Source: Halarcobacter mediterraneus (GTDB lineage Bacteria > Campylobacterota > Campylobacteria > Campylobacterales > Arcobacteraceae). Taken from it: a DNA stretch of 64,000 bases. The position numbers and the translations under genes are program-made. Below, in pieces: positions 1 to 64,000 of the stretch. The notes under the pieces were generated by a model. It saw only the letters and a program-made list of their open reading frames with translations, made no database searches and was not told where the DNA came from. Where the stretch lies: the NCBI RefSeq assembly GCF_004116625.1, contig NZ_NXIE01000001.1:744001-808000 (forward strand), in the 5' to 3' direction. The first letter of the stretch is position 1. The number at the start of each line of letters is the position of its first letter.

Positions 1-658
1 TGATAACTTCCATTTCGTATTCTTTCCAACCTAGCATTGATTCCATAATTTCAATTTCATTAATTGGAGATGCTTCAATTCCAGCTACGGCTAAAGCTTT
101 GAATTCTTCCATATTATAAGCAACACCAGAACCTCCACCTGCAAGTGTAAAAGAAGCTCTACTTATTACGGGAAAACCAATTTCTTTTGCAACTTCGATA
201 GCTTCTTCAAGAGTATATGCATTTTTACTTTTAGGTAAATCCATACCAATTTTAATCATTGCTTCATTAAAAAGGTGTCTATCTTCACCTTTTTTAATAG
301 CTTCTGGATTTGCACCTAAGAATTTTACACCTTCTAACATACCTTTATCATACATTGATGTTGCAACATTCAATGCTGTTTGTCCACCCATAGTAGGTAA
401 AATAGCATCGATATTTTCTTTTTCAATTATCTTTGCAACAACTTCTTCTGTGATAGGTTCTATATAAGTTTTATCAGCAAACTCTGGGTCTGTCATAATA
501 GTAGCTGGGTTTGAATTGATAAGAACAACTCTATATCCTAACTCTTTAAGTGTTTTAGTAGCTTGAGTTCCTGAGTAGTCAAATTCACACGCTTGTCCAA
601 TAACAATAGGTCCTGAACCTATAAGTAAAATAGATTTTATATCTTCTCTTTTTGGCAT
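1..658 (-). CDS. carB: Carbamoyl-phosphate synthase large subunit, N-terminal part (runs off window)
   Basis: This is the first 219 or so codons of the large, ammonia-using subunit that makes carbamoyl phosphate from bicarbonate, glutamine-derived ammonia and two ATP for arginine and pyrimidine synthesis. The start [20 protein letters not shown] is the typical CarB N-terminus, followed by [23 protein letters not shown] and [10 protein letters not shown], all conserved in the first carboxyphosphate domain and its ATP-grasp entry; [10 protein letters not shown] is the nucleotide-binding glycine loop. The ATG at 658 begins the conserved N-terminus. The remainder (usually about 1,080 residues in total) lies outside the window to the left. 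carA is not next to it on the upstream side. Confidence 0.96.
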
Positions 659-730
659 ATTTAAAAGTTCCCTATAATGTAGTTAAAAATTTGGATAGTG
701 TATCGAAGAAGTCCTTAAAAAAACGTTAGT

Positions 731-761
731 TAATCTAGTATCTAAATTGGATACTAGATTA
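731..761. terminator. Perfect hairpin at the 3' end of the ThiF-like gene
   Basis: A 12-bp perfect stem (TAATCTAGTATC with GATACTAGATTA) and a 7-base loop overlap the stop codon of the ThiF-like gene. On the minus strand it is followed within about seven bases by a run of T, so it probably ends that transcript before carB. Confidence 0.7.
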
Positions 762-1439
762 GTTTTTTGGAAGATTAAATTTTTGATTTTGTAAAACACC
801 TTCTTCATCAAAAGAAAGATAATACAAAACATCTTTTTTTACTGGAAGTCCAGTAAGATATCTAAGAGCTAAATTTGCTTGAAAAGAACCAATGTGCATA
901 ACAATAGGACAAGCTATACCATTTGGTTTTCTATCATTTATTTTAAAAATTGCTTCATAAGAGGCTTCTTGGAAAAAACACACTTGCCCATGAAACTCTT
1001 CTACACTACCATAAATCCAAGCTTGTTTTTTTTCAAGGCAGTAGCTATTTATAGCTGCACGAGTAGGTAAATTATCAGTAGCATCAATGATTAAATCAAA
1101 CTCTAAATCTCTTTTTGTAAACTCATCAAAACTTTCTACATATGCTGTTGCTTTTGTATATGGACATCTTGATTCTATAAGTTCTTTTAAAACCTCAGCT
1201 TTGTATTTTCCATCATCACCAACTTTAAAACCTATTTGTCTATGAATATTATGAACTCCAACCTCATCAAAATCTACAAGAGCAAACTCTCCAATACCTG
1301 AAGCACCAAGGGCAATACCTAAAGAGCAACCAAGTCCACCACTACCTATGATAGCTACTTTTTTATTTTGTAAACTATCTTGAGTTTCTTCTCCCCAAAG
1401 TTTTATTTGTCTATTAAAAAATTCATGAATCTCACTCAT
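759..1439 (-). CDS. HesA/MoeB/ThiF family E1-like adenylyltransferase
   Basis: The protein (226 aa) belongs to the E1-like family that adenylates the C-terminal glycine of sulfur-carrier or ubiquitin-like proteins (ThiS, MoaD) in thiamine or molybdopterin synthesis. The Rossmann nucleotide loop GSGGLGCSLGIALGASGIG is at about residues 32-50, followed by DFDEVGVHNIHRQ, which contains the family acidic and N-x-x-R-Q residues, and LIIDATDNLPTRAAIN, the conserved D-x-T-D-N segment. No zinc-binding CxxC pairs of the MoeB type are seen, and it is shorter than MoeB, closer to ThiF. No carrier protein gene is adjacent, so the partner cannot be named. It has its own upstream gap (1440-1559). Confidence 0.85.
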   Translation of the reverse strand: MSEIHEFFNRQIKLWGEETQDSLQNKKVAIIGSGGLGCSLGIALGASGIGEFALVDFDEVGVHNIHRQIGFKVGDDGKYKAEVLKELIESRCPYTKATAYVESFDEFTKRDLEFDLIIDATDNLPTRAAINSYCLEKKQAWIYGSVEEFHGQVCFFQEASYEAIFKINDRKPNGIACPIVMHIGSFQANLALRYLTGLPVKKDVLYYLSFDEEGVLQNQKFNLPKN

Positions 1440-1559
1440 ATCTAATCCTTACTATATAAGTATAGTTTATTTTTATTGTTTGATATAATCATAGCAGATT
1501 TTTATTAAAGTTCAATGACTTTAGTTAAGATATAATCTTGAGTAGATTAATATACATAA

Positions 1560-4484
1560 TTAGTTATACTCTGGTTTTGGTTGGGCGACTTTTAGCTCTT
1601 CAACACTATTTGAATAGTCACTATTGTTTGTCGTAGTTTGTGTTCCTATATCATCATAGAATTTCTCTACAAAGTTTACAATCTTATCTAAAACTCTTGG
1701 TATGACTTTTTTTCGCTCTAGAAGTTTGGGTTTTACTTTTAGTGTACTTGCTATTTCATCTTTTAAAGGTAGCCTTTGTTCATAGATATACTTATCCACA
1801 ACTCTTCTCACTTTTTTACAATCAAGGTTTTCATCACTACATAATTCTTTGTAGGCTTTATCTTTTTCCTCTTCCCAAAACTTATCAAACTCTTCTTCTA
1901 TGTCATCTTCATTTATGGCATATAGGTTTTCATTGATAAACTTCTCTATAAGTTCTTTTTTACTTCTTAGTTGTGGATTGTTTGTTAATATATTTGAGAT
2001 ATTTTCTTTTTGTTTTTTCTGCTCTTCTTCATCTGAGTCTTTGTATTTAGCTAAGAGTTTTAAAATATATGCTACATTTATCTCATCTCTATGGATTAAT
2101 TCTAATTCAAAATCTACATCTTCTAAGATAGATACCTTTTCACTTTGTTCACCTCTTTTTGGTTTCATATCTAAATATTTCGATAAATAGTCATTAAACA
2201 TCTGCTCACTCATAGATAAATCAGACCATTTAAAATCACTAAAGCCTTCTAAGATATTTTTTATTCTCATTATCTCTCTAAAAGCTTTGATAAATTCTAG
2301 TTTATCATCTTCACTTATCAAAGTATCTACACTAGCTACTGTAGGAGTTATTTTTATTAGTCTTTCATACGCTTCATTAAATTTTTTAACATACTCTTCG
2401 TAAGGTTCCATAAGAATAATATCTTTTGCATCACTTCTTGAAAAAAGTGCTATCGCATCATCGCAAGCTTTTTTAATGTTTCTAAAGCAGACAATATTTC
2501 CTTGGGATTTTACCTCATCAAGTATTCTGTTTGTTCTACTAAAAGCTTGTATAAGTCCGTGGTATTTTAGATTTTTATCCACATATAAGGTGTTTAATCT
2601 TTTGCTATCAAATCCAGTCAAAAACATATTTACTACAAGAAGAATATCAACTTCACCTTTTTTTACTCTTTTTGAGAGTTCATTATAGTAGTTATAAAAA
2701 GTTTTACTATCTTTGGTGCTGTATTTTGTACCAAACATTTTATTATAATCTTTGATATACTCATCTAACTTTTCACGGCTGTGTTTGTTTATATGATTTT
2801 CATCTATATGCGCCCCATCTGATTCATATAAACCATCTGCACTTTTATCCTCTTCATTATCTGCATAAGAGAATATTGTAGCTATTTTTAGATTGTGTTG
2901 TTTTCTTTTAAAGGTTTCATAATATTTTGAAAGCATATCTACAGAACTAACTGTCATCATAGCAGTAAAATCTTTGTTGTGGGTTTTTCTACCATGATTT
3001 GCAATAATATAGTCAACTATCTTTTCAACTCTATCATCACTTTCAAGAAGCTCTTGTCTATCTATATCTTCAACTTCTATATCTATATTTGTGGCACTGT
3101 TTTCTTTCTCTTTATATCTTCCTATATATTCAACAGAAAATTTTAAAACATTGTCATCATTGATAGCATCTGTTATTACATATCTATGAAGTCTATCATC
3201 AAATAAATCTGCTGTTGTTCTTTTACCTAACTTATTTCCCATAGCATTTTCAGGGAATATTGGTGTTCCTGTGAAACCTATCATTTGATTGTTTGTAAAA
3301 AACTTGTTTATATTTAGGTGTGTTTCTCCAAACTGGCTTCTATGGCACTCATCAAAGATAAAGACTATATGTTTATCTTTTTGTTTTGACATCTTTTCTA
3401 TATATTTTCTTTTTTTGATTGCTGTGTTTAGTTTCTGAATTGTTGTAACTATTAACTTTGTATCATCACTAAATTGTCTAACTAAAGTAGCTGTATTATC
3501 CGTACCATCTACACTTCCATCACTAAAAGAGTTAAACTCTTTTGTAGTTTGAAAGTCTAAGTCTTTTCTATCTACTACAAATACTGTCTTTTGTACTTTT
3601 GGAAGTTTCATAAGAATTTGTGCTGTTTTAAAAGAGGTCAAAGTTTTACCACTTCCAGTTGTATGCCAAATATATCCATTTCTTGTAGAGGTAGTAACTT
3701 GTTCAATAATAGCTTCAACCGCATAAAACTGATAAGGTCGCAGAACCATAAGTATCTTATCAACTTCAGCTAAAACTATATACTTACATATCATCTTAGA
3801 GATGTGGCATCGCTCTAAAAAAGAACTTGTAAACTCTTCAATATTTGTGATATTTTTATTATCTTTATCTGCCCAAAAGAAGGTTTGCTTGAAGGTTTGT
3901 TTTTTGTTGTTTGCGTAGTACTTTGTATTTACTCCATTACTTATAACAAATATTTGAATATACTGAAACAAAGCACTGTTTGCACCATAAGAGTGTTTTT
4001 GATAACGATTGATTTGATTAAAGGCTTCTTTTAACTCTAAACCTCTTCTTTTTAGTTCAATTTGTACAAGAGGAAAACCATTTATCAAAATAGTTACATC
4101 GTATCTGTTTTTATATGTACCATTTATACTGATTTGATTTGTTACTTGAAATAGATTTTGGCACCAATGTTCAGAGTCTAGAAACTCCATATAAAAGTTT
4201 GTACCATCATCTTTGTTTAAAACATACTTATCTCTTAATTTTTTTGCTTTTTCAAAGACACTTCCACTTTGTAGGTGGCTTAGTATCTTTTTAAATTCAT
4301 TGTTGGAAAAAGTTGTTTTATTGTGTTTTTCTAACTGTCTTTTTAGATTTTGTTCTAGCTGTTCATCATCATTTATAAATACTCTTTCGTATTTTAAAGA
4401 TTCAAGTTGTTTGATAAGGTTTTCTTCTAGTATTGCTTCACTTTGGGTACTCAATTTTCTATTCCTATTTTTATTTATAATCAA
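1560..4484 (-). CDS. hsdR: Type I restriction enzyme R subunit (translocase/endonuclease)
   Basis: HsdR is the motor and nuclease subunit of a Type I restriction-modification complex; it translocates DNA with ATP and cleaves unmodified DNA away from the recognition site. The 974-aa protein has the HSDR_N nuclease domain at the front (YDVTILINGFPLVQIELKRR, the D...ExK signature near residues 129-143), then an SF2 motor: Walker A WHTTGSGKT near 275, motif II FIFDECHRSQFGE near 375, FTGTPI, and the later motif VI segment LIQAFSRTNRIL. Length is normal for the family. It is the last gene of the hsdM-to-hsdR series and is separated from fic by a short stretch that carries an opposite-strand small ORF. 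Confidence 0.96.
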   Translation of the reverse strand: MIINKNRNRKLSTQSEAILEENLIKQLESLKYERVFINDDEQLEQNLKRQLEKHNKTTFSNNEFKKILSHLQSGSVFEKAKKLRDKYVLNKDDGTNFYMEFLDSEHWCQNLFQVTNQISINGTYKNRYDVTILINGFPLVQIELKRRGLELKEAFNQINRYQKHSYGANSALFQYIQIFVISNGVNTKYYANNKKQTFKQTFFWADKDNKNITNIEEFTSSFLERCHISKMICKYIVLAEVDKILMVLRPYQFYAVEAIIEQVTTSTRNGYIWHTTGSGKTLTSFKTAQILMKLPKVQKTVFVVDRKDLDFQTTKEFNSFSDGSVDGTDNTATLVRQFSDDTKLIVTTIQKLNTAIKKRKYIEKMSKQKDKHIVFIFDECHRSQFGETHLNINKFFTNNQMIGFTGTPIFPENAMGNKLGKRTTADLFDDRLHRYVITDAINDDNVLKFSVEYIGRYKEKENSATNIDIEVEDIDRQELLESDDRVEKIVDYIIANHGRKTHNKDFTAMMTVSSVDMLSKYYETFKRKQHNLKIATIFSYADNEEDKSADGLYESDGAHIDENHINKHSREKLDEYIKDYNKMFGTKYSTKDSKTFYNYYNELSKRVKKGEVDILLVVNMFLTGFDSKRLNTLYVDKNLKYHGLIQAFSRTNRILDEVKSQGNIVCFRNIKKACDDAIALFSRSDAKDIILMEPYEEYVKKFNEAYERLIKITPTVASVDTLISEDDKLEFIKAFREIMRIKNILEGFSDFKWSDLSMSEQMFNDYLSKYLDMKPKRGEQSEKVSILEDVDFELELIHRDEINVAYILKLLAKYKDSDEEEQKKQKENISNILTNNPQLRSKKELIEKFINENLYAINEDDIEEEFDKFWEEEKDKAYKELCSDENLDCKKVRRVVDKYIYEQRLPLKDEIASTLKVKPKLLERKKVIPRVLDKIVNFVEKFYDDIGTQTTTNNSDYSNSVEELKVAQPKPEYN

Positions 4485-4513
4485 GGGAAGACCCTTGATT
4501 ATTTATCATCTTT

Positions 4514-4524
4514 TTAGTATAATA
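4514..4524 (+). promoter_or_regulatory. Likely promoter of the small antisense ORF
   Basis: A TATAAT-like element (TAGTATAATAC) lies about 30 bases before the ATG of the 51-codon ORF, followed by an AAAAGGA ribosome-binding stretch. No good -35 is visible, as is common in AT-rich Campylobacterota. Confidence 0.5.
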
Positions 4525-4551
4525 CAAGATACTTAAAAGGATTATATTTTA

Positions 4552-4707
4552 ATGAAAAAAACTATTGCAAATAGCAACAAACACTTCTCTTCTGTTACTA
4601 AAAAAAGAAAAATGATTGTAAACTCTGTTCATAGTTCTGCTAAAGTTGAAGGTTCTAAAATCACAAAAAAAGAGCTTAACGAACACTATAAACTTATTCA
4701 TTCATAA
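4552..4707 (+). CDS. Candidate Fic antitoxin with S-x-x-x-E-G inhibitory motif
   Basis: This is a 51-aa ORF not explained by neighbouring frames. It starts ATG AAA AAA ACT, has an AAAAGGA ribosome-binding stretch and a TATAAT-like box upstream, and ends 14 bp inside the 3' end of the convergent fic gene. Residues 22-41, IVNSVHSSAKVEGSKITKKE, contain S-A-K-V-E-G, which fits the [S/T]xxxE[G/N] inhibitory helix known from Fic antitoxins (VbhA type) and from the N-terminus of self-inhibited Fic proteins, where an SSxIEGNxLT pattern is common. The adjacent Fic protein has no such motif itself. The function is inferred from motif and position. Unlike VbhA/VbhT, it is transcribed toward fic, not with it. 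Confidence 0.6.
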   Translation: MKKTIANSNKHFSSVTKKRKMIVNSVHSSAKVEGSKITKKELNEHYKLIHS

Positions 4708-5488
4708 GTTCCTCTTCAATCTTTTGTTTCAGTAACTCTTTCATAGGTTCATAGTCACATTCATATCCACTATGCACTCTTTGTATATAATTATCACTTT
4801 TTTTCAAGTTTAATCCAATCATTGGAAAACCATTTTTTGCCAAAATAATATCACATATAAGTCTGCTTAATCTTCCATTTCCTTCTCTAAATGGATGTAT
4901 AAATAAAAACTCACATATTAATTTTGATAAATCTTGGGAAATAGTCTCAATATCTTCATACTCTTTTTTTGTAACTTCTTTTAAAAACTTATCAAAATTA
5001 GGCAAAGCATTTAAAAACTCTAAACGCCATTCCCAAGCATCAACACCACTTCCTTTACTCATATTTACTGTACGAAGTTTACTAGCAAAAGGGTAGATAG
5101 ATTCAAATATCATCTTATGCCATTTTTTAATCACTTCAAACCCAAAAGACTTAGAAATATCAAAATTCTCAACTAAGAAACTATAAACTTCTAATAGTTT
5201 CAAATCTTCTTGTTTTGTAATGTACTCATCATCTGTAGATTTTAAATAATTTATACAAACACCATCTTTTGTGATAATTTTTTGTATATCGTTTGTATTC
5301 CACTCTTGCCAAGGATTTAAGATAATATCTTCTTTATTTACCTCTTTTTTTGAAGCTGTTATTTTATCAAGTATATTTTTAGGTGGTTTTGTTTGAGTAA
5401 AGTATTTATTATCAGTTTTGTACCAATAAAAGTATTTACTATTTTTATACTGTTTAAATTCATATAATAAATACTTTGTTTTTGTCAT
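4694..5488 (-). CDS. Fic domain protein (probable AMP-transferase)
   Basis: Fic-fold enzymes usually transfer AMP from ATP to a hydroxyl group on a target protein. The 264-aa protein carries an intact active-site loop HPFREGNGRLSR near residues 198-209 (consensus HPFx[D/E]GNGR), so catalysis is plausible. The N-terminal 80 residues are Lys/Asn-rich and match nothing I recognise. There is no S-x-x-x-E-G inhibitory helix upstream of the Fic core nor at the C-terminus, so it appears to be a class that needs a separate inhibitor; the antisense ORF at 4552-4707 has that motif. It sits in the hsd gene series between the helicase and hsdR. The target is unknown. Confidence 0.88.
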   Translation of the reverse strand: MTKTKYLLYEFKQYKNSKYFYWYKTDNKYFTQTKPPKNILDKITASKKEVNKEDIILNPWQEWNTNDIQKIITKDGVCINYLKSTDDEYITKQEDLKLLEVYSFLVENFDISKSFGFEVIKKWHKMIFESIYPFASKLRTVNMSKGSGVDAWEWRLEFLNALPNFDKFLKEVTKKEYEDIETISQDLSKLICEFLFIHPFREGNGRLSRLICDIILAKNGFPMIGLNLKKSDNYIQRVHSGYECDYEPMKELLKQKIEEELMNE

Positions 5489-5499
5489 ATTATTATCCT

Positions 5500-8400
5500 T
5501 TAGTCAAAACTTGAATTTAACTTTCCGTTACCATCAGAATAAACATTGATTTCATATAAGTTACCTGTTTTAGATACTCTTTGTACTTTTACAGTCTCTC
5601 CATTTAATATTTTTTCGGCTTCTTCTAAAGTTAAATCTTTATTTCTAAAATTCTTAAAAATATATTTATTACTTGTCCTAAATGTCTTTGCTGTTTCTCT
5701 AATATTACTTACTATCTGATTACTTTTATTATAAAACTCATAATCCTGTTTTAATTCAATATATTTTTCCAAAACTTCAGTATACCGACCTGCTTTTTTC
5801 ATTCCCTCTACACTACCAAAAACCCAAAATGCACTTTTAGCTCTTGATACAGCAACATTCATCATATTCCCATCATCTTTATTTGTAAAATGTTCAAAAC
5901 TACAATCTTTTCCTATAGTAGGAGAAAATATAATAATTTCTTTTTCACTCCCTTGAAAAGCATGAACTGTACCAATTAGTATTTTATTTAAATTAAACTC
6001 TTTTGATAATGATTTTTTAATTAAATATTTTTGATTATTAAAAGGAGTAACTATTCCTATTTTTCTATAAAAGTCTTTTGATTCTATTGAATCATATGTT
6101 TCATTATCTTTTTTTGTATAATGTTTCCAAGCATTATACAACTGTGTCAATTTTTCTATATTATGAAATAAAAAATCTGCAATTGCAGAAGCTTCAAGTT
6201 CTGAACGATTTTTATAAACTTCAGATTCAAGATTAAATATTTTAATTGAAGGATACTCATCTTTAGCATCATCTAAAAACAATTGGCTATTTACTTCTCT
6301 AACTTTAGGAACAAGAATTCCATTATAAACAATATCATTACAATACTCAATAATTTCATCTTTACATCTAAAATGTTCTTTTAACCATAAAGAGTTTTTT
6401 TCATACTCTTTCATTTCAAAGGTTTTAATATAAGTGGATTTATTTATAAGCTTAATTAAATTCTGATTTAAAACTGAATAGCTATCAATAAACTGGCTAT
6501 AACCTATCTTTAGTTTTTGTTTTTCATAGATTATATTATCTATAGATTTATCAAAAGGGGCAATAGGTTCTATTTGTTTTTCATCCCCGACTACAATCAT
6601 TTTTTTACTACTATAAATTATTGGCATTGCAATATGAGGTAAAATCATACCTGATTCGTCAGTCAATGTTAAATCAAAAAAATCTTTTCTTAATTCATCA
6701 TTTTTTTTATCTTTAAATGCACCATAAAAAGAGTGCATTGTAACACATAACATAGGGAATAAAGGAGTGATTATAAATATATTATCTAAACTATTAAACT
6801 CATTTTCTAAGATACTTATCTGATATTTTTTATTATTTTCATTATATCTTAGCCCATACCTTATATCTTCAATAACCAAAGAATCTTTTAATAATAAATT
6901 TAAATCATCAATTGTGAATTCATTTTTAAGTTTATTAAACTCTCTATTCTTCTCTACCTCAAAACTACAGTTTTTACACTCAATTTTATTTTCAATAATT
7001 AAAGAACTATTACAAATAGGGCAAGAAGATTCATTTGTAATATTCATTTTATTTATTTTTTTAATATTCAGAATAAAAAATGCTTCAAGTAGATGCAAAG
7101 ATGCAAAAAAGAATTCAAATCGTTCAAATTTATCAAGTTTTTCATAAGTTTCAAAATCCATATTTTTATTTTCTGAAATACTCTTTTGAATTCTTTTTTT
7201 TGCAGTTTCCATAAAGTTTATTAAAAATGAGATACAATACTCAATTGTTATTTTTTCTTCTTTGAAATCTTTTGGTAATATTTTCTTGTATGATTCAATA
7301 AAACTATTAATGTATTTTTTTTCAAAATCTACATAATCAAGACTATGAATATATTGAAATATACTTTCTAAACTTGTAAATAAAATATCATCTTTATATT
7401 TTTCTTCACTATTTCTTATTTGAGGTACAACAACAAACTTATCAATTAAATCAACTTTATTATATTTTTTATTTGATAATTCTAGCCATCTTGTAAATCT
7501 TATATCTATTTTTGACGAATCTTGAAATCCTTCTGATATTCCAGAAATTAGATTGTTTATTGCTTGTCTAACACTAGAAGTACCAAGAATTGGTTTTCCA
7601 GTATCAATTAACTTAAAAGGATTTTTCTTATTTTTTAAATAGCTATTTGCTGCTTTATAAGCATTTTTTACAATATAATTTGAAAATATACTACGAAGAA
7701 GTGCTGTTTTTCCTGTACCTGGAGGTCCATTTACAGGAACAATATCCATATTAGAAACAACTGCACACATGGCAAGTCTTTGAGACTTTGTTAAAGGAAA
7801 ATTCTTACTAAAAGAGCCATAATGACGTTGTTGTAACTTATTTACATTATCAACACTTAGATTAAGTGAATTAAAGTTATTACTTTTATTGAAAGATTTA
7901 CTTTTATCTAATAATCTATTTTCATGATTAAAGAAAATTCTATTAAACTTATGCTCTTTTTTTGAATTTTCTTCAATAAAGGGAATTATGCTTTTTTTAT
8001 ATGAATACCTTATTCCTCTTAACATAATATCAGCGTCTAATATCGCTTCACTATCTGCTAAAAGTATTCCACTTTTAAATTCAAAGTTTTCTAAAGTATC
8101 GTTTTTACGATTAAAACTCATCAAACCTTTATGAAATTTTTTTAATAATTCAGAATATTCTTCATTAGGATTTATTTCTAATTTTAATTCACTTTTACAA
8201 TTTTTTAAATACTCTATTAATAGACTTTTAAAAAACTCAAAATCTTTAATAGGATATTTTACATTAAACTCTTCATCATCAAGTAACTCTCGTAATGTAT
8301 CTATTTCTTCAAAGTCCATTGAATAAATATCTCTAGAAGCATACAGAGTATTAAAAACAATTTGTCCATTTTTAAAAACTGCTTCATTTGATGAATTATC

Positions 8401-8823
8401 TATTGTAATTGAAACTAACTCATCTAATTTATCTTGTGTTTTATCATCAATATCAAATATAAAATATATAGGAGAAGTAATATATTTATCATTTCTATTT
8501 AAAGAGGAGTATTGAGTAAATTTATGAAGAAAAGGGAAATATATAAGTCTATAATCTTTTCTTTTCTCAGGTTTAATATTTTGAATATGTTTTCTTATCA
8601 TGTTAAGATTATCTATATATTGCTTTTTATCTTCTTCTTGATGATTTATATAAAACAAATTTATTTTAGATAATACTTTCTCAACTTTTACATCACTTAT
8701 AGGAAATTTTAATCCTTGAAGAGAACTCTCTACAATACACTGGTAGTAGTAGTTTAAAATCTCTTCTGAACTTATAGAACTTAAACTCATTTGACTAAAC
8801 AACTCCTTTATAAATGATTTCAT
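5500..8823 (-). CDS. SF1 (Upf1/Dna2-like) helicase with zinc motif, inside the hsd locus
   Basis: This is a protein of about 1,107 aa with superfamily 1 helicase motifs: Walker A NGPPGTGKTALLRS near residue 367, motif II LTDESGMILP near 725, motif III MIVVGDEKQIEP near 747, motif V GTVHAFQGSEKE near 960 and motif VI NVAVSRAKSAFWVFG near 990. Between motifs I and II is a zinc-ribbon-like cysteine set (CPIC...CKNC, near 602-623). The first 350 residues are not recognised. I prefer the ATG at 8823 over a TTG at 8832, which would overlap hsdS. It is not a standard Type I subunit. Its position suggests an accessory defence role, but that is inference. Confidence 0.85.
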   Translation of the reverse strand: MKSFIKELFSQMSLSSISSEEILNYYYQCIVESSLQGLKFPISDVKVEKVLSKINLFYINHQEEDKKQYIDNLNMIRKHIQNIKPEKRKDYRLIYFPFLHKFTQYSSLNRNDKYITSPIYFIFDIDDKTQDKLDELVSITIDNSSNEAVFKNGQIVFNTLYASRDIYSMDFEEIDTLRELLDDEEFNVKYPIKDFEFFKSLLIEYLKNCKSELKLEINPNEEYSELLKKFHKGLMSFNRKNDTLENFEFKSGILLADSEAILDADIMLRGIRYSYKKSIIPFIEENSKKEHKFNRIFFNHENRLLDKSKSFNKSNNFNSLNLSVDNVNKLQQRHYGSFSKNFPLTKSQRLAMCAVVSNMDIVPVNGPPGTGKTALLRSIFSNYIVKNAYKAANSYLKNKKNPFKLIDTGKPILGTSSVRQAINNLISGISEGFQDSSKIDIRFTRWLELSNKKYNKVDLIDKFVVVPQIRNSEEKYKDDILFTSLESIFQYIHSLDYVDFEKKYINSFIESYKKILPKDFKEEKITIEYCISFLINFMETAKKRIQKSISENKNMDFETYEKLDKFERFEFFFASLHLLEAFFILNIKKINKMNITNESSCPICNSSLIIENKIECKNCSFEVEKNREFNKLKNEFTIDDLNLLLKDSLVIEDIRYGLRYNENNKKYQISILENEFNSLDNIFIITPLFPMLCVTMHSFYGAFKDKKNDELRKDFFDLTLTDESGMILPHIAMPIIYSSKKMIVVGDEKQIEPIAPFDKSIDNIIYEKQKLKIGYSQFIDSYSVLNQNLIKLINKSTYIKTFEMKEYEKNSLWLKEHFRCKDEIIEYCNDIVYNGILVPKVREVNSQLFLDDAKDEYPSIKIFNLESEVYKNRSELEASAIADFLFHNIEKLTQLYNAWKHYTKKDNETYDSIESKDFYRKIGIVTPFNNQKYLIKKSLSKEFNLNKILIGTVHAFQGSEKEIIIFSPTIGKDCSFEHFTNKDDGNMMNVAVSRAKSAFWVFGSVEGMKKAGRYTEVLEKYIELKQDYEFYNKSNQIVSNIRETAKTFRTSNKYIFKNFRNKDLTLEEAEKILNGETVKVQRVSKTGNLYEINVYSDGNGKLNSSFD

Positions 8824-8824
8824 A

Positions 8825-9958
8825 TTACACAAACATCTTTTGTAAAAGTGCTTTTTTAAACCTTTGAGTCTCTTCTAGGGCTTTTTTATTTTGTGATATT
8901 TTTGTATCAAGAGAAGATAAAAAGTTTGCTATTTTTGTTTGTTCTTCTATAGTAGGAAAAGAAAATTTAAATTTTAAAAACTCTCTAAAATGTACTCTTT
9001 TTTTCTCCTCTAAACTTCCTGTTGCCATTTTGTTATAAAATTGAATGCTATTGTAATTTGTAAAATATAATACTGCAAAATATGAATTTAATTTTTCATT
9101 ACAATAAAATATATTATAATACTTTGAAACCATAACATCTAATTTTTCTTTATGTCGAGCTAATGCACCAAATCTTAAATTCATGGGATTATAAGCAAAA
9201 TCATTTTCTTTCATTGTTTTATATTCATAATCACTTTTTACTAAAAAGGCTCTTTCATATCTCTCACTCTTTGGGATAATACCTTTTTCTATTGTTAAAC
9301 TATAAATAGGTAATAATTCCTCTGGATATTCAACTCTTTCAATTAGAAACTCTTTTAATTCATATTTTTCCCACTTAGGATAATCACTTCCATCTTCTTT
9401 TTTAAATCTAAGCTTTTGTGAAAATATCTTTTGCATCATAGCTTTTTTATAGTTTTGTAACAACTCATCTTTTTTTGATAGTTGATTTATCTTTTTATCA
9501 ATAGAGGATAAAAAAGAGGCAATTTTTTCTTGCTCTTGTTTTTTGGGAACGTTTACTTTTACTTTTTCAATTGTAGCTTTAGAAAGACTTGGTACTCCTG
9601 ATGCTTCATTATATAATTTCCAATTTATTTTTTGAAAAATTGAAAATATAAATTCTGGGATAGATTCCTTAAATGAATGTGTATAAAAAAGCGTATCAAC
9701 AGTCCAAAATTTACCACTTAATAGCATTGGTTTATCAATTGTTCCTTTTCGTCCAATGCATACACTTACACCATCATATAAATAATCATTTACATAAGTC
9801 ATTAATCCGCCTGTGCCATAGACAGGAATATTGCCATTTTCCAAATGCTTATAATCTTTTCCACTCCCAATTTTTAGGACTTGTCCTGTAGCTTTCTCTT
9901 CCCACTCCCCAGAAAACTCTTTAAACCTAAGCTTTGGTATGTTTTCTTTATTACTCAT
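8825..9958 (-). CDS. hsdS: Type I restriction-modification specificity subunit
   Basis: HsdS reads the bipartite DNA target for the Type I enzyme. The protein (about 377 aa) has the usual two target-recognition domains, each followed by a coiled-coil conserved region: the first ends in LSSIDKKINQLSKKDELLQN and YKKAMMQKIFSQ, the second in LSSLDTKISQNKKALEETQR and FKKALLQKMF. The similarity of the two halves is visible directly. The recognition sequence cannot be predicted. The ATG at 9958 has AAGG eight bases upstream and is preferred over a GTG at 9964; either way the start overlaps the stop of the DUF1016 gene, so the two are translationally linked. Confidence 0.94.
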   Translation of the reverse strand: MSNKENIPKLRFKEFSGEWEEKATGQVLKIGSGKDYKHLENGNIPVYGTGGLMTYVNDYLYDGVSVCIGRKGTIDKPMLLSGKFWTVDTLFYTHSFKESIPEFIFSIFQKINWKLYNEASGVPSLSKATIEKVKVNVPKKQEQEKIASFLSSIDKKINQLSKKDELLQNYKKAMMQKIFSQKLRFKKEDGSDYPKWEKYELKEFLIERVEYPEELLPIYSLTIEKGIIPKSERYERAFLVKSDYEYKTMKENDFAYNPMNLRFGALARHKEKLDVMVSKYYNIFYCNEKLNSYFAVLYFTNYNSIQFYNKMATGSLEEKKRVHFREFLKFKFSFPTIEEQTKIANFLSSLDTKISQNKKALEETQRFKKALLQKMFV

Positions 9959-10976
9959 CTTCACTACCTTTAAAAAGTAGATTTCTTTCTCTTAGAAGCT
10001 CTTTTTGAAGCTCTTCTTCTGTTGGTAAAAATGGTAAATATTTTGATGAGAATAGTTGTTTACTTTCACTTAACACTGAATATTTAGCAACTGCAAGTGA
10101 AGGTTCACTACAAAGGATTAGTCCAATGGTAGGATTATCATCTTCAGCTTTTTCAAACTTATCATAAACTCTTACATACGTATCCATTTGACCTACATCT
10201 TGATGAGTAAGTTTTCCAAGTTTTAAATCTATAAGCAAAAAACATTTTAGTTTAAAGTTATAAAAAACTAAATCTATATAAAAATCTTGTTCCTCTACAC
10301 TCAATCTTTTTTGTCTTGATACAAAAGCAAAACCACGACCTAATTCAAGTAAAAACTGTTGAAGATTATCTATCAAAGCTTGTTCTATATTTGTTTCAAG
10401 TAATGATTCATTTGGTAGATTTAAAAAATCAAAAACATAAGGATCTCTAAGATAATTTTTTATATCTGTAGTTTGAAGCTCCTTTATTTTTTCATTTGCT
10501 TCATTTACAAGTGATTTTTTATCAGTACTACTTAATAATCTTTCATAATAAAGCTTTGATATTTGTCTACTTAATACCCTAATACTCCAGTTGTTTTCAA
10601 TACTTTCTTTGATATACCAATCTCTCGCATCTTTATTTTCTATTCTCATTATTTTACAATAATGACTCCAACTCAATTTGAGAGACAGTGTCTCCTGAAT
10701 TGGAAATGTAAGGTATAATCGTCTCATATTTCTAAGATTTGTAGTATCAAAACCTTTTCCAAACTCTTTTGATAAGGTATTTGATATTTGTTCTAATTGC
10801 TTTTTTCCATAAGTAGCTCTTTGCTCTCCATTTTGTTCATCCTCTACAATAATTCTACCTATATTCCAATAGGTTCTTACCATTATACTGTTAACCGATT
10901 GTTGCAGTTGTGTTCTTGAATTAATTAAAAGATTTCTAATCTCTTCTATCATTTGATTATTTACTAAACTACTCAT
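9951..10976 (-). CDS. DUF1016 / YhcG-type PD-(D/E)xK nuclease domain protein
   Basis: The 341-aa protein has the DUF1016 N-terminal region (NSRTQLQQSVNSIMVRTYWN, then GRIIVEDEQNG and YGKKQLEQISN) and the C-terminal nuclease domain containing QDFYIDLVFYN and LLIDLKLGKLTHQDVGQM, which supply the D...D-x-K residues of a PD-(D/E)xK fold. Proteins of this family are often found next to hsdM and hsdS in Type I loci, and in Campylobacter variable hsd loci carry linked extra ORFs. Whether it acts as a nuclease in this system is unknown. It lies between hsdM (gap 9 bp) and hsdS (overlap). Confidence 0.88.
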   Translation of the reverse strand: MSSLVNNQMIEEIRNLLINSRTQLQQSVNSIMVRTYWNIGRIIVEDEQNGEQRATYGKKQLEQISNTLSKEFGKGFDTTNLRNMRRLYLTFPIQETLSLKLSWSHYCKIMRIENKDARDWYIKESIENNWSIRVLSRQISKLYYERLLSSTDKKSLVNEANEKIKELQTTDIKNYLRDPYVFDFLNLPNESLLETNIEQALIDNLQQFLLELGRGFAFVSRQKRLSVEEQDFYIDLVFYNFKLKCFLLIDLKLGKLTHQDVGQMDTYVRVYDKFEKAEDDNPTIGLILCSEPSLAVAKYSVLSESKQLFSSKYLPFLPTEEELQKELLRERNLLFKGSEDE

Positions 10977-10985
10977 GATAAGCTC

Positions 10986-12542
10986 CTAAAATGGTGTAGA
11001 TATATTTAGTTCTTTACAATATGAAGCTATTTCTTCATCTGTAACTTTCATATCTAGTTCCAAAGCTTTTAACTCAACAGAAACCTCATCTAAGTCTATC
11101 TCCTTTTCTTCTTCGAAAGTATCTACATATCTTGGGATATTTAGGTTATAGTCGTTCTCTTTTATCTCTTCTAGACTTGCTTTGTATGAGTATTTGTCTT
11201 CTTGGATTCTTTGTTTGAATGTTGTTACTATTTTTTCTATATCTTTAGCTCTTAGATAGTTTTGATTTTTCATCTTTTCGAAATGTTTTGAAGAGTCTAT
11301 AAAAAGTACATCATCACTATCTTCTCTACACTTTTTAAATACCAAAATACAAGTAGGTATTGAAGTTCCATAAAAGATATTTGCAGGCAATCCTATAACT
11401 GCATCAAGATAGTTTCTATCTTCAATCAAGTATTGTCTTATATGTCCCTCTGCACTTCCTCTAAATAAAACTCCATGAGGTAATACAACTGCCATAGTTC
11501 CATTGTCATCAAGATGCTGTATCATATGCTGTACAAAAGCAAAATCAGCTTTTGTTTTAGGTGCTAGCTTTCCATATTGGGAAAATCTATCATCACTTAG
11601 ATGAAGCGGATTTGCCGACCAGTGAGCAGAAAATGGCGGATTTGCTACGATTGCTTCAAACTTCATTCCCTCGTGTTGTGGTCGCTCTAGGGTATCTTCT
11701 TGTTTTAGGTCAAATTTTCTATAGTGAACATCATGCATAATCATATTCATACGAGCAAGGTTGTATGTGGTTCTATTTAACTCTTGTCCATAGAAATTTG
11801 ATACATCTTTTACCTCTTTTGCAACCCTTAAAAGTAGTGAACCTGAACCGCAAGTTGGGTCATATACTGATTTTAGTTTTTCTTTGTTTGTTGTAACTAT
11901 TTTTGCTAAGATTTTTGAGACACTTTGAGGAGTATAAAACTCCCCTGCTTTTTTACCAGCTCCCGCTGCAAATTTTGAGATAAGATACTCATAAGCATCA
12001 CCTAGTACATCTCTATCGTGATTTTTTAGCTCAAAGTTTATATCATCAAGGTGAGCTAATACTTTTGAAATAAGAGTATTTTTTTGCTCTTCTGTTCTTC
12101 CAAGTTTTTTAGAAGTAAGGTCAATATCTGAAAACAAATCCTCAAAATCATCTTCACTCTCATGCCCCATAGTTGAAGCTTCAATATTTCGTAAAATCTT
12201 TGTTAAATCATCTAAGATAAAATTGTCTTCATCACTATTTCCTCTTTGTGCAATAGCAGAGAAAAGTTCAGTTGGTTTTAGAAAATAACCAAGTTGTTCT
12301 AGCGCATCTTCTTTGATAGCTTCAAGATATTCTGTATCTTTTTTTTCATCAAGGTTTGTATATATAAGTTTGTCTTCTTCTAAAAGCTCATTTGCATATG
12401 TTTCCATCTTTTCAGATAAATACTTAAAAAAGATAAATCCAAGGATATAATCCCGAAACTCATCGGCATCCATCTTACCTCTTAGGGTATTTGCTATATT
12501 CCATAATTGTTGTTCTAATCTTCGTTTATTTTCTTCACCCAT
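10986..12542 (-). CDS. hsdM: Type I restriction-modification methyltransferase subunit
   Basis: HsdM is the N6-adenine methyltransferase that, with HsdS, protects host sites. The 518-aa protein has the N-terminal helical HsdM_N domain (LEQQLWNIANTLRGKMDADE, then YILGFIFFKYLSEK), the AdoMet-binding motif I SVYDPTCGSGSLLLRVAKE near residue 225 and the catalytic NPPF tetrapeptide in IVANPPFSAHW near residue 300. Length and motif order are typical. It is the first gene of the series, with an AGAGGA ribosome-binding site in front of the ATG, and an inverted repeat overlaps the likely promoter -10 (12569-12585). Confidence 0.97.
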   Translation of the reverse strand: MGEENKRRLEQQLWNIANTLRGKMDADEFRDYILGFIFFKYLSEKMETYANELLEEDKLIYTNLDEKKDTEYLEAIKEDALEQLGYFLKPTELFSAIAQRGNSDEDNFILDDLTKILRNIEASTMGHESEDDFEDLFSDIDLTSKKLGRTEEQKNTLISKVLAHLDDINFELKNHDRDVLGDAYEYLISKFAAGAGKKAGEFYTPQSVSKILAKIVTTNKEKLKSVYDPTCGSGSLLLRVAKEVKDVSNFYGQELNRTTYNLARMNMIMHDVHYRKFDLKQEDTLERPQHEGMKFEAIVANPPFSAHWSANPLHLSDDRFSQYGKLAPKTKADFAFVQHMIQHLDDNGTMAVVLPHGVLFRGSAEGHIRQYLIEDRNYLDAVIGLPANIFYGTSIPTCILVFKKCREDSDDVLFIDSSKHFEKMKNQNYLRAKDIEKIVTTFKQRIQEDKYSYKASLEEIKENDYNLNIPRYVDTFEEEKEIDLDEVSVELKALELDMKVTDEEIASYCKELNISTPF

Positions 12543-12568
12543 TACATTCCTCTTTAAAAGTTTGTATT

Positions 12569-12585
12569 CTACAAAAACTTTGTAG
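12569..12585. promoter_or_regulatory. Inverted repeat overlapping the likely hsdM promoter
   Basis: A perfect 7-bp inverted repeat with a 3-base spacer (CTACAAA AAC TTTGTAG) lies just upstream of the hsd gene series; its left arm overlaps a TAGAAT -10-like box (minus strand, 12566-12571). It could be an operator or only a short hairpin in the leader. Confidence 0.4.
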
Positions 12586-12616
12586 TCATATGCTTTAAAA
12601 ATGTTATTTAAAAATA

Positions 12617-13534
12617 TTAAGTCCTAGGAAGTGTGATAAAAAAAGATGCACCTTTATAGTTTTTATTTTTATATTCAAACTCTTCATTAGAAACTTCGAT
12701 TTTTCCTTTTAGGTTATTTTTGATTATAAGATAAGAGATATACAAGCCTAAGCCTGTATTTACTTCTTGATGTTTTGTAGTAAAATACGGTTCAAATACC
12801 TTGTTTAAGTTTTTTTCTTCTATTCCTCCTGCTGTATCTTTTATATTTATTGTAAACTCTTTTTCATCGGAGTTTATATCTAAAAATATATACCTATCTT
12901 TTATATCTCTTATTTCAAATACTTCTTTTGAGTTTGTTAATATATTTAAAAGTATTTGTATCAACTCATATTTATATCCATATATTGAGATATCATCCTT
13001 TATATTTAAAATTAGATTTATATTTGACATTCCTGTAAAAGTTGCTGTTAATTTTTGGATAATATCCATAGCATCTTCTATTCTATAAATCTTTTTTGTT
13101 CTTCTTTTTTCTACCATATCACTAAAATTTTCTATTGTTTGAGAAAGGTATTGAGCATTTTCATTTATTAAAATACAGTTTTTAAGAAGGTCTTCTTTTT
13201 TCAGCTCTCCACTTTTCTCATATAGTTCTAAACTTGTTGCAGCTACTGAAATTACGGATAAAGGTTGTCTCCATTGATGGGCTAAATTTGTTATTAACTC
13301 TTTCATTGAAGTTAGTTTAGACTGTTGATAGATTATTTTATCTTTATTTTTGCTATTTTCTATTTCATTTTTAAGTTTATTCTCATATTTTATTTTTAAA
13401 CTTTCAATTTTTTCTTTATTTTCTTCTATTGTTTTTAATAAAGTTTTTTTCACTTTTTTTTCTTTAATTAAGAAAAAAAGCAAAATAAAATTAATCATCA
13501 GCAGTAGAATACTACTTATTAGTTCTATACCCAT
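12617..13534 (-). CDS. Membrane-bound sensor histidine kinase
   Basis: The 305-aa protein has one N-terminal membrane segment (residues about 4-23, SILLLMINFILLFFLI), a Lys/Glu-rich coiled coil to about residue 65, the phospho-acceptor region NLAHQWRQPLSVISVAA (His near residue 86, the HxWRQPL type abundant in Arcobacter-group kinases) and an HATPase_c domain with the N box LLNILTNSKEVFE, the DTAGGI G1 box and GLGLYISYLII. It has no periplasmic sensor domain. No response-regulator gene is adjacent, so it is an orphan here. Its signal and target are unknown. Confidence 0.92.
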   Translation of the reverse strand: MGIELISSILLLMINFILLFFLIKEKKVKKTLLKTIEENKEKIESLKIKYENKLKNEIENSKNKDKIIYQQSKLTSMKELITNLAHQWRQPLSVISVAATSLELYEKSGELKKEDLLKNCILINENAQYLSQTIENFSDMVEKRRTKKIYRIEDAMDIIQKLTATFTGMSNINLILNIKDDISIYGYKYELIQILLNILTNSKEVFEIRDIKDRYIFLDINSDEKEFTINIKDTAGGIEEKNLNKVFEPYFTTKHQEVNTGLGLYISYLIIKNNLKGKIEVSNEEFEYKNKNYKGASFFITLPRT

Positions 13535-13652
13535 AAAGAATTACCTTTATTACTACAAAAGTAGTATTTATAATCGCAAAAAATGCTTTATTAAATTCTA
13601 CTTTTAAAAGAATTAATATTCTATTAAATAAATAACATTTTTATATACAATT

Positions 13653-14156
13653 ATGAAAAAAGGGAAGATATTGGAAGTTTTTGAAAGAATCAATACTATT
13701 TTAAAAGAAAAAAAACTTACTAAAAGAGAATTTGCTAAAAAATTACAAGATTTAGAACCAAAACTACATAGCACTGGAGAAACTCCAAGTGAAAAAACTA
13801 TTTACAAATATTTAAATGGTACTATTTCCATAAAAATTGAACTTATTCCTTATATTGCTGATGTTCTTCAAATAAGAGAACAAGACCTTTTTACAAATGA
13901 TACAAAAAGTAGAAAAAAGTTTTTTCAAAATATTTTAAAAACTGCTTCAAAAGAAGAGTTAGATATTTTGAAAAATAAACTTAACTTAAAAATAGAAGAA
14001 GAAAATCTTTTAAAAGAGCCTAAAACTTCTTATAATAAAAAAACTTCTAACCTTGAAAAAGATTTAATATCTTTATTACCTTATGCACCAAAACCTTTAC
14101 TTAAAAATTTTGTAACAAAACTAAAAGAAATCAAAGACTTCAATGACTCCTTATAA
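13653..14156 (+). CDS. Helix-turn-helix DNA-binding protein
   Basis: The 167-aa protein has an N-terminal XRE-like helix-turn-helix domain over about residues 8-80: LTKREFAKKLQDL looks like the first two helices and SEKTIYKYLNGT the recognition helix and turn, followed by IPYIADVLQIREQDLF, the usual fourth and fifth helices. The rest is Lys/Glu-rich and helical with no recognised domain. It is transcribed divergently from the histidine kinase gene and toward radC, whose end it nearly touches. Its target is unknown. Confidence 0.78.
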   Translation: MKKGKILEVFERINTILKEKKLTKREFAKKLQDLEPKLHSTGETPSEKTIYKYLNGTISIKIELIPYIADVLQIREQDLFTNDTKSRKKFFQNILKTASKEELDILKNKLNLKIEEENLLKEPKTSYNKKTSNLEKDLISLLPYAPKPLLKNFVTKLKEIKDFNDSL

Positions 14157-14157
14157 A

Positions 14158-14820
14158 TCATAAGATATCTTCTTGTGAAAAGCTATAATATCCTTCTTTT
14201 GTAAAAATAAGATGGTCAAGAAGTTCTATTCCTAAAATTTTTGCTGCTTCTTTTAATCGTTTGGTTACATTTATATCTTCTATACTAGGAGTTAATACTC
14301 CACTTGGATGATTATGTGCAACAATAATACTTGCGCATCTTCTTTCAATAGCATAAGAAAAGACTTCTCTTGGATGCACTAAACTTTGATTTAATATTCC
14401 TATAGTTATAAGTTTTGTTTCGATTAAATGGTTTGCACCGTCTAAATAAAGTGCCAAAAAGTATTCTTGTTGTTTGTTATGATATTTTTTTAATTCATTA
14501 TAAACATCTTCAGAAGAAGTTATTTTTAGATTTTGATTTTTGATTAAATATCTTTTTGATAGTTCTAATGAGCTTATGATTTGACAAGCCTTTGCCTTTC
14601 CTAAACCATGTATTTGTAAGAGCTTTTCTAAACTTAAGTTTTCAAAATCATTTTCTAAGAGTTTTATTAGTTCTTTTGATAGACTAAGAACATCTTTTCC
14701 TTTTATTCCACTTCCTAGAAGTATTGCCATTAGTTCATAGTTTTTTAAAGAACTTGCTCCATTTTTTAAAAGTTTTTCTCTAGGTTTATCAATATTTTCA
14801 AGATTGCTTAATTTATTCAT
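14158..14820 (-). CDS. radC: RadC-family JAB/MPN domain protein
   Basis: The 220-aa protein has an N-terminal helix-hairpin-helix segment (LLQIHGLGKAKACQIISSLE) and a C-terminal JAB metalloprotease-like fold with the metal-binding motif IIVAHNHPSGVLTPSIED (H-x-H...S...D). The family is named RadC, although its original link to DNA repair was later withdrawn; the true role remains uncertain. The length is normal. It converges on the HTH gene with one base between stop codons. Confidence 0.92.
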   Translation of the reverse strand: MNKLSNLENIDKPREKLLKNGASSLKNYELMAILLGSGIKGKDVLSLSKELIKLLENDFENLSLEKLLQIHGLGKAKACQIISSLELSKRYLIKNQNLKITSSEDVYNELKKYHNKQQEYFLALYLDGANHLIETKLITIGILNQSLVHPREVFSYAIERRCASIIVAHNHPSGVLTPSIEDINVTKRLKEAAKILGIELLDHLIFTKEGYYSFSQEDIL

Positions 14821-14901
14821 AATAAACTTCTCCTAAGATTTTAAAAGAAGTTTATCAAGAAATAAAACTAGATGTTATTTATATGACAATTTGCAATATT
14901 T

Positions 14902-15120
14902 TTAGAAGGGTTCTTCTGTAGATTTTTCTTTTTGAGTAAAGATTAGTTTTGCTTCATCTAAAAGTTTTTGTGCTTCATCTAACTCTTTTATTCCTTTTTT
15001 ATATACGTCTAAAGAGTCGCTAAGAGTAATATCAGGATTTGACAAAGCTTCTAATAATTCTTTTGCTTTTTCTACTTTTTCTTCAAAAGATATTTCTTCT
15101 TTTTTTTCATTTTCACTCAT
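14902..15120 (-). CDS. xseB: Exodeoxyribonuclease VII small subunit
   Basis: XseB is the small helical subunit that decorates the large XseA subunit of exonuclease VII. The 72-aa protein is mostly helical and acidic with the family core SFEEKVEKAKELLEALSNPD followed by LSDSLDVYKKGIKELDEAQ (the conserved LeeslalyerGv segment). It overlaps the end of metX by 4 bp, so the two are probably co-translated. xseA is not in the window. Confidence 0.88.
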   Translation of the reverse strand: MSENEKKEEISFEEKVEKAKELLEALSNPDITLSDSLDVYKKGIKELDEAQKLLDEAKLIFTQKEKSTEEPF

Positions 15121-16226
15121 TTTTTTCCTTCTAATAAATTGATAATATAATCTTCAAACTTTTCTACTTCTACTAAAAAAGAGTCATGTCCTGATTGGCT
15201 TTCTACCATTTTATAAGTTACTTGCTCACCCTTTCCTATTTTTATCATAATATCTTTTATTTCTTCCATTTCTTCTGGAAAGAAAGTCATATCATCAGAA
15301 AAAGATATTAAATGCAATTTAGATTTCACTTTAGCAAAAGAGTTTTCTAATGTATCTTCATTTCTTCCTGAATCAAAGATATTCATCATTTTACAGGTAT
15401 ATAAATATGATAAAGGGTCAAATACTTTTGGAAAATTATAAGCATTGTATTCTAAATATTTTTCAATTTCAAATCTTCCAAAAAGTTCATAAAGTCCATC
15501 TGTACTTGCATAGTCTCTTCCAAACTTTCTATTAAAAAGATTTGGGCTTAAATAACAAATAAGTCCTGCCATTCTTCCAATAGCAAGTCCAGGTAAACCT
15601 AATGCTTGAATGTCATCTTTACTATAGTTTCCATTTTTAAAAATAGGGTCATGTCTTATTGCTTCCATTCCTATTTTATTGAAACTTATTGCCCAAGGTC
15701 TTGTATATGCTGTTGTTGCTAAGGCAAAAACTTGTTCAGCAAAATCTGGAAATTCAATAGAATAACAAAGAGCTTGCATTCCTCCCATACTTCCACCAAT
15801 AATTGCTTTAGCTTTTTTTATTCCCAATCTATCATAAAGTTTCATTTGTGCTTTTACCACATCTGAAATAGCTAAAACTGGAAATTTTAGTCTATACTCT
15901 TTTTTTGTAGAAGGGTCAATACTTAAAGGGTTTGTAGAACCATATGAACTACCTAAAGTATTTGAACAAATTACAAAATATTTAGTAGTATCAACAGCTT
16001 TTCCATCACCTATTAAGTTATTCCACCATCCAGCTTTTGCTTCATCTGCATAACGTCCTGCTGCATGATGACTTAAAGAAAGAGGATGACAAACCACAAT
16101 TACATTTGATTTATCCTCATTTAACTCTCCATATGTTTCATAAATAAGTTCATATTCTTCTAAAATACGTCCACTTTCTAAACGAAGAGGTTCTTTAAAT
16201 CTTTCTTTTTTGGTCTGTATTTTCAT
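15117..16226 (-). CDS. metX: Homoserine O-acetyltransferase
   Basis: MetX acetylates homoserine with acetyl-CoA, the activation step for direct sulfhydrylation to homocysteine. The 369-aa alpha/beta hydrolase-fold protein has the oxyanion segment VVCHPLSLSHHAAG, the nucleophile elbow IIGGSMGGMQAL near residue 143, an Asp-containing strand LHLISFSDDMTFFP and the catalytic His in SQSGHDSFLVE near the C-terminus. Family length is normal. It lies directly downstream of metY (its start abuts the metY stop), which makes a two-step pathway operon together with xseB. Confidence 0.95.
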   Translation of the reverse strand: MKIQTKKERFKEPLRLESGRILEEYELIYETYGELNEDKSNVIVVCHPLSLSHHAAGRYADEAKAGWWNNLIGDGKAVDTTKYFVICSNTLGSSYGSTNPLSIDPSTKKEYRLKFPVLAISDVVKAQMKLYDRLGIKKAKAIIGGSMGGMQALCYSIEFPDFAEQVFALATTAYTRPWAISFNKIGMEAIRHDPIFKNGNYSKDDIQALGLPGLAIGRMAGLICYLSPNLFNRKFGRDYASTDGLYELFGRFEIEKYLEYNAYNFPKVFDPLSYLYTCKMMNIFDSGRNEDTLENSFAKVKSKLHLISFSDDMTFFPEEMEEIKDIMIKIGKGEQVTYKMVESQSGHDSFLVEVEKFEDYIINLLEGKK

Positions 16227-17486
16227 TTATTTTAAAGCTTCATCTAAATCATTTATTAAATCATCAACATCTTCTATACCAACAGATAATCTAATAAGTC
16301 CAGGTGTTACACCACAAGCTTTTTGATCTTCTTCTGATAATTGCTGATGTGTAGTTGAAGCACTATGAGTTACAATAGATTTTGTATCTCCAATATTTGT
16401 TACAAGTGAAAATATCTTTAATTTATCAATTGCATTTTTTGCCACATCAAATGAACCAACATCAAAAGACAATAATCCACTCGCTCCATCTTTTAGATAT
16501 TTAACTGCATTATTGTAATTTTTATCCCCTTCTAAAAGTGGATATTTTACTTCTTTTACTTTTGGATGATTTTTTAAGAATTTTGCAATTTTTAAAGCAT
16601 TTTCACAATGTTCTTTCATTCTTACTTTTAAAGTTTCTAATCCTTGAATCATTAACCAAGAGTTAAAAGGTGATGGAACAGAACCTAAATCTCTTAATAA
16701 ACTAAGTCTTGTTCTTAAACAAAATGCAGGAAAGTCTAAATCTGTATAAACTAAGCCATGATAAGATTCATCAGGTTCATTGAAGTGTGCATATTTATCA
16801 TTGTTTTTAAGAAAGTCATTTAAACCTTCTCTTTCTACAACAATACCACCCATAGCAAGACCTTGCCCTGTAACATATTTTGAAGTTGAATGAACAGAAA
16901 GGTCAATTCCCCATTCAAAAGGTCTAAATAAATATGGAGTTGCCACAGTATTATCAACTATTGACAAGATTTTATGTTTTTGTGCAATTTGTACAATCAC
17001 TTCAATATCTGGAATATCAATTGATGGGTTTGAGATTGACTCAAAAAATATTGCTTTTGTATTTTCGTCAATTAGTTTTTCTGCTTCTTGTGCATTAAAA
17101 GTATCAAAAAATCTAACTTCGACACCAAATCTTTTTAAAGTATGTTCAAATTGAGTATATGTCCCTCCATATAATTTATCAGAAGCTAAAATATTGTCCC
17201 CTACTTTTGTTGCGTTTGCAATAGCATAAAAAATAGAAGACATTCCAGAAGCTGTAGCAATCGCTGCTGCACCACCTTCTACTTGGGCAAACCTTTTTTC
17301 AAAAACATCTGTTGTGGGATTTGATAATCTTGTATAAATATTACCTAACTCTTTTAATGCAAACAAATTTGCTCCGTGCTCTGTACTTTTAAATTCGTAT
17401 GCAGTTGTTTGATATAAAGGAACTGACATTGTAAGTTGTTCGTCTTTTTCGTATCCAGCATGAATTGCTAAAGTATTTGGTTGCAT
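16227..17486 (-). CDS. metY: O-acetylhomoserine sulfhydrylase (PLP enzyme)
   Basis: This Cys/Met metabolism PLP enzyme converts O-acetylhomoserine and sulfide to homocysteine. The 419-aa protein starts with TLAIHAGYEKDEQLTMSVPL, contains YTRLSNPTTDVFEKR, the phosphate loop TASGMSSIFYAIANA, and the PLP lysine segment DLSVHSTSKYVTGQG near residue 205. The long form (over 410 aa) with HSTSKY fits MetY rather than cystathionine synthase or lyase. It is the first gene of the metY-metX-xseB series. The upstream region has two tandem copies of a 10-base unit (17524-17543) and no recognisable riboswitch. Confidence 0.94.
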   Translation of the reverse strand: MQPNTLAIHAGYEKDEQLTMSVPLYQTTAYEFKSTEHGANLFALKELGNIYTRLSNPTTDVFEKRFAQVEGGAAAIATASGMSSIFYAIANATKVGDNILASDKLYGGTYTQFEHTLKRFGVEVRFFDTFNAQEAEKLIDENTKAIFFESISNPSIDIPDIEVIVQIAQKHKILSIVDNTVATPYLFRPFEWGIDLSVHSTSKYVTGQGLAMGGIVVEREGLNDFLKNNDKYAHFNEPDESYHGLVYTDLDFPAFCLRTRLSLLRDLGSVPSPFNSWLMIQGLETLKVRMKEHCENALKIAKFLKNHPKVKEVKYPLLEGDKNYNNAVKYLKDGASGLLSFDVGSFDVAKNAIDKLKIFSLVTNIGDTKSIVTHSASTTHQQLSEEDQKACGVTPGLIRLSVGIEDVDDLINDLDEALK

Positions 17487-17523
17487 TATTATCCTTTGTT
17501 ATTTATTTTTAAGTCAGTTATTT

Positions 17524-17543
17524 TAGCTAAAAGTAGCTAAAAG
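17524..17543. repeat. Tandem 10-base repeat between divergent metY and the 86-aa gene
   Basis: TAGCTAAAAG occurs twice head to tail in the divergent promoter region, starting 38 bases before the metY start codon. It could be a regulator site or chance in AT-rich DNA. Confidence 0.35.
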
Positions 17544-17631
17544 TCATTTTTACACAATTTTTATTTTTTATAACTAAATATTTAAATCAACTAGATATAA
17601 TGTCAATTAATACAAATAATAAAGGTAAATA

Positions 17632-17892
17632 ATGGATAACATAAAAAAATTAGAAGAACTTGTAAAAAATGATGTTTTAGTAGAAGTTAATGAAAATATA
17701 GAAGAAATTAAAGCAGAACTTTCAAAAAAGAAAGATAAAGATTTACAAGAAGAGTTAGAATATATGAACAAAATAAAAGAGTTTTTTGATGAAGTTATTA
17801 CAGATATTGAAAATAATAAAATGACTCAAGAACAAGCTTTAGATATTCTTGAAGGCCTTGAAGATATGAGAATAGAAAATCAAGAAGTTTAA
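17632..17892 (+). CDS. Small acidic coiled-coil protein, unknown function
   Basis: This 86-aa protein is almost wholly charged and helical (Glu, Lys, Asp, Leu, Ile), has no signal peptide or membrane segment, and looks like a continuous coiled coil from about residue 3 to 80. A good AAAGG ribosome-binding site stands before the ATG. It is transcribed divergently from metY. I do not recognise the family. The regular heptad-like pattern and intact reading frame support a real gene. Confidence 0.65.
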   Translation: MDNIKKLEELVKNDVLVEVNENIEEIKAELSKKKDKDLQEELEYMNKIKEFFDEVITDIENNKMTQEQALDILEGLEDMRIENQEV

Positions 17893-18021
17893 ACCCTACT
17901 AAATAAATAAAGATTTATTTTTGCTTAATTATTTTATTAATAAGCTTCGTTAATACAGTATTTAAATATTTAAAGATAATATTTGATTAATTTAAACTGT
18001 ATTAAAAGACTAAGGATTTAA

Positions 18022-19098
18022 ATGAATTTAGATGTGTATGAAATTGTAAATATTCTAGGTTTTGTTTTAGGTTTAGCTTTAGGAGCAGTAGGACAGAAGA
18101 ATCAGTTCTGTTTTAGTGGTTCAATAAAAGACTACATACTTACAAAATCAACTAAAAGAGGTGCTTCTGTTATCACAGCTATGATAATTGCAATTATTTC
18201 AACTGCAATTGTTTCAAATAGTTTTGAAATAGATTTAACCGAATCAAACTACTACAGAGAAAATATCAACTATTTTAGTATAGTTTTAGGTGGTTTAATT
18301 TTTGGTGTGGGAATGATGCTTGCTGATGGATGTAGTAATAGACACCTTATCAAATTTGCTCAAGGAGATATAAACTCTTTAATTGTGATTGTATTTACGG
18401 GTATTTTTGCTTATGCTACAGCTAAAGGTTTTGTAAATGGTTTATTTTCTCCAATCACTACAAATGAAACACTTCTTCAATGGTCAAATTATCTTGGAAA
18501 TATTACAATGAATATTTATATTCTAGTTCCTATTTTAATCATACTATTAGCAATTTTAGTAAAAAAACTAAAAAGAGTAGTATCATTATGGGATGGAGTA
18601 TTAGTTGGTCTTTTTGTTGCAGCTGCTTGGTATATAACAGGTGTTATTGGAGCAGATAGTATTGAAAGAATTGTTGACTTAGAAGCTTTATCTTTTGTTT
18701 TCCCAAGTGGAAGAACAGTAGAACTTTTTATGTATTATGATGCATTTGACTTAGTTTTTTCAGTTTGTTTAGTTTTGGGTGTTATTTCTGGTGCATTTTT
18801 AATGTCTAAAATCAATAGAAGATATAGTTTTGGATGTACTGCATCAAAAGGGCAAAAGAAAGTTCAATATAATATGATTGGTGGAGCTTTAATGGGTATT
18901 GGTGGAGTATTATCAATAGGTTGTACAGTTGGACAAGGTTTATCTGGGCTATCTACTTTAGCTTTTGCTTCTTTATTAGCAATTATTTCAATCTTTGTAT
19001 CGGCTACTATTACTGCAATAATATTAAATAAAAAAGATGAACTACCTATGTGTTTTATCTTTGAATGGAAAGATACAAGAGCAGATTATCAAATATAA
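18022..19098 (+). CDS. YeeE/YedE family sulfur (thiosulfate) transporter
   Basis: This is an inner-membrane protein of 358 aa with about nine to ten hydrophobic segments and the paired Gly/Cys signatures of the YeeE family: GAVGQKNQFCFSGSIKDY near residue 20, GMMLADGCSNRHLIKFAQGD near 100, the second-half FGCTASKGQKK near 272 and GGVLSIGCTVGQGLSG near 298. In characterised members these cysteines relay thiosulfate through the membrane. No TusA-like partner gene is adjacent. Its position two genes from metY-metX fits sulfur assimilation, but it has its own upstream region and AAGGA ribosome-binding site. Confidence 0.9.
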   Translation: MNLDVYEIVNILGFVLGLALGAVGQKNQFCFSGSIKDYILTKSTKRGASVITAMIIAIISTAIVSNSFEIDLTESNYYRENINYFSIVLGGLIFGVGMMLADGCSNRHLIKFAQGDINSLIVIVFTGIFAYATAKGFVNGLFSPITTNETLLQWSNYLGNITMNIYILVPILIILLAILVKKLKRVVSLWDGVLVGLFVAAAWYITGVIGADSIERIVDLEALSFVFPSGRTVELFMYYDAFDLVFSVCLVLGVISGAFLMSKINRRYSFGCTASKGQKKVQYNMIGGALMGIGGVLSIGCTVGQGLSGLSTLAFASLLAIISIFVSATITAIILNKKDELPMCFIFEWKDTRADYQI

Positions 19099-19193
19099 AT
19101 TTTAATATTTTTTTCTAATATAGCCATATTTTACCTCTGTGTTATTTTATTTTGATAGAGTTTTACTTTAATAAAAATAAAAGGGGTATCAAT

Positions 19194-19616
19194 ATGGCTA
19201 TAGAAAACAATCAAGTTGTAGCAATGATGTATGAATTAAAAGTAGATGGAGAGGTAGTTGATAGTAATATTGATAAAGATCCTTTAGAATTTACATTTGG
19301 AACAGGACAAATTATTCCAGGACTAGAAACTAGAATTATAGAAATGAATGAAGGTGACTCAAAAGATGTTACTGTTCCAGCAGCTGAAGCTTATGGTGAA
19401 TATAATGAAGAAGCAAAACAAGTTCTTCCAAAAGAACAATTTGGAGACTTAGAACTTTCTGTTGGTATGCCACTACAAGGTCAAGGTGAAAATGGACAAC
19501 CTATTCAAGTTGTAATTAGTGATATTAAAGAAGATGGTTCTGTTGAAGTTGACTTTAATCATCCACTTGCAGGAAAAGAATTAAACTTCTCAATTACAAT
19601 TAATAGTATTATCTAA
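19194..19616 (+). CDS. FKBP-type peptidyl-prolyl isomerase, SlyD-like (copy 1)
   Basis: The product is a 140-aa cytoplasmic prolyl isomerase/chaperone. The FKBP core begins MYELKVDGEVVDSNIDKDPL and FTFGTGQIIPGLETRIIEMN; the insert-in-flap chaperone domain is around residues 68-118 (VTVPAAEAYGEYNEEAKQVL) and it ends DFNHPLAGKELNF, the SlyD signature NHPLAGKxL. The His/Cys-rich metal tail of enterobacterial SlyD is absent. The start is the ATG at 19194 behind AAAAGGGG; an in-frame TTG at 19152 has no such site. A second copy is at 22032. Confidence 0.93.
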   Translation: MAIENNQVVAMMYELKVDGEVVDSNIDKDPLEFTFGTGQIIPGLETRIIEMNEGDSKDVTVPAAEAYGEYNEEAKQVLPKEQFGDLELSVGMPLQGQGENGQPIQVVISDIKEDGSVEVDFNHPLAGKELNFSITINSII

Positions 19617-19642
19617 TCTACATCCTAAGCTTAGGCTTGGGG

Positions 19643-19999
19643 TTAATCTTCAAATCTTATTTTTGAACTTTTTCCTAAAATAAATAAAACAATCTTTCTA
19701 AAAATTTTTATAATTGGATATAAGAAAACCTCAAAAAGTTTTGTTCCATATAAATAATTGTTTTTTATACTTAAAGAGTCTAAAACATAAATAGCTTTAG
19801 CACCTTGATAAATTTCATCATCTACTTGCACGATTATTCCATTATTTATATCAAAGCCATAAGAATACAAATATCTTAGTTTTTCTAAATCTTCTCTAGC
19901 ATTTTTTATTATTACTTCATGTTCTTGTTTTAGTTTGAGTATTTGTGTATATTTTTTACAAAAAGGACACTCTTTATCATAATATATTTCTATTTTCAT
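19643..19999 (-). CDS. DCC-family (DUF393) thiol-disulfide oxidoreductase-like protein
   Basis: The 118-aa protein has a thioredoxin-like start with the redox pair in IYYDKECPFCKKYTQILKLK, the YDxxCPxC pattern of the DCC/DUF393 family. NNGIIVQVDDEIYQGAKAIY corresponds to the family's conserved second half, and one hydrophobic stretch near residues 100-112 is present. The substrate is unknown. It converges on the SlyD-like gene with a short palindrome (CCTAAGCTTAGG) between them. Confidence 0.85.
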   Translation of the reverse strand: MKIEIYYDKECPFCKKYTQILKLKQEHEVIIKNAREDLEKLRYLYSYGFDINNGIIVQVDDEIYQGAKAIYVLDSLSIKNNYLYGTKLFEVFLYPIIKIFRKIVLFILGKSSKIRFED

Positions 20000-20071
20000 A
20001 ATTTTCCTTTTTTATGTTTAATTATATCAAATTAGATAAAATAAGCTTTTAAAATTTTAAAGGAAATATAA

Positions 20072-20704
20072 ATGATTGATTTAAGTTTTTGGTTACTTTA
20101 TGCCTCTACTGTTTTTATTGTATCAATAATCCCTGGACCAAGTATGATTTTAGCATTAAACCATGGAATGAAATATGGCTATAAGTTATCTCTTTTTACA
20201 GCTTTGGGAAATACTGTTGCTTCAATAATACAAGCAACAATAGCAATTATAGGCTTAGGTATTATTCTTACTACATCAACTACACTTTTTATGATTATTA
20301 AATATGTTGGTGCTTTATATTTAATTTATTTAGGAATAAAACTTTTTAAAACTCCTTTTCATCTTGAAGAAAAAAAGCTATCAAAAGAAGTAAAGAAAAA
20401 AAATCTATTTTTTGAATCATTTATTGTAGCAGCTTCTAATCCAAAAGCTGTGGTATTTTTTACAGCTTTATTTCCTCAGTTTATAAATAAAAATCAAAAT
20501 ACTATTTTTCACTATAGTTTATTGATTATTATACTTGCACTTGTTGCCTTTACTTGTATGATGATTTATTCACTAAGTGCGAACTTTATTAAAAAAATAT
20601 TTAATAAAACTTCATTATCTAAGTATTTTGGGAAAATGATAGGCTCATTATTTATAAGTTTTGGAATAGGATTAATTCTATCTGATAATACAAGAAAAGT
20701 GTAA
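20072..20704 (+). CDS. LysE/RhtB family amino-acid exporter
   Basis: This 210-aa inner-membrane protein has about six hydrophobic segments. The start FWLLYASTVFIVSIIPGPSM and LALNHGMKYGYKLSLFTALG match the conserved RhtB/LysE N-terminus (PGP followed by G-x-x-x-G), and the middle FESFIVAASNPKAVVFFTAL carries the NPK family signature. The exported substrate cannot be inferred. It has an AAAGGAAA ribosome-binding site and no operon partner. Confidence 0.9.
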   Translation: MIDLSFWLLYASTVFIVSIIPGPSMILALNHGMKYGYKLSLFTALGNTVASIIQATIAIIGLGIILTTSTTLFMIIKYVGALYLIYLGIKLFKTPFHLEEKKLSKEVKKKNLFFESFIVAASNPKAVVFFTALFPQFINKNQNTIFHYSLLIIILALVAFTCMMIYSLSANFIKKIFNKTSLSKYFGKMIGSLFISFGIGLILSDNTRKV

Positions 20705-20810
20705 AATTTAATTTAAATAAAATATAAAACTTAATAAAAGTAAAGGCATAGTGCTTTAAATTTTTATATGATATATTTTCATCTTAAATAATTTCAAAGG
20801 ATATCTTATA

Positions 20811-21305
20811 ATGGAAACTATCGGTTTATTTTACGGAAGTGATACAGGTACAACAGAAGAAATAGTAGAAAAAATAAAAGATGCTTTTTCAAAAGAAGTT
20901 CAAATACATAATATAGCAAACTCTTCAGTAGAAGATATTGAACAATATGATAAATTAATTTTTGCTTCTCCTACTTGGGGAGATGGTGATTTACAAGACG
21001 ATTGGGAAGAATTTGAAAGCAATCTTTCAGATATAGATTTTTCAAATAAAACAATTGCACTTGTTGGATTAGGAGATCAAGAAGACTATGGAGACACTTT
21101 TTGTGATGCTTTAGGTCATCTATATAAATATGTAAAAACTGGAAAGATTATTGGGCAGACTTCAACTGAAGGCTATGAATATGAAGATTCAACTGCTGTA
21201 GTTGATGGAAAATTTATAGGATTGATTTTAGATGATGTTAATCAAGAAGATTTAACAGATGAAAGAATCGAGAATTGGGTAAAAAAAGTAGAAACTTCAT
21301 TTTAA
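20811..21305 (+). CDS. fldA: Flavodoxin
   Basis: This is a 164-aa FMN electron carrier. The phosphate-binding loop FYGSDTGTTEEIVEKI is at residues 8-23, the first aromatic FMN loop is SPTWGDGDLQDDW near residue 53, and the second is GLGDQEDYGDTFCDALG near 87. The protein is acidic, as expected. In Campylobacterota flavodoxin serves pyruvate/2-oxoglutarate oxidoreductases; none is adjacent. A strong hairpin follows. Confidence 0.95.
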   Translation: METIGLFYGSDTGTTEEIVEKIKDAFSKEVQIHNIANSSVEDIEQYDKLIFASPTWGDGDLQDDWEEFESNLSDIDFSNKTIALVGLGDQEDYGDTFCDALGHLYKYVKTGKIIGQTSTEGYEYEDSTAVVDGKFIGLILDDVNQEDLTDERIENWVKKVETSF

Positions 21306-21334
21306 ATAATATTCACTTTTAAGTGAATATTATT
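21305..21334. terminator. Bidirectional terminator between fldA and the LOG gene
   Basis: A 14-bp perfect stem (AATAATATTCACTT with AAGTGAATATTATT) with a 2-base spacing between the arms lies between two convergent genes, overlapping both stop regions. Confidence 0.75.
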
Positions 21335-21893
21335 AATTCCATTTCTCACTAGGTGCTTTATAGGATTTTATTTCTGATAATAATTTTTTTTCATCAGAAG
21401 TATTTATAAGCATATTTAAATACTCTTCTTTTAAAAAAGCTTTTTTTGTCATAGTTTCTAACATATTAAATAAATCATCATAAAAACCATCAATATTATA
21501 AAAAGCACAAGGTTTATTGTGATAACCAAGCTGTGCCCAAGTCCAAGCTTCAAATATTTCTTCTAAAGTTCCAGCACCACCAGGAAGAGTAATAAAAGCA
21601 TCTGCCATTTCAGCCATAATTGCTTTTCTTTCATGCATAGTTTTTACAATTGTTAAATCTGTTAATTGAGGATGAGCTAGCTCTTTTTCTACTAACTTTT
21701 CAGGAATTACACCATAAACTTTAGCACCATTTTCTAAAAAAGAATCTGCAATAGTTCCCATAAGCCCTACTTTACCACCACCATAAACTAAGTCAATATT
21801 ATTTTGGGCTAAATATTTTCCTAATTTTTTTGTTTGTTCAATAAATTTATTATCATTTCCACTACTTGAACCACAGTAAATTGCAACTTTCAT
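21333..21893 (-). CDS. LOG family protein (cytokinin-riboside phosphoribohydrolase-like)
   Basis: The 186-aa protein has the LOG family motifs: Rossmann start VAIYCGSSSGNDNKF, GLVYGGG-type VYGGGKVGLMG near residue 38, and the nucleotide-binding PGGAGTLEEIFEAWTWAQLG near residues 102-121 (consensus PGGxGTxxE). Proteins of this family hydrolyse nucleoside 5'-monophosphates to base and ribose phosphate; the bacterial role is broad or unclear. Length is normal. Confidence 0.93.
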   Translation of the reverse strand: MKVAIYCGSSSGNDNKFIEQTKKLGKYLAQNNIDLVYGGGKVGLMGTIADSFLENGAKVYGVIPEKLVEKELAHPQLTDLTIVKTMHERKAIMAEMADAFITLPGGAGTLEEIFEAWTWAQLGYHNKPCAFYNIDGFYDDLFNMLETMTKKAFLKEEYLNMLINTSDEKKLLSEIKSYKAPSEKWN

Positions 21894-22031
21894 TATTAAC
21901 TTTCCTTTTTTAAAATATAAAGATAGATTATATACAAAGAGCTTTAAAAGGGTATAAAATAAAACATATAAACTTTATATCAGTATATTAAGGTATAGTT
22001 ATTTCTTAAAAAACTCTTACTAAGGATTCTT

Positions 22032-22451
22032 ATGTCAATAAATAAAAATCAAGTTGTATCTATGTCTTATGAAGTTACACTAAATGATGAAATAATAGAT
22101 AGCAATATAAACAAAGAACCTATAAAATTTATTTATGGTTCTGGAGAGATTCTAAAAGGCCTTGAAATAGGTATAAAAGATATGGAAGCTGGGGAAACAA
22201 AAACTATAAAAGTTCTTTCAAAAGATGCTTATGGAGAATATGATTCAAAACTTTCTGAAACTTTGCCAATAAGTGATTTTGATGATATTGATTTAGAAAT
22301 AGGAATGGTACTTGAAGCAGATGATGATAATGGAGACATTATTAGAGCTACAGTTACAGAGGTTACAGAAGATAATGTAACAGTTGACTATAACCATCCT
22401 CTTGCAGGATGTGACTTAGATTTTAAAGTAACTATTCACTCTATTGCTTAA
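22032..22451 (+). CDS. FKBP-type peptidyl-prolyl isomerase, SlyD-like (copy 2)
   Basis: The 139-aa protein is paralogous to the product of 19194-19616: NKNQVVSMSYEVTLNDEIID parallels ENNQVVAMMYELKVDGEVVD, and the end DYNHPLAGCDLDFKVTIHSI parallels DFNHPLAGKELNFSITINSI. Here the conserved Lys of NHPLAGKxL is Cys. The flap domain is more acidic. It is probably a diverged tandem-region duplicate with its own promoter; a strong hairpin follows the stop. Confidence 0.92.
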   Translation: MSINKNQVVSMSYEVTLNDEIIDSNINKEPIKFIYGSGEILKGLEIGIKDMEAGETKTIKVLSKDAYGEYDSKLSETLPISDFDDIDLEIGMVLEADDDNGDIIRATVTEVTEDNVTVDYNHPLAGCDLDFKVTIHSIA

Positions 22452-22459
22452 AGTAAAAA

Positions 22460-22491
22460 ATATAGCCAACGCTTAATTGGCTATATTTTTT
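22460..22491. terminator. Terminator shared by SlyD copy 2 and the opposite small ORF
   Basis: The stem AATATAGCCAA / TTGGCTATATT with a 6-7 base loop is followed by T7 on the plus strand. The minus-strand 43-codon ORF ends inside the stem. Confidence 0.75.
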
Positions 22492-22604
22492 TGTTGCTCA
22501 ATTTTTATATTAGTTTCTTTTATACTATCATATCTATCTTTCATAAGAACAAACATATAAGCTATTGCAACAACTATCATAAGTATGATTAAAATATTTT
22601 TCAT
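22473..22604 (-). CDS. Small single-pass membrane protein, 43 aa
   Basis: This short ORF encodes MKNILIILMIVVAIAYMFVL (one membrane segment, residues 3-20) followed by a polar, charged tail MKDRYDSIKETNIKIEQQ. Upstream on the minus strand is GGGAAAAAT and an AT-rich gap. Its last codons are formed by one arm of the terminator of the convergent SlyD-like gene. The hydrophobic-then-charged design and intact frame favour a real small membrane protein; no family is recognised. Confidence 0.5.
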   Translation of the reverse strand: MKNILIILMIVVAIAYMFVLMKDRYDSIKETNIKIEQQKNIAN

Positions 22605-22739
22605 AAATTTTTCCCTACACAAAAGTTTTGATTATAATAGCAAGTATCTATTTTAAACTAATTTAAACTATATTTTTTTATTTTATATGTAAATAATATT
22701 ATTTTTATATAATACGATTATTTATAATAAAGGACAGAA

Positions 22740-23186
22740 ATGGAAGGCAAAATTTTAGGTGTAGATAAAAATGAGAATCTATATACTATAAAAGCAGAAA
22801 ATGCAGAAAGATATACATTTACTAAAGATGAATGGAAAAGTGAAGAAAGCCCAAGTGTAGGACAAACTGTTGATTTTGATATTTCAGAAGACAACAAAGC
22901 TATTGCTGTATTTAATATTACTAAACCTGTAATAGAAAAAACAGAAGACACTACTTCAAAAGCTATTATTGCACTGTTAATAACTTTATTTTTTGGTTTT
23001 ATTGGAACAGCTGTTACAAGATTTGCAATTATGGAAGATGAAAGAGAAGAAGAGTTTGGAAAATTAGCACCAACTATAATCCACTTTATTACGGCCATTT
23101 TAATTATAATTCCAATTGTTGGATGGATAATTGCTATTATTGCAAATATTTATTATGCAATTCAAAACTATAAAGCTTGCAAATAA
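22740..23186 (+). CDS. Membrane protein with N-terminal soluble domain also found in TM2 proteins
   Basis: The 148-aa protein has an N-terminal domain of about 60 residues (MEGKILGVDKNENLYTIKAE, then YTFTKDEWKSEESPSVGQTV and DFDISEDNKAIAVF) and two hydrophobic segments near residues 80-103 and 115-142. The same N-terminal pattern (GKIL, Y-x-F, EWK-x-E-x-x-P-x-VGQTVDFD) starts many TM2-domain proteins and the broken gene at 26988-27334. Here the C-terminal membrane part is not a recognisable TM2 domain. Function unknown. AAAGGA ribosome-binding site. Confidence 0.75.
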   Translation: MEGKILGVDKNENLYTIKAENAERYTFTKDEWKSEESPSVGQTVDFDISEDNKAIAVFNITKPVIEKTEDTTSKAIIALLITLFFGFIGTAVTRFAIMEDEREEEFGKLAPTIIHFITAILIIIPIVGWIIAIIANIYYAIQNYKACK

Positions 23187-23204
23187 TCATAAAAATTAAT
23201 AAAA

Positions 23205-23230
23205 TAAAAGAGGTTTCATAATCTCTTTTA
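23205..23230. terminator. Hairpin between convergent genes
   Basis: TAAAAGAG and CTCTTTTA form an 8-bp stem over a 10-base loop between the 148-aa gene and the opposite 87-aa gene; a short T-rich tail follows. Confidence 0.5.
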
Positions 23231-23238
23231 TAAAAACT

Positions 23239-23502
23239 TTACTTTTTTGGTGGAGGTAATAATTTATTAAAATCATAAGTAACTATATTTCTTTCAACTT
23301 CTTCAGAAAAATCATATAATTTTATACAAATACCAAAAAGAATAAACCAAGCAAATATTTTGTTAATTATTGGAATAGAAAAGTATAAACCAATAGCAAC
23401 ACCTAAAATACCTATGAGAATCATATAAGTATCTATTTTCTTTGCCTTTATAAGATTATAATAATATTTAACTCTCTTAATAAAATCACTTATTTTAATC
23501 AT
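23239..23502 (-). CDS. Small membrane protein, unknown
   Basis: The 87-aa protein is basic at the N-terminus (about residues 1-22) and has two hydrophobic segments, MILIGILGVAIGLYFSIPII (about 27-46) and FAWFILFGICIKLY (about 50-64), followed by a charged tail ending KLLPPPKK. I recognise no family. It converges on the 148-aa membrane protein gene. Confidence 0.6.
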   Translation of the reverse strand: MIKISDFIKRVKYYYNLIKAKKIDTYMILIGILGVAIGLYFSIPIINKIFAWFILFGICIKLYDFSEEVERNIVTYDFNKLLPPPKK

Positions 23503-23577
23503 ATTCTTTCCATTTATACTTAGATAACAAATACTACAATTAATGAAATTAGACTAATCTGAAATTTTAGAAATAAT

Positions 23578-23922
23578 TTAATCTAAGGTTTTTATATCTA
23601 CAAGTTCTACAAAAGAGTCTTTTTTTAGTAGTTTTTTACTTGTAGCATCATCTTCTGCAAGACTTACAATATCTGCAAAATCATCTTTTGACACAGTAAA
23701 ACTATGATGCTCTTTTATAGTTTCTAATTTAAACTTATCACTTAACTCTTGATCAATTTGAATATCAATATTTCTAAAACCTTTAGCAAACTCTGATTTG
23801 ATAGTCTTTACTATCTTTTCATTTTTTAAAAGCTCTTGTAAACTAAGAGTTAGATTTAAATCCTTGTTATTTACTATTTTGTATGTAACTTCTATATTCC
23901 CATTCACTATTTTTTCCTTCAT
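23578..23922 (-). CDS. Hypothetical soluble protein
   Basis: The 114-aa protein has no signal peptide or membrane segment. Alternating strands and charged helices (GNIEVTYKIVNNKDLNLTLS, KDDFADIVSLAEDDATSKKL) are visible. No family recognised. It stands alone with an AAGG-containing region before its ATG. Confidence 0.6.
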   Translation of the reverse strand: MKEKIVNGNIEVTYKIVNNKDLNLTLSLQELLKNEKIVKTIKSEFAKGFRNIDIQIDQELSDKFKLETIKEHHSFTVSKDDFADIVSLAEDDATSKKLLKKDSFVELVDIKTLD

Positions 23923-24017
23923 AAGGTAAAACCTCTATTTTATTTTACGAAGTATATAAGAAAAAAAAATGAAGACTTAAAAATATTACAAACTGCAATT
24001 TGAATTGATGTTAAAAT

Positions 24018-24443
24018 CTATTCTTCAAATAAATAGAAAGTATTAACACCGATTTGTCTATCATAGTTTTTACTATTTTTATCTTGATAATCACAAACAA
24101 TAGAACGTGCTTGAATAAATGAGTTTACTGTTGTAACTATCTCTTTTGTATCTACTGGTAAAATTAATTTTCTGTCTTTTGTTTTAAAAAACTTTTTCGC
24201 TCTTTGTTCATCTTTGAAAGTTATTTTGATAATATCAATTGATCTTTTTAAATCAATTCTAGCTTTTTTGCTTTCATTTTCAAATCTTAAAATTCTATTT
24301 CCATTTGAAGATACTTTCATAGTCTTTGCAGTTTCGATATTTTCTGTAGTTTCAAGAATAATGTATTCTTTTCCATTTATTAGGATTTCATTATCTTCTA
24401 ATAGTTTAATTTCTTTAATAATTGTTTTTTTACCTTTTGGCAT
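24018..24443 (-). CDS. Hypothetical soluble protein
   Basis: The 141-aa protein is Lys/Ile/Glu-rich without signal peptide or membrane segment; beta-rich start (IIKEIKLLEDNEILINGKEY) and a later region FKDEQRAKKFFKTKDRKLIL. No known domain is recognised. It lies among other small genes of unknown function, all on the minus strand. Confidence 0.6.
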   Translation of the reverse strand: MPKGKKTIIKEIKLLEDNEILINGKEYIILETTENIETAKTMKVSSNGNRILRFENESKKARIDLKRSIDIIKITFKDEQRAKKFFKTKDRKLILPVDTKEIVTTVNSFIQARSIVCDYQDKNSKNYDRQIGVNTFYLFEE

Positions 24444-24541
24444 ATATGTCCTTGTATTTTAGGCATTATAGCGAGTTTTTCTCTTTAATCAATATCTTTA
24501 AAACTTTATGCCCTTTGATTTAGGCTAGTAAGACTTTTAGT

Positions 24542-24748
24542 CTATCTAGCTTTTTTTCTAGAAGCCTTTGCCATTTTAGCTTTTTTCTTTGCTTTTACTT
24601 TGTTTTGGCTAGCAGCTTTTCTTGCATTTACAATTTGTTCTTTTACTGTCGTATCTTTGGAAAATGCTTTTTGAGTAGCGTTACTACCCAATTTGATTAA
24701 ATCAACTTTTGAATTTTTTACACTATTAGTATTTTGACTTTTTGCCAT
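24542..24748 (-). CDS. Small, very basic Lys/Ala-rich protein
   Basis: The 68-aa protein has a polar N-terminal half and a strongly basic C-terminal tail (KVKAKKKAKMAKASRKKAR). Such composition suggests binding to nucleic acid or acidic surfaces, similar in flavour to histone H1-like tails, but no family is recognised and the role is inference. Confidence 0.6.
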   Translation of the reverse strand: MAKSQNTNSVKNSKVDLIKLGSNATQKAFSKDTTVKEQIVNARKAASQNKVKAKKKAKMAKASRKKAR

Positions 24749-24813
24749 ATTGTAGCCTTAGATTTTTGAATTTGGTATTGTAGTGAAAAGTTAATAAAAG
24801 AATAGATTTGCTT

Positions 24814-25161
24814 TTAAAATTTTAAAAGAGACTTCCACATTCCAACATTATGCACATTCTCAAAGCCTTTTGTGATTAGAAGTCGTTTTGCTAAAGCACT
24901 TCTACTGCCACTAGCACAACAAATGATTATAGGTTTACTATTGTCTAGCTCATTTATTCTTGTTTTTAAAGAGTCTAATGGAATATTGATACTTCCTTTT
25001 TTATTGCCTTGTGTAAACTCAGCTTTTGTTCGAACATCAATAATTTGTCCACCCTCTTCTAAAAGAGATGGTACAAGTTTTAATACCTTGTATTGAGTAT
25101 ATTTTTTATAAATTATAAAAATTATTATTCCAAGAATTAGATAGATTATCATTTCATTCAT
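24814..25161 (-). CDS. Membrane-anchored rhodanese-like protein
   Basis: The 115-aa protein has one N-terminal membrane segment (MIIYLILGIIIFIIYKKY) followed by a single rhodanese domain: GGQIIDVRTKAEFTQGNKKG, INIPLDSL and the active-site loop IICCASGSRSALAKRL (Cys followed by S-G-x-R, catalytic Cys near residue 85). Such proteins handle sulfane sulfur; the N-terminal anchor places the domain at the membrane. Orientation in the membrane is not certain. Confidence 0.88.
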   Translation of the reverse strand: MNEMIIYLILGIIIFIIYKKYTQYKVLKLVPSLLEEGGQIIDVRTKAEFTQGNKKGSINIPLDSLKTRINELDNSKPIIICCASGSRSALAKRLLITKGFENVHNVGMWKSLLKF

Positions 25162-25369
25162 AAATTTTCCTAATTAAAATTTTTGGAAAGTGATTATATC
25201 TATTTTGGTTTAATTCTTGCTCTTATTTAAAATATATAATATTCCTTATAAGGATTAGAGTATAAAAGTGGTGATTCATCTTCAATTATTTTAATTAAAG
25301 TATGGTATTATTAATATTTATCCCTTATAATCTGATGGCTTTTTTAACTTTTTATAAAAAAGGAAGCGT

Positions 25370-26887
25370 ATGCAAACTGTTATTTTCTCTCTTATTATAG
25401 GTATTTTTATCTTTTCAGGCTGTGGTAGTGATAACACTACCCCACAGATTTCTAAAACTTATTATACAACAGAGTGTAGTAATTTTGATATTAATAGAAC
25501 TGACCTTGAGTGTGGAGTGTTAGAAGTACCAAACGACTACTTTAATCCAACATCAACGTTTACCCTTCCAATTGTTATTAAAAGAGCAAAAAAAGAAGCT
25601 ATAAAATCACCAGTTATTTATGAAGTAGGAGGTCCTACTGAAAAAGGAGCTTTAATAAGTCTATCTTTGATAGATTGGTTATCATCTAACTTCTCTACTT
25701 TTGATGATAGAGACCTTATCTTTTATAATCGTAGAGGGGAGCAATACTCCTCTTCTCATCTTTCTTGTTCTAGTGTAGATGAGAGTGAATTCAAAGAAAA
25801 CCTAAAAGAGCTTCTTGGTGAAAACAACACAATAAGTTCTATAAACCAAGAGCAGTTTGAAACTTCAATTAAAAGCTCTTATACAGATGCATTAATTGGG
25901 TGTAAAAATTTTCTACAAAGTAAAGGTCTTTTTAAAAAAGATTTTACAACAAGAAATAGTGCACATGATATTGAATCTTTAAGAAAAAGTTTAGGATATG
26001 AAAAAATAAATCTACTAGGTGTATCTTATGGAAGTAGGCTCTCTTTAGAGTATTTAGAACTTTACCCTGAAAATTTAGAAAGTGTTGTGTTAGATGGTGT
26101 TTTACCAGAAAATAGTGATTTTATGCAACACTCAGTAACTCAATATAAAGAAGCTATCGAACGTTTTTTTAAGGTGTGTGAAAGGGATAGTAAATGTAAT
26201 GGAGCGTATCCAAATTTGAAAGATGAGTTTCTCTTTGTAATGAACCATTTACATAATAAACCATTTTTTTATACATTTAATGGAGATAAATACAATATTG
26301 ATGGGAGAAGTCTAGCCGTAAAAGTTTACGAAAATCTTTATTCGAGAAGCAATTATAGCTCTATTCCTTATATGATACATAGGCTATATAATGAAATTCT
26401 ATATGATAACTACACCTTTTTAGAGTCTCTTGCCACAACTTACACGGAAGAAGGGGATGAAGATCTTATATATAACTTTATTCACTACCAAGACTATCCT
26501 ATTAATCTCAATACTCTTTTAGCTAAAAAAGATACTTTAGGAGAGTTTACAAACTCTTACAGCATTTATAACATTATGACACATAAGGAGCTTTATGAGG
26601 TATATGGAGGTGGAAAATTTGTACAGTATCCTTATAAAAATAACGTTCCAGTACTTATAATAACAGGTACACTAGATCCCGTAACTCCATACTTTTATGC
26701 AGAAAATATTGATGCAAGACTTCAAAACTCAACAAACATTGTTCTAAAAAACTATGGTCATGGAAACTTCACTTCAAACTGTGGGAAATTGGCATTGGAA
26801 AGATTTTGGGAAAGTAAAAATGAATTTACTCCACCTGACTGTATAAATGATGAAAATCCTATTGATTTTTTTGTTGCAGAAGAATGA
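25370..26887 (+). CDS. Lipoprotein alpha/beta hydrolase, TAP-like peptidase family
   Basis: The 505-aa protein has a lipoprotein signal peptide with lipobox FSGC (Cys18). The alpha/beta-hydrolase core includes an oxyanion region YEVGGPTEKGA, the nucleophile elbow LLGVSYGSRLSLEYLELYPE (Ser near residue 219), the acid in ITGTLDPVTPYFYAENIDAR and His in NYGHGNFTSNCG, with the C-terminal TAP-like layout of tripeptidyl aminopeptidase-related enzymes. The substrate is unknown. Its own AAGGAAG ribosome-binding site precedes the ATG. Several cysteines suggest disulfides in the periplasm. Confidence 0.85.
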   Translation: MQTVIFSLIIGIFIFSGCGSDNTTPQISKTYYTTECSNFDINRTDLECGVLEVPNDYFNPTSTFTLPIVIKRAKKEAIKSPVIYEVGGPTEKGALISLSLIDWLSSNFSTFDDRDLIFYNRRGEQYSSSHLSCSSVDESEFKENLKELLGENNTISSINQEQFETSIKSSYTDALIGCKNFLQSKGLFKKDFTTRNSAHDIESLRKSLGYEKINLLGVSYGSRLSLEYLELYPENLESVVLDGVLPENSDFMQHSVTQYKEAIERFFKVCERDSKCNGAYPNLKDEFLFVMNHLHNKPFFYTFNGDKYNIDGRSLAVKVYENLYSRSNYSSIPYMIHRLYNEILYDNYTFLESLATTYTEEGDEDLIYNFIHYQDYPINLNTLLAKKDTLGEFTNSYSIYNIMTHKELYEVYGGGKFVQYPYKNNVPVLIITGTLDPVTPYFYAENIDARLQNSTNIVLKNYGHGNFTSNCGKLALERFWESKNEFTPPDCINDENPIDFFVAEE

Positions 26888-26957
26888 GAATATATTGAAT
26901 AACGAAAAGGTAAAATTTAAAAATGAGAATTTATCTTCTAGGATAAATAAAAAGAAA

Positions 26958-26990
26958 AAAAGCTAGCTATTTAAAATAGATAACTTTTTA
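26958..26990 (-). terminator. Terminator after the broken TM2 gene
   Basis: CTATTTTAAATAG and flanking AGCT-like pairs form a stem of about 13 bp including GU pairs; on the minus strand it is followed by T7. It lies just past the TM2 pseudogene stop. Confidence 0.6.
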
Positions 26991-27334
26991 GAACCAACAT
27001 TTTTTATTATCAATATAAATTTTTTCGAAATCTTCTTCTGATTTAATTAAATATAATATTGCCTCAATAAATGCAATCATTCCGATAAAAATACTTGGGA
27101 CTACTAATAAAATAAAACCAAATAAGAAAACTAAAAGTATTATAATACCAGCAGTATTACAACCTAAATAAAAACTGCGCTGTTTTCATTCATATCAAAA
27201 TCTACAGTTTGACCAACTGCAGGTGCTTTTTCATTTTTCCATTCTGAAATAACAAAATCATACCAAGTTCCATTATCATCAGAAATAATACCTTTACCCT
27301 CTTGTAAGCTAAAGTCTAATATTTTTCCTTTCAC
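26988..27334 (-). pseudogene. Broken TM2-domain protein gene
   Basis: From a GTG at 27334 (AAGGAG eight bases upstream) the first frame reads KGKILDFSLQEGKGIISDDN, then a segment ending EWKNEKAPAVGQTVDFD, and stops at a TAG shortly after NENSAVF. The other frame then reads SFYLGCNTAGIIILLVFLFG and continues to VPSIFIGMIAFIEAILYL and a stop at 26988. The second part is the distal half of a TM2 domain (FYLG...G pattern). The first part of the TM2 domain is missing and the frames differ, so an internal deletion with frame loss is the best reading. The N-domain matches the intact gene at 22740-23186. Confidence 0.75.
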
Positions 27335-27386
27335 TTATAGTCTCCTTATATTTTAATACTAATATATTATTATTTTTAATTATAAT

Positions 27387-27425
27387 TTGACATACAAAAG
27401 TTTAAATGATATACTTCGGATATAC
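27387..27425 (+). promoter_or_regulatory. mazEF promoter with overlapping direct repeat
   Basis: TTGACA (27387-27392), a 17-base spacer and TATACT (27410-27415) make a near-consensus sigma-70 promoter, rare for this window. Two copies of GATATAC (27408-27414 and 27419-27425, 11-bp period) overlap the -10 and start region, a fitting place for MazE autoregulation. Confidence 0.7.
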
Positions 27426-27438
27426 ATAAAGGAGTAAA

Positions 27439-27684
27439 ATGACTGCTAAAATATCAAGATGGGGAAATTCACAAGGACTTAGAGTTCCTAAAGATGTCAT
27501 GGAAAGTTTACAATTACATATTGGAGATAATGTAAATATTACAATAATAGATGGCAAAGCGATTATTGAGCCTATAAGACAAGATATTCCAGAATTTAAT
27601 TTAAATGAACTAGTATCTAAAATACCGCAAGACTATAAAGCAAATGAAGAGTTTGATACAACAATAGGAAAAGAGGAATGGTAG
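27439..27684 (+). CDS. mazE: MazE-like antitoxin (AbrB-type DNA-binding domain)
   Basis: The 81-aa protein has the SpoVT/AbrB swapped-hairpin N-terminus KISRWGNSQGLRVPKDVMES followed by LQLHIGDNVNITIIDGKAII, as in MazE/ChpAI/PemI antitoxins, and an acidic, flexible C-terminus (PQDYKANEEFDTT) that would wrap the toxin. It overlaps the toxin gene by 7 bp. AAAGGAG ribosome-binding site; strong promoter with a direct repeat upstream. Lies at the left edge of the mobile island. Confidence 0.92.
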   Translation: MTAKISRWGNSQGLRVPKDVMESLQLHIGDNVNITIIDGKAIIEPIRQDIPEFNLNELVSKIPQDYKANEEFDTTIGKEEW

Positions 27685-28013
27685 AAAATTATATTCCTAA
27701 AAAAGGAGATTTAGTAATACTTACTTTTGATCCACAAGCTGGACATGAACAAAAAGGTCGAAGACCAGCACTAATTATTAGTAATGAAGCTTTTAATAAA
27801 GCCTTAGGATTAGCTATAGCTTGTCCTATAACAAATACGAATAGAGACTTCCCTTTTCATGTAAAACTTGAAAGTGAAGACCTAACAGGGTTTATAATGA
27901 CAGAACAAATTAAATCAATAGATTTCAATGCTAGAAAAGTAAAATTTGTAGAAAAAGTAGATGATAATATATTAAACCAAGTTCTTGGGATTACAAAGAG
28001 TATTATATTCTAA
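27678..28013 (+). CDS. mazF: MazF/ChpB-family endoribonuclease toxin
   Basis: The 111-aa protein has the MazF/PemK core: PKKGDLVILTFDPQAGHEQK then GRRPALIISNEAFN, the Arg-rich active-site loop, ACPITNTNRDFPFHVKL, and TEQIKSIDFNARKVKFV (the conserved T-E-Q-x-K/R-S-[IL]-D segment). It is predicted to cut mRNA sequence-specifically; the site is unknown. Cotranslated with mazE. Frame and key residues look intact. Confidence 0.93.
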   Translation: MVENYIPKKGDLVILTFDPQAGHEQKGRRPALIISNEAFNKALGLAIACPITNTNRDFPFHVKLESEDLTGFIMTEQIKSIDFNARKVKFVEKVDDNILNQVLGITKSIIF

Positions 28014-28056
28014 AAAACTATATATTCTTAGTTATCGTTATCACCTCGTATCTACA

Positions 28057-28065
28057 TGCTATAAT
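28057..28065 (+). promoter_or_regulatory. Extended -10 promoter in the IS110 left end
   Basis: TGCTATAAT is a perfect extended -10 (TGnTATAAT). It would start a transcript near 28072 that covers the structured leader ahead of the IS110 ORF. Confidence 0.6.
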
Positions 28066-28071
28066 AAGAAC

Positions 28072-28270
28072 CAAGAGTTCATTAGAGTTAATATATCGGA
28101 ATAGTCGCCAAAGCGGTTAAATAAACTTAAATAAATTAACTAGCTTGAGGGTCAGTCAGATAATTACACTTTAAACTTGAGTGGCGACAAGATCAATAAA
28201 TTTATTAGATCGTATTACACGAGATAAGGTTATGTGTAACAAATTAATCAGCTAGGAGTTAACTCCTAAA
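28072..28270 (+). ncRNA. Candidate IS110 bridge RNA (structured left-end noncoding region)
   Basis: The approximately 277 bases before the IS110 ORF contain no gene. IS110-group elements are known to encode a bridge RNA in a long noncoding end. Structure seen: GTCGCCA (28104-28110) pairs with TGGCGAC (28182-28188), closing a domain of about 85 nt; inside, GTTAA/TTAAC (28115-28119, 28136-28140) pairs; then TTACAC/GTGTAA (28215-28220, 28234-28239) closes a hairpin with inner ATAA/TTAT; and TAGGAGTTAACTCCTA (28253-28268) is a perfect palindrome. Guide loops could not be assigned because the right end of the element is gone. Boundaries are approximate. Confidence 0.55.
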
Positions 28271-28290
28271 TATAAATATTGGAGGTTCAG

Positions 28291-28815
28291 ATGATTAATT
28301 GTATCGGTTTAGATATTAGTAAAAAATTAATTGCTGTACATATCCCCATCAATAAAACTAATATTGAGATTGAAAATAATTTAAAAGGGATAAAAGGTTT
28401 ATACTCAAAGCTAAATAAACTTTATAAAAAAAGTATCAATAATTTAGTTTATATCTTTGAGCCTACAGGTAACTACTCTTTTGCTCTAACAAAATTTTGC
28501 AATGAAAAAAAAATCAAATGTTTTATGATAAACCCTAAACAATTTTTAAACTTTTCAAAGGCTTTAGGACAAAGAAATAAAACAAATTTAATAGATGCAT
28601 AGGTTTTATCACAAGCTATCCATTTAGCTAAAAAAGATGAGATTAAAGTACCATATATTGATACAATAGTAGAAGAATTAAAAGAGCTAATCTCTTATTA
28701 TAAATTTACTTCTAAAAACACCTCAAAGCTAATTAGCCAACTAGAAGCTATAAGTATAAAAGATGGTAGTAAATATATGATAAATGATTTAAAAAAGTCT
28801 ATTAAAGTATCAAAT
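28291..28815 (+). pseudogene. IS110-family transposase remnant (nonsense codon, 3' truncated)
   Basis: The DEDD (RuvC-like) domain is visible: CIGLDISKKLIAVHIP (first Asp), VYIFEPTGNYSFALTKF (Glu), then KTNLIDA at the usual KTDxxDA place. Two defects are direct: the third catalytic Asp is Asn, and the codon after DA is TAG (28600-28602). The frame reopens as VLSQAIHLAKKDEIKVPYID and fades out near 28815, well before the C-terminal Transposase_20 domain with the catalytic Ser. The ATG at 28291 behind TTGGAGG is the natural start. The element is inactive and its right end is missing. Confidence 0.85.
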
Positions 28816-28868
28816 GTCAAGTGCAAACCAAAAATGCACCAAAATGCAGTGCAAAAGTGCACCACTTA
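28816..28868. repeat. TGCAC-rich short repeat at the IS110 / Cap4 junction
   Basis: Three imperfect copies of an 11-12 base unit (AAAATGCACC, AAAATGCAGTGC, AAAAGTGCACC) with TGCAC/GTGCA complementarity occupy the joint between the IS110 fragment and the DUF4297-like fragment. Possibly a scar of the deletion that removed the right end of the element. Confidence 0.4.
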
Positions 28869-29091
28869 GTAACACCTATTTTCTGTTGACAGATCACTAT
28901 GCTTTTTAATAATTCTGTGTCATCTAAATAACAAAATAAAAAATCTTCATGGTGTTCTAAACATATAAAGTATTTACTATCTTTTATATCTTCATATTTT
29001 CTAAAAATATATATAATGCACAATGTTTTTGAAGTTCATAACCACTAGAACCATCAACACCAGCATTAGAATAAGGTTTTTTCTTACTCAT
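28848..29091 (-). pseudogene. 5' fragment of a DUF4297/Cap4-like dsDNA nuclease gene
   Basis: From an ATG at 29091 the frame reads NAGVDGSSGYELQKHCALYI and stops at KI*; one base shift gives YEDIKDSKYFICLEHHEDFL, FCYLDDTELLKSI and QQKIGVTKW. The arrangement (SSGYExQ, LEHHEDFLF, QxK...KW) resembles the N-terminal nuclease domain of DUF4297/Cap4 proteins, which are effectors of CBASS and related anti-phage systems. The frameshift lies near 29000 and the downstream part is replaced by the IS110 junction. Only about 80 residues remain. The family call is from pattern memory. Confidence 0.55.
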
Positions 29092-29198
29092 ATTGAATAA
29101 CTTTGATAAAAACTATTAAATTTAAAAGTGATTTTTTTAAGCATTTTATAACCTATTAATTTTATTTTAACTATTGATATTTAAAGTTTATTCTGTAC

Positions 29199-29267
29199 AC
29201 ACAACGTTTAAAATGAGCTAATAAATTGCCCGCAGGGTAATTTATTGGCTCCTCTGATTTGTTATAT
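29199..29267 (-). repeat. attC: Integron attC site of the acetyltransferase cassette
   Basis: On the minus strand, directly at the stop codon of the acetyltransferase gene, R'' is ATATAAC (the TAA stop lies inside it), then GAGCCAATAAATT pairs with AATTTATTAGCTC with one mismatch over 13 positions, a central CCC/GGG hairpin closes the fold, and the site ends AACG then TTGTGT. This is the palindromic layout of integron attC sites. The recombination point would be between plus-strand 29204 and 29205. Confidence 0.75.
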
Positions 29268-29722
29268 TTTCTTTAATTTCATGTGTATTAAAGGAAATGG
29301 GTTACCTTCTCCATCAAGTACAGAGCGACCTGATTGAACAAATCCCATTCGCTGATAAAACCCAATTGCATTGGGATTTTGTTCGTTTACGTCAACTTTT
29401 GATGCGCCAAGATTCTCAATGGCGTATTTAGTTAACTTTCGACCGATTTTTTGACCGATATAATCTGGATCTACAAATAACATTTCAATTTTCGAATCAG
29501 CAACACCAATAAATGCCAATATCTTATCGTTACTATCTTTAAAACAACGCAAATCAACAGCATCAAAATACTGTTCCAAAATCAGAAGTTTTAACTCTGC
29601 AATTTTTCCCTCTGATAAAAATTTATGTGTTGCTCTAACAGAAGCTTCCCAGACATTGATTAATTCCTGATAATTTTCTTTTGTAACTTTTTGAATATTC
29701 ATGGTTCCTTCTTTAAATATAA
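29205..29722 (-). mobile_element. Integron gene cassette (518 bp)
   Basis: The cassette is bounded by the two G/TT crossover points: between 29722 and 29723 at the attI side (minus strand AATAG, TTATAT) and between 29204 and 29205 at the attC side (AACG, TTGTGT). Circularising it joins AACG to TTATAT and restores an R' of GTTATAT, the exact complement of R'' (ATATAAC). This agreement was not assumed when choosing the ends. The cassette holds one acetyltransferase gene, oriented away from the integrase gene, as in standard integrons. Confidence 0.72.
29262..29702 (-). CDS. GNAT-family N-acetyltransferase, YjaB-like (integron cassette gene)
   Basis: The 146-aa protein fits the GNAT fold: IQKVTKENYQELINVWEASV then ATHKFLSEGKIAEL (close in pattern to E. 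coli YjaB, which has VxATHDFLS), acceptor region DSKIEMLFVDPDYIGQKIGR (the Q/R-x-x-G-x-G/A acetyl-CoA loop) and NEQNPNAIGFYQRMGFVQSG. The substrate is unknown. The gene is more GC-rich than its surroundings, has a GAAGGA ribosome-binding site five bases before ATG, and its stop codon lies within the R'' box of an attC site, which is typical of integron cassettes. Confidence 0.92.
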   Translation of the reverse strand: MNIQKVTKENYQELINVWEASVRATHKFLSEGKIAELKLLILEQYFDAVDLRCFKDSNDKILAFIGVADSKIEMLFVDPDYIGQKIGRKLTKYAIENLGASKVDVNEQNPNAIGFYQRMGFVQSGRSVLDGEGNPFPLIHMKLKKI

Positions 29723-30011
29723 CTATTTATTAGTAATACATTATATATTAATTACCCATAAAATTACTTAATAGGAATACATTTTTAATGTTATGATATT
29801 AAGTTAAATAAAGTCCTATAAATATAGCGATATCAATAAAGTTATAAATAATATATTATAATATATAATATTTTTTATTTTATTTCTTATACTTGGTATA
29901 ATTATTTTCCTTAGATTATTACCAATATGTTTAATATCTTATCAAAATGTTCTGATATTGCTTAAAAACTGTAATAGTTTAACATAATGATAAATATATC
30001 AGGAGTGAGTT
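29723..30011. other. attI: Putative attI and divergent promoters of the integron
   Basis: This 289-base gap separates the divergent cassette gene and integrase gene, where attI and the promoters Pc and PintI lie in known integrons. The core heptamer GTTATAT (minus strand, 29717-29723) is at the cassette joint. A TATAAT (minus strand, 29740-29745) is a candidate Pc -10 driving the cassette. For the integrase, TTGCTT then about 17 bases and AACATA precede a CAGGAGTG ribosome-binding site. No LexA box (CTGT-N8-ACAG) was found. No other gene is visible here. Confidence 0.55.
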
Positions 30012-30996
30012 ATGGGTAAAAAACTACTAGAAATAATGAGAGACAAAATACAATTTAAACACTACAGTATAAAAACAGAGCAAAGCTACATAAGCTGGGC
30101 TAAAAGATATATTATTTACCATAATAAGAAACACCTAAAGAGATGGGAAAATTTGAAATCGAACAATTTCTTACATATCTTGCCACAAAACTAAATGTAT
30201 CTCCTACTACGCAGAACCAAGCATTTAATGCAATATTATTTTTATATGAACAAGTTTTGAATATCTCGTTAAAAGAGCAAAATATTCAAGCTTTAAGAGC
30301 AAAAGAGAGGAAACATATTCCAGTGGTTTTAACTATAGATGAAGTAAAAAATATTATATTAAATATGACGGGTGTTTATCAACTTATAGTTAAACTTATG
30401 TATGGTTGTGGATTAAGAATGAAAGAAGTACAAAATATAAGAATTAAAGATATTGATTTTCTCAAAGAGAGTGCAAGCACAAGGGATATGACAAAATTTA
30501 TATTTGGGATAGTAAATCACTTAAAGATAGGACTTTACCACTTCCTTTAAAAATAAAGGAAGAGTTAAAAGTTCAAGTTGAAAAAGTAAAAGAACTTCAT
30601 AAAAAAGACTTAGAAGATGGATTTGGAAGTGTTTTTATACCTTATGCATTGGAGAGAAAATTTAAAAATGCTAAATATGAAACAAAATGGCAGTATGTAT
30701 TCCCTATGAATAAAATTTCAAAAGACCCCATAACTGGAGAACAAAGACGTCATCATATTTTAGATGTAACTTTAAGTAGAAATATAAAAAATGCAGTTAA
30801 TAAGTGTAATATAGATAAAAGAGTTACATCACATATTTTTAGGCGTTCATATGCAACTCATTTACTCCAAAATGGTACAGATATAAGAAGTATTCAAGAG
30901 CTATTAGGACATAAATCTATTGAAACAACTATGATATATACACACGTGGTAAAAGAGTTAAATAAAAATGAAATAAGAAGTCCATTGGATTTCTAA
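30012..30996 (+). pseudogene. intI: Integron integrase IntI, inactivated by two frameshifts
   Basis: Read with two one-base corrections the product is about 328 aa and follows integron integrases throughout: IQFKHYSIKTEQSYISWAKR, then HP-KEMGKFEIEQFLTYLA, TTQNQAFNAILFLYEQVL, box [20 protein letters not shown], the IntI-specific insert [20 protein letters not shown] with RRHHILD, box [32 protein letters not shown] with the nucleophile Tyr. The insert separates IntI from other tyrosine recombinases. First frameshift: a C missing near 30132-30136 (CACCT for CACCCT). Second: a T missing near 30457-30462. The second His of HxxRH is Arg. CAGGAGTG precedes the ATG. Confidence 0.88.
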
Positions 30997-31035
30997 AATA
31001 ATATTATAAAAGTTTTAAAAAACTCAATGGAATCT

Positions 31036-31060
31036 AAAAGTGATGTTTATAACATCACTT

Positions 31061-31062
<2 letters not shown>
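31036..31062 (-). terminator. guaB terminator
   Basis: AAAAGTGATGTT and AACATCACTTTT form a 12-bp perfect stem with a 3-base loop overlapping the guaB stop codon. Confidence 0.75.
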
Positions 31063-33890
<2,828 letters not shown>

Positions 33891-34003
33891 ATGTCTCTCC
33901 TAGGATTTACAAATATGTAGTATAACGCGCCATTATATATAAAAAATGATTAAAAAAAAGTAAATGAAATTTTAATATTAAAAAAGTATGATTATTTAGA
34001 AAT

Positions 34004-34037
34004 AAAAAAAGGTAAAAGTCATTGACTTTTACCTTTT
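34004..34037 (-). terminator. Terminator of the rpmJ-rplQ operon
   Basis: AAAAGGTAAAAGTC and GACTTTTACCTTTT pair as a 14-bp stem with a 3-base loop downstream of rplQ; on the minus strand T7 follows. Confidence 0.85.
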
Positions 34038-34062
34038 AAGAGTAGTAAATTATTTTTTACTA

Positions 34063-34413
34063 TTATACAAAAGAAATAAATGCCATTTGTGTAGCATCAC
34101 CTCTTCTAATTCTTGTTTTAACAATAGAAGTATATCCACCATTTCTACCTTCGTATTTTGGTGCAATTTCATTGATAAGTTTTTTAGTAGCTTCTTTATC
34201 TTGTAATAAAGCAAATACTGCTCTATGTGTATTAAAGTCTGCATTTCTTGCAGTAGTAACTAATCTTTCAATATATCTTCTTAACTCTTTTGCTTTTGGT
34301 ACAGTTGTTTCAATCTTCTCTCTTTCAATGATAGCAATTGCTAAGTTTTTTAGTAATGCTTTTCTATGAGAAGATGTTCTGTTTAATCTTCTATATCCGT
34401 GCTTATGTCTCAT
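34063..34413 (-). CDS. rplQ: 50S ribosomal protein L17
   Basis: The 116-aa protein is bacterial L17: [20 protein letters not shown] at the start, [37 protein letters not shown], and [20 protein letters not shown] at the end. It is the last gene of the ribosomal block, after rpoA (gap 14 bp), and is followed by a strong terminator. Confidence 0.97.
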
Positions 34414-34427
34414 ATCAAACCCTTAAT

Positions 34428-35426
34428 TTATGCTTTAAGTTGCTCTAGCTTTCTTCTTAAAGCTGAGGCAACATTTTCTGGAAGTGTACTATCAATTGGG
34501 AAACCTAAAGATTCTAATTTCTCTGAGATTTCATCAAAAGATTTCTTTCCTAAATTTTTAATGTTTTTAACTTCTACTTCACTCATAAGTACTAATTCAC
34601 CTAAGAATTTTAATCCTGCTCTATCTAAAGAGTTAAATGATCTAGCACTTAAGTTTAAGTCATCGATTTTTACAATTAAATCTTTTAATTCTACTGGTTC
34701 TTCACCAGCATCATTTACAGTTACTTCAGATAAATCAAAAACTTTGTTAAACACTGACATTTGAGAGTACATAACTGATACCGCTTCTTTAAATGCAGTA
34801 ATTGGAGTAATTTGTCCATTTGTTTGTACTGTAAATACAGCTTTTTCAAAGTTAGGGTTATCTTCAACTAACATTTTTTCAATATTATATACAACTTTTT
34901 TTACAGGAGTAAAGAAAGCATCTAATGGAATATATTCTGTTCCAACAATATCTCTAATATCTTCAGAAGGCATATAACCAATACCTCTTTGAATAATTAC
35001 AGAAAATGTTAGATTACAATCAGAGTTAATAGTCGCAAGATGTGCTTCAGGAGAAACAACTTCTACATCAGCATTTCCTAAGTCAGAACCTTTAATTTCT
35101 TTTGGTCCATCAAAAGAGTATTCAACTACAACTTGTTCTTCATCACCATTAATTTTAAATTTAATGTTTTTTAGATTAATTATAAAAATAGCTATATCTT
35201 CAAGCATTCCTCTTAATGAGTCGAACTCATGCGAAGCACCTTCAATTTTAATTGCAATTGGAGCATATCCAACTGAACTAGATAAAAGTAATCTTCTTAA
35301 AGGATGTGCTAAAGTTATTGCAAAACCACTTTCAAATGGATATGCTGATATTTTAGCTTCATTATCGCTAATTGCTTCTATCTCAACTTCTGTTGGTAAA
35401 AACGGTGTGTCTGCAAATTTTTTCAT
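34428..35426 (-). CDS. rpoA: RNA polymerase alpha subunit
   Basis: The 332-aa protein has the N-terminal assembly domain (SGFAITLAHPLRRLLLSSSV, EFDSLRGMLEDIAIFIINLK) and the C-terminal promoter/activator-contact domain (KIDDLNLSARSFNSLDRAGL, ELVLMSEVEVKNIKNLGKKS). Length is typical for Campylobacterota. It is flanked by rpsD and rplQ in the conserved order. Confidence 0.98.
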   Translation of the reverse strand: MKKFADTPFLPTEVEIEAISDNEAKISAYPFESGFAITLAHPLRRLLLSSSVGYAPIAIKIEGASHEFDSLRGMLEDIAIFIINLKNIKFKINGDEEQVVVEYSFDGPKEIKGSDLGNADVEVVSPEAHLATINSDCNLTFSVIIQRGIGYMPSEDIRDIVGTEYIPLDAFFTPVKKVVYNIEKMLVEDNPNFEKAVFTVQTNGQITPITAFKEAVSVMYSQMSVFNKVFDLSEVTVNDAGEEPVELKDLIVKIDDLNLSARSFNSLDRAGLKFLGELVLMSEVEVKNIKNLGKKSFDEISEKLESLGFPIDSTLPENVASALRRKLEQLKA

Positions 35427-35441
35427 AGCTAACCTTATTTA

Positions 35442-36068
35442 TTATTTAGAATATAACTCTACGATTAATCTTTCTTCAACAGGAATAACAACTTCTTCTC
35501 TAGTTGGGATTCTTGTAAAAATTCCGAATACTTTATCTTTATCTACATCAACCCATTCAACCATACCAGTTTGGTTAGTTAATTCTAAAGCTCTTACAAC
35601 TTGTGGATTAGATTTAGATTTTTCTTTAATTTCAATTTTTTGACCTGGTTTTACTACGTATGATGGAATATCAACTTTTTTACCATCAACTAAGATATGC
35701 CCATGAGTTGTAAATTGTCTTGCATTTGCTCTAGTTGTAACAAATCCCATTCTATAAACAACATTGTCTAATCTTTGCTCGATTAATGAAATAAGGTTTG
35801 CCCCTGTATTTCCATCTCTTCTTGCAGCTTCTTTAAAGTATTTTCTAAATTGTTTTTCAGATACACCATAAAGGTATTTTGCTTTTTGTTTTTCTCTTAA
35901 TTGTAAACCATATTCAGAGATTTTTGTTCTTCTTTGTCCATGTTGTCCTGGAGCATATGGTCTTTTTTCTAAAGCAGATTTACCGTTAAGTCTTCTTTCA
36001 CCTTTTAATCCAAGGTCAGCATCTAACCTTCTTTCAATCTTTTCTCTTGGTCCTCTATATCTAGCCAT
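35442..36068 (-). CDS. rpsD: 30S ribosomal protein S4
   Basis: The 208-aa protein begins [20 protein letters not shown] and has the S4 RNA-binding fold in [20 protein letters not shown] and [20 protein letters not shown]. The two Cys zinc-site version is not present (cysteine-free type). It assembles the 16S 5' domain and can repress its own operon in other bacteria. Confidence 0.98.
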
Positions 36069-36078
36069 TAACTACTCC

Positions 36079-36471
36079 TTACACTCTTCTTCTTTTAGGA
36101 GGTCTACAACCATTATGTGGTAATGGTGTAACATCTTTAAACCATTTTACTGTAATACCTTCCATTGCTCCAACAGATTTAACTGCTGTATCTCTACCTG
36201 AACCTGGTCCTTGGATTTTAATACCAACATTTTTGATACCATGTTCCATAGCTTTTGTCATTGCATCTTCAACAGCTTGTTGTGCTGCAAATGGAGTAGA
36301 TTTTTTAGAACCTTTAAAACCTAAGTTTCCTGCACTTGACCATGCAATTGCGTTACCTGCATTGTCTGTAATAGTTACCATTGTGTTATTAAACGTTGCT
36401 GCAATATGTACGATACCGTCAGCAATATTCTTTTTTACTATTTTTTTTCTAGTTACTTTTCTTTTTGCCAT
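36079..36471 (-). CDS. rpsK: 30S ribosomal protein S11
   Basis: This 130-aa protein shows the S11 core: [60 protein letters not shown] and the end [11 protein letters not shown]. Within the rpsM-rpsK-rpsD-rpoA-rplQ order. Confidence 0.98.
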
Positions 36472-36480
36472 TCGTTATCC

Positions 36481-36846
36481 TTATGATCCTGCACCAACAG
36501 TTTTCTTTTTACCTTTTCTTGTTCTAGCATTAGTTTTAGTCTTTTGCCCTCTACAAGGTAAACCTTTTCTGTGTCTTAAACCTCTATATGAACCCAAATC
36601 CATTAAAGATTTAATATCCATTGCAACTTTCTTTCTAAGATCACCCTCAACCATATAGTTTTTTTGGATTTCTTGTCTAATTGATGCTGCTTCATCTTCT
36701 GTTAATTCATGTGCTCTTTTATCATAAGAAACTCCAGTAGCATCTAAGATTAATCTAGAGTTATGTAAACCAATTCCATAGATATACGTTAAAGCATATT
36801 CCATTCTTTTTTTATTTGGTAAATCAACACCTGCAATTCTTGCCAT
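36481..36846 (-). CDS. rpsM: 30S ribosomal protein S13
   Basis: The 121-aa protein starts [20 protein letters not shown], has the helix-two-turn-helix region [17 protein letters not shown] and the basic 16S-binding tail [20 protein letters not shown]. It is directly downstream of rpmJ (gap 2 bp). Confidence 0.98.
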
Positions 36847-36848
36847 GA

Positions 36849-36962
36849 TTATCCTTGTCTCTGTTTATGTTTTTTATTTTCGCAGATCACTCTTACGACA
36901 CCGCCTCTTTTGATAATTTTACATTTATCACACATTTTCTTTACTGAAGCTCTAACTTTCAT
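36849..36962 (-). CDS. rpmJ: 50S ribosomal protein L36
   Basis: The 37-aa protein reads [20 protein letters not shown] and ends [12 protein letters not shown], with the zinc ligands C-x2-C ... C ... H of the Zn-type L36. It is the first gene of this ribosomal block; AAAAAGGA stands before the ATG. Upstream there is no infA, map or secY, which often precede it in related bacteria; instead there is a structured leader of about 270 bases. Confidence 0.96.
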
Positions 36963-37303
36963 CAGTGAGTCCTTTTTGTGTTTATTCCCACATTCCAACA
37001 GGGAAGAACTACACTTGAAAAAAGCAAACTGCTTTGCTTTTTTGTAGTTCGCCCCGATTTTTTATATTGCATTGCAATAAAAATCGGCCTAGCCAAGCTA
37101 AAACAACCATTGTATCTCAGTTGAGACAAGGGCTATTTGCTTTTTTCTGGTTCTGCCCAACTCTTTATAAAACACAAAAATTTTATAAAAAATTCCTTGA
37201 TGGTTGGAAAAATGGATTCGGATTATAATTAATTTTTGCTTAAATGTAGTTTAATTATACCTTTGTTAATATACTTCATATTAATAAAAGAAAAGAGAAA
37301 CAA
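36963..37303 (-). promoter_or_regulatory. Long hairpin-rich leader of the rpmJ-rplQ operon
   Basis: This 341-base gap between rpmJ and the divergent HIT gene has no credible ORF. On the minus strand it holds two TATAAT-like boxes (about 37222-37227 and 37253-37258) and then five hairpins: 37165-37190 (TTTATAAAA arms), 37110-37128 (TTGT-TCTCA with TGAGA-CAA), 37054-37087 (long CCGATTTTT arm with AAAATCGG), 37006-37050 (GAACTAC plus AAAAAAGCAAA arms; its inner part with T6 looks like a terminator), and 36985-37005 (TTCCC/GGGAA). It may be an attenuator or ribosomal-protein binding leader, or a scar from operon rearrangement. Confidence 0.5.
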
Positions 37304-37666
37304 ATGATATATAAAAATGACTTAATTCATATTAAATTTGAAGAAAATGAAATTCCTTGGTTCATTGTTTTTACCAATGAAAAGAAAAAAGAGTTTTCAC
37401 ATTGTACACAAGAAGAAAAAATGGAAATACTAAGATGTCTTGATATTATTGAAAAACTTATGCTGGAATATTATAATCCAGAAAAAGTAAATATTGCTTC
37501 ATTTGGTAATTATGTTCCACATGTACATTTTCATATAATGGCAAGATTTAAAGAAGATTCTTTTTTCCCAGAATCAATGTGGGGGAAAAAGCAAAGAGAA
37601 TCAAATTTAAAGTTACCATCAAATAAAGAGTTTATTTCTAGTTTAAAAATAAAATTAAACTCTTAA
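37304..37666 (+). CDS. HIT-family nucleotide-binding protein
   Basis: The 120-aa protein has the histidine triad VPHVHFHIMARF (H-x-H-x-H) near residues 89-95 and the usual preceding YNPEKVNIASFGNYV strand, so it is a nucleotide hydrolase or transferase of the HIT superfamily. The exact substrate is unknown. It has its own AAAGAGA-like ribosome-binding region and is divergent from the ribosomal operon. Confidence 0.9.
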   Translation: MIYKNDLIHIKFEENEIPWFIVFTNEKKKEFSHCTQEEKMEILRCLDIIEKLMLEYYNPEKVNIASFGNYVPHVHFHIMARFKEDSFFPESMWGKKQRESNLKLPSNKEFISSLKIKLNS

Positions 37667-37714
37667 TACTTTTTTGTTAATATATAGTACTTTACTAAAT
37701 AACAAAGGAGGACA

Positions 37715-39766
37715 ATGTTAGAAAAATTTAAAAAATCTAACTCAACAATTTTAATTCCTGTTTTTATTCCAGCAGTAATTGTTATTTTACTACTTGTCAT
37801 TGGAGCAATTTCAAATCCAAAAGGAATGGGAGAAGTATTTTCAGTAACATTAACATATATAACAAATGATTTTGGATGGTTTTATATGTTAGCTGTTGCC
37901 TTATTTTTAATCTTTATTGTATCAATTGCATTATCTCCATGGGGACAAATAAAATTAGGACCAGACCATTCAGAACCTGAGTATAGTTTTTCATCGTGGT
38001 TCGCAATGCTATTTTCAGCAGGTTATGGAATTGCATTACTATTTTTTGGTGTTGCAGAACCAATTTTACACTATGCTTCACCTCCTACAGGAGAAGGACA
38101 AACAATTGCAGCTGCAAAACAAGCAATGCAAATTGCGTACTTCCACTGGGGATTTCATATTTGGGCAATATATGGATTAGTTGGTTTAACCCTTGCGTAT
38201 TTTGCTTTTAGACATGGTTTACCTTTATCTATGAGATCAACTTTATATCCATTAATTGGAGAAAAAATTCATGGTCCTGTGGGACATACTGTTGATACTT
38301 TTGCTATTTTAGGAACTCTTTTTGGTATTGCAACTACTTTAGGATTATCAGTTTCACAAATAAATGCAGGATTAAACTATTTATGGCCAGAAATTGAAGT
38401 AAACATTAATGTACAAATTATTACCATTGCTATAATAACTGCATTAGCATTATTTTCTGTTCTTGCGGGTATGGATAAAGGTGTAAAGAGATTATCACTT
38501 TTAAATATACTTTTAGCAATTTCACTTATGGTATTTGTTTTTATTGTTGGACCAACAATTTTTATACTTAATACATTTTTAGAAAATACTGGTAGTTATT
38601 TAAGTAATATTGTAGAAAGAACATTTAGCCTTCAAGCTTATACTTCAAATGATTGGATAGGAAACTGGACACTGTTTATTTTTGGATGGACTATCGCTTG
38701 GGCACCATTTGTAGGTCTTTTTATTGCTAAAATCAGTAAAGGAAGAACTATTAGACAATTTGTTGTAGGGGTTATGTTAGTACCTACAATTTTTACTTTT
38801 CTTTGGTTTTCTATTTTTGGAGACACAGCTTTACATATGGTTATGGTTCAAGGTTATGAATCTTTAATTACTGAAGTACAAAATGATAAAGCAATTGCTT
38901 TATTTAAACTTTTTGAAAGATTACCTTTAACTAATGTACTTTCTTTTATTGCTGTTTTTCTTATAATTACTTTTTTTGTAACATCTTCAGATTCTGGTTC
39001 TCTTGTTATAGATTCATTGGCTTCTGGTGGTGCAATAGAAACACCTGCGTGGCAACGTTCATTTTGGGTTATTCTAGAAGGTGTTGTTGCTTCAGTTTTA
39101 TTAATCGCAGGAGGATTAACAGCTTTACAAACGGCATCAATTGTTAGTGCTTTACCTTTTGCAATTATTATGATAATTGCTGGTATTGGTATGTGGAGAG
39201 CTTTAATTATAGAAAACCATAGAGAAAATAGCTTACAACATACTGTAAATATGAATTTCCAACATCCAGATATTGATAATGATGAATATTGGAAAGGTAG
39301 ACTTAAAGAATTAATAAACTTTCCTAAAAAGAATGTTGTTGAAAAATTTATAAAAAATGATGTTCAAAATAGTATGAAAAAAATTCAAAAAGAACTTAAA
39401 GAGTCTGAGTGGGATTGCGATGTTGATTATGATGAAGAGTATGTAAGGGCTATAATTTTTATTTATAAAGATGATGATATTAAATTTACATATGAAGTAA
39501 GATTAAGAGAGTATGAAATACCAGAATTTGCTCACTTAGAAGATGCTAATAAAAAACAAAAATACTATTATAATGCAGAAGCCTTTTTGAAAAGAGGAGG
39601 ATTACATTATGATTTATATGGATATGAAGAACATACAATTATAAATGATATTTTAACTCAATTTGAAAGATATTTAAGATTTGTTCATACTACTCCAGCA
39701 ACATTACCTTGGGATATGGAAGAACATGATGACTTACTAGATAATGAAAGTCAAACAAATAAATAG
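37715..39766 (+). CDS. BCCT-family betaine/choline/carnitine transporter
   Basis: This is a 683-aa inner-membrane secondary transporter with about 12 helices. Family signatures visible: YSFSSWFAMLFSAGYGIALL and FFGVAEPILHYASPP (substrate-site Trp/Gly segment), and GWTIAWAPFVGLFIAKISKG with GRTIRQFVVGV, the BCCT consensus (GW-x-x-WxPFvGxFiArISrGRTiRef). After residue 510 there is a long hydrophilic C-terminus of about 170 residues, of the sort used for osmotic or nucleotide sensing in some members; its fold is not recognised. GGAGG ribosome-binding site. Likely osmoprotectant uptake. Confidence 0.93.
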   Translation: MLEKFKKSNSTILIPVFIPAVIVILLLVIGAISNPKGMGEVFSVTLTYITNDFGWFYMLAVALFLIFIVSIALSPWGQIKLGPDHSEPEYSFSSWFAMLFSAGYGIALLFFGVAEPILHYASPPTGEGQTIAAAKQAMQIAYFHWGFHIWAIYGLVGLTLAYFAFRHGLPLSMRSTLYPLIGEKIHGPVGHTVDTFAILGTLFGIATTLGLSVSQINAGLNYLWPEIEVNINVQIITIAIITALALFSVLAGMDKGVKRLSLLNILLAISLMVFVFIVGPTIFILNTFLENTGSYLSNIVERTFSLQAYTSNDWIGNWTLFIFGWTIAWAPFVGLFIAKISKGRTIRQFVVGVMLVPTIFTFLWFSIFGDTALHMVMVQGYESLITEVQNDKAIALFKLFERLPLTNVLSFIAVFLIITFFVTSSDSGSLVIDSLASGGAIETPAWQRSFWVILEGVVASVLLIAGGLTALQTASIVSALPFAIIMIIAGIGMWRALIIENHRENSLQHTVNMNFQHPDIDNDEYWKGRLKELINFPKKNVVEKFIKNDVQNSMKKIQKELKESEWDCDVDYDEEYVRAIIFIYKDDDIKFTYEVRLREYEIPEFAHLEDANKKQKYYYNAEAFLKRGGLHYDLYGYEEHTIINDILTQFERYLRFVHTTPATLPWDMEEHDDLLDNESQTNK

Positions 39767-39784
39767 GAGAAATCCTATTTATTT
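39757..39784. terminator. Bidirectional terminator between BCCT and DHH genes
   Basis: AAATAAATAGGA and TCCTATTTATTT form a perfect 12-bp stem with a GAAA loop, overlapping the BCCT stop codon and lying between convergent genes. Confidence 0.8.
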
Positions 39785-39798
39785 ATACAGTTAAAGAA

Positions 39799-40725
39799 TT
39801 AACCATCTGCATTAATTTGAGTAATTAACTCTTCTAGTACTTGCTGGGCTTTATCGTGATCAATTTGGCAACCACCAGCAGCTTTATGACCACCGCCACC
39901 ATATTTAAGCATTAATTCTCCAACATTTGTTTTTGAAGTTTTATTTAAAATTGACTTACCAGGAGAGAATACTACATTTTGTTTTTCTCTTCCCCATACA
40001 ACGTGCATAGAAATATTAATCTCAGGATGTAAAGCATATACTAAAAATCTATTTCCAGGATATATTATTTCTTCATTTCTATAATCAATTATTGCAAGAT
40101 TACCTTTGATTGTAGTACATCTTTTTAGTTGTTCTTTAAACTCTTCTTCATATTTAAAGTATAAATCAACTCTCTCTTTTACATCTGATAGTTTTAAGAT
40201 ATCTTCAATTGTATGGTCTTTACAATAATCAATTAAATCCATCATTAATTGATAATTTGAAACAGTAAATTCTCTAAATCTTCCAAGTCCAGTTCTAGAA
40301 TCCATTAAGAAACTTAATAACTCCCAACCTTGAGGGTTGAGAATATCCTCTTTTGTAAAACTTGCACTATCTGCTTTATTTGCTGCATCCATCATTGTTA
40401 TAAAACTTGAAGGAAATTTTTTATCTCCTCCATAATATTGATATACAACTTCAGCGGCACTTGGGGCATCAGCCTCAATTATATGGTTATCTCTTTTTTC
40501 ATTTCTAAGTGTTTCAGAAAAATGATGATCAAAAGCTAAGTAAACACCATCTACATATGGTAAGTTAGTTGTAATATCATTTTGCGTTATTTCAATTTTA
40601 CCATCTTGCATATCTTTCGGGTGTACAAAAGTAATTTCATCAATAATACCTAAGTACTTCATTAATGTTCCACACACTAAACCATCCATATCACTTCTTG
40701 TAACTAATCTATACTTTTTAGACAT
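39799..40725 (-). CDS. DHH-family phosphoesterase
   Basis: The protein (about 308 aa) has the DHH/DHHA1 layout: metal-site start VTRSDMDGLVCGTLMKYLG, the DHH motif in YLAFDHHFSETLRNEKRD, and the C-terminal GGGGHKAAGGCQIDHDKAQQ of DHHA1. Relatives hydrolyse exopolyphosphate, nanoRNA or cyclic dinucleotides; the exact substrate cannot be told. I prefer the ATG at 40725 because it lies nine bases from AGGAG; an ATG at 40731 is only three bases away. Confidence 0.9.
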   Translation of the reverse strand: MSKKYRLVTRSDMDGLVCGTLMKYLGIIDEITFVHPKDMQDGKIEITQNDITTNLPYVDGVYLAFDHHFSETLRNEKRDNHIIEADAPSAAEVVYQYYGGDKKFPSSFITMMDAANKADSASFTKEDILNPQGWELLSFLMDSRTGLGRFREFTVSNYQLMMDLIDYCKDHTIEDILKLSDVKERVDLYFKYEEEFKEQLKRCTTIKGNLAIIDYRNEEIIYPGNRFLVYALHPEINISMHVVWGREKQNVVFSPGKSILNKTSKTNVGELMLKYGGGGHKAAGGCQIDHDKAQQVLEELITQINADG

Positions 40726-40743
40726 AACCATACACTCCTAAAC

Positions 40744-41808
40744 TTATTTTATGTTATTTGCAATAACATCACCCATTTCAGCAGTAGAAACAACTTCTTT
40801 TGCATCATAAGCAGCTAAATCACCTGTTCTATATCCATCTTTTAATGCTTTTTTAATTGCTGCATCAATTTTGTCTGCTGCTTCAATTTCTCCTAAAGAG
40901 TATCTTAACATCATTGCAGCACTTTCAATTGTTGCAATTGGGTTTGCAATTCCTTGTCCAGCGATATCAGGAGCTGAACCATGAATTGGCTCATAAATAG
41001 CCGTTTTATCACCAGTTGAAGCTGATGGTAATAATCCAATAGAACCTACAACCATAGATGCTGTATCAGAAAGGATATCTCCAAAAATATTTCCAGTTAC
41101 AATAACATCAAACTGTTTTGGATTTCTTACAAGTTGCATTGCTGCATTATCAACATACATATGAGATAATTCTACTTCTGGGTAATCCTTTGCAATTTCT
41201 TCCATTGTGTCTCTCCATAATTGAGAAACTTCTAAAACGTTTGCTTTATCTACAGAACAAACTCTTTTATCTCTTTTCATTGCTAATTCAAAAGCTTGTT
41301 TACCAATTCTTTCAATTTCAGGTTTTGTATAAACCATAGTATTAAATGCTTTAAAACCATCATTTTCTCTTGGTTGACCAAAATAAATTCCACCAATAAG
41401 CTCTCTTACGATCATAATGTCAACACCTTCGATAACTTCAGGTTTAAGTGTTGAAGCATTTACTAATTCATCATAAATAATTGCAGGTCTTAAGTTTGCA
41501 TAAACCTCCATAGCTTCTCTAAACTTTAAAAGTCCAGTTTCTGGTCTTTTATCCCTTGGTAAAGTATCCCACTTTTCTCCACCAATTGCCCCAAATAAAC
41601 AAGCATCAGAATTTAATACTCCTTTTACAGTTTCATCTGGTAAAGGATCTCCTGTAACATCAATAGCAATTCCTCCCATTAAATACTCTTTATATTCTAA
41701 AGAGAATCCACAAGAATAAGAAACTGCATCTAAAACTTTAATAGCCTCATCTACAATTTCAGGACCAATTCCATCACCTTTGATTATTGATATATTATAT
41801 TTTTTCAT
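40744..41808 (-). CDS. leuB: 3-isopropylmalate dehydrogenase
   Basis: LeuB oxidises and decarboxylates 3-isopropylmalate in leucine synthesis. The 354-aa protein has [20 protein letters not shown], the substrate Arg segment [30 protein letters not shown], and the metal/NAD site [40 protein letters not shown]. It overlaps leuD by one base and is co-transcribed with it. leuC and leuA are not next to it. Confidence 0.97.
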
Positions 41809-42308
41809 TATTTTTCAACTCCCATTTCAGCTTTTGCATAATTTATTAATCCACCTGTTGCAATTAGTTCTTGCATAAACTCAGGAATTGCAATAAATTT
41901 ATATGTTTTATTTGTTGTATTATTTGTGATAATTCCTTCGTCTAAATTAATTGAAATCTCTTCACCTTCTTTTATTTCAGCAGATTCTGGTAATTCAAAA
42001 ATTGGTAATCCCATATTAAACGCATTTCTATAAAAAATTCTTGCAAATGAAGGAGCAACAACTGCTGCAATACCTGCTGCTTTTAAAGCAATAGGTGCGT
42101 GTTCTCTTGAAGAACCACAACCAAAGTTTTCTCCTGCAACAATAATATCACCTTTTTGTAACTTCTTCGGAAACTCTGGGTCTGCATCTTCCATAACATA
42201 CTTTGCTAAGTGTTCTGGATCAGAGCTATTTAAATATCTTGCAGCAATGATAACATCAGTATCTATATTTGCTCCAAAATTCCAAACTTTTCCTGTAATT
42301 GTATTCAT
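41808..42308 (-). CDS. leuD: 3-isopropylmalate dehydratase small subunit
   Basis: LeuD is the swivel domain partner of LeuC in isomerising 2- to 3-isopropylmalate. The 166-aa protein (short, bacterial/archaeal-type form) starts [20 protein letters not shown] and has the conserved [20 protein letters not shown] loop and [15 protein letters not shown]. It is followed by leuB with a one-base overlap. leuC must be elsewhere. Confidence 0.96.
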
Positions 42309-42440
42309 TTTATACTTCCTTGTAATTCAATATTTTGTTTTAAAACTCTTGGATATTTTTCTAAAGTTGATTATTTTATCTAAAGTTAAAAAAATAATAG
42401 ATTAAATCAAATAATTAATACACCTTTCAAATAATTTCGG

Positions 42441-42446
42441 TATAAT
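42441..42446 (+). promoter_or_regulatory. rpoD promoter -10
   Basis: TATAAT stands about 40 bases before the rpoD start in the divergent leuD-rpoD gap; the -35 is weak. Confidence 0.5.
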
Positions 42447-42484
42447 GTATACTTATCTTTAAAACAATGAGGAAAAAATCATTT

Positions 42485-44344
42485 ATGAGTGCAAAAGATT
42501 TAAATAAAGAGATTGAAAATACAGTTAAAGAATATAAAGACTCTGTCTTAACCTTTGAAAAACTTATTAAAATCTTTCCAAAAGCTCCCTCAGCAGCAAA
42601 TGTAAAAAAACTTTTAGCTTTTATCCAACTATATAATGTAACACTTATAAGTTCACAAGAACAAGCAAAAAGAATGAATGCTGAAGAAGCAAAAAAGAAA
42701 GAAGATTTAAGAAATAAATTAAGAGAAAATGAAGAAGATGTTTATGACCTATTAAAAAATAAAGAACTTTTAGAGTGGTCAAGATCAGATTCACCTGTAA
42801 GAATGTATTTAAGAGAAATGGGTCAAATTCCACTTCTTACAAAAGAAGAAGAAATTGAAATTTCTAAAAAAATAGAAATGGGTGAAGATATCATTCTTGA
42901 TGCTATTTGTTATGTTCCATATTTAATTGATTTTATTTTGGAATACAAAGAACCTTTAGTAAATAGAGAAAGAAAAGTAAAAGAGTTATTTAGAAACTTT
43001 GATGATGAAGACTCTGATGACTCTTCTGATTCTGAAACTGAAGTTGAAGATGAAGAAGAATTAGAAGAAGATGAAAAAGCTTCTAAAAAAATAAAAAAAC
43101 TTGATAAAAGAGCTGAAACTATTATTGCTTCATTTAAAGTTCTAGAAAAAGCAAAAAAAGATTGGCTTAAATTTCAAACAAAAGAAGAAGCAAAATCAGA
43201 TGATGAGCAAGATTTAATGCAATTTAATCTTTCAGCAGCATTTAAAAAGAAAGTTGTAAAAGATGCATTAACAGATTTAGGTCCAACTTCTAAATTAATT
43301 TCAGAAATTGTAAGAGCTATGGAAACAGCTTTAAAATCAGAAACTGGTTTTGAAACAGAATTAAAAAAATTAGAATATAAATTACCTTTATTCAATGATA
43401 TTTTATTAAAAAATCACCAAAAGATTTTAGATAATATTCTAAATTTATCAAAAGCTCAAATTACGACAATGGTTCCTGAAGCAACGATGGTTTCAACATA
43501 TATGGAAATTAAAAAACTTTTCCAAACTGCAGAAGCATCAAAAGGTGGTTTTGATTTAGAAGAAGAAGAACTAAAAGATGTTCTTGAACAAATCAAAAGA
43601 GGTAAGAGAATTACTGACCAAGCTAAAACTAGAATGGCAAAATCAAACCTTAGACTTGTGGTATCTATTGCAAAAAGATACACAAATAGAGGCTTACCTT
43701 TCTTAGACCTAATCCAAGAAGGAAATATAGGTCTAATGAAAGCTGTTGATAAGTTTGAGTATAAAAAAGGTTATAAATTTTCTACTTATGCAACATGGTG
43801 GATTAGACAAGCAATTTCAAGAGCAATTGCTGACCAAGCAAGAACTATTAGAATTCCAATTCATATGATTGAAACTATTAATAGAATTAATAAAATCATT
43901 AGAAAAGGTATTCAAGAAAATGGTAAAGAGCCAGATGTAGAAGAAATTGCAAAAGAAGTTGCATTGCCTGTTGATAAAGTAAAACAAGTAATTAAAATCA
44001 CTAAAGAGCCTGTATCACTTGAAGCACCTATTGGATCTGATGATGATGGTAAATTTGGAGACTTTGTACCAGATGAAAAAGCGCCAACTCCAGTTGATAA
44101 TATCATGAAAGATGACTTACAAGGTCAAATTGATCAAATTTTAGCGCAATTAAATGAAAGAGAACAAGCTGTTGTAAGAATGAGATTTGGACTTATGGAA
44201 GATGCTAGTGATAGAACACTTGAAGAGATAGGAAAAGAATTAAATGTAACTAGAGAAAGAGTAAGACAAATTGAATCAAGTGCAATTAAAAAGCTTAAAC
44301 ACCCTAAAGTAGGTAAAAACCTTAAAAATTATGTGGAAAGTTAA
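42485..44344 (+). CDS. rpoD: RNA polymerase primary sigma factor (sigma-70)
   Basis: The protein (about 619 aa) has region 1.2 [20 protein letters not shown], a long acidic non-conserved region ([12 protein letters not shown]) and the core: region 2 [20 protein letters not shown] and [40 protein letters not shown], then region 4 [20 protein letters not shown] and [21 protein letters not shown] choose the ATG at 42485, nine bases after GAGGAAAAA; an in-frame ATG at 42467 would add MRKKSF and lies within that site. Confidence 0.97.
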
Positions 44345-44349
44345 TTTTA

Positions 44350-45036
44350 ATGAACTTTTATGAGCAATGGGTTGAATTAGACTTAAACCCTATTATTTCT
44401 TTTTCCTCTTTAGGAAAATTAACATTTTCTAATCATGAAGCTCAATTTTTGCTTAGTAGAATTAAGCAAAAAGAGCTTTACGATTTAGCAGTAAAGTATG
44501 CTCCTAAAACTTTTGGAGTAGAGACAAGCTATATTGACTTAAATATAGAGAACTATACTTTTTATGCTATTACTGTAAAATATGAAGATGAAGATGAAAT
44601 CCATATGAAACTTTATAAAAGTGCAATGGTAAAAAAAGATTCTCAATTAAGTACAAAAAATACAAATATTACAAATATTTTTACTTTAGTAGATTTAGCA
44701 ATTTCAAGTAAAAAAATTAAATCTAAAGCTAAATATATCAAAAACTATGACCCTTCTATCCCTGAATTCAAAATTAATGCAAATGAATTTATAAAAACTT
44801 TGAATTTAATCTATGATGCTTTTGAAAAAAATCAAATAATAAATACATCAGTTATTCTTAAAATTGGGGAATATATTAAAATTGAAGGGAAAAAATATTC
44901 AATTATTAGTGTTGAAATATCTTCTCCTGAAAAAGTAAACCTTGACAACTTTACTTATAAAGACGAAAATGCTTCTTTTATAGTTGCAAAAACAAAAGAA
45001 AAAATTTCTATAGACCTTCCTTTAATTACAAAGTAA
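44350..45036 (+). CDS. Hypothetical protein downstream of rpoD
   Basis: The 228-aa soluble protein begins 5 bp after the rpoD stop and is probably in the same transcript. Visible features: FYEQWVELDLNPIISFSSLG at the start, an acidic loop KYEDEDEIHMKLY, and lysine-rich segments; no signal peptide or membrane segment. I recognise no family. Confidence 0.7.
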   Translation: MNFYEQWVELDLNPIISFSSLGKLTFSNHEAQFLLSRIKQKELYDLAVKYAPKTFGVETSYIDLNIENYTFYAITVKYEDEDEIHMKLYKSAMVKKDSQLSTKNTNITNIFTLVDLAISSKKIKSKAKYIKNYDPSIPEFKINANEFIKTLNLIYDAFEKNQIINTSVILKIGEYIKIEGKKYSIISVEISSPEKVNLDNFTYKDENASFIVAKTKEKISIDLPLITK

Positions 45037-45048
45037 GGTCTTAACCTT

Positions 45049-45600
45049 CTACTTTCTTCTATAAACTATTTTTGAAAGTAATGTTCCTAAAGGAACAACT
45101 GAAAGGCCTATCAAAAATGGTATTGCTATGAAAATTTTATTATTGTTTAAAGCAAAAAAACCTAAAACTAGAAAACCATAAGCTACTACTCTAAAAATAG
45201 ATATAAAACCACTTGCCGAAGTAAAAGTATTTTTTATTGAGTTTCTTTTTACTTTTGTTTTTTCTTCTTTTATAATCTCTTTAATTTTTTCAGTATTTAA
45301 CTCTTCTTCTGGTATTTCTTCATATTCACTATATAAATCATAAGGATCATCAATTTCATCAATTTTATCCCTATCTTCTAAAGTTCTAAAATCATTTTTT
45401 TCTTTTAAATTAGAAAGTCTTTTATTTACATTTCTTCTATAAGAAAAATAAGAAGAAAGAGTAATTAGTAAAGAAGCAAAGAATGCAACTTGTGTATTTA
45501 AAACCCAAGTTGCATTTTGAAATAAAAAAGAATATAAAACTAGAAATAAATCTAATACAATAAAAACTTTTATAAAATTTATAATTTGAGCATTATTCAT
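45049..45600 (-). CDS. Membrane protein, unknown function
   Basis: The 183-aa protein has four hydrophobic segments (about residues 9-27, 31-49, 130-148 and 152-172) with a charged, acidic cytoplasmic loop between (EYEEIPEEELNTEKIKEIIK). It overlaps the atpZ-like gene by 8 bp and seems co-transcribed with it and hemL. No family recognised; it converges on the rpoD-linked gene. Confidence 0.75.
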   Translation of the reverse strand: MNNAQIINFIKVFIVLDLFLVLYSFLFQNATWVLNTQVAFFASLLITLSSYFSYRRNVNKRLSNLKEKNDFRTLEDRDKIDEIDDPYDLYSEYEEIPEEELNTEKIKEIIKEEKTKVKRNSIKNTFTSASGFISIFRVVAYGFLVLGFFALNNNKIFIAIPFLIGLSVVPLGTLLSKIVYRRK

Positions 45601-45901
45601 CTTCTAAATCAGCTTTATCCCCATGTTTTGCTCTATAAGCATATCTTGGATCATTTTCAAGACCTTCAAACTCTTTTTGAGCTCTTTTATAAGCTTTATA
45701 TATATTAAGTCCTGCTGCAGCAACACCCCAAAATATTCCTAACCATAAAGTCCAAGCATAACCTGTCCAAGTTTTTAATCCATAACCTATTGCAAAACCT
45801 AATATAATAGCTACAACAATTGATATTCCTAAAGATAAATTATCTAAAGCTCTTAATTTACTTTCATGTTTAGGTTTATTATCTATATTTTTATTTTCCA
45901 T
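45593..45901 (-). CDS. atpZ: AtpZ/AtpI-family protein
   Basis: The 102-aa protein has two membrane helices in the AtpZ/AtpI pattern: LSLGISIVVAIILGFAIGYG and WTLWLGIFWGVAAAGLNIYK. Family members help F1Fo-ATP synthase assembly or Mg/Ca transport. It has an acidic hydrophilic tail ending DLEDE. Its place by hemL and ppnP is a common arrangement in this group rather than next to atp genes. Confidence 0.82.
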   Translation of the reverse strand: MENKNIDNKPKHESKLRALDNLSLGISIVVAIILGFAIGYGLKTWTGYAWTLWLGIFWGVAAAGLNIYKAYKRAQKEFEGLENDPRYAYRAKHGDKADLEDE

Positions 45902-45908
45902 TTTTTAC

Positions 45909-46232
45909 CTATTCATTTAAATATGTACAACAATAATCTGTTATTTCTTCAACTTTTACTTCAAAACTTGAGTTTGCAGGAACTTCAAAAGAACTTCCAC
46001 CTTGAAAAGTTTCCCAATTACTTTCCATACCCGCAAATAAAACTTCTAGTTTTCCTGAAATAATTTCCATATGTTCTGCTGCTTTTGTACCAAATTTATA
46101 TTCACCAGGTAACATAATTCCTAATGATTTTACAACACCTTCAGAGTTTGTATAATTTCTACTTGTAACTCTTCCATCAAAATATATATTTGCTTTTTTT
46201 AGTAAATCTACTTTTTCTTCAATAATATTCAT
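45909..46232 (-). CDS. ppnP: Pyrimidine/purine nucleoside phosphorylase (DUF1255)
   Basis: The 107-aa single-domain cupin matches the PpnP/YaiE family: FDGRVTSRNYTNSEG, GIMLPGEYKFGTKAAEHMEI, SGKLEVLFAG and FEVPANSSFEVKVEEITDYC. The family phosphorolyses a range of nucleosides. It sits between hemL (gap 8 bp) and atpZ (gap 7 bp). Confidence 0.92.
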   Translation of the reverse strand: MNIIEEKVDLLKKANIYFDGRVTSRNYTNSEGVVKSLGIMLPGEYKFGTKAAEHMEIISGKLEVLFAGMESNWETFQGGSSFEVPANSSFEVKVEEITDYCCTYLNE

Positions 46233-46240
46233 TTTTTTTC

Positions 46241-47524
46241 CTATAATTCTTTCATAATTTCATTTGCTGCATTAATACAATCATCTATCATTTCATCAGT
46301 AATTGCAGTTGAGATAAATCCTGCTTCATATTGAGAACAAGCAAAATAGAAACCTCTTTTTATCATTTCATGGTGAAATTTACCAAATCTATCAAAGTTG
46401 CAAAATTCACTTACTTCTTTAAAGTTTTTTGGTTCTTTATCAGCAAAAAAGAAACCAAACATTGAACCAATAGTTCTAACTTGAAGTCCAATAGAATTTG
46501 CATTTGCAGCTTCTTTTAAACCATCAACTAATCTTTGTGCTTTTTTATTTAGTTCTTCATATAATGAAGTATTTGATTTAATTTTTCTTAAACTTGTAAG
46601 CCCAGCTGCCATTGCAACAGGATTTCCACTTAAAGTTCCAGCTTGATAAACTGCTCCATCAGGAGATAAATGAGCCATAATATCTTTATTTGCAGCAAAG
46701 GCTCCAACAGGCATACCACCACCAATTACTTTTCCAAATGTTACAATATCACCTTTAACATCAATAACACCATGAGCTCCTGTCGAAGAAACTCTAAATC
46801 CAGTCATAACCTCATCTAAAATTAATAAAGCTCCATGTTTATCACAAAGTTCTCTACACTCTTTTAAAAACTCTTTGCTTGCTGGAACAAATCCCATATT
46901 ACCTGCAATTGGTTCAATTATAATACAAGCTATATCATCTGATTGCTCAAAACATTTTTTTAGATCTTCTATATTATTGTATTCGCAAACTAAAGTATGT
47001 TTTGTTAAATCAGCTGGTACTCCTGGAGAACTTGGTGTTCCAAATGTTGCCATTCCTGAACCTGCTTGTACTAAAAGTGAATCAGAATGTCCATGATAAC
47101 AACCTTCAAACTTAACAATATTATTTTTTCCAGTAACACCTCTTGCTAGTCTAATTGCTGACATTGTTGCTTCTGTTCCAGAATTTACAAACCTTACTTT
47201 ATCAATATTGTCATACATTTCTACAATTTCTGCAGCAAGTTCTGTTTCTAAAACTACTGGTGCCCCAAATGATAAACCTTTTTTAACTGTTTGGATAACT
47301 GCTTGCTCAATATCACTATCACAATGTCCAAAAATCAAAGGTCCCCAACTTTGAACAAAATCTAAATATCTATTTCCATCAACATCTATTAAATACGCTC
47401 CTTCTCCTTTTTCTATAAAAGGAGGTGTTCCCCCAACACTTTTAAATGCTCTAACAGGAGAGTCAACCCCACCAGGAATTACTTCACAAGCGTCATTATA
47501 AGCTTTAACTGATTTTTCAAACAT
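46241..47524 (-). CDS. hemL: Glutamate-1-semialdehyde 2,1-aminomutase
   Basis: HemL makes 5-aminolevulinate from glutamate-1-semialdehyde for heme. The 427-aa class III PLP enzyme has [20 protein letters not shown], the PLP loop [32 protein letters not shown], and the lysine segment [20 protein letters not shown] (Lys near residue 266). Length and motifs are normal. First gene of the hemL-ppnP-atpZ series. Confidence 0.97.
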
Positions 47525-47609
47525 ATTAATATCCTATTTCTCATTATTTTTTCTAAAAGTTTTTCAATTTCTTCTATAATTAAAAGCAACATTCTACTAT
47601 AATTGCGTT

Positions 47610-48374
47610 ATGAAACTTATTATACCAGCTTTTATTTTATCAATAATTCTTCATCTTTTATTTTTAATGAATTTTGAAACAAAAAAAACTGAGCCTAAAA
47701 AGCAAAATAAACAAGTAGAAAAACCAATTAATAAATCTGCTGTAAAGTATGTAAAATTAAAACCTAAACCTGAAAATAAACCAAAAGTCATAGAAAAAAC
47801 TGAACCTAAGAAAAGTATAAAAAAGGTTGAAAGACCAAAGAAATTTAAAGAAGCAAAAAAACCACCTAAAACTGTAAAAAAAAGGGAAGTAGTAAAAATA
47901 CCAAAACCTAAAAAAGAGATAAAAGAACCCAAGATAACTTTTAAGCAAAGAGAAAAAGATATTGAAAAAAGATCTTTAGAAAACTTTTTATTAGCTGAAC
48001 CCATTCCTTTAGATAAAGAAATGTTAGATGAAATTACAAAGAGTTATTTAGATCTTTATGGGGAAGAGTATAACTCTTTTACAAAAGTTCAGAAAGTTTT
48101 TATTCAAAATAGTATTAAATCTATTGTTCAAATCACAAGAAATCATTATAGATTTCCAGAACTTGCCATTAAACTTAGAAAGAATGATTTTAACATTGTT
48201 GAATTTGTTTTACATCCAAATGGAGATATAAGTAATTTAAGAATTGTAAAACCTGGAAACTATTCTTTTTATGATAAATCTATTTTAGAAGCAATTGAAA
48301 TTGCATATAAAGATTACCCTAGACCTAAGGAACCTACAAAAATAAAATTTTATATAACTTATAATGTTTATTAG
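47610..48374 (+). CDS. tonB: TonB-like energy transducer
   Basis: The 254-aa protein has an N-terminal membrane helix (IIPAFILSIILHLLFLM), a long Lys/Pro-rich periplasmic linker with repeated KPKP and EPK motifs, and a C-terminal TonB domain from about residue 150 (RFPELAIKLRKNDFNIVEFV, then LHPNGDISNLRIVKPGNYSF and DKSILEAIEIA). It would carry proton-motive energy to outer-membrane receptors. exbB/exbD are not adjacent. The TonB-dependent receptor gene at 51983 lies a few genes away. Confidence 0.88.
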   Translation: MKLIIPAFILSIILHLLFLMNFETKKTEPKKQNKQVEKPINKSAVKYVKLKPKPENKPKVIEKTEPKKSIKKVERPKKFKEAKKPPKTVKKREVVKIPKPKKEIKEPKITFKQREKDIEKRSLENFLLAEPIPLDKEMLDEITKSYLDLYGEEYNSFTKVQKVFIQNSIKSIVQITRNHYRFPELAIKLRKNDFNIVEFVLHPNGDISNLRIVKPGNYSFYDKSILEAIEIAYKDYPRPKEPTKIKFYITYNVY

Positions 48375-48442
48375 TTTTACATCATTTTAACCATAAAAAA
48401 AGTAAAATTCTATTTTATTTAATAAATACAATTGGATTTTTA

Positions 48443-49366
48443 ATGTTAACAGATAAGATAAGAAATAAAGAAGGTGGAATTTTACTATATGGAATTACAC
48501 CACCAAAAATAAAACACACAAAAGAAGAGATTAAAGAAATTGCAAATAAGCATATTGATAGAATCTCAAAACTAAATGTAGATGGACTTGTTTTATATGA
48601 TATTCAAGATGAATCAGATAGAACAGATGAAAAAAGACCTTTTCCTTTTATAAAGACTTTAAACCCTTGTGAATATTCAAGAAATTATTTACAAGAACTA
48701 AAAACTCCAAGAATAGTTTATCGAGCAGTGGGAAACTATACAGCTAAACAGTTTACCGCTTGGTTAGAGCAAACAAGAGAAACTCAAGTTCATTCTGTAT
48801 TTGTTGGAGCTGCTAGTCATGAGCAGCAAACAAATATTACTCTTAAAGAAGCTTACTCTTTAAAAAGAGAAGTAAATGATAATTTATGTCTTGGAGGAAT
48901 AGCAATTCCAGAAAGACACTCAAAAAAGCATGATGAACATCTAAGAGTTGCTTCAAAGATAAATGAATCTTGTGAATTCTTTATAACACAATGTGTTTAT
49001 GACCTTGAAGCTTCTAAAATCTTCTTAACAGACTATGCTAAATATGTAAAAGAAAATAGTATTGATGCTGTTCCTATTATTTTTACTTTAACACCTTGTG
49101 GAAGTTCAAAGACCTTAGACTTTATGAAATGGTTAGGAATAAATATTCCTAACTATTTAGAAGAAGAATTAAAAGAATCAAAAGATATTCTAGCTGAATC
49201 AGTAAAACTATCAAAAGAGATTTTTGAAGAACTATTTATTTTTGGCAAAAAAAGAGATATACCAGTAGGTTGCAATATTGAAAGTGTTGCAATTAGAAAA
49301 GCAGAAATTGATGCTTCTGTAGAACTTCTTGAAGAAGTTAAAAAAATAATAAAAAAACACTCTTAA
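48443..49366 (+). CDS. Methylenetetrahydrofolate reductase-family protein
   Basis: The 307-aa protein follows the MetF TIM-barrel plan: GITPPKIKHTKEEIKEIANK at the start, RTDEKRPFPFIKTL, LGGIAIPERHSKKHDEHLRV, FFITQCVYDLEASKIFLTDY (the FxxTQxxYD segment) and IPIIFTLTPCGSSKTLDFMK. It lacks some family features of E. coli MetF, so it may be a divergent MTHFR with a related C1 function. A second MetF elsewhere is possible. Confidence 0.8.
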   Translation: MLTDKIRNKEGGILLYGITPPKIKHTKEEIKEIANKHIDRISKLNVDGLVLYDIQDESDRTDEKRPFPFIKTLNPCEYSRNYLQELKTPRIVYRAVGNYTAKQFTAWLEQTRETQVHSVFVGAASHEQQTNITLKEAYSLKREVNDNLCLGGIAIPERHSKKHDEHLRVASKINESCEFFITQCVYDLEASKIFLTDYAKYVKENSIDAVPIIFTLTPCGSSKTLDFMKWLGINIPNYLEEELKESKDILAESVKLSKEIFEELFIFGKKRDIPVGCNIESVAIRKAEIDASVELLEEVKKIIKKHS

Positions 49367-49376
49367 AGTAAAGTTA

Positions 49377-49976
49377 TTGAAATTAGTTTTAAAGAACAAT
49401 AGTATTTTTTTTATTATTGTTCTTCTTTTAACTAGTTTTTATATTTTAGATACTTCAATTTATAAGTATCTTGAATACAATTTATATTCAATAGAAAAAC
49501 TTCAATTATGGCGTTTATTTACAGCAAACTTTTTACACACAAACTTTTATCACTTTATTCTAAATACTTTTGCCTTTACATTTATTTTTTTCTTATTCAA
49601 AAATAATTTTTCATTTAAATTTTATATTTTTTTATTTACTTTTTTATGTTTTGCAGTAAGCACTTGTATCTACTTTTTTTCCAAAGATATTATAAATTAT
49701 GTTGGATTATCTGGTGTTTTACATGGTTTATTAATTTATAGTTTATATCTAGAAAAAAAATCAAAATTAAACTATCTTATGATTTTAATAATATGGCTTA
49801 AAGTTATTTATGAACAAATATTTGGAGCAAGCAAGCAAATTGAAGAACTTATAAAAGCCCAAGTAGCAATTGATGCACACTTCTATGGAGTAATATTAGC
49901 TACATTTATCTATTTTATAACTAAACGATATATAAAGATTAAAAATAATAATTACAAGAATTTATCTCAAAATTAA
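49377..49976 (+). CDS. rrtA: Rhombosortase (rhomboid-family protease that processes GlyGly-CTERM proteins)
   Basis: The 199-aa protein has about six membrane helices with rhomboid features: QLWRLFTANFLHTNFYHFIL and NTFAFTFIF (H-x-x-x-H-x-x-x-N), the catalytic YVGLSGVLHGLLIYSLYLEK (GxSG, Ser near residue 118) and QVAIDAHFYGVILATF (catalytic His near 165). WRLFTANFLHTN and VGLSGVLHG with DAHFYG are the rhombosortase version rather than GlpG. Rhombosortases cut GlyGly-CTERM tails; two such proteins are encoded at 50680-51966 and 54114-56105. The start is a TTG 10 bp past the MTHFR-like stop. Confidence 0.85.
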   Translation: MKLVLKNNSIFFIIVLLLTSFYILDTSIYKYLEYNLYSIEKLQLWRLFTANFLHTNFYHFILNTFAFTFIFFLFKNNFSFKFYIFLFTFLCFAVSTCIYFFSKDIINYVGLSGVLHGLLIYSLYLEKKSKLNYLMILIIWLKVIYEQIFGASKQIEELIKAQVAIDAHFYGVILATFIYFITKRYIKIKNNNYKNLSQN

Positions 49977-50023
49977 TTAAAAAATATAATCTATTCTTTA
50001 CTGCTATATAGATAAAATACAAA

Positions 50024-50653
50024 ATGGAAAAATTAAAAAACATAGAACTTTTTAACTCATTAAATGATACTCAATTAAAAAAAATCAAAGAAATAACTTT
50101 ATTTAAAAACTTTGATAAAAATACTATTCTCTTTTTTGAAGGAGAGAAACCTAAGTATTTTTATTTACTTTTGGATGGAAATGTAAAAGTATATAAAATT
50201 GACCATAAAGGAAATGAAATTATAGTGCATAATTTTGTAGGTCCAACTTTGGTTGCTGAAACTGCAAGTCTAGATGACTTACTTTTCCCTGCAAATTGTA
50301 TATGCTTAGAAAATTGTAGATTTGCACTTATAAAAAAAGAAGAGTTTCATCATATCTTAAAAAATGATAGTGAAATTTCTTTTCAAATAATAAAATCTTT
50401 AGCTAAAAAAATCAGATATATGAATACTTTTATTGATAGTAGTTTAGTCTTTGATATAGATACAAGAATAGCTAAATATATAAACAAAAGCCCAGAAGAG
50501 TTTAAAAGTAAAAAAAATAAGATAATTGCAGCTGAATTAAATATTTCCCCTGAAACTTTTTCAAGAAGTCTAAAAAAATTTAAAGATTTAGAAATTATAG
50601 ATAAAAACCTAAATCTTTTGAATAAAGATAAACTTCAAACATTTATAAAATAA
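50024..50653 (+). CDS. Crp/Fnr-family transcription regulator
   Basis: The 209-aa protein has an N-terminal cyclic-nucleotide-like beta barrel (LFFEGEKPKYFYLLLDGNVK and VYKIDHKGNEIIVH, then GPTLVAETASLDD) and a C-terminal winged helix with IAAELNISPETFSRSLKKFK. The recognition helix has E-T-F-S-R, the ExxSR type that in FNR reads TTGAT half sites. It lacks the N-terminal cysteine cluster of FNR, so it is not an Fe-S oxygen sensor of that kind. A perfect TTGAT-N4-ATCAA box lies at 56779-56792. Confidence 0.88.
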   Translation: MEKLKNIELFNSLNDTQLKKIKEITLFKNFDKNTILFFEGEKPKYFYLLLDGNVKVYKIDHKGNEIIVHNFVGPTLVAETASLDDLLFPANCICLENCRFALIKKEEFHHILKNDSEISFQIIKSLAKKIRYMNTFIDSSLVFDIDTRIAKYINKSPEEFKSKKNKIIAAELNISPETFSRSLKKFKDLEIIDKNLNLLNKDKLQTFIK

Positions 50654-50660
50654 GATGTTA

Positions 50661-50684
50661 TATAGCACTTTTTCAAGTGCTATA
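50661..50684 (+). terminator. Terminator after the Crp/Fnr gene
   Basis: A 10-bp perfect stem (TATAGCACTT with AAGTGCTATA) with a TTTC loop and a T-rich tail follows the regulator stop; its right arm includes the stop codon of the convergent 428-aa gene. Confidence 0.85.
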
Positions 50685-51966
50685 TTTTTCTTTTCATAAA
50701 TTTCTTTTGTAAAAATATTAAACTTAATAACAATAATAAGCTATAAATACTACCTCCTGCACTTTCATCCTTCCTTTCAATCTGTCCTAATGTGTTTTGA
50801 GCTATTGCAAGTGATGTTTTAATTTCATTATTTTTTAAACCATCTAAATCTTTACCATCTAAATCAGTTATTGTGATTTTTATAGTATTATCATCTACTT
50901 TTTCCCACTTATTAGAATCCAATAAACTATAAACTTGAGACTCATATTCTTTCATATATATCAATAATTTTTCAGGTAAAAATGAAGATAACTTCAAAGT
51001 AACTGTTGTTGAATCCTTTGAAGAATCATTTAAAACTGTTGTAAAAGTTAGATTTCCTAGAGAATACTCTAATCCTGGTTCTCCTAAAGTCAAATCATCT
51101 TCAATCAAATCTCCAATTCCGGTATTATCAGGTATTTCTGTTTCCATACTTTCTACACTAACGTTTTGTAAATTCATACTTTCTTCAACACTTATAGAAA
51201 TAGTACTATCATTTAATAATTTGATATCTTCTATAGAGTTTGAACTAAAAGCTAAATCTCCTGCTTCTAAAGCATCAATAATCCCATCGCCATCACTATC
51301 CTTAGGATTATTAATATCTTCTCCTACTTCTATATAGTCTGGAATACCATCACCATCAGTATCAAGTTTACAAGGATCTAATCCTAATCTAATAGCATCT
51401 TCATCACTTATTCCATCATCATTACAATCAGCTCCTACTAATCTTGCCGTTCCCATTGGTGCAGGTTCAATAGTTAAAGGGAAAACTCCTGGAATTTGAG
51501 TACCTAAAATACCATCTAAAACTCCATCTTCTGCATCTATTGTATTTATTTCTAAACTATTATCTGTTTTTATTATTTCGAAAGTGATTGTTGTATTTGC
51601 TCTTGGATTACCTAAATCAGGCTTATATATTTGAAATTGTGGAAAGATAGTATATGTTCCATCTGTATTATCTACAAAATTAATAATATCATTGTCTGGA
51701 TCTGCATTATCAATATCATGGAAGGCATAATTAAATCCAACAGACAAAGTAGTACCTGTTATAACTACTTCTTTTTTATCAAAATCCCAAGTCCAAGGAA
51801 CACTTCTAACACCATAACCTAAAACATTCCCTGTGGGGTGAGCTCGAACTGTAATTTGATAATCTCCTGTATAAACACCTGTTAAACCTGCTGTTCCTGC
51901 TGCATAAATATTTGTAGAAACAAATATTGCACCTAGAAGTAAATATTTTTTTATTTGTTTTTTCAT
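50680..51966 (-). CDS. Secreted protein with N-terminal paralog domain, TSP3 repeats and GlyGly-CTERM tail (428 aa)
   Basis: A signal peptide (IKKYLLLGAIFVSTNIYAAG) is followed by a domain of about 170 residues shared with two neighbours: TAGLTGVYTGDYQIT, WTWDFDKKEV, NTDGTYTIFPQF, DAEDGVLDGILGTQIPGVFP. Then come calcium-binding thrombospondin type-3-like repeats (DCNDDGISDEDA, DTDGDGIPDYIE, DSDGDGIIDALE), a region of unknown fold, and the C-terminal tail AGGSIYSLLLLLSLIFLQKK followed by FMKRKI: a Gly-Gly, a hydrophobic helix and basic residues. It is the last gene of the receptor operon, 16 bp after the receptor gene. Ligand unknown. Confidence 0.85.
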   Translation of the reverse strand: MKKQIKKYLLLGAIFVSTNIYAAGTAGLTGVYTGDYQITVRAHPTGNVLGYGVRSVPWTWDFDKKEVVITGTTLSVGFNYAFHDIDNADPDNDIINFVDNTDGTYTIFPQFQIYKPDLGNPRANTTITFEIIKTDNSLEINTIDAEDGVLDGILGTQIPGVFPLTIEPAPMGTARLVGADCNDDGISDEDAIRLGLDPCKLDTDGDGIPDYIEVGEDINNPKDSDGDGIIDALEAGDLAFSSNSIEDIKLLNDSTISISVEESMNLQNVSVESMETEIPDNTGIGDLIEDDLTLGEPGLEYSLGNLTFTTVLNDSSKDSTTVTLKLSSFLPEKLLIYMKEYESQVYSLLDSNKWEKVDDNTIKITITDLDGKDLDGLKNNEIKTSLAIAQNTLGQIERKDESAGGSIYSLLLLLSLIFLQKKFMKRKI

Positions 51967-51982
51967 TTTTTCTCCAATTCTA

Positions 51983-54100
51983 TTACCATTTATAAACTAA
52001 ACCAGCAGTAAGATTAAAGCCTGCACCAGGTATGAAGTTTGGTAAATCAGGGGCACTTAAACCTCTAACGACATAAGCTGTTTGATAAACTTCATCTGTA
52101 ATATTATTTAGGTCAAGAAATAATCTAAGGTTTTTTGTAATGTTATAACTTGTTTCTAAACCCAAAAGATAATAAGCATCTTGTTTAGTACTTTCTGTAT
52201 TATAATGGTCTATATAAGTTTTTTCTGGTTGCAACCTTAGATTTGCACCTAAATACCATGAACTATTTGGCCAATACCCAAATTCTGCTTGAATTAGATG
52301 TTTAGGAACACCTGCTAAATACTTTCCTTCATATTCTCCATCATCAAAAGTAAAATGACTATAATTGTAAATTAGTTTTGATACAAATTTATCATTTTCT
52401 AAAAATACTGAATCAATAAAATGTTTTACACCTAACTCAATTCCTTTATGTATAGTTTTTCCATCATAATTTATAGTTTTTCCATTTACTGCAAAGTCCC
52501 CTACTACAGATATCAATTCATCATCTACTTCTGAATAATAAAATGCCGTACTAAAATCAAAGTTTTCATATTTTGTACTTACCCCAACTTCAAAAGTTTT
52601 TGCTTTTTGCATTTTTAAATCATTTATTTGAACATGATCATTTAAAGGATTTCCTGGATTTGCAACAACTGTTGCAAGTTGCCAAAAGTTTGGAGATTCT
52701 GAACTGGTACTAAAATTTGTATATAATCTTAAGTCTTCATAGGGTTCATAGATAAGCCCTACTTTAGGATTTAAAACTGAATATGAAAAATCACTGTCTA
52801 AAAGATTTTTACTTTTATTATCTGTTATTTCTCTCTTATTTAATACCCACTGAACTGAAGCTAAGGCTTTTAAATCACTTGTTAATTCTTGTGTTACTTG
52901 ACCACCAAGAACAACATTTGAAGCATCTAAATCAACATCTGCAATTTTTCGTAAAATACTTCCATCTAAAGGATTTATACTTTTATATGTTCTTGGCATT
53001 TCACCTTTATTTGCAGAAACAAATAATAAATAGTTTGTTAAGAGGTTATTTTTTAGAAGATGATTATAATTAAAAGAATAATCTAGTCCAAAATTACGAA
53101 TGTCAGTTTCCATTTCAGTTAAAGGATTTCTAAAAGTATCTTCAGTCTTTGAAGTATAAAAACCTATTTTTTGAACTGAATTCTCTGTAAAAACTTTTGT
53201 TTTATTTGCTAGTCTATACTCTTTTGATTCTCTTTTTGGTTTTCTAATTGAGATATTTAAAAGTTCACCTAAAGGTCCATGTCCTTCTCCCATAACAAGT
53301 TCTGGATTGTTTTTTGCTTCTTCTTTTCTTAATAAAAATGGAATATCAAAATCATTTTTTGTATAGTTAAAATAAGTTCTATTATCCCAATTTTCCTCAG
53401 TGTACCCCAAGTTAAAAGCTATACTATCTCTTTTACCTTCACTATGATTACGAAAACCTTCTTGTTGAGAATGACTTGCATATAAATGATAATCGAATTT
53501 ACCTATTTTTTCTGCAAATGTCATTTTTGCTTTTCTAAATTCAAAAGAACCAACTTCAAAGGCTAAAGAATTTGAACTATTATATGCATTTCTAATATTT
53601 AAATCAATCGCCCCACCTAAGGTAGTAGCTCCATAACGCATTGCATTACTTCCCCTATATATAGATAAGTGATCAGCTTGTTCAGGGTCAATCATTCCTA
53701 TAATAAAAGAACCATCTGGATGATTTAAAGCCAACCCATCATAGAGTATTTGGATTCCTCTATTTACAGGGTTATCTTGAATCCCTGAACCTCTAATATT
53801 AATTCGTGGTTGGTCATTTCCTCCAAAAAACTCTTGAACAATAATTCCTGGTTCATAGTTTAAAACTTTTGAAATAGAAGCTTTACTAGAAGTAATATCA
53901 TCCATCTTTATAAGATTTGTTCCTCCTGGAACTTCTTTTAATGTATTTTCTAAATCTATAGTTTCTGGATTTTTTTTATTTACTGATTCTTGTATAGTTA
54001 TATCATCTAATTTCACGTCTTCTTTTCCTTGAGAAGCAAATAAAATATTTGCTCCTAAGAATAAAGATATAATTACATACTTATTTAAATTGTAAGGCAT
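51983..54100 (-). CDS. TonB-dependent outer-membrane receptor
   Basis: The 705-aa protein has a signal peptide, a TonB-box-like start (KLDDITIQESV), the plug domain (SISKVLNYEPGIIVQEFFGG, QPRINIRGSGIQDNPVNRGI, HLSIYRGSNAMRYGATTLGG) and a 22-strand-like barrel ending with FNLTAGLVYKW, an aromatic C-terminus for outer-membrane insertion. The substrate cannot be told from sequence; the plug resembles siderophore or small-nutrient receptors. It lies between the two GlyGly-CTERM protein genes with short gaps (13 and 16 bp), so the three are one operon. Confidence 0.94.
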   Translation of the reverse strand: MPYNLNKYVIISLFLGANILFASQGKEDVKLDDITIQESVNKKNPETIDLENTLKEVPGGTNLIKMDDITSSKASISKVLNYEPGIIVQEFFGGNDQPRINIRGSGIQDNPVNRGIQILYDGLALNHPDGSFIIGMIDPEQADHLSIYRGSNAMRYGATTLGGAIDLNIRNAYNSSNSLAFEVGSFEFRKAKMTFAEKIGKFDYHLYASHSQQEGFRNHSEGKRDSIAFNLGYTEENWDNRTYFNYTKNDFDIPFLLRKEEAKNNPELVMGEGHGPLGELLNISIRKPKRESKEYRLANKTKVFTENSVQKIGFYTSKTEDTFRNPLTEMETDIRNFGLDYSFNYNHLLKNNLLTNYLLFVSANKGEMPRTYKSINPLDGSILRKIADVDLDASNVVLGGQVTQELTSDLKALASVQWVLNKREITDNKSKNLLDSDFSYSVLNPKVGLIYEPYEDLRLYTNFSTSSESPNFWQLATVVANPGNPLNDHVQINDLKMQKAKTFEVGVSTKYENFDFSTAFYYSEVDDELISVVGDFAVNGKTINYDGKTIHKGIELGVKHFIDSVFLENDKFVSKLIYNYSHFTFDDGEYEGKYLAGVPKHLIQAEFGYWPNSSWYLGANLRLQPEKTYIDHYNTESTKQDAYYLLGLETSYNITKNLRLFLDLNNITDEVYQTAYVVRGLSAPDLPNFIPGAGFNLTAGLVYKW

Positions 54101-54113
54101 AATATTTTCTCTC

Positions 54114-56105
54114 TTATTTTTTTCTTTTAAATAATGTTAAAGCTAGTAAAGAAAGTAATAACCAAGAAAAGCTTCCTCCACTTCCTCCTGAACTACCACT
54201 ATTATCTGTATTATCATTTCCACTATTTGTCTCATCTTCTATTATTCCATTTGCTATTAATGAGTTTTTTAGATGTTCTTTTACTTCTTCCATTGGTTTT
54301 ATCTCTATATTTGCTGCTGTTAGTACTTCTTCTACATTAAAATCACTTGATTGGATATCTCTTATTCCTTCTGCTTCTAATGCTGCTACTGATATATCAT
54401 CTATCTCTATGTTTTCTGTTGTTGTATCACTATCTAATGATTGCAGAAATTGTGCTATTTTTAGTACGGTTTCATTTTCTAAATTATCTCTTTGCACTCC
54501 TACTATATCTTGAATAAAAATCTTTCCATCTTCATTTACTTTTGAGATTGTCCCTATTTTTACATTCCCTACTGAAAATTTTACTTCTCCTGAGCCATAA
54601 TAGAAACTCCCATCTTCTCCTATCTCTCCTTCATAGCCTGGATTTAAATTAACAAATTCTAATTCAGATGGTGTAGACTGAGTATATGTATATTTAATAC
54701 CTTCAACTGCTGAATCAATAAAGTATACTTTTCTTTTTTCTCCCATTGCAAAGATTACCGAACCTCTAAGACCTTCTTCATCAAAAGCATCAAAACTAAT
54801 TTGATTTTCAGATATTTTTTCCCAAGTTATTTTTGTATAATCATAATAAGATATTGTTTTCCCTGTTTCTGGATCAATCTCATTATCACTAGAATATTTT
54901 TGAATACCTAAATATGCTTGAAAGTTTTCAGGAATTTTATCCTCAAAAGACATAATAAGTTTTTGAGTTTTATCTTTGACAAAAGCAAGATCATCATGAA
55001 AATTTAGATTAAGTGTTTTATAATATATTTCTACACCATTTTCATTTGTTTTAGGTGGAATATCTCCACTAGTCTTAATAACAACATGAGTACTTCTATT
55101 TTTTAACTCAGGATTATAGTCTTCAAAAAATAAAGACTGACCATTTAATCTATATTTTCCTTGATTCTCAATAGAAAAAGATGGACCAATTTCATTTGTA
55201 AATTTACCTAAAAGATAACCTTTTTGAGCTTCCTCTCCACCTTCTAAATAATTAGGAATTCCATCTTCATCTGTATCTTCAGGAGTATAAATAGTTATCA
55301 TTTCATCTATATCATTTATTCCATCTCCATCAGTATCTAATACATTCTTATCTAATCCTAAGAATTCTGCTTCAATATCTGTAATTCCATCATTGTTACT
55401 ATCTTCTCCTGTATCTTTTTTCATCTCTACAGAGTAGTAACTTGGTTGAACAACAAGAGGAAAAACATTTGCAATTCTTCCTCCTGGAATACCATCTAAT
55501 TCTCCTCCATCTGTTTCATAATCTAAACTTTCAATTTTTAATTTTTCATTCTGAAAGCTAACTTTAAATTTACCAGTAGTGTTACCAAAAGGATAACTTT
55601 GTAGCGAAAGATGAATTTTTTTACCAAAATCAACAAGATATGTACCATCATTATTATCAATAATATCCATTGTAATTTCATCTTCTGAACTTATATGAGG
55701 ATAGGTTTCTTTAGCCTCAACCCAGTTAGAATTTTCATCCATATGTGCACCATCTTTTTCTTCCTTAACATTTTGATTATAAGGTTGAAATCTCACTCTA
55801 ATGCCTTCTAAAGCATAAAGTTGACTTCCACCCCAAGTAACTTTCATATTATCAAAATCCCATTTCCATAAGCCATTATTTACACTATAACCCAAAGTTA
55901 TATACTCTACACCTTCACTTGATGTTTTAAGAGGAAGTCCAGATACAAATCCTGATGCATTTTCATCCGCTGTATTCATTAATAGCCTATAAGTTCCAAC
56001 ATAAGTTCCAGTTGGTTTTGTATAAGATGTTTCTTCTGCTGCAAAAGCAGTTCCTGCGCTTGACAATAACGCCCCTGCAAGTAATATATTATGTATTGTT
56101 TTCAT
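54114..56105 (-). CDS. Secreted protein with N-terminal paralog domain, TSP3 repeats and GlyGly-CTERM tail (663 aa)
   Basis: A signal peptide (NILLAGALLSSAGTAFAAEE) precedes the shared domain (KPTGTYVGTYRLLMN, LWKWDFDNMKVTW, DNNDGTYLVDFGKK, DGGELDGIPGGRIANVFPLV). Next are TSP3-like acidic repeats (DSNNDGITDIEA, DTDGDGINDIDE, DTDEDGIPNYLE), a large unknown beta-rich region, and the tail SSGGSGGSFSWLLLSLLALT with LFKRKK, a strong GlyGly-CTERM signal. First gene of the three-gene receptor operon. A function in capturing or presenting a ligand to the receptor is plausible but unproved. Confidence 0.87.
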   Translation of the reverse strand: MKTIHNILLAGALLSSAGTAFAAEETSYTKPTGTYVGTYRLLMNTADENASGFVSGLPLKTSSEGVEYITLGYSVNNGLWKWDFDNMKVTWGGSQLYALEGIRVRFQPYNQNVKEEKDGAHMDENSNWVEAKETYPHISSEDEITMDIIDNNDGTYLVDFGKKIHLSLQSYPFGNTTGKFKVSFQNEKLKIESLDYETDGGELDGIPGGRIANVFPLVVQPSYYSVEMKKDTGEDSNNDGITDIEAEFLGLDKNVLDTDGDGINDIDEMITIYTPEDTDEDGIPNYLEGGEEAQKGYLLGKFTNEIGPSFSIENQGKYRLNGQSLFFEDYNPELKNRSTHVVIKTSGDIPPKTNENGVEIYYKTLNLNFHDDLAFVKDKTQKLIMSFEDKIPENFQAYLGIQKYSSDNEIDPETGKTISYYDYTKITWEKISENQISFDAFDEEGLRGSVIFAMGEKRKVYFIDSAVEGIKYTYTQSTPSELEFVNLNPGYEGEIGEDGSFYYGSGEVKFSVGNVKIGTISKVNEDGKIFIQDIVGVQRDNLENETVLKIAQFLQSLDSDTTTENIEIDDISVAALEAEGIRDIQSSDFNVEEVLTAANIEIKPMEEVKEHLKNSLIANGIIEDETNSGNDNTDNSGSSGGSGGSFSWLLLSLLALTLFKRKK

Positions 56106-56164
56106 TGTTATCCTTTATTTTTTAAAGTTAAAATTATTTTGTATATTAAAAGAGTAAGAGTAAA

Positions 56165-56202
56165 TAAAAAGTGAATATCCCAAAAGGGATACTTACTTTT
56201 TA
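56165..56202 (-). terminator. Terminator between the 169-aa gene and the 663-aa gene
   Basis: AAAAAGT, a bulge, TATCCC and GGGATA, a bulge, ACTTTTT form a long stem with a short loop between the small secreted protein gene and the receptor operon. It may end, or attenuate, transcription from the upstream promoter. Confidence 0.65.
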
Positions 56203-56211
56203 TTTATAAAA

Positions 56212-56721
56212 TCAATTTGTATATCCATACCAATTTAATTCAACAGGGAAAGTTCCAGTTGTAGAACTAGATATAGTACCAGGGACACCATTTGATTCTG
56301 TATCTACAGAGATAATAGTCAAACCATTAACTGTTTCTGTGATATCAAGTGTAGTTGAGAAAGTAAAGATAGGAGAACCAAAAAAACTAAAATTAGGTTG
56401 AAAAGTATAATTTATAGTATATGTTCCATCACCATTTGAAACTAAAGTTTTAGGTCCTGCTATTGTATATTGAATACCTGTACCTAAAAGAGCATCAACT
56501 TTACCATTTTGAGTAGTTATTGTTCCATTATCAAAATCTAAAGTCCAATTATAACTTTTTTGAGTGGTTCCGAATTGAGCATTACCTTGATCTGGTCTAT
56601 GGGCATTAAAATCATATGTCCCACTATGTACTCCTGTTATACCTGGTGTTCCTGCTACTAAAGAACTAGCACCTAAAGAAAGAGCTAATAGCCCTGCTAA
56701 AATAATTTTACTAATTTTCAT
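56212..56721 (-). CDS. Secreted stand-alone version of the paralog domain (169 aa)
   Basis: A signal peptide (KIILAGLLALSLGASSLVAG) is followed only by the domain found at the N-terminus of the two large neighbours: GTPGITGVHSGTYDFNAH, NWTLDFDNGTITTQNGKVDA, NGDGTYTINYTFQPNFSFFG, DTESNGVPGTISSS and TGTFPVELNWYGYTN. It has no TSP3 repeats and no GlyGly-CTERM tail, so it would be released to the periplasm or secreted by another route. AAAGGAGT ribosome-binding site; an FNR-type box is upstream. Confidence 0.85.
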   Translation of the reverse strand: MKISKIILAGLLALSLGASSLVAGTPGITGVHSGTYDFNAHRPDQGNAQFGTTQKSYNWTLDFDNGTITTQNGKVDALLGTGIQYTIAGPKTLVSNGDGTYTINYTFQPNFSFFGSPIFTFSTTLDITETVNGLTIISVDTESNGVPGTISSSTTGTFPVELNWYGYTN

Positions 56722-56778
56722 TTTTACTCCTTTAATTAATTAGTTCAAGAATGATACCAAATATCATTATTAAAAATA

Positions 56779-56792
56779 TTGATTTAAATCAA
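56779..56792. promoter_or_regulatory. Perfect FNR-type box
   Basis: TTGATTTAAATCAA is a perfect TTGAT-N4-ATCAA palindrome in the gap between the small secreted protein gene (minus) and the SRAP gene (plus), about 57 bases upstream of the former. The nearby Crp/Fnr-family gene has the matching ExxSR recognition helix. Direct regulation is an inference. Confidence 0.7.
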
Positions 56793-56835
56793 GATTTTAT
56801 ATATTTATATATATTTTAATTATTCATTATTATTT

Positions 56836-56844
56836 TGCTAAAAT
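56836..56844 (+). promoter_or_regulatory. Extended -10 of the SRAP gene
   Basis: TGCTAAAAT fits TGnTAnnnT. A start of transcription about seven bases later (near 56851) would exclude the ATG at 56846 as start codon and supports the TTG at 56873. Confidence 0.55.
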
Positions 56845-56872
56845 AATGAAAATAAAATCTTGGAGTAATTAT

Positions 56873-57559
56873 TTGCCTGGTCGCTTAGCTATATTTGATG
56901 ATAAATCTTTTAAGAATGATGTTAAAGAATTAATATCAAACGATATGATAAGAATTATAAATAAAAAGTATAATATTCCACCTACTTTACCAATTCCTAC
57001 TTTACTAAATAATGGTAATTATTTATATGCTCATTTTGGATATCTTCCTTCTTGGGCTAAAGATAAAAAAAGTATGAATATAAATGCTAGAAGTGAATCA
57101 ATATTTGAAAAAGTAACCTTTAGAGAATCCTATAAATATAGAAGATGTATTATTCCTATTAATGGTTTTTTCGAATGGGAAATAGAAGATAAAGAAAAAA
57201 CTCCTTATTTTGTAAAAGATAAAGAGCAAGATTATTTAGCTATTGCTGGGATTTGGGATGAATACTTTGATAATGAATTAAATATGAATATAGTTACCGT
57301 TGCTTTGATTACTTGTGATGCAAATGAAAAACTAGGGAAAATTCATCATCGTATGCCAATTGTTTTAGAAAAAAAAGACTTTAAAATTTGGCTTTATAGC
57401 GAAAGTCTAAAAGAGACAAATTCACTTTTCAAAGTTTATCCAAGTGAGAAATTAGAACTTTATAAAGTTACCCAAGATGTAAATAAAGTTCTTTTTGATG
57501 AGAAATCTTGCATTGAAAGAGTTGAAAAAATCAAAAAAGGACAGCAAACTCTTTTTTAG
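56873..57559 (+). CDS. SRAP (HMCES/YedK-like) protein with Pro in place of catalytic Cys2
   Basis: SRAP proteins form a covalent link between their N-terminal Cys2 and abasic sites in single-stranded DNA. The fold is clear: NIPPTLPIPTLL, FGYLPSWAKDKKSMNINARS (conserved Asn), RRCIIPINGFFEWEI (conserved Glu), GIWDEY and KIHHRMPIVLEKKDFKIWL (conserved His). Normal proteins start MCGR; here the matching tetrapeptide is L-P-G-R, encoded TTG CCT GGT CGC. GGAG lies seven bases before this TTG and an extended -10 lies just before the ATG at 56846, so the mature protein would begin with Pro. Length about 228 aa. Confidence 0.85.
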   Translation: MPGRLAIFDDKSFKNDVKELISNDMIRIINKKYNIPPTLPIPTLLNNGNYLYAHFGYLPSWAKDKKSMNINARSESIFEKVTFRESYKYRRCIIPINGFFEWEIEDKEKTPYFVKDKEQDYLAIAGIWDEYFDNELNMNIVTVALITCDANEKLGKIHHRMPIVLEKKDFKIWLYSESLKETNSLFKVYPSEKLELYKVTQDVNKVLFDEKSCIERVEKIKKGQQTLF

Positions 57560-57564
57560 AGTTT
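57546..57564. terminator. Hairpin between convergent SRAP and speB genes
   Basis: AAACTCT and AGAGTTT form a 7-bp stem over TTTTT at the SRAP stop codon, between convergent genes. Confidence 0.5.
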
Positions 57565-57574
57565 ACTGCAAATA

Positions 57575-58426
57575 TTATTTTACTGTTGCTAAAACCAATT
57601 CTCTTAAAGTTTTACAGGCAACTGCTGTTGAAACACCACTAGCATCAAACTTAGGACTTAATTCAACAATATCCATTCCCACTACATTTTCTAGTTTACT
57701 TAAAATTTTTATGATTTCCATCATTTGATGAAATGAAATTCCACCTGGTTCTGGAGTACCTGTTCCAGGGAAAACTGAAGGGTCTAATACATCTAAATCA
57801 ATTGTGATATATACTGGTTTTTCTTTTAATCTTCTTACACAAGATTCTAAAGTATTATAAGTAAACTTTTCTAAATGAGTATGTTTTTTAGCCCATTCAA
57901 ACTCTTCTTTTAATCCACTTCTTATACAAAATTGATTTACATTTCCATCACCTACTTGGTCATAAATTCTTCTTAAAACAGTAGCATGACTTAAGGCTTC
58001 TCCCAAGTAATCATTTCTTAAATCAGTATGGGCATCAAAGTGAATAATTTGTAGATTCTTATATTTTTTACTTAAAGCTTTTACAGGAGCGAGGGATACT
58101 AAATGCTCTCCTCCTATCATAATTGGTATTTTATTTGCTTCAATAATTTCTTGTGTTAAATCTTGAATCATTCGTAAAGCATTTTTTTTGTCTCCAAAAG
58201 GAAGTTCTAAATTACCATAATCAAATAATTCTAAATCTTCTAAATCTTTATCAAAATATGGACTGTAACTTTCAATTGCCCAAGAGTCTTCTCTCATAGC
58301 ATTAGGAGCAAACCTTGCGCCTGGTTTAAAAGAAGTAGTTCCATCAAAAGGAGCTCCAAATAAAACAGCTTTAGCTTGAGTAAAATCATCTTCAAAACCT
58401 ATAAAACAATTATTCTGTGCTTGCAT
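57575..58426 (-). CDS. speB: Agmatinase/arginase-family ureohydrolase
   Basis: The 283-aa protein carries the binuclear manganese site residues of the ureohydrolase family: IMIGGEHLVSLAPV, QIIHFDAHTDLRNDY near residue 125 and VYITIDLDVLDPSVFPGTGT followed by PEPGGISFHQ. It is closer to agmatinase (SpeB) than to arginase by pattern, so would make putrescine and urea from agmatine, but other guanidine substrates are possible. It is 2 bp downstream of rodA. Confidence 0.9.
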   Translation of the reverse strand: MQAQNNCFIGFEDDFTQAKAVLFGAPFDGTTSFKPGARFAPNAMREDSWAIESYSPYFDKDLEDLELFDYGNLELPFGDKKNALRMIQDLTQEIIEANKIPIMIGGEHLVSLAPVKALSKKYKNLQIIHFDAHTDLRNDYLGEALSHATVLRRIYDQVGDGNVNQFCIRSGLKEEFEWAKKHTHLEKFTYNTLESCVRRLKEKPVYITIDLDVLDPSVFPGTGTPEPGGISFHQMMEIIKILSKLENVVGMDIVELSPKFDASGVSTAVACKTLRELVLATVK

Positions 58427-58428
58427 TT

Positions 58429-59535
58429 TTATAATCGCCTTTCAAAATTATACATATCCATGTATCTAAATGCTAATAAATTTTCTAATATCGCAAATAA
58501 TGCAATAAAGTTAATAAAGGAACTTCCACCATATGAAAAAAGTGGTAAAGGAAGTCCAACAACAGGTGCATATCCTATAACCATAAGTATATTAATACTC
58601 ATATTTAGAAATATCAATAAACCTAAACCGGAGGCAAAAGAACGAATTACAAAATCATCATAAAAATAATAATTAAAGGAAAGAAGATGATAAATAAGTA
58701 AGCCATAGACAAAAATTAAACCTATAGCACCTAAGAAACCATATCTTTCTACAAAATATGCAAATATAAAATCACTTGTAGCAATTGGTAAAAACTTTAA
58801 TTGAGTTTGTGTTGCTTCATCAGAATCTTTTCCTACTAAGCCACCATTTCCTATTGCAATAATTGATTGTTGAACTTGATAACTTGGCTTTTCAGATAAA
58901 AAATCTTTTATTCTTTTCTTTTGATAATCTTTAATTAAATTTGTGTAAATAAAAGGTGAAGCAATTGCAATAGTAATAAAAATACCAGTCCAAATTCTCC
59001 AATTTACTCCAATAATAAATAAAATTCCATATCCAACTAATAAAAGAACCAATGCCGTTCCTAAATCAGGTTCCTTTGCAATTAATACAAAAGGTAAAAC
59101 TATATAAAATGAGAAATAAAGAAAATCTTTAAAATTATATCCATCATCACTTGGAGGCTTATTATGAATTAAATGTCCTAACATTAAAATAAAAACAGGT
59201 TTAAAAAGTTCACTTGGCTGAATTGTCATATTTATAAGTGGTATACTTAACCATCTTTTTGCACCAAGTTTCGTCACACCCCAAAATTCAACAGCTAATA
59301 AAAGAAAAATCCCCAACCAATATAAAATAGGAATAAGTCTAATATTTCTTCTAATAGGTAAAATAAAAACTATACAAAATACTATAAGTGCAACTGTAAA
59401 ATAAATTAATTGTTTATTCGCTAATATACGATTTGTTTCACTTATAAGGTTATAAGATAACAATACTAATGGAAGTATGAATATAATCATTAAATAATCA
59501 AAATGTGAAATAATTCTTTTGTCAAATAAACGCAT
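58429..59535 (-). CDS. rodA: Rod shape-determining SEDS glycosyltransferase
   Basis: The 368-aa SEDS (FtsW/RodA/SpoVE) protein has about ten helices. RodA features: GAKRWLSIPLINMTIQPSEL near residue 95, LIAKEPDLGTALVLLLVGYG with the catalytic Asp, ATQTQLKFLPIATSDFIFAY, and PVVGLPLPLFSYGGSSFINF near the end. It polymerises lipid II glycans in the elongasome; the partner PBP2 gene is not adjacent. Its start is near the divergent pseudouridine synthase gene. Confidence 0.95.
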   Translation of the reverse strand: MRLFDKRIISHFDYLMIIFILPLVLLSYNLISETNRILANKQLIYFTVALIVFCIVFILPIRRNIRLIPILYWLGIFLLLAVEFWGVTKLGAKRWLSIPLINMTIQPSELFKPVFILMLGHLIHNKPPSDDGYNFKDFLYFSFYIVLPFVLIAKEPDLGTALVLLLVGYGILFIIGVNWRIWTGIFITIAIASPFIYTNLIKDYQKKRIKDFLSEKPSYQVQQSIIAIGNGGLVGKDSDEATQTQLKFLPIATSDFIFAYFVERYGFLGAIGLIFVYGLLIYHLLSFNYYFYDDFVIRSFASGLGLLIFLNMSINILMVIGYAPVVGLPLPLFSYGGSSFINFIALFAILENLLAFRYMDMYNFERRL

Positions 59536-59554
59536 AGTGAAAGAGTACCCAAAT

Positions 59555-60541
59555 ATGAATAAAAACTTTATTGTTCAAGAAAATAATAGACTAGATAAAT
59601 TTTTAAGTTTACAAATTGAAGCATCAAGAAATCAAATAGAACAACTTATAAATAAATCTTATGTAAAAGTTGATGGAGAAACTACTACAAAAAGAGGTTT
59701 AAAATTAAAACCTGAACAAAAAGTAGAAGTTTATTTTCCAGAAGCTCAAATAAATCCAATAAAAGATGAAAACTTCATTAAAGATTCACTTAAAGATAAA
59801 AATATTGAAAAAATATATGAAGATGATTATATTTTAGTTGTGAATAAGCCTTATAATTTAACAGTGCATGATGCACCTAGTGTAAAAGACGCTACTTTAG
59901 TGGATTGGCTAAAGTTAAATAATATCTCTTTATCAACACTTAGTGGAGAAGAAAGACATGGAATTGTTCATAGACTAGATAAAGGAACAAGTGGTGTAAT
60001 GGTTATTGCAAAAACAAATGAAGCTCATACTGAACTATCTAAACAATTACAAGATAAAAGTATGGGTAGATATTATCTTGCAATAATTGATTTACCTTTA
60101 AAAGATAATATAATAATTGAAAAACCTATTGCAAGAAATCCTAATAATAGACTAAAAATGAGTATTCAAGAAAATGGTAAATATGCAAAATCTGCTTTTT
60201 GTAAACTTACAAATTCTAATAATGAAAAATATGAGTTAATTGCTTGTAAATTATTTACAGGAAGAACCCATCAAATAAGAGTGCACTTAAGCTCTATGAA
60301 TAGGCATATTTTAGGGGATAATTTATATGGATTTAAGGGCGAATTAAATAAAATTAATAGATTTTATTTGCATGCATACAATCTTTATTTAATTCATCCT
60401 ATTACAAAAGAAAAAATGAATTTTACAGCAAAACTTTCAAATGACATGCATAGCTTTTTAGAAAAAAAATTTAATATGGAGATAGTAAATGACAAAATTA
60501 ATGAAAATAGTATCATTAACAACTTTAACTTTGCTTATTAG
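59555..60541 (+). CDS. RluA/RluD-family pseudouridine synthase
   Basis: The protein (about 328 aa) has an N-terminal S4-like RNA-binding segment (NRLDKFLSLQIEASRNQIEQ) and the catalytic domain GIVHRLDKGTSGVMVIAKTN with the catalytic Asp, and LFTGRTHQIRVHLSSMNRHI. It modifies uridines of rRNA; the exact site is unknown. I choose the ATG at 59555; an in-frame TTG at 59519 would overlap rodA. The conserved neighbourhood with flpA, trmB and ftsE occurs in Campylobacter. Confidence 0.92.
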   Translation: MNKNFIVQENNRLDKFLSLQIEASRNQIEQLINKSYVKVDGETTTKRGLKLKPEQKVEVYFPEAQINPIKDENFIKDSLKDKNIEKIYEDDYILVVNKPYNLTVHDAPSVKDATLVDWLKLNNISLSTLSGEERHGIVHRLDKGTSGVMVIAKTNEAHTELSKQLQDKSMGRYYLAIIDLPLKDNIIIEKPIARNPNNRLKMSIQENGKYAKSAFCKLTNSNNEKYELIACKLFTGRTHQIRVHLSSMNRHILGDNLYGFKGELNKINRFYLHAYNLYLIHPITKEKMNFTAKLSNDMHSFLEKKFNMEIVNDKINENSIINNFNFAY

Positions 60542-61763
60542 TGGTTGTTCTTATAAAAATGTCAATTCAACAAAACCAAAAATAGATGAAACTTTAGAAG
60601 TAGTTGATTCAGCTTCAATTAGAAGTATCTCAGACATAAATGCCATCGCTTTTGAATGGAGAAAAGTTGATGACCCTAGAGTTACTGGATATCATTTTTA
60701 TAGAGCTAACTTACAAAAAGATGGTTCAAAACTTAAACTAATTGATACTATAGAAAATAGATATACAACTCACTATCTTGATGAGGACTTAGAACCAAAT
60801 ACAAAATATATTTATAAAATATCTTCTGCAACAGCAAGTGAAGTAGAATCAAAAACAACAAATAACTATACTACTTCAACTCTACCTGTTATGGAAGGAG
60901 TTAGTTTTATTCAAGCTATTTCAAATCTTCCTAGACAAATAAAAATCATATGGAGACCTCATTCTAATCAAAGAATTGAAAGTTATGAAATTCAAAGAAA
61001 AACTCCTACAACAAGTGAATGGGAAGAAATAGAAACCGTAGATGGAAGACTTCAAGCTGAATATATAGATATGGATTTAGAAGACAATGTAGTATACCAC
61101 TACAGAGTTATTGCAAAAACTTTTGATGATATAGAAACAATGCCTAGTGCTTTAGTTAAAGCACAAACAAAACCTTTACCAGATGGAATTATAAGTTTAA
61201 GAGCAAGTAATGACTTACCAAGAAAAATTGCTCTTAACTGGCAAGCTTCAAAGTCTTCTGATGTTATAAAATATAATATTTACAGAAGTACAAATGCAGA
61301 AAATAGTTTCTCACTTTTAAAAACAGTAGGTGCTAAAACTTTAACTTATGAAGACTTTATAAATGAAGATGGAAAAGTATATTTCTATAAAGTAAGCTCA
61401 ATAGACAATGATGGCTTAGAGAGTAATTTAAATGTAAACGCTGTTATGGGGATTACTTTAGGAAAGTTGAAAAAACCTATTATGACTTTAGCTCAAATTC
61501 AAGGTGAAAAAGCCATTCTGAACTGGTTAGCAGGTGATAATAGAGCTGCTTCTTATACTGTATATAAGACTATAAAAGAAGGATTATTTAAATCTAAAAC
61601 TATTAAATTTCAAGGAATAAAAGCCCTTAGATTTGAGGATAAAGATATAGTAAGAGGTGTTGAATATAATTATGCGATTCAAGCTGTAGATAGAAATGGT
61701 ATTGTTTCAGAGGTTACAAATAAAACAGAATTAGTATTACCTAAGCTAGTGGAAATGAATTAA
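60489..61763 (+). CDS. Fibronectin type III domain lipoprotein, FlpA-like
   Basis: The 424-aa protein has a lipoprotein signal (IVSLTTLTLLISGCSYK, lipobox ISGC) and four FnIII-type repeats at about 45-130, 135-228, 230-325 and 330-420, each with the W-x-P-x-x-D/N...Y.I.R...T.Y.D pattern (for example WRKVDDPRVTGYHFYRANLQ, NWQASKSSDVIKYNIYRSTN). Campylobacter jejuni FlpA, a fibronectin-binding adhesin, has the same architecture and gene context. Whether this one binds host matrix is unproved. It overlaps the preceding gene by 53 bp. Confidence 0.9.
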   Translation: MTKLMKIVSLTTLTLLISGCSYKNVNSTKPKIDETLEVVDSASIRSISDINAIAFEWRKVDDPRVTGYHFYRANLQKDGSKLKLIDTIENRYTTHYLDEDLEPNTKYIYKISSATASEVESKTTNNYTTSTLPVMEGVSFIQAISNLPRQIKIIWRPHSNQRIESYEIQRKTPTTSEWEEIETVDGRLQAEYIDMDLEDNVVYHYRVIAKTFDDIETMPSALVKAQTKPLPDGIISLRASNDLPRKIALNWQASKSSDVIKYNIYRSTNAENSFSLLKTVGAKTLTYEDFINEDGKVYFYKVSSIDNDGLESNLNVNAVMGITLGKLKKPIMTLAQIQGEKAILNWLAGDNRAASYTVYKTIKEGLFKSKTIKFQGIKALRFEDKDIVRGVEYNYAIQAVDRNGIVSEVTNKTELVLPKLVEMN

Positions 61764-61767
61764 ATAA

Positions 61768-62964
61768 ATGCCTCATATAATTTTTGAAAAAGATAATAAC
61801 AATATTACTGTGCCATCAACAATTGATGGTACACAATTTGAGTTTATTGCAAAATCATACAACTTTACTCAAAAACAAAGAAAAGAAGAATATAGAATTT
61901 CTACAAAAAAAGATGATAAAAGATTTTTACTAACTTTAAAAGAAAAAAATGAAAACTACCTTTTAAAAGCAGACAAAGTAACAAGAATTAGTCCAGTTCA
62001 AATATTAAAAGATTCTATAAACTCTTATATAAAATTAAGAGAATCAAAAATAATCTCTTCAAACACTCAAAATTTTAATAAAAAAGTTGAGCCTTCACAA
62101 GAATATCTTAAAGATATGGACTTTTTTGTTAATGATTTTAAAACACAAAAAGAGATTCAAATTGAAATAGGTTTTGGAAGTGGAAGACATCTTTTACATC
62201 AAGCAAAAAACAATCCTAATATTCAATTTATTGGACTAGAAATACATACTCCTTCTATTGAACAGTTATTAAAACAAATAAAGATACAAGAACTTAAAAA
62301 TATTTTAGTAGTAAATTATGATGCAAGACTCTTTATGGAATTTATTTCTTCAAATAAAGTTGGAAAAATATTTGTTCATTTTCCAGTTCCTTGGGATAAA
62401 AAACCTCACAGAAGAGTCTTTTCTAATGCTTTTATAAATGAAGCTTTAAGAGTATTAAAAATAGATGGAACATTAGAATTAAGAACTGATAGTAGAAAAT
62501 ATTTTGATTATTGTGTAGAACTACTTACAAACCTTCCTAAAGGTAAAATAACTATTGATATAAATAAAGACTTAGAAGTATCTAGTAAATATGAAGATAG
62601 ATGGAAAAAACAAGGTAAAAATATTTATGATGTAGTTTTAACTTGTAATCAAGAAGACAAAGATATAAATTTTGATTTTGATTTTTCTTTTGATGAATTT
62701 ATTGATTTTGAAAATATTATAAAAGATATTCCTCAAAAAGCCATTGTAGAAGAAGACTTCTTTATCCATATTGAAGATATTTATACAATTGAAGATAAAA
62801 CTAACTCAGGTTTAATTCAAATAACTTTTGGAAGTTTTGATAGACCCTTAAGTAAATATATTCTAATAGAAGAAGGTAAAGCCTCTTATTATCAAGATTC
62901 CCCTCTTCCTACAAGTGCAAATATAAAAGCACATAAACAATTGAAAGGGTTATTAAAGAAATGA
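61768..62964 (+). CDS. trmB: tRNA (guanine-N7-)-methyltransferase
   Basis: TrmB makes 7-methylguanosine at position 46 of tRNAs. The 398-aa protein is longer than E. coli TrmB, with an N-terminal extension of about 125 residues and a C-terminal extension, as in Campylobacterota. Core motifs: QIEIGFGSGRHLLHQAKNNP, FIGLEIHTPSIEQLL, VGKIFVHFPVPWDKKPHRRV and TLELRTDSRKYFDYCVELL. It follows flpA by 4 bp and overlaps ftsE by 4 bp. Confidence 0.95.
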   Translation: MPHIIFEKDNNNITVPSTIDGTQFEFIAKSYNFTQKQRKEEYRISTKKDDKRFLLTLKEKNENYLLKADKVTRISPVQILKDSINSYIKLRESKIISSNTQNFNKKVEPSQEYLKDMDFFVNDFKTQKEIQIEIGFGSGRHLLHQAKNNPNIQFIGLEIHTPSIEQLLKQIKIQELKNILVVNYDARLFMEFISSNKVGKIFVHFPVPWDKKPHRRVFSNAFINEALRVLKIDGTLELRTDSRKYFDYCVELLTNLPKGKITIDINKDLEVSSKYEDRWKKQGKNIYDVVLTCNQEDKDINFDFDFSFDEFIDFENIIKDIPQKAIVEEDFFIHIEDIYTIEDKTNSGLIQITFGSFDRPLSKYILIEEGKASYYQDSPLPTSANIKAHKQLKGLLKK

Positions 62965-63623
62965 TTAGGGCAAAAAATATTTACCTTTCTTATGATGAAA
63001 ACAAATATGTTATCAAAAAAGGTAACTTTGCTATCAAAGAGAAAGAGTTTATATTTATTGGCGGAACAAGTGGAAGTGGAAAATCTACTTTATTAAAATC
63101 TTTTTATGGAGAGATTCCTTTAAAACATGGAGAATTAAGAATTGCAGGACAAAATGTTTTTGGAATAAAAGGCAAAGCTTTAAGAAATTTAAGAAAAGAT
63201 ATAGGAATTATATTTCAAGATTATAAATTAATAAATGAATGGACTATTGAAGAAAATATTATGATTCCACTAAAAATCAATGGTTATTCAAATGATATTT
63301 CAAGGGAACAAGCTACAAAACTTTTAAACCATGTAAAACTTTCTCACAGAGCAGGATATTATCCAAATGAACTAAGTGGAGGAGAACAACAAAGAGTTGC
63401 AGTAGCAAGAGCCTTAGCCCATAATCCAAAAATAATTATTGCAGATGAACCAACTGGTAACTTAGATGACTATTCTGCTGAAGTTGTTTGGAATCTACTA
63501 AAAGGTGCAAATGAACAGCTAGGAATTACTGTTGTAGTTGTAACACATAGAGTTCCTAAAAACTTTGGTATTAGATTTAGGCAATTATCAATTGAAGATG
63601 GGATAATTTATGAAGTTTCTTAA
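62961..63623 (+). CDS. ftsE: Cell-division ABC transporter ATP-binding protein
   Basis: The 220-aa ABC ATPase has Walker [16 protein letters not shown] near residue 34, Q-loop [19 protein letters not shown], signature [19 protein letters not shown] and Walker [13 protein letters not shown]. With FtsX it controls peptidoglycan hydrolases at the septum. It overlaps ftsX by 14 bp. Confidence 0.96.
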
Positions 63624-64000
63624 AAATAGTTTTGCTTTCGTAATTCCATTAACTGCCATGTTAATCTCTTTTATAATTTATCTTTTTTCTTCAAATATAT
63701 TAGAAAACTATAGAATAAAAATTGCAAATGACTACTCTATTGTTGTAATTACAAACACTCCATTAATAAAAGAAGACATTAGTCAACTTGCAGGAATAAA
63801 TGTAGAAAAAATCATTACCCTAGAAAAAAAAGAGATAATTGATAATATAAAATCAAGTTTATCTGAAGCCTCAATTGAATTATTAAAAAGAAAACTTCCC
63901 CACTTTTATAAAATAAAGCTTGAAGTTTTTCCTACAACAAGCCAATTAGAAACTATCAAAAATAAACTATATGCAAATAAAAATGTAAGAAAAGTAGAAA
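63610..64000 (+). CDS. ftsX: Cell-division protein FtsX, N-terminal part (runs off window)
   Basis: The first 130 residues of the permease-like partner of FtsE are present: a short cytoplasmic start, the first membrane helix (FVIPLTAMLISFIIYLFSS) and the beginning of the extracytoplasmic domain (YSIVVITNTPLIKEDISQLA). The frame is open to the window edge. Overlap with ftsE and synteny in Campylobacter support the call. Confidence 0.9.
   Translation, partial: MKFLKNSFAFVIPLTAMLISFIIYLFSSNILENYRIKIANDYSIVVITNTPLIKEDISQLAGINVEKIITLEKKEIIDNIKSSLSEASIELLKRKLPHFYKIKLEVFPTTSQLETIKNKLYANKNVRKVE

Follow-up and report, generated by a model that had tools for sequence, protein, structure and literature searches.

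A rhombosortase gene that faces an operon for secreted proteins with GlyGly-type tails and a TonB-dependent receptor raises the question of whether these genes form one system, and what such a system would do. The locus lies in Halarcobacter mediterraneus, within a 64-kb stretch of contig NZ_NXIE01000001.1 (positions 744,001 to 808,000) that was analysed as a whole and is here called the window; the gene coordinates given for it by a first-pass annotation were all found to be right. The gene at 49377..49976 (+ strand), which starts with TTG, encodes a rhomboid-family intramembrane serine protease that passed the rhombosortase equivalog model TIGR03902 (142.8 bits versus a cut-off of 84) and displays in alignment the catalytic motifs, GLSGVLHG and AHFYG, common to other rhombosortases; its earlier identification thus stands. 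The operon on the − strand encodes: (i) GG428 (50680..51966), with a signal peptide, a barrel domain, TSP3-like repeats, a choice-of-anchor U domain (37.2 bits versus 32), and a GlyGly-type tail, as judged from profile matches and a structure model; (ii) the TonB-dependent outer-membrane receptor (51983..54100); (iii) GG663 (54114..56105), with a signal peptide, the barrel domain, TSP3-like repeats, and a GlyGly-CTERM tail; and (iv) a secreted barrel-only protein of 169 aa (56212..56721), recognized by the domain profile and its orthologues. Between the rhombosortase gene and the operon sits a gene that was absent from the first-pass annotation, encoding a Crp/Fnr-family regulator (50024..50653, + strand) with a cNMP-binding domain (PF00027, 61 bits) and a helix-turn-helix of recognition helix PETFSR.

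The proposal that GG428 and GG663 both carry GlyGly-CTERM tails was borne out for GG663, whose tail passed the GlyGly_CTERM model (17.4 bits versus 15.5). The GG428 tail has the tripartite layout (AGGS, a hydrophobic stretch, and KKFMKRK) but was not reported by the 22-residue model TIGR03501; the GG428 orthologue of locus L092 did pass the GlyGly model at 17.9 bits. GG428 itself was not found in any of 60 further genomes from its family. Matches to the TSP3-like calcium repeats described earlier were present, but the best of these (20.0 and 14.4 bits) fell under the Pfam cut-off of 25. The receptor between the two GlyGly-tail genes was clear in both its plug (PF07715, 56.7 bits) and its barrel (PF00593, 134.2 bits). 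The tonB gene at 47610 was likewise correctly named (39.1 bits versus 27.1), but its inclusion in the system was not upheld, as the remaining module loci, described below, were not seen to carry a tonB.

The domain shared by the three secreted proteins was found to be real, with a profile of its three copies retrieving just those three in the window genome (E-value of 1e-62 or better), and the 169-aa protein consists of this domain alone, as had been suggested. Among 397 Campylobacterota genomes the domain was clearly present in one, that of the window; a match of 19.6 bits over 68 residues in another campylobacterote (G335) was weak and was taken as noise. Searches against Pfam and NCBIfam gave nothing above cut-off, and profile matches to filamin and gelation factor (best E-value 2.5e-7) were rejected because they covered only about 30 residues round DNGDGTY, a shared turn motif. 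Structure prediction returned a domain model that was almost entirely beta at a pLDDT of 94.5 (81.8 for full-length GG428), which makes a small beta-barrel the high-confidence prediction for the domain. Foldseek gave no match to the domain model at an E-value ≤ 0.001. The best rows of a VIA-align 2 comparison were de novo barrels (Z 10.2 for one), OmpA, and BcnA (Z 9.2), and the barrels of HpuA, TbpB, factor H binding protein, and HphA were aligned over about 108 to 122 residues at a borderline Z of 8.0 to 8.6; use of the full GG428 model left this picture unchanged. Since the tool itself cautions that a common arrangement can give a Z near 8, the likeness to the TbpB, HpuA, and HphA barrels is taken as a hint and not as membership, and a profile search of solved structures gave no sequence link of the domain to barrels of this type.

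Type II secretion genes, which the first-pass annotation had called for, were found as a full operon in the window genome, with GspD (365.8 bits versus 351.35) and GspG (109.4 bits versus 88.85) above cut-off, GspC, GspE, and GspF each below cut-off in the same operon, and pseudopilins beside them. A rhombosortase above cut-off was detected in 1 of 298 sampled Campylobacterota genomes, again that of the window, and a genome-wide TIGR03501 search, run at a lax threshold with a model of only 22 residues, reported a single other GlyGly match, which was below cut-off and lay within an ammonium transporter; the rhombosortase therefore looks dedicated to this locus. That the enzyme and the operon are chance neighbours acting separately would agree with the finding that the rhombosortase gene is at the locus only in the window and in L042 (Pollutimonas), and is usually on a separate contig in the other genomes checked. 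We regard this as very improbable, since the one true rhombosortase of the phylum sample and the one above-cut-off GlyGly tail of the genome meet at the same locus, and since dedicated rhombosortase/GlyGly-CTERM pairs tend to be adjacent (Haft and Varghese, PMC3237569). The L042 locus argues in the same direction, as its domain genes adjoin both a rhombosortase gene (120.1 bits versus 84) and gspC, gspG, gspH, gspI, and gspJ, with the same site, TTGACAATTGTCAT, found before the secretion genes and again before the domain genes.

The domain profile, run against 84,980 species genomes, identified 6 loci; further sampling added genomes G766 and G778, and 236 more genomes from the family of L041 then added 3 loci of Vibrionaceae. 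The full order, in which a divergent Crp/Fnr gene is followed by genes for a 146-aa membrane protein, a barrel-only protein, a 663-like protein, the receptor, and a 428-like protein, was found in Psychromonas (L038), Vibrio penaeicida (L041), and the three Vibrionaceae loci (L092, L093, and L094), while L039 has a second barrel-only gene and L040 (Alloalcanivorax) has no 146-aa gene. The window arrangement, with the receptor gene between the two anchored-protein genes, recurs in every one of the seven full loci elsewhere (L038 to L041 and L092 to L094), and the barrel-only orthologues of Gammaproteobacteria precede the 663-like gene. The 146-aa membrane protein (L038:5042-5482, with orthologues in L039, L041, L092, L093, and L094) has no assigned family; its gene, where there is one, opens the operon in Gammaproteobacteria and was observed to have promoter sites of its own. 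A reduced form, with a 428-like gene and then the receptor, occurs in L043, from a Sulfurovum metagenome-assembled genome, and in L060, a near relative, and the domain genes of L042 and L061 have no neighbouring receptor. The receptor orthologues of the nine loci with the gene in the same place (L038 to L041, L043, L060, and L092 to L094) are 45 to 58% identical to the window receptor and have in common with it the plug stretch QEFFGGNDQPR.

The co-occurrence on which the first-pass annotation depended was thus detected in other genomes: of 12 domain loci, counting that of the window, 10 have the receptor adjacent to domain genes, L042 and L061 being the exceptions. In a sample of 369 Gammaproteobacteria, a receptor orthologue (E-value ≤ 1e-100) was found in 2 genomes, both with the domain, and the domain in 3; one of the two had served as the search centre, which leaves a single genome of this sample as independent support. 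The receptor was also present in all three of the newly found Vibrionaceae loci. Flanking genes vary between loci, and therefore the block itself is the unit: a transferable module that appears to have spread horizontally between distant bacteria. A plasmid search gave no match. The base composition of the block equals that of the window (28%), so its acquisition, if it was acquired, was probably not recent.

The sorting enzyme was found to match the tail type, the anchor having been changed while the domain was kept. A rhombosortase above cut-off is encoded in six genomes of Gammaproteobacteria that carry the module or the domain (G427 to G431 and G778), including one, G778, in which the GlyGly type of the 428-like tail is not clear. 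In G432 and G766 no rhombosortase was above cut-off and the enzyme MrtJ was (106.5 and 109.5 bits versus 75), the former encoded in a Campylobacterota genome at G432:C51:23753-24043; no MrtJ was found in G427, examined as a contrast. Correspondingly, the Sulfurovum locus encodes a domain protein (L043:10331-11230) with a JDVT-CTERM tail (35.6 bits versus 27), and a domain protein of L061 has a JDVT-like tail that scored 17.0, below that cut-off of 27. Because genomes without a rhombosortase carry the domain with a JDVT-type tail and MrtJ, surface anchoring appears to be the trait that is kept. The swap of rhombosortase and MrtJ with matching tails may be viewed as a natural test, in which selection keeps surface anchoring and not a particular enzyme. 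The MrtJ/JDVT pair was described as sporadic in beta- and gammaproteobacteria (PMC11980579), whereas here it also occurs in a Sulfurovum genome and together with a TonB receptor. A third tail type was detected on a single barrel-domain protein (L061:10587-11255), which ends in an exosortase-type VPLPA-CTERM sequence (28.3 bits versus 25.35).

Promoter regions were scanned for regulator sites. Fur boxes matching at least 13 of 14 positions were found 8 times in module promoters (L038, L039, L040, L041, L093, and L094) compared with 0.007 expected from shuffles; these were near-perfect in Psychromonas and Vibrionaceae, with the L040 site at 13/14, and would fit the response to metal limitation that the first-pass annotation had envisaged. 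The window has a weak Fur-like palindrome, TGATACCAAATATCA (56752..56766), of 11/14, which is not significant (3,887 of 20,000 shuffles). It also has a perfect FNR-type box, TTGATTTAAATCAA (56779..56792), upstream of the barrel-only gene; this is the only one within the 64 kb, such a box arose in 39 of 20,000 promoter shuffles, and L060 has a perfect one too. The Crp/Fnr gene flanks the module in the seven gammaproteobacterial loci as well (L038 to L041 and L092 to L094; L038:4158-4919 in the first), and all seven of these proteins end in CCN(L/F), a possible metal- or redox-sensing site that the window protein is without. Sites resembling TTGACA-NN-TGTCAT were detected at the module in L038, L039, L041, L042, L092, L093, and L094 and are plausible targets of the locus-encoded Crp/Fnr protein, for which TTGATTTAAATCAA and TTGACAAATGTCAT are candidate sites. 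By pattern scan, 6 terminator-like hairpins were found in the region versus 2.0 in shuffles; one of these (56174..56193, − strand), which separates the barrel-only gene from the other operon genes, is a possible attenuator and could raise the barrel-only protein above the remaining products.

Considering the gene content, the conservation of the block as a unit, the matching of enzyme and tail, the secretion system, the promoter sites, and the predicted fold, all obtained by computation, we find that the best explanation is probably an iron-regulated capture-and-uptake module, delivered by type II secretion and rhombosortase, in which the barrel hands its ligand to the receptor. Good support exists for the module as a genetic unit, for its distribution, which is wide but patchy, for its link to type II secretion and to a sorting enzyme of the matching kind, and for control by Fur in Gammaproteobacteria. 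That the proteins are secreted and anchored, that they bind a ligand and hand it over, and what this ligand is are what we infer from these results. The three barrel proteins, one soluble and two anchored, would cross the inner membrane by their signal peptides, after which the hydrophobic tails of the two anchored proteins would hold them there for rhombosortase to cut and lipid-modify. Type II secretion would bring these two proteins to the cell surface, where the barrel domain would bind a nutrient or nutrient carrier and hand it over to the receptor encoded between their genes. Expression would be controlled by the locus Crp/Fnr regulator and, in Gammaproteobacteria, additionally by Fur.

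With less assurance, and as a serious possibility that we lean slightly away from, the module may be a two-part receptor of the outer membrane, analogous to the pairs TbpB-TbpA and HphA-HphR, with capture proteins built on an undescribed barrel domain, exported by type II secretion, and anchored through the sorting enzyme of the host (rhombosortase, MrtJ, or, for the receptor-less domain, the enzyme for a VPLPA/exosortase-type tail). TbpB, HpuA, and HphA reach the surface by Slam. Like the module, the Slam-dependent pairs HphA-HphR, HpuA-HpuB, and TbpB-TbpA have a small-beta-barrel surface or secreted protein encoded beside a TonB-dependent receptor, and HphA with HphR makes up a two-component heme receptor in A. 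baumannii (PMC8560813). The barrel likeness to these partners is borderline (Z 8.0 to 8.6). The module differs in that (i) a profile search of solved structures gave no sequence link to them; (ii) inspection of its ORFs revealed no Slam (DUF560) gene; (iii) its delivery tags are GlyGly-CTERM or JDVT-CTERM; (iv) its anchored proteins have TSP3-like repeats and a choice-of-anchor U region; and (v) no counterpart of the heme-binding handle of HphA was found in its proteins. The module may work like the Slam-delivered receptor partners, and membership in that group is not claimed. Known rhombosortase/GlyGly-CTERM substrates are mainly proteases and nucleases, whereas the barrel proteins here are linked to a TonB receptor, and we know of no receptor partner of this kind that uses the type II secretion and rhombosortase route. 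VesB of Vibrio cholerae, which shares its enzyme family, tail type, and secretion system with the window locus, is cut, given a glycerophosphoethanolamine-containing modification, and put on the surface in this way (PMC6219818). A literature search on GlyGly-CTERM and TonB-dependent receptors returned a match that by its title and abstract concerns another secretion system, and one on GlyGly-CTERM, Fur, and iron found nothing. The module looks like an undescribed nutrient-capture system. If so, it would be a second, independent solution beside Slam for delivering receptor partners, it would give rhombosortase a nutritional role, and a domain with no Pfam or NCBIfam name would gain a testable function.

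The barrel proteins may alternatively be iron-stress surface proteins, such as adhesins or matrix components, that are co-regulated with the receptor and do not act on its ligand. Surface proteins with a wide range of functions commonly have choice-of-anchor U and TSP3-like regions, the domain has no adjacent receptor in L042 and L061, and the VPLPA-tailed protein of L061 weakly resembles the flocculation protein PepA (35.8 bits versus 80). We consider this unlikely, however, as the receptor was placed between the anchored genes in 7 of 7 full loci outside the window and was never found without the domain in the 369 genomes. The capture-and-uptake reading leaves a choice of ligand. Fur control points to iron, and an iron source is most likely, with heme as first candidate: at L038 the module adjoins genes for HutX (202 bits), HutZ (258 bits), and a heme ABC ATPase (330 bits), all above cut-off, this being the one locus with heme genes beside it. 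The receptor itself passed none of the curated receptor models, scoring 100.4 versus 316.85 and 110.8 versus 323.75 with the heme models TIGR01785 and TIGR01786 and falling below cut-off with the siderophore model as well. Given iron, heme or a hemoprotein and a siderophore or other chelate are about equally credible, each a fair way from assured. A ligand other than iron, with Fur as a secondary control, is quite unlikely, as it would have to be reconciled with the near-perfect Fur boxes of Psychromonas and Vibrionaceae, the 13/14 site of L040, the heme-use genes of L038, and, for copper, a copper receptor model score of just 28 bits versus a cut-off of 472. Copper or a cofactor nonetheless retains some possibility, given the weak likeness of the 146-aa protein to CopD (20.1 and 18.1 bits versus 32.1). 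Also in favour of such a ligand are the PQQ transporter PqqU as the best relative of the receptor by sequence among solved structures, the Crp/Fnr control, which hints at a respiratory signal, and, in L043, a fragment of a MauG-like gene after the module.

The MauG-like di-heme enzyme gene of the Sulfurovum locus (L043:11489-12443) is split in two ORFs. At the same locus, a 1170-aa ORF (L043:6680-10192) runs from a 428-like protein that still has its tail into the receptor, whose signal peptide is also present; in L060 these two genes are overlapping ORFs. A domain fusion was rejected, as the tail and the receptor signal peptide are kept at the junction and the two ORFs of L060 overlap, and the joined ORF was left out of the evidence for the module; it may be either a polyprotein of natural origin or the product of a one-base insertion or an artefact.
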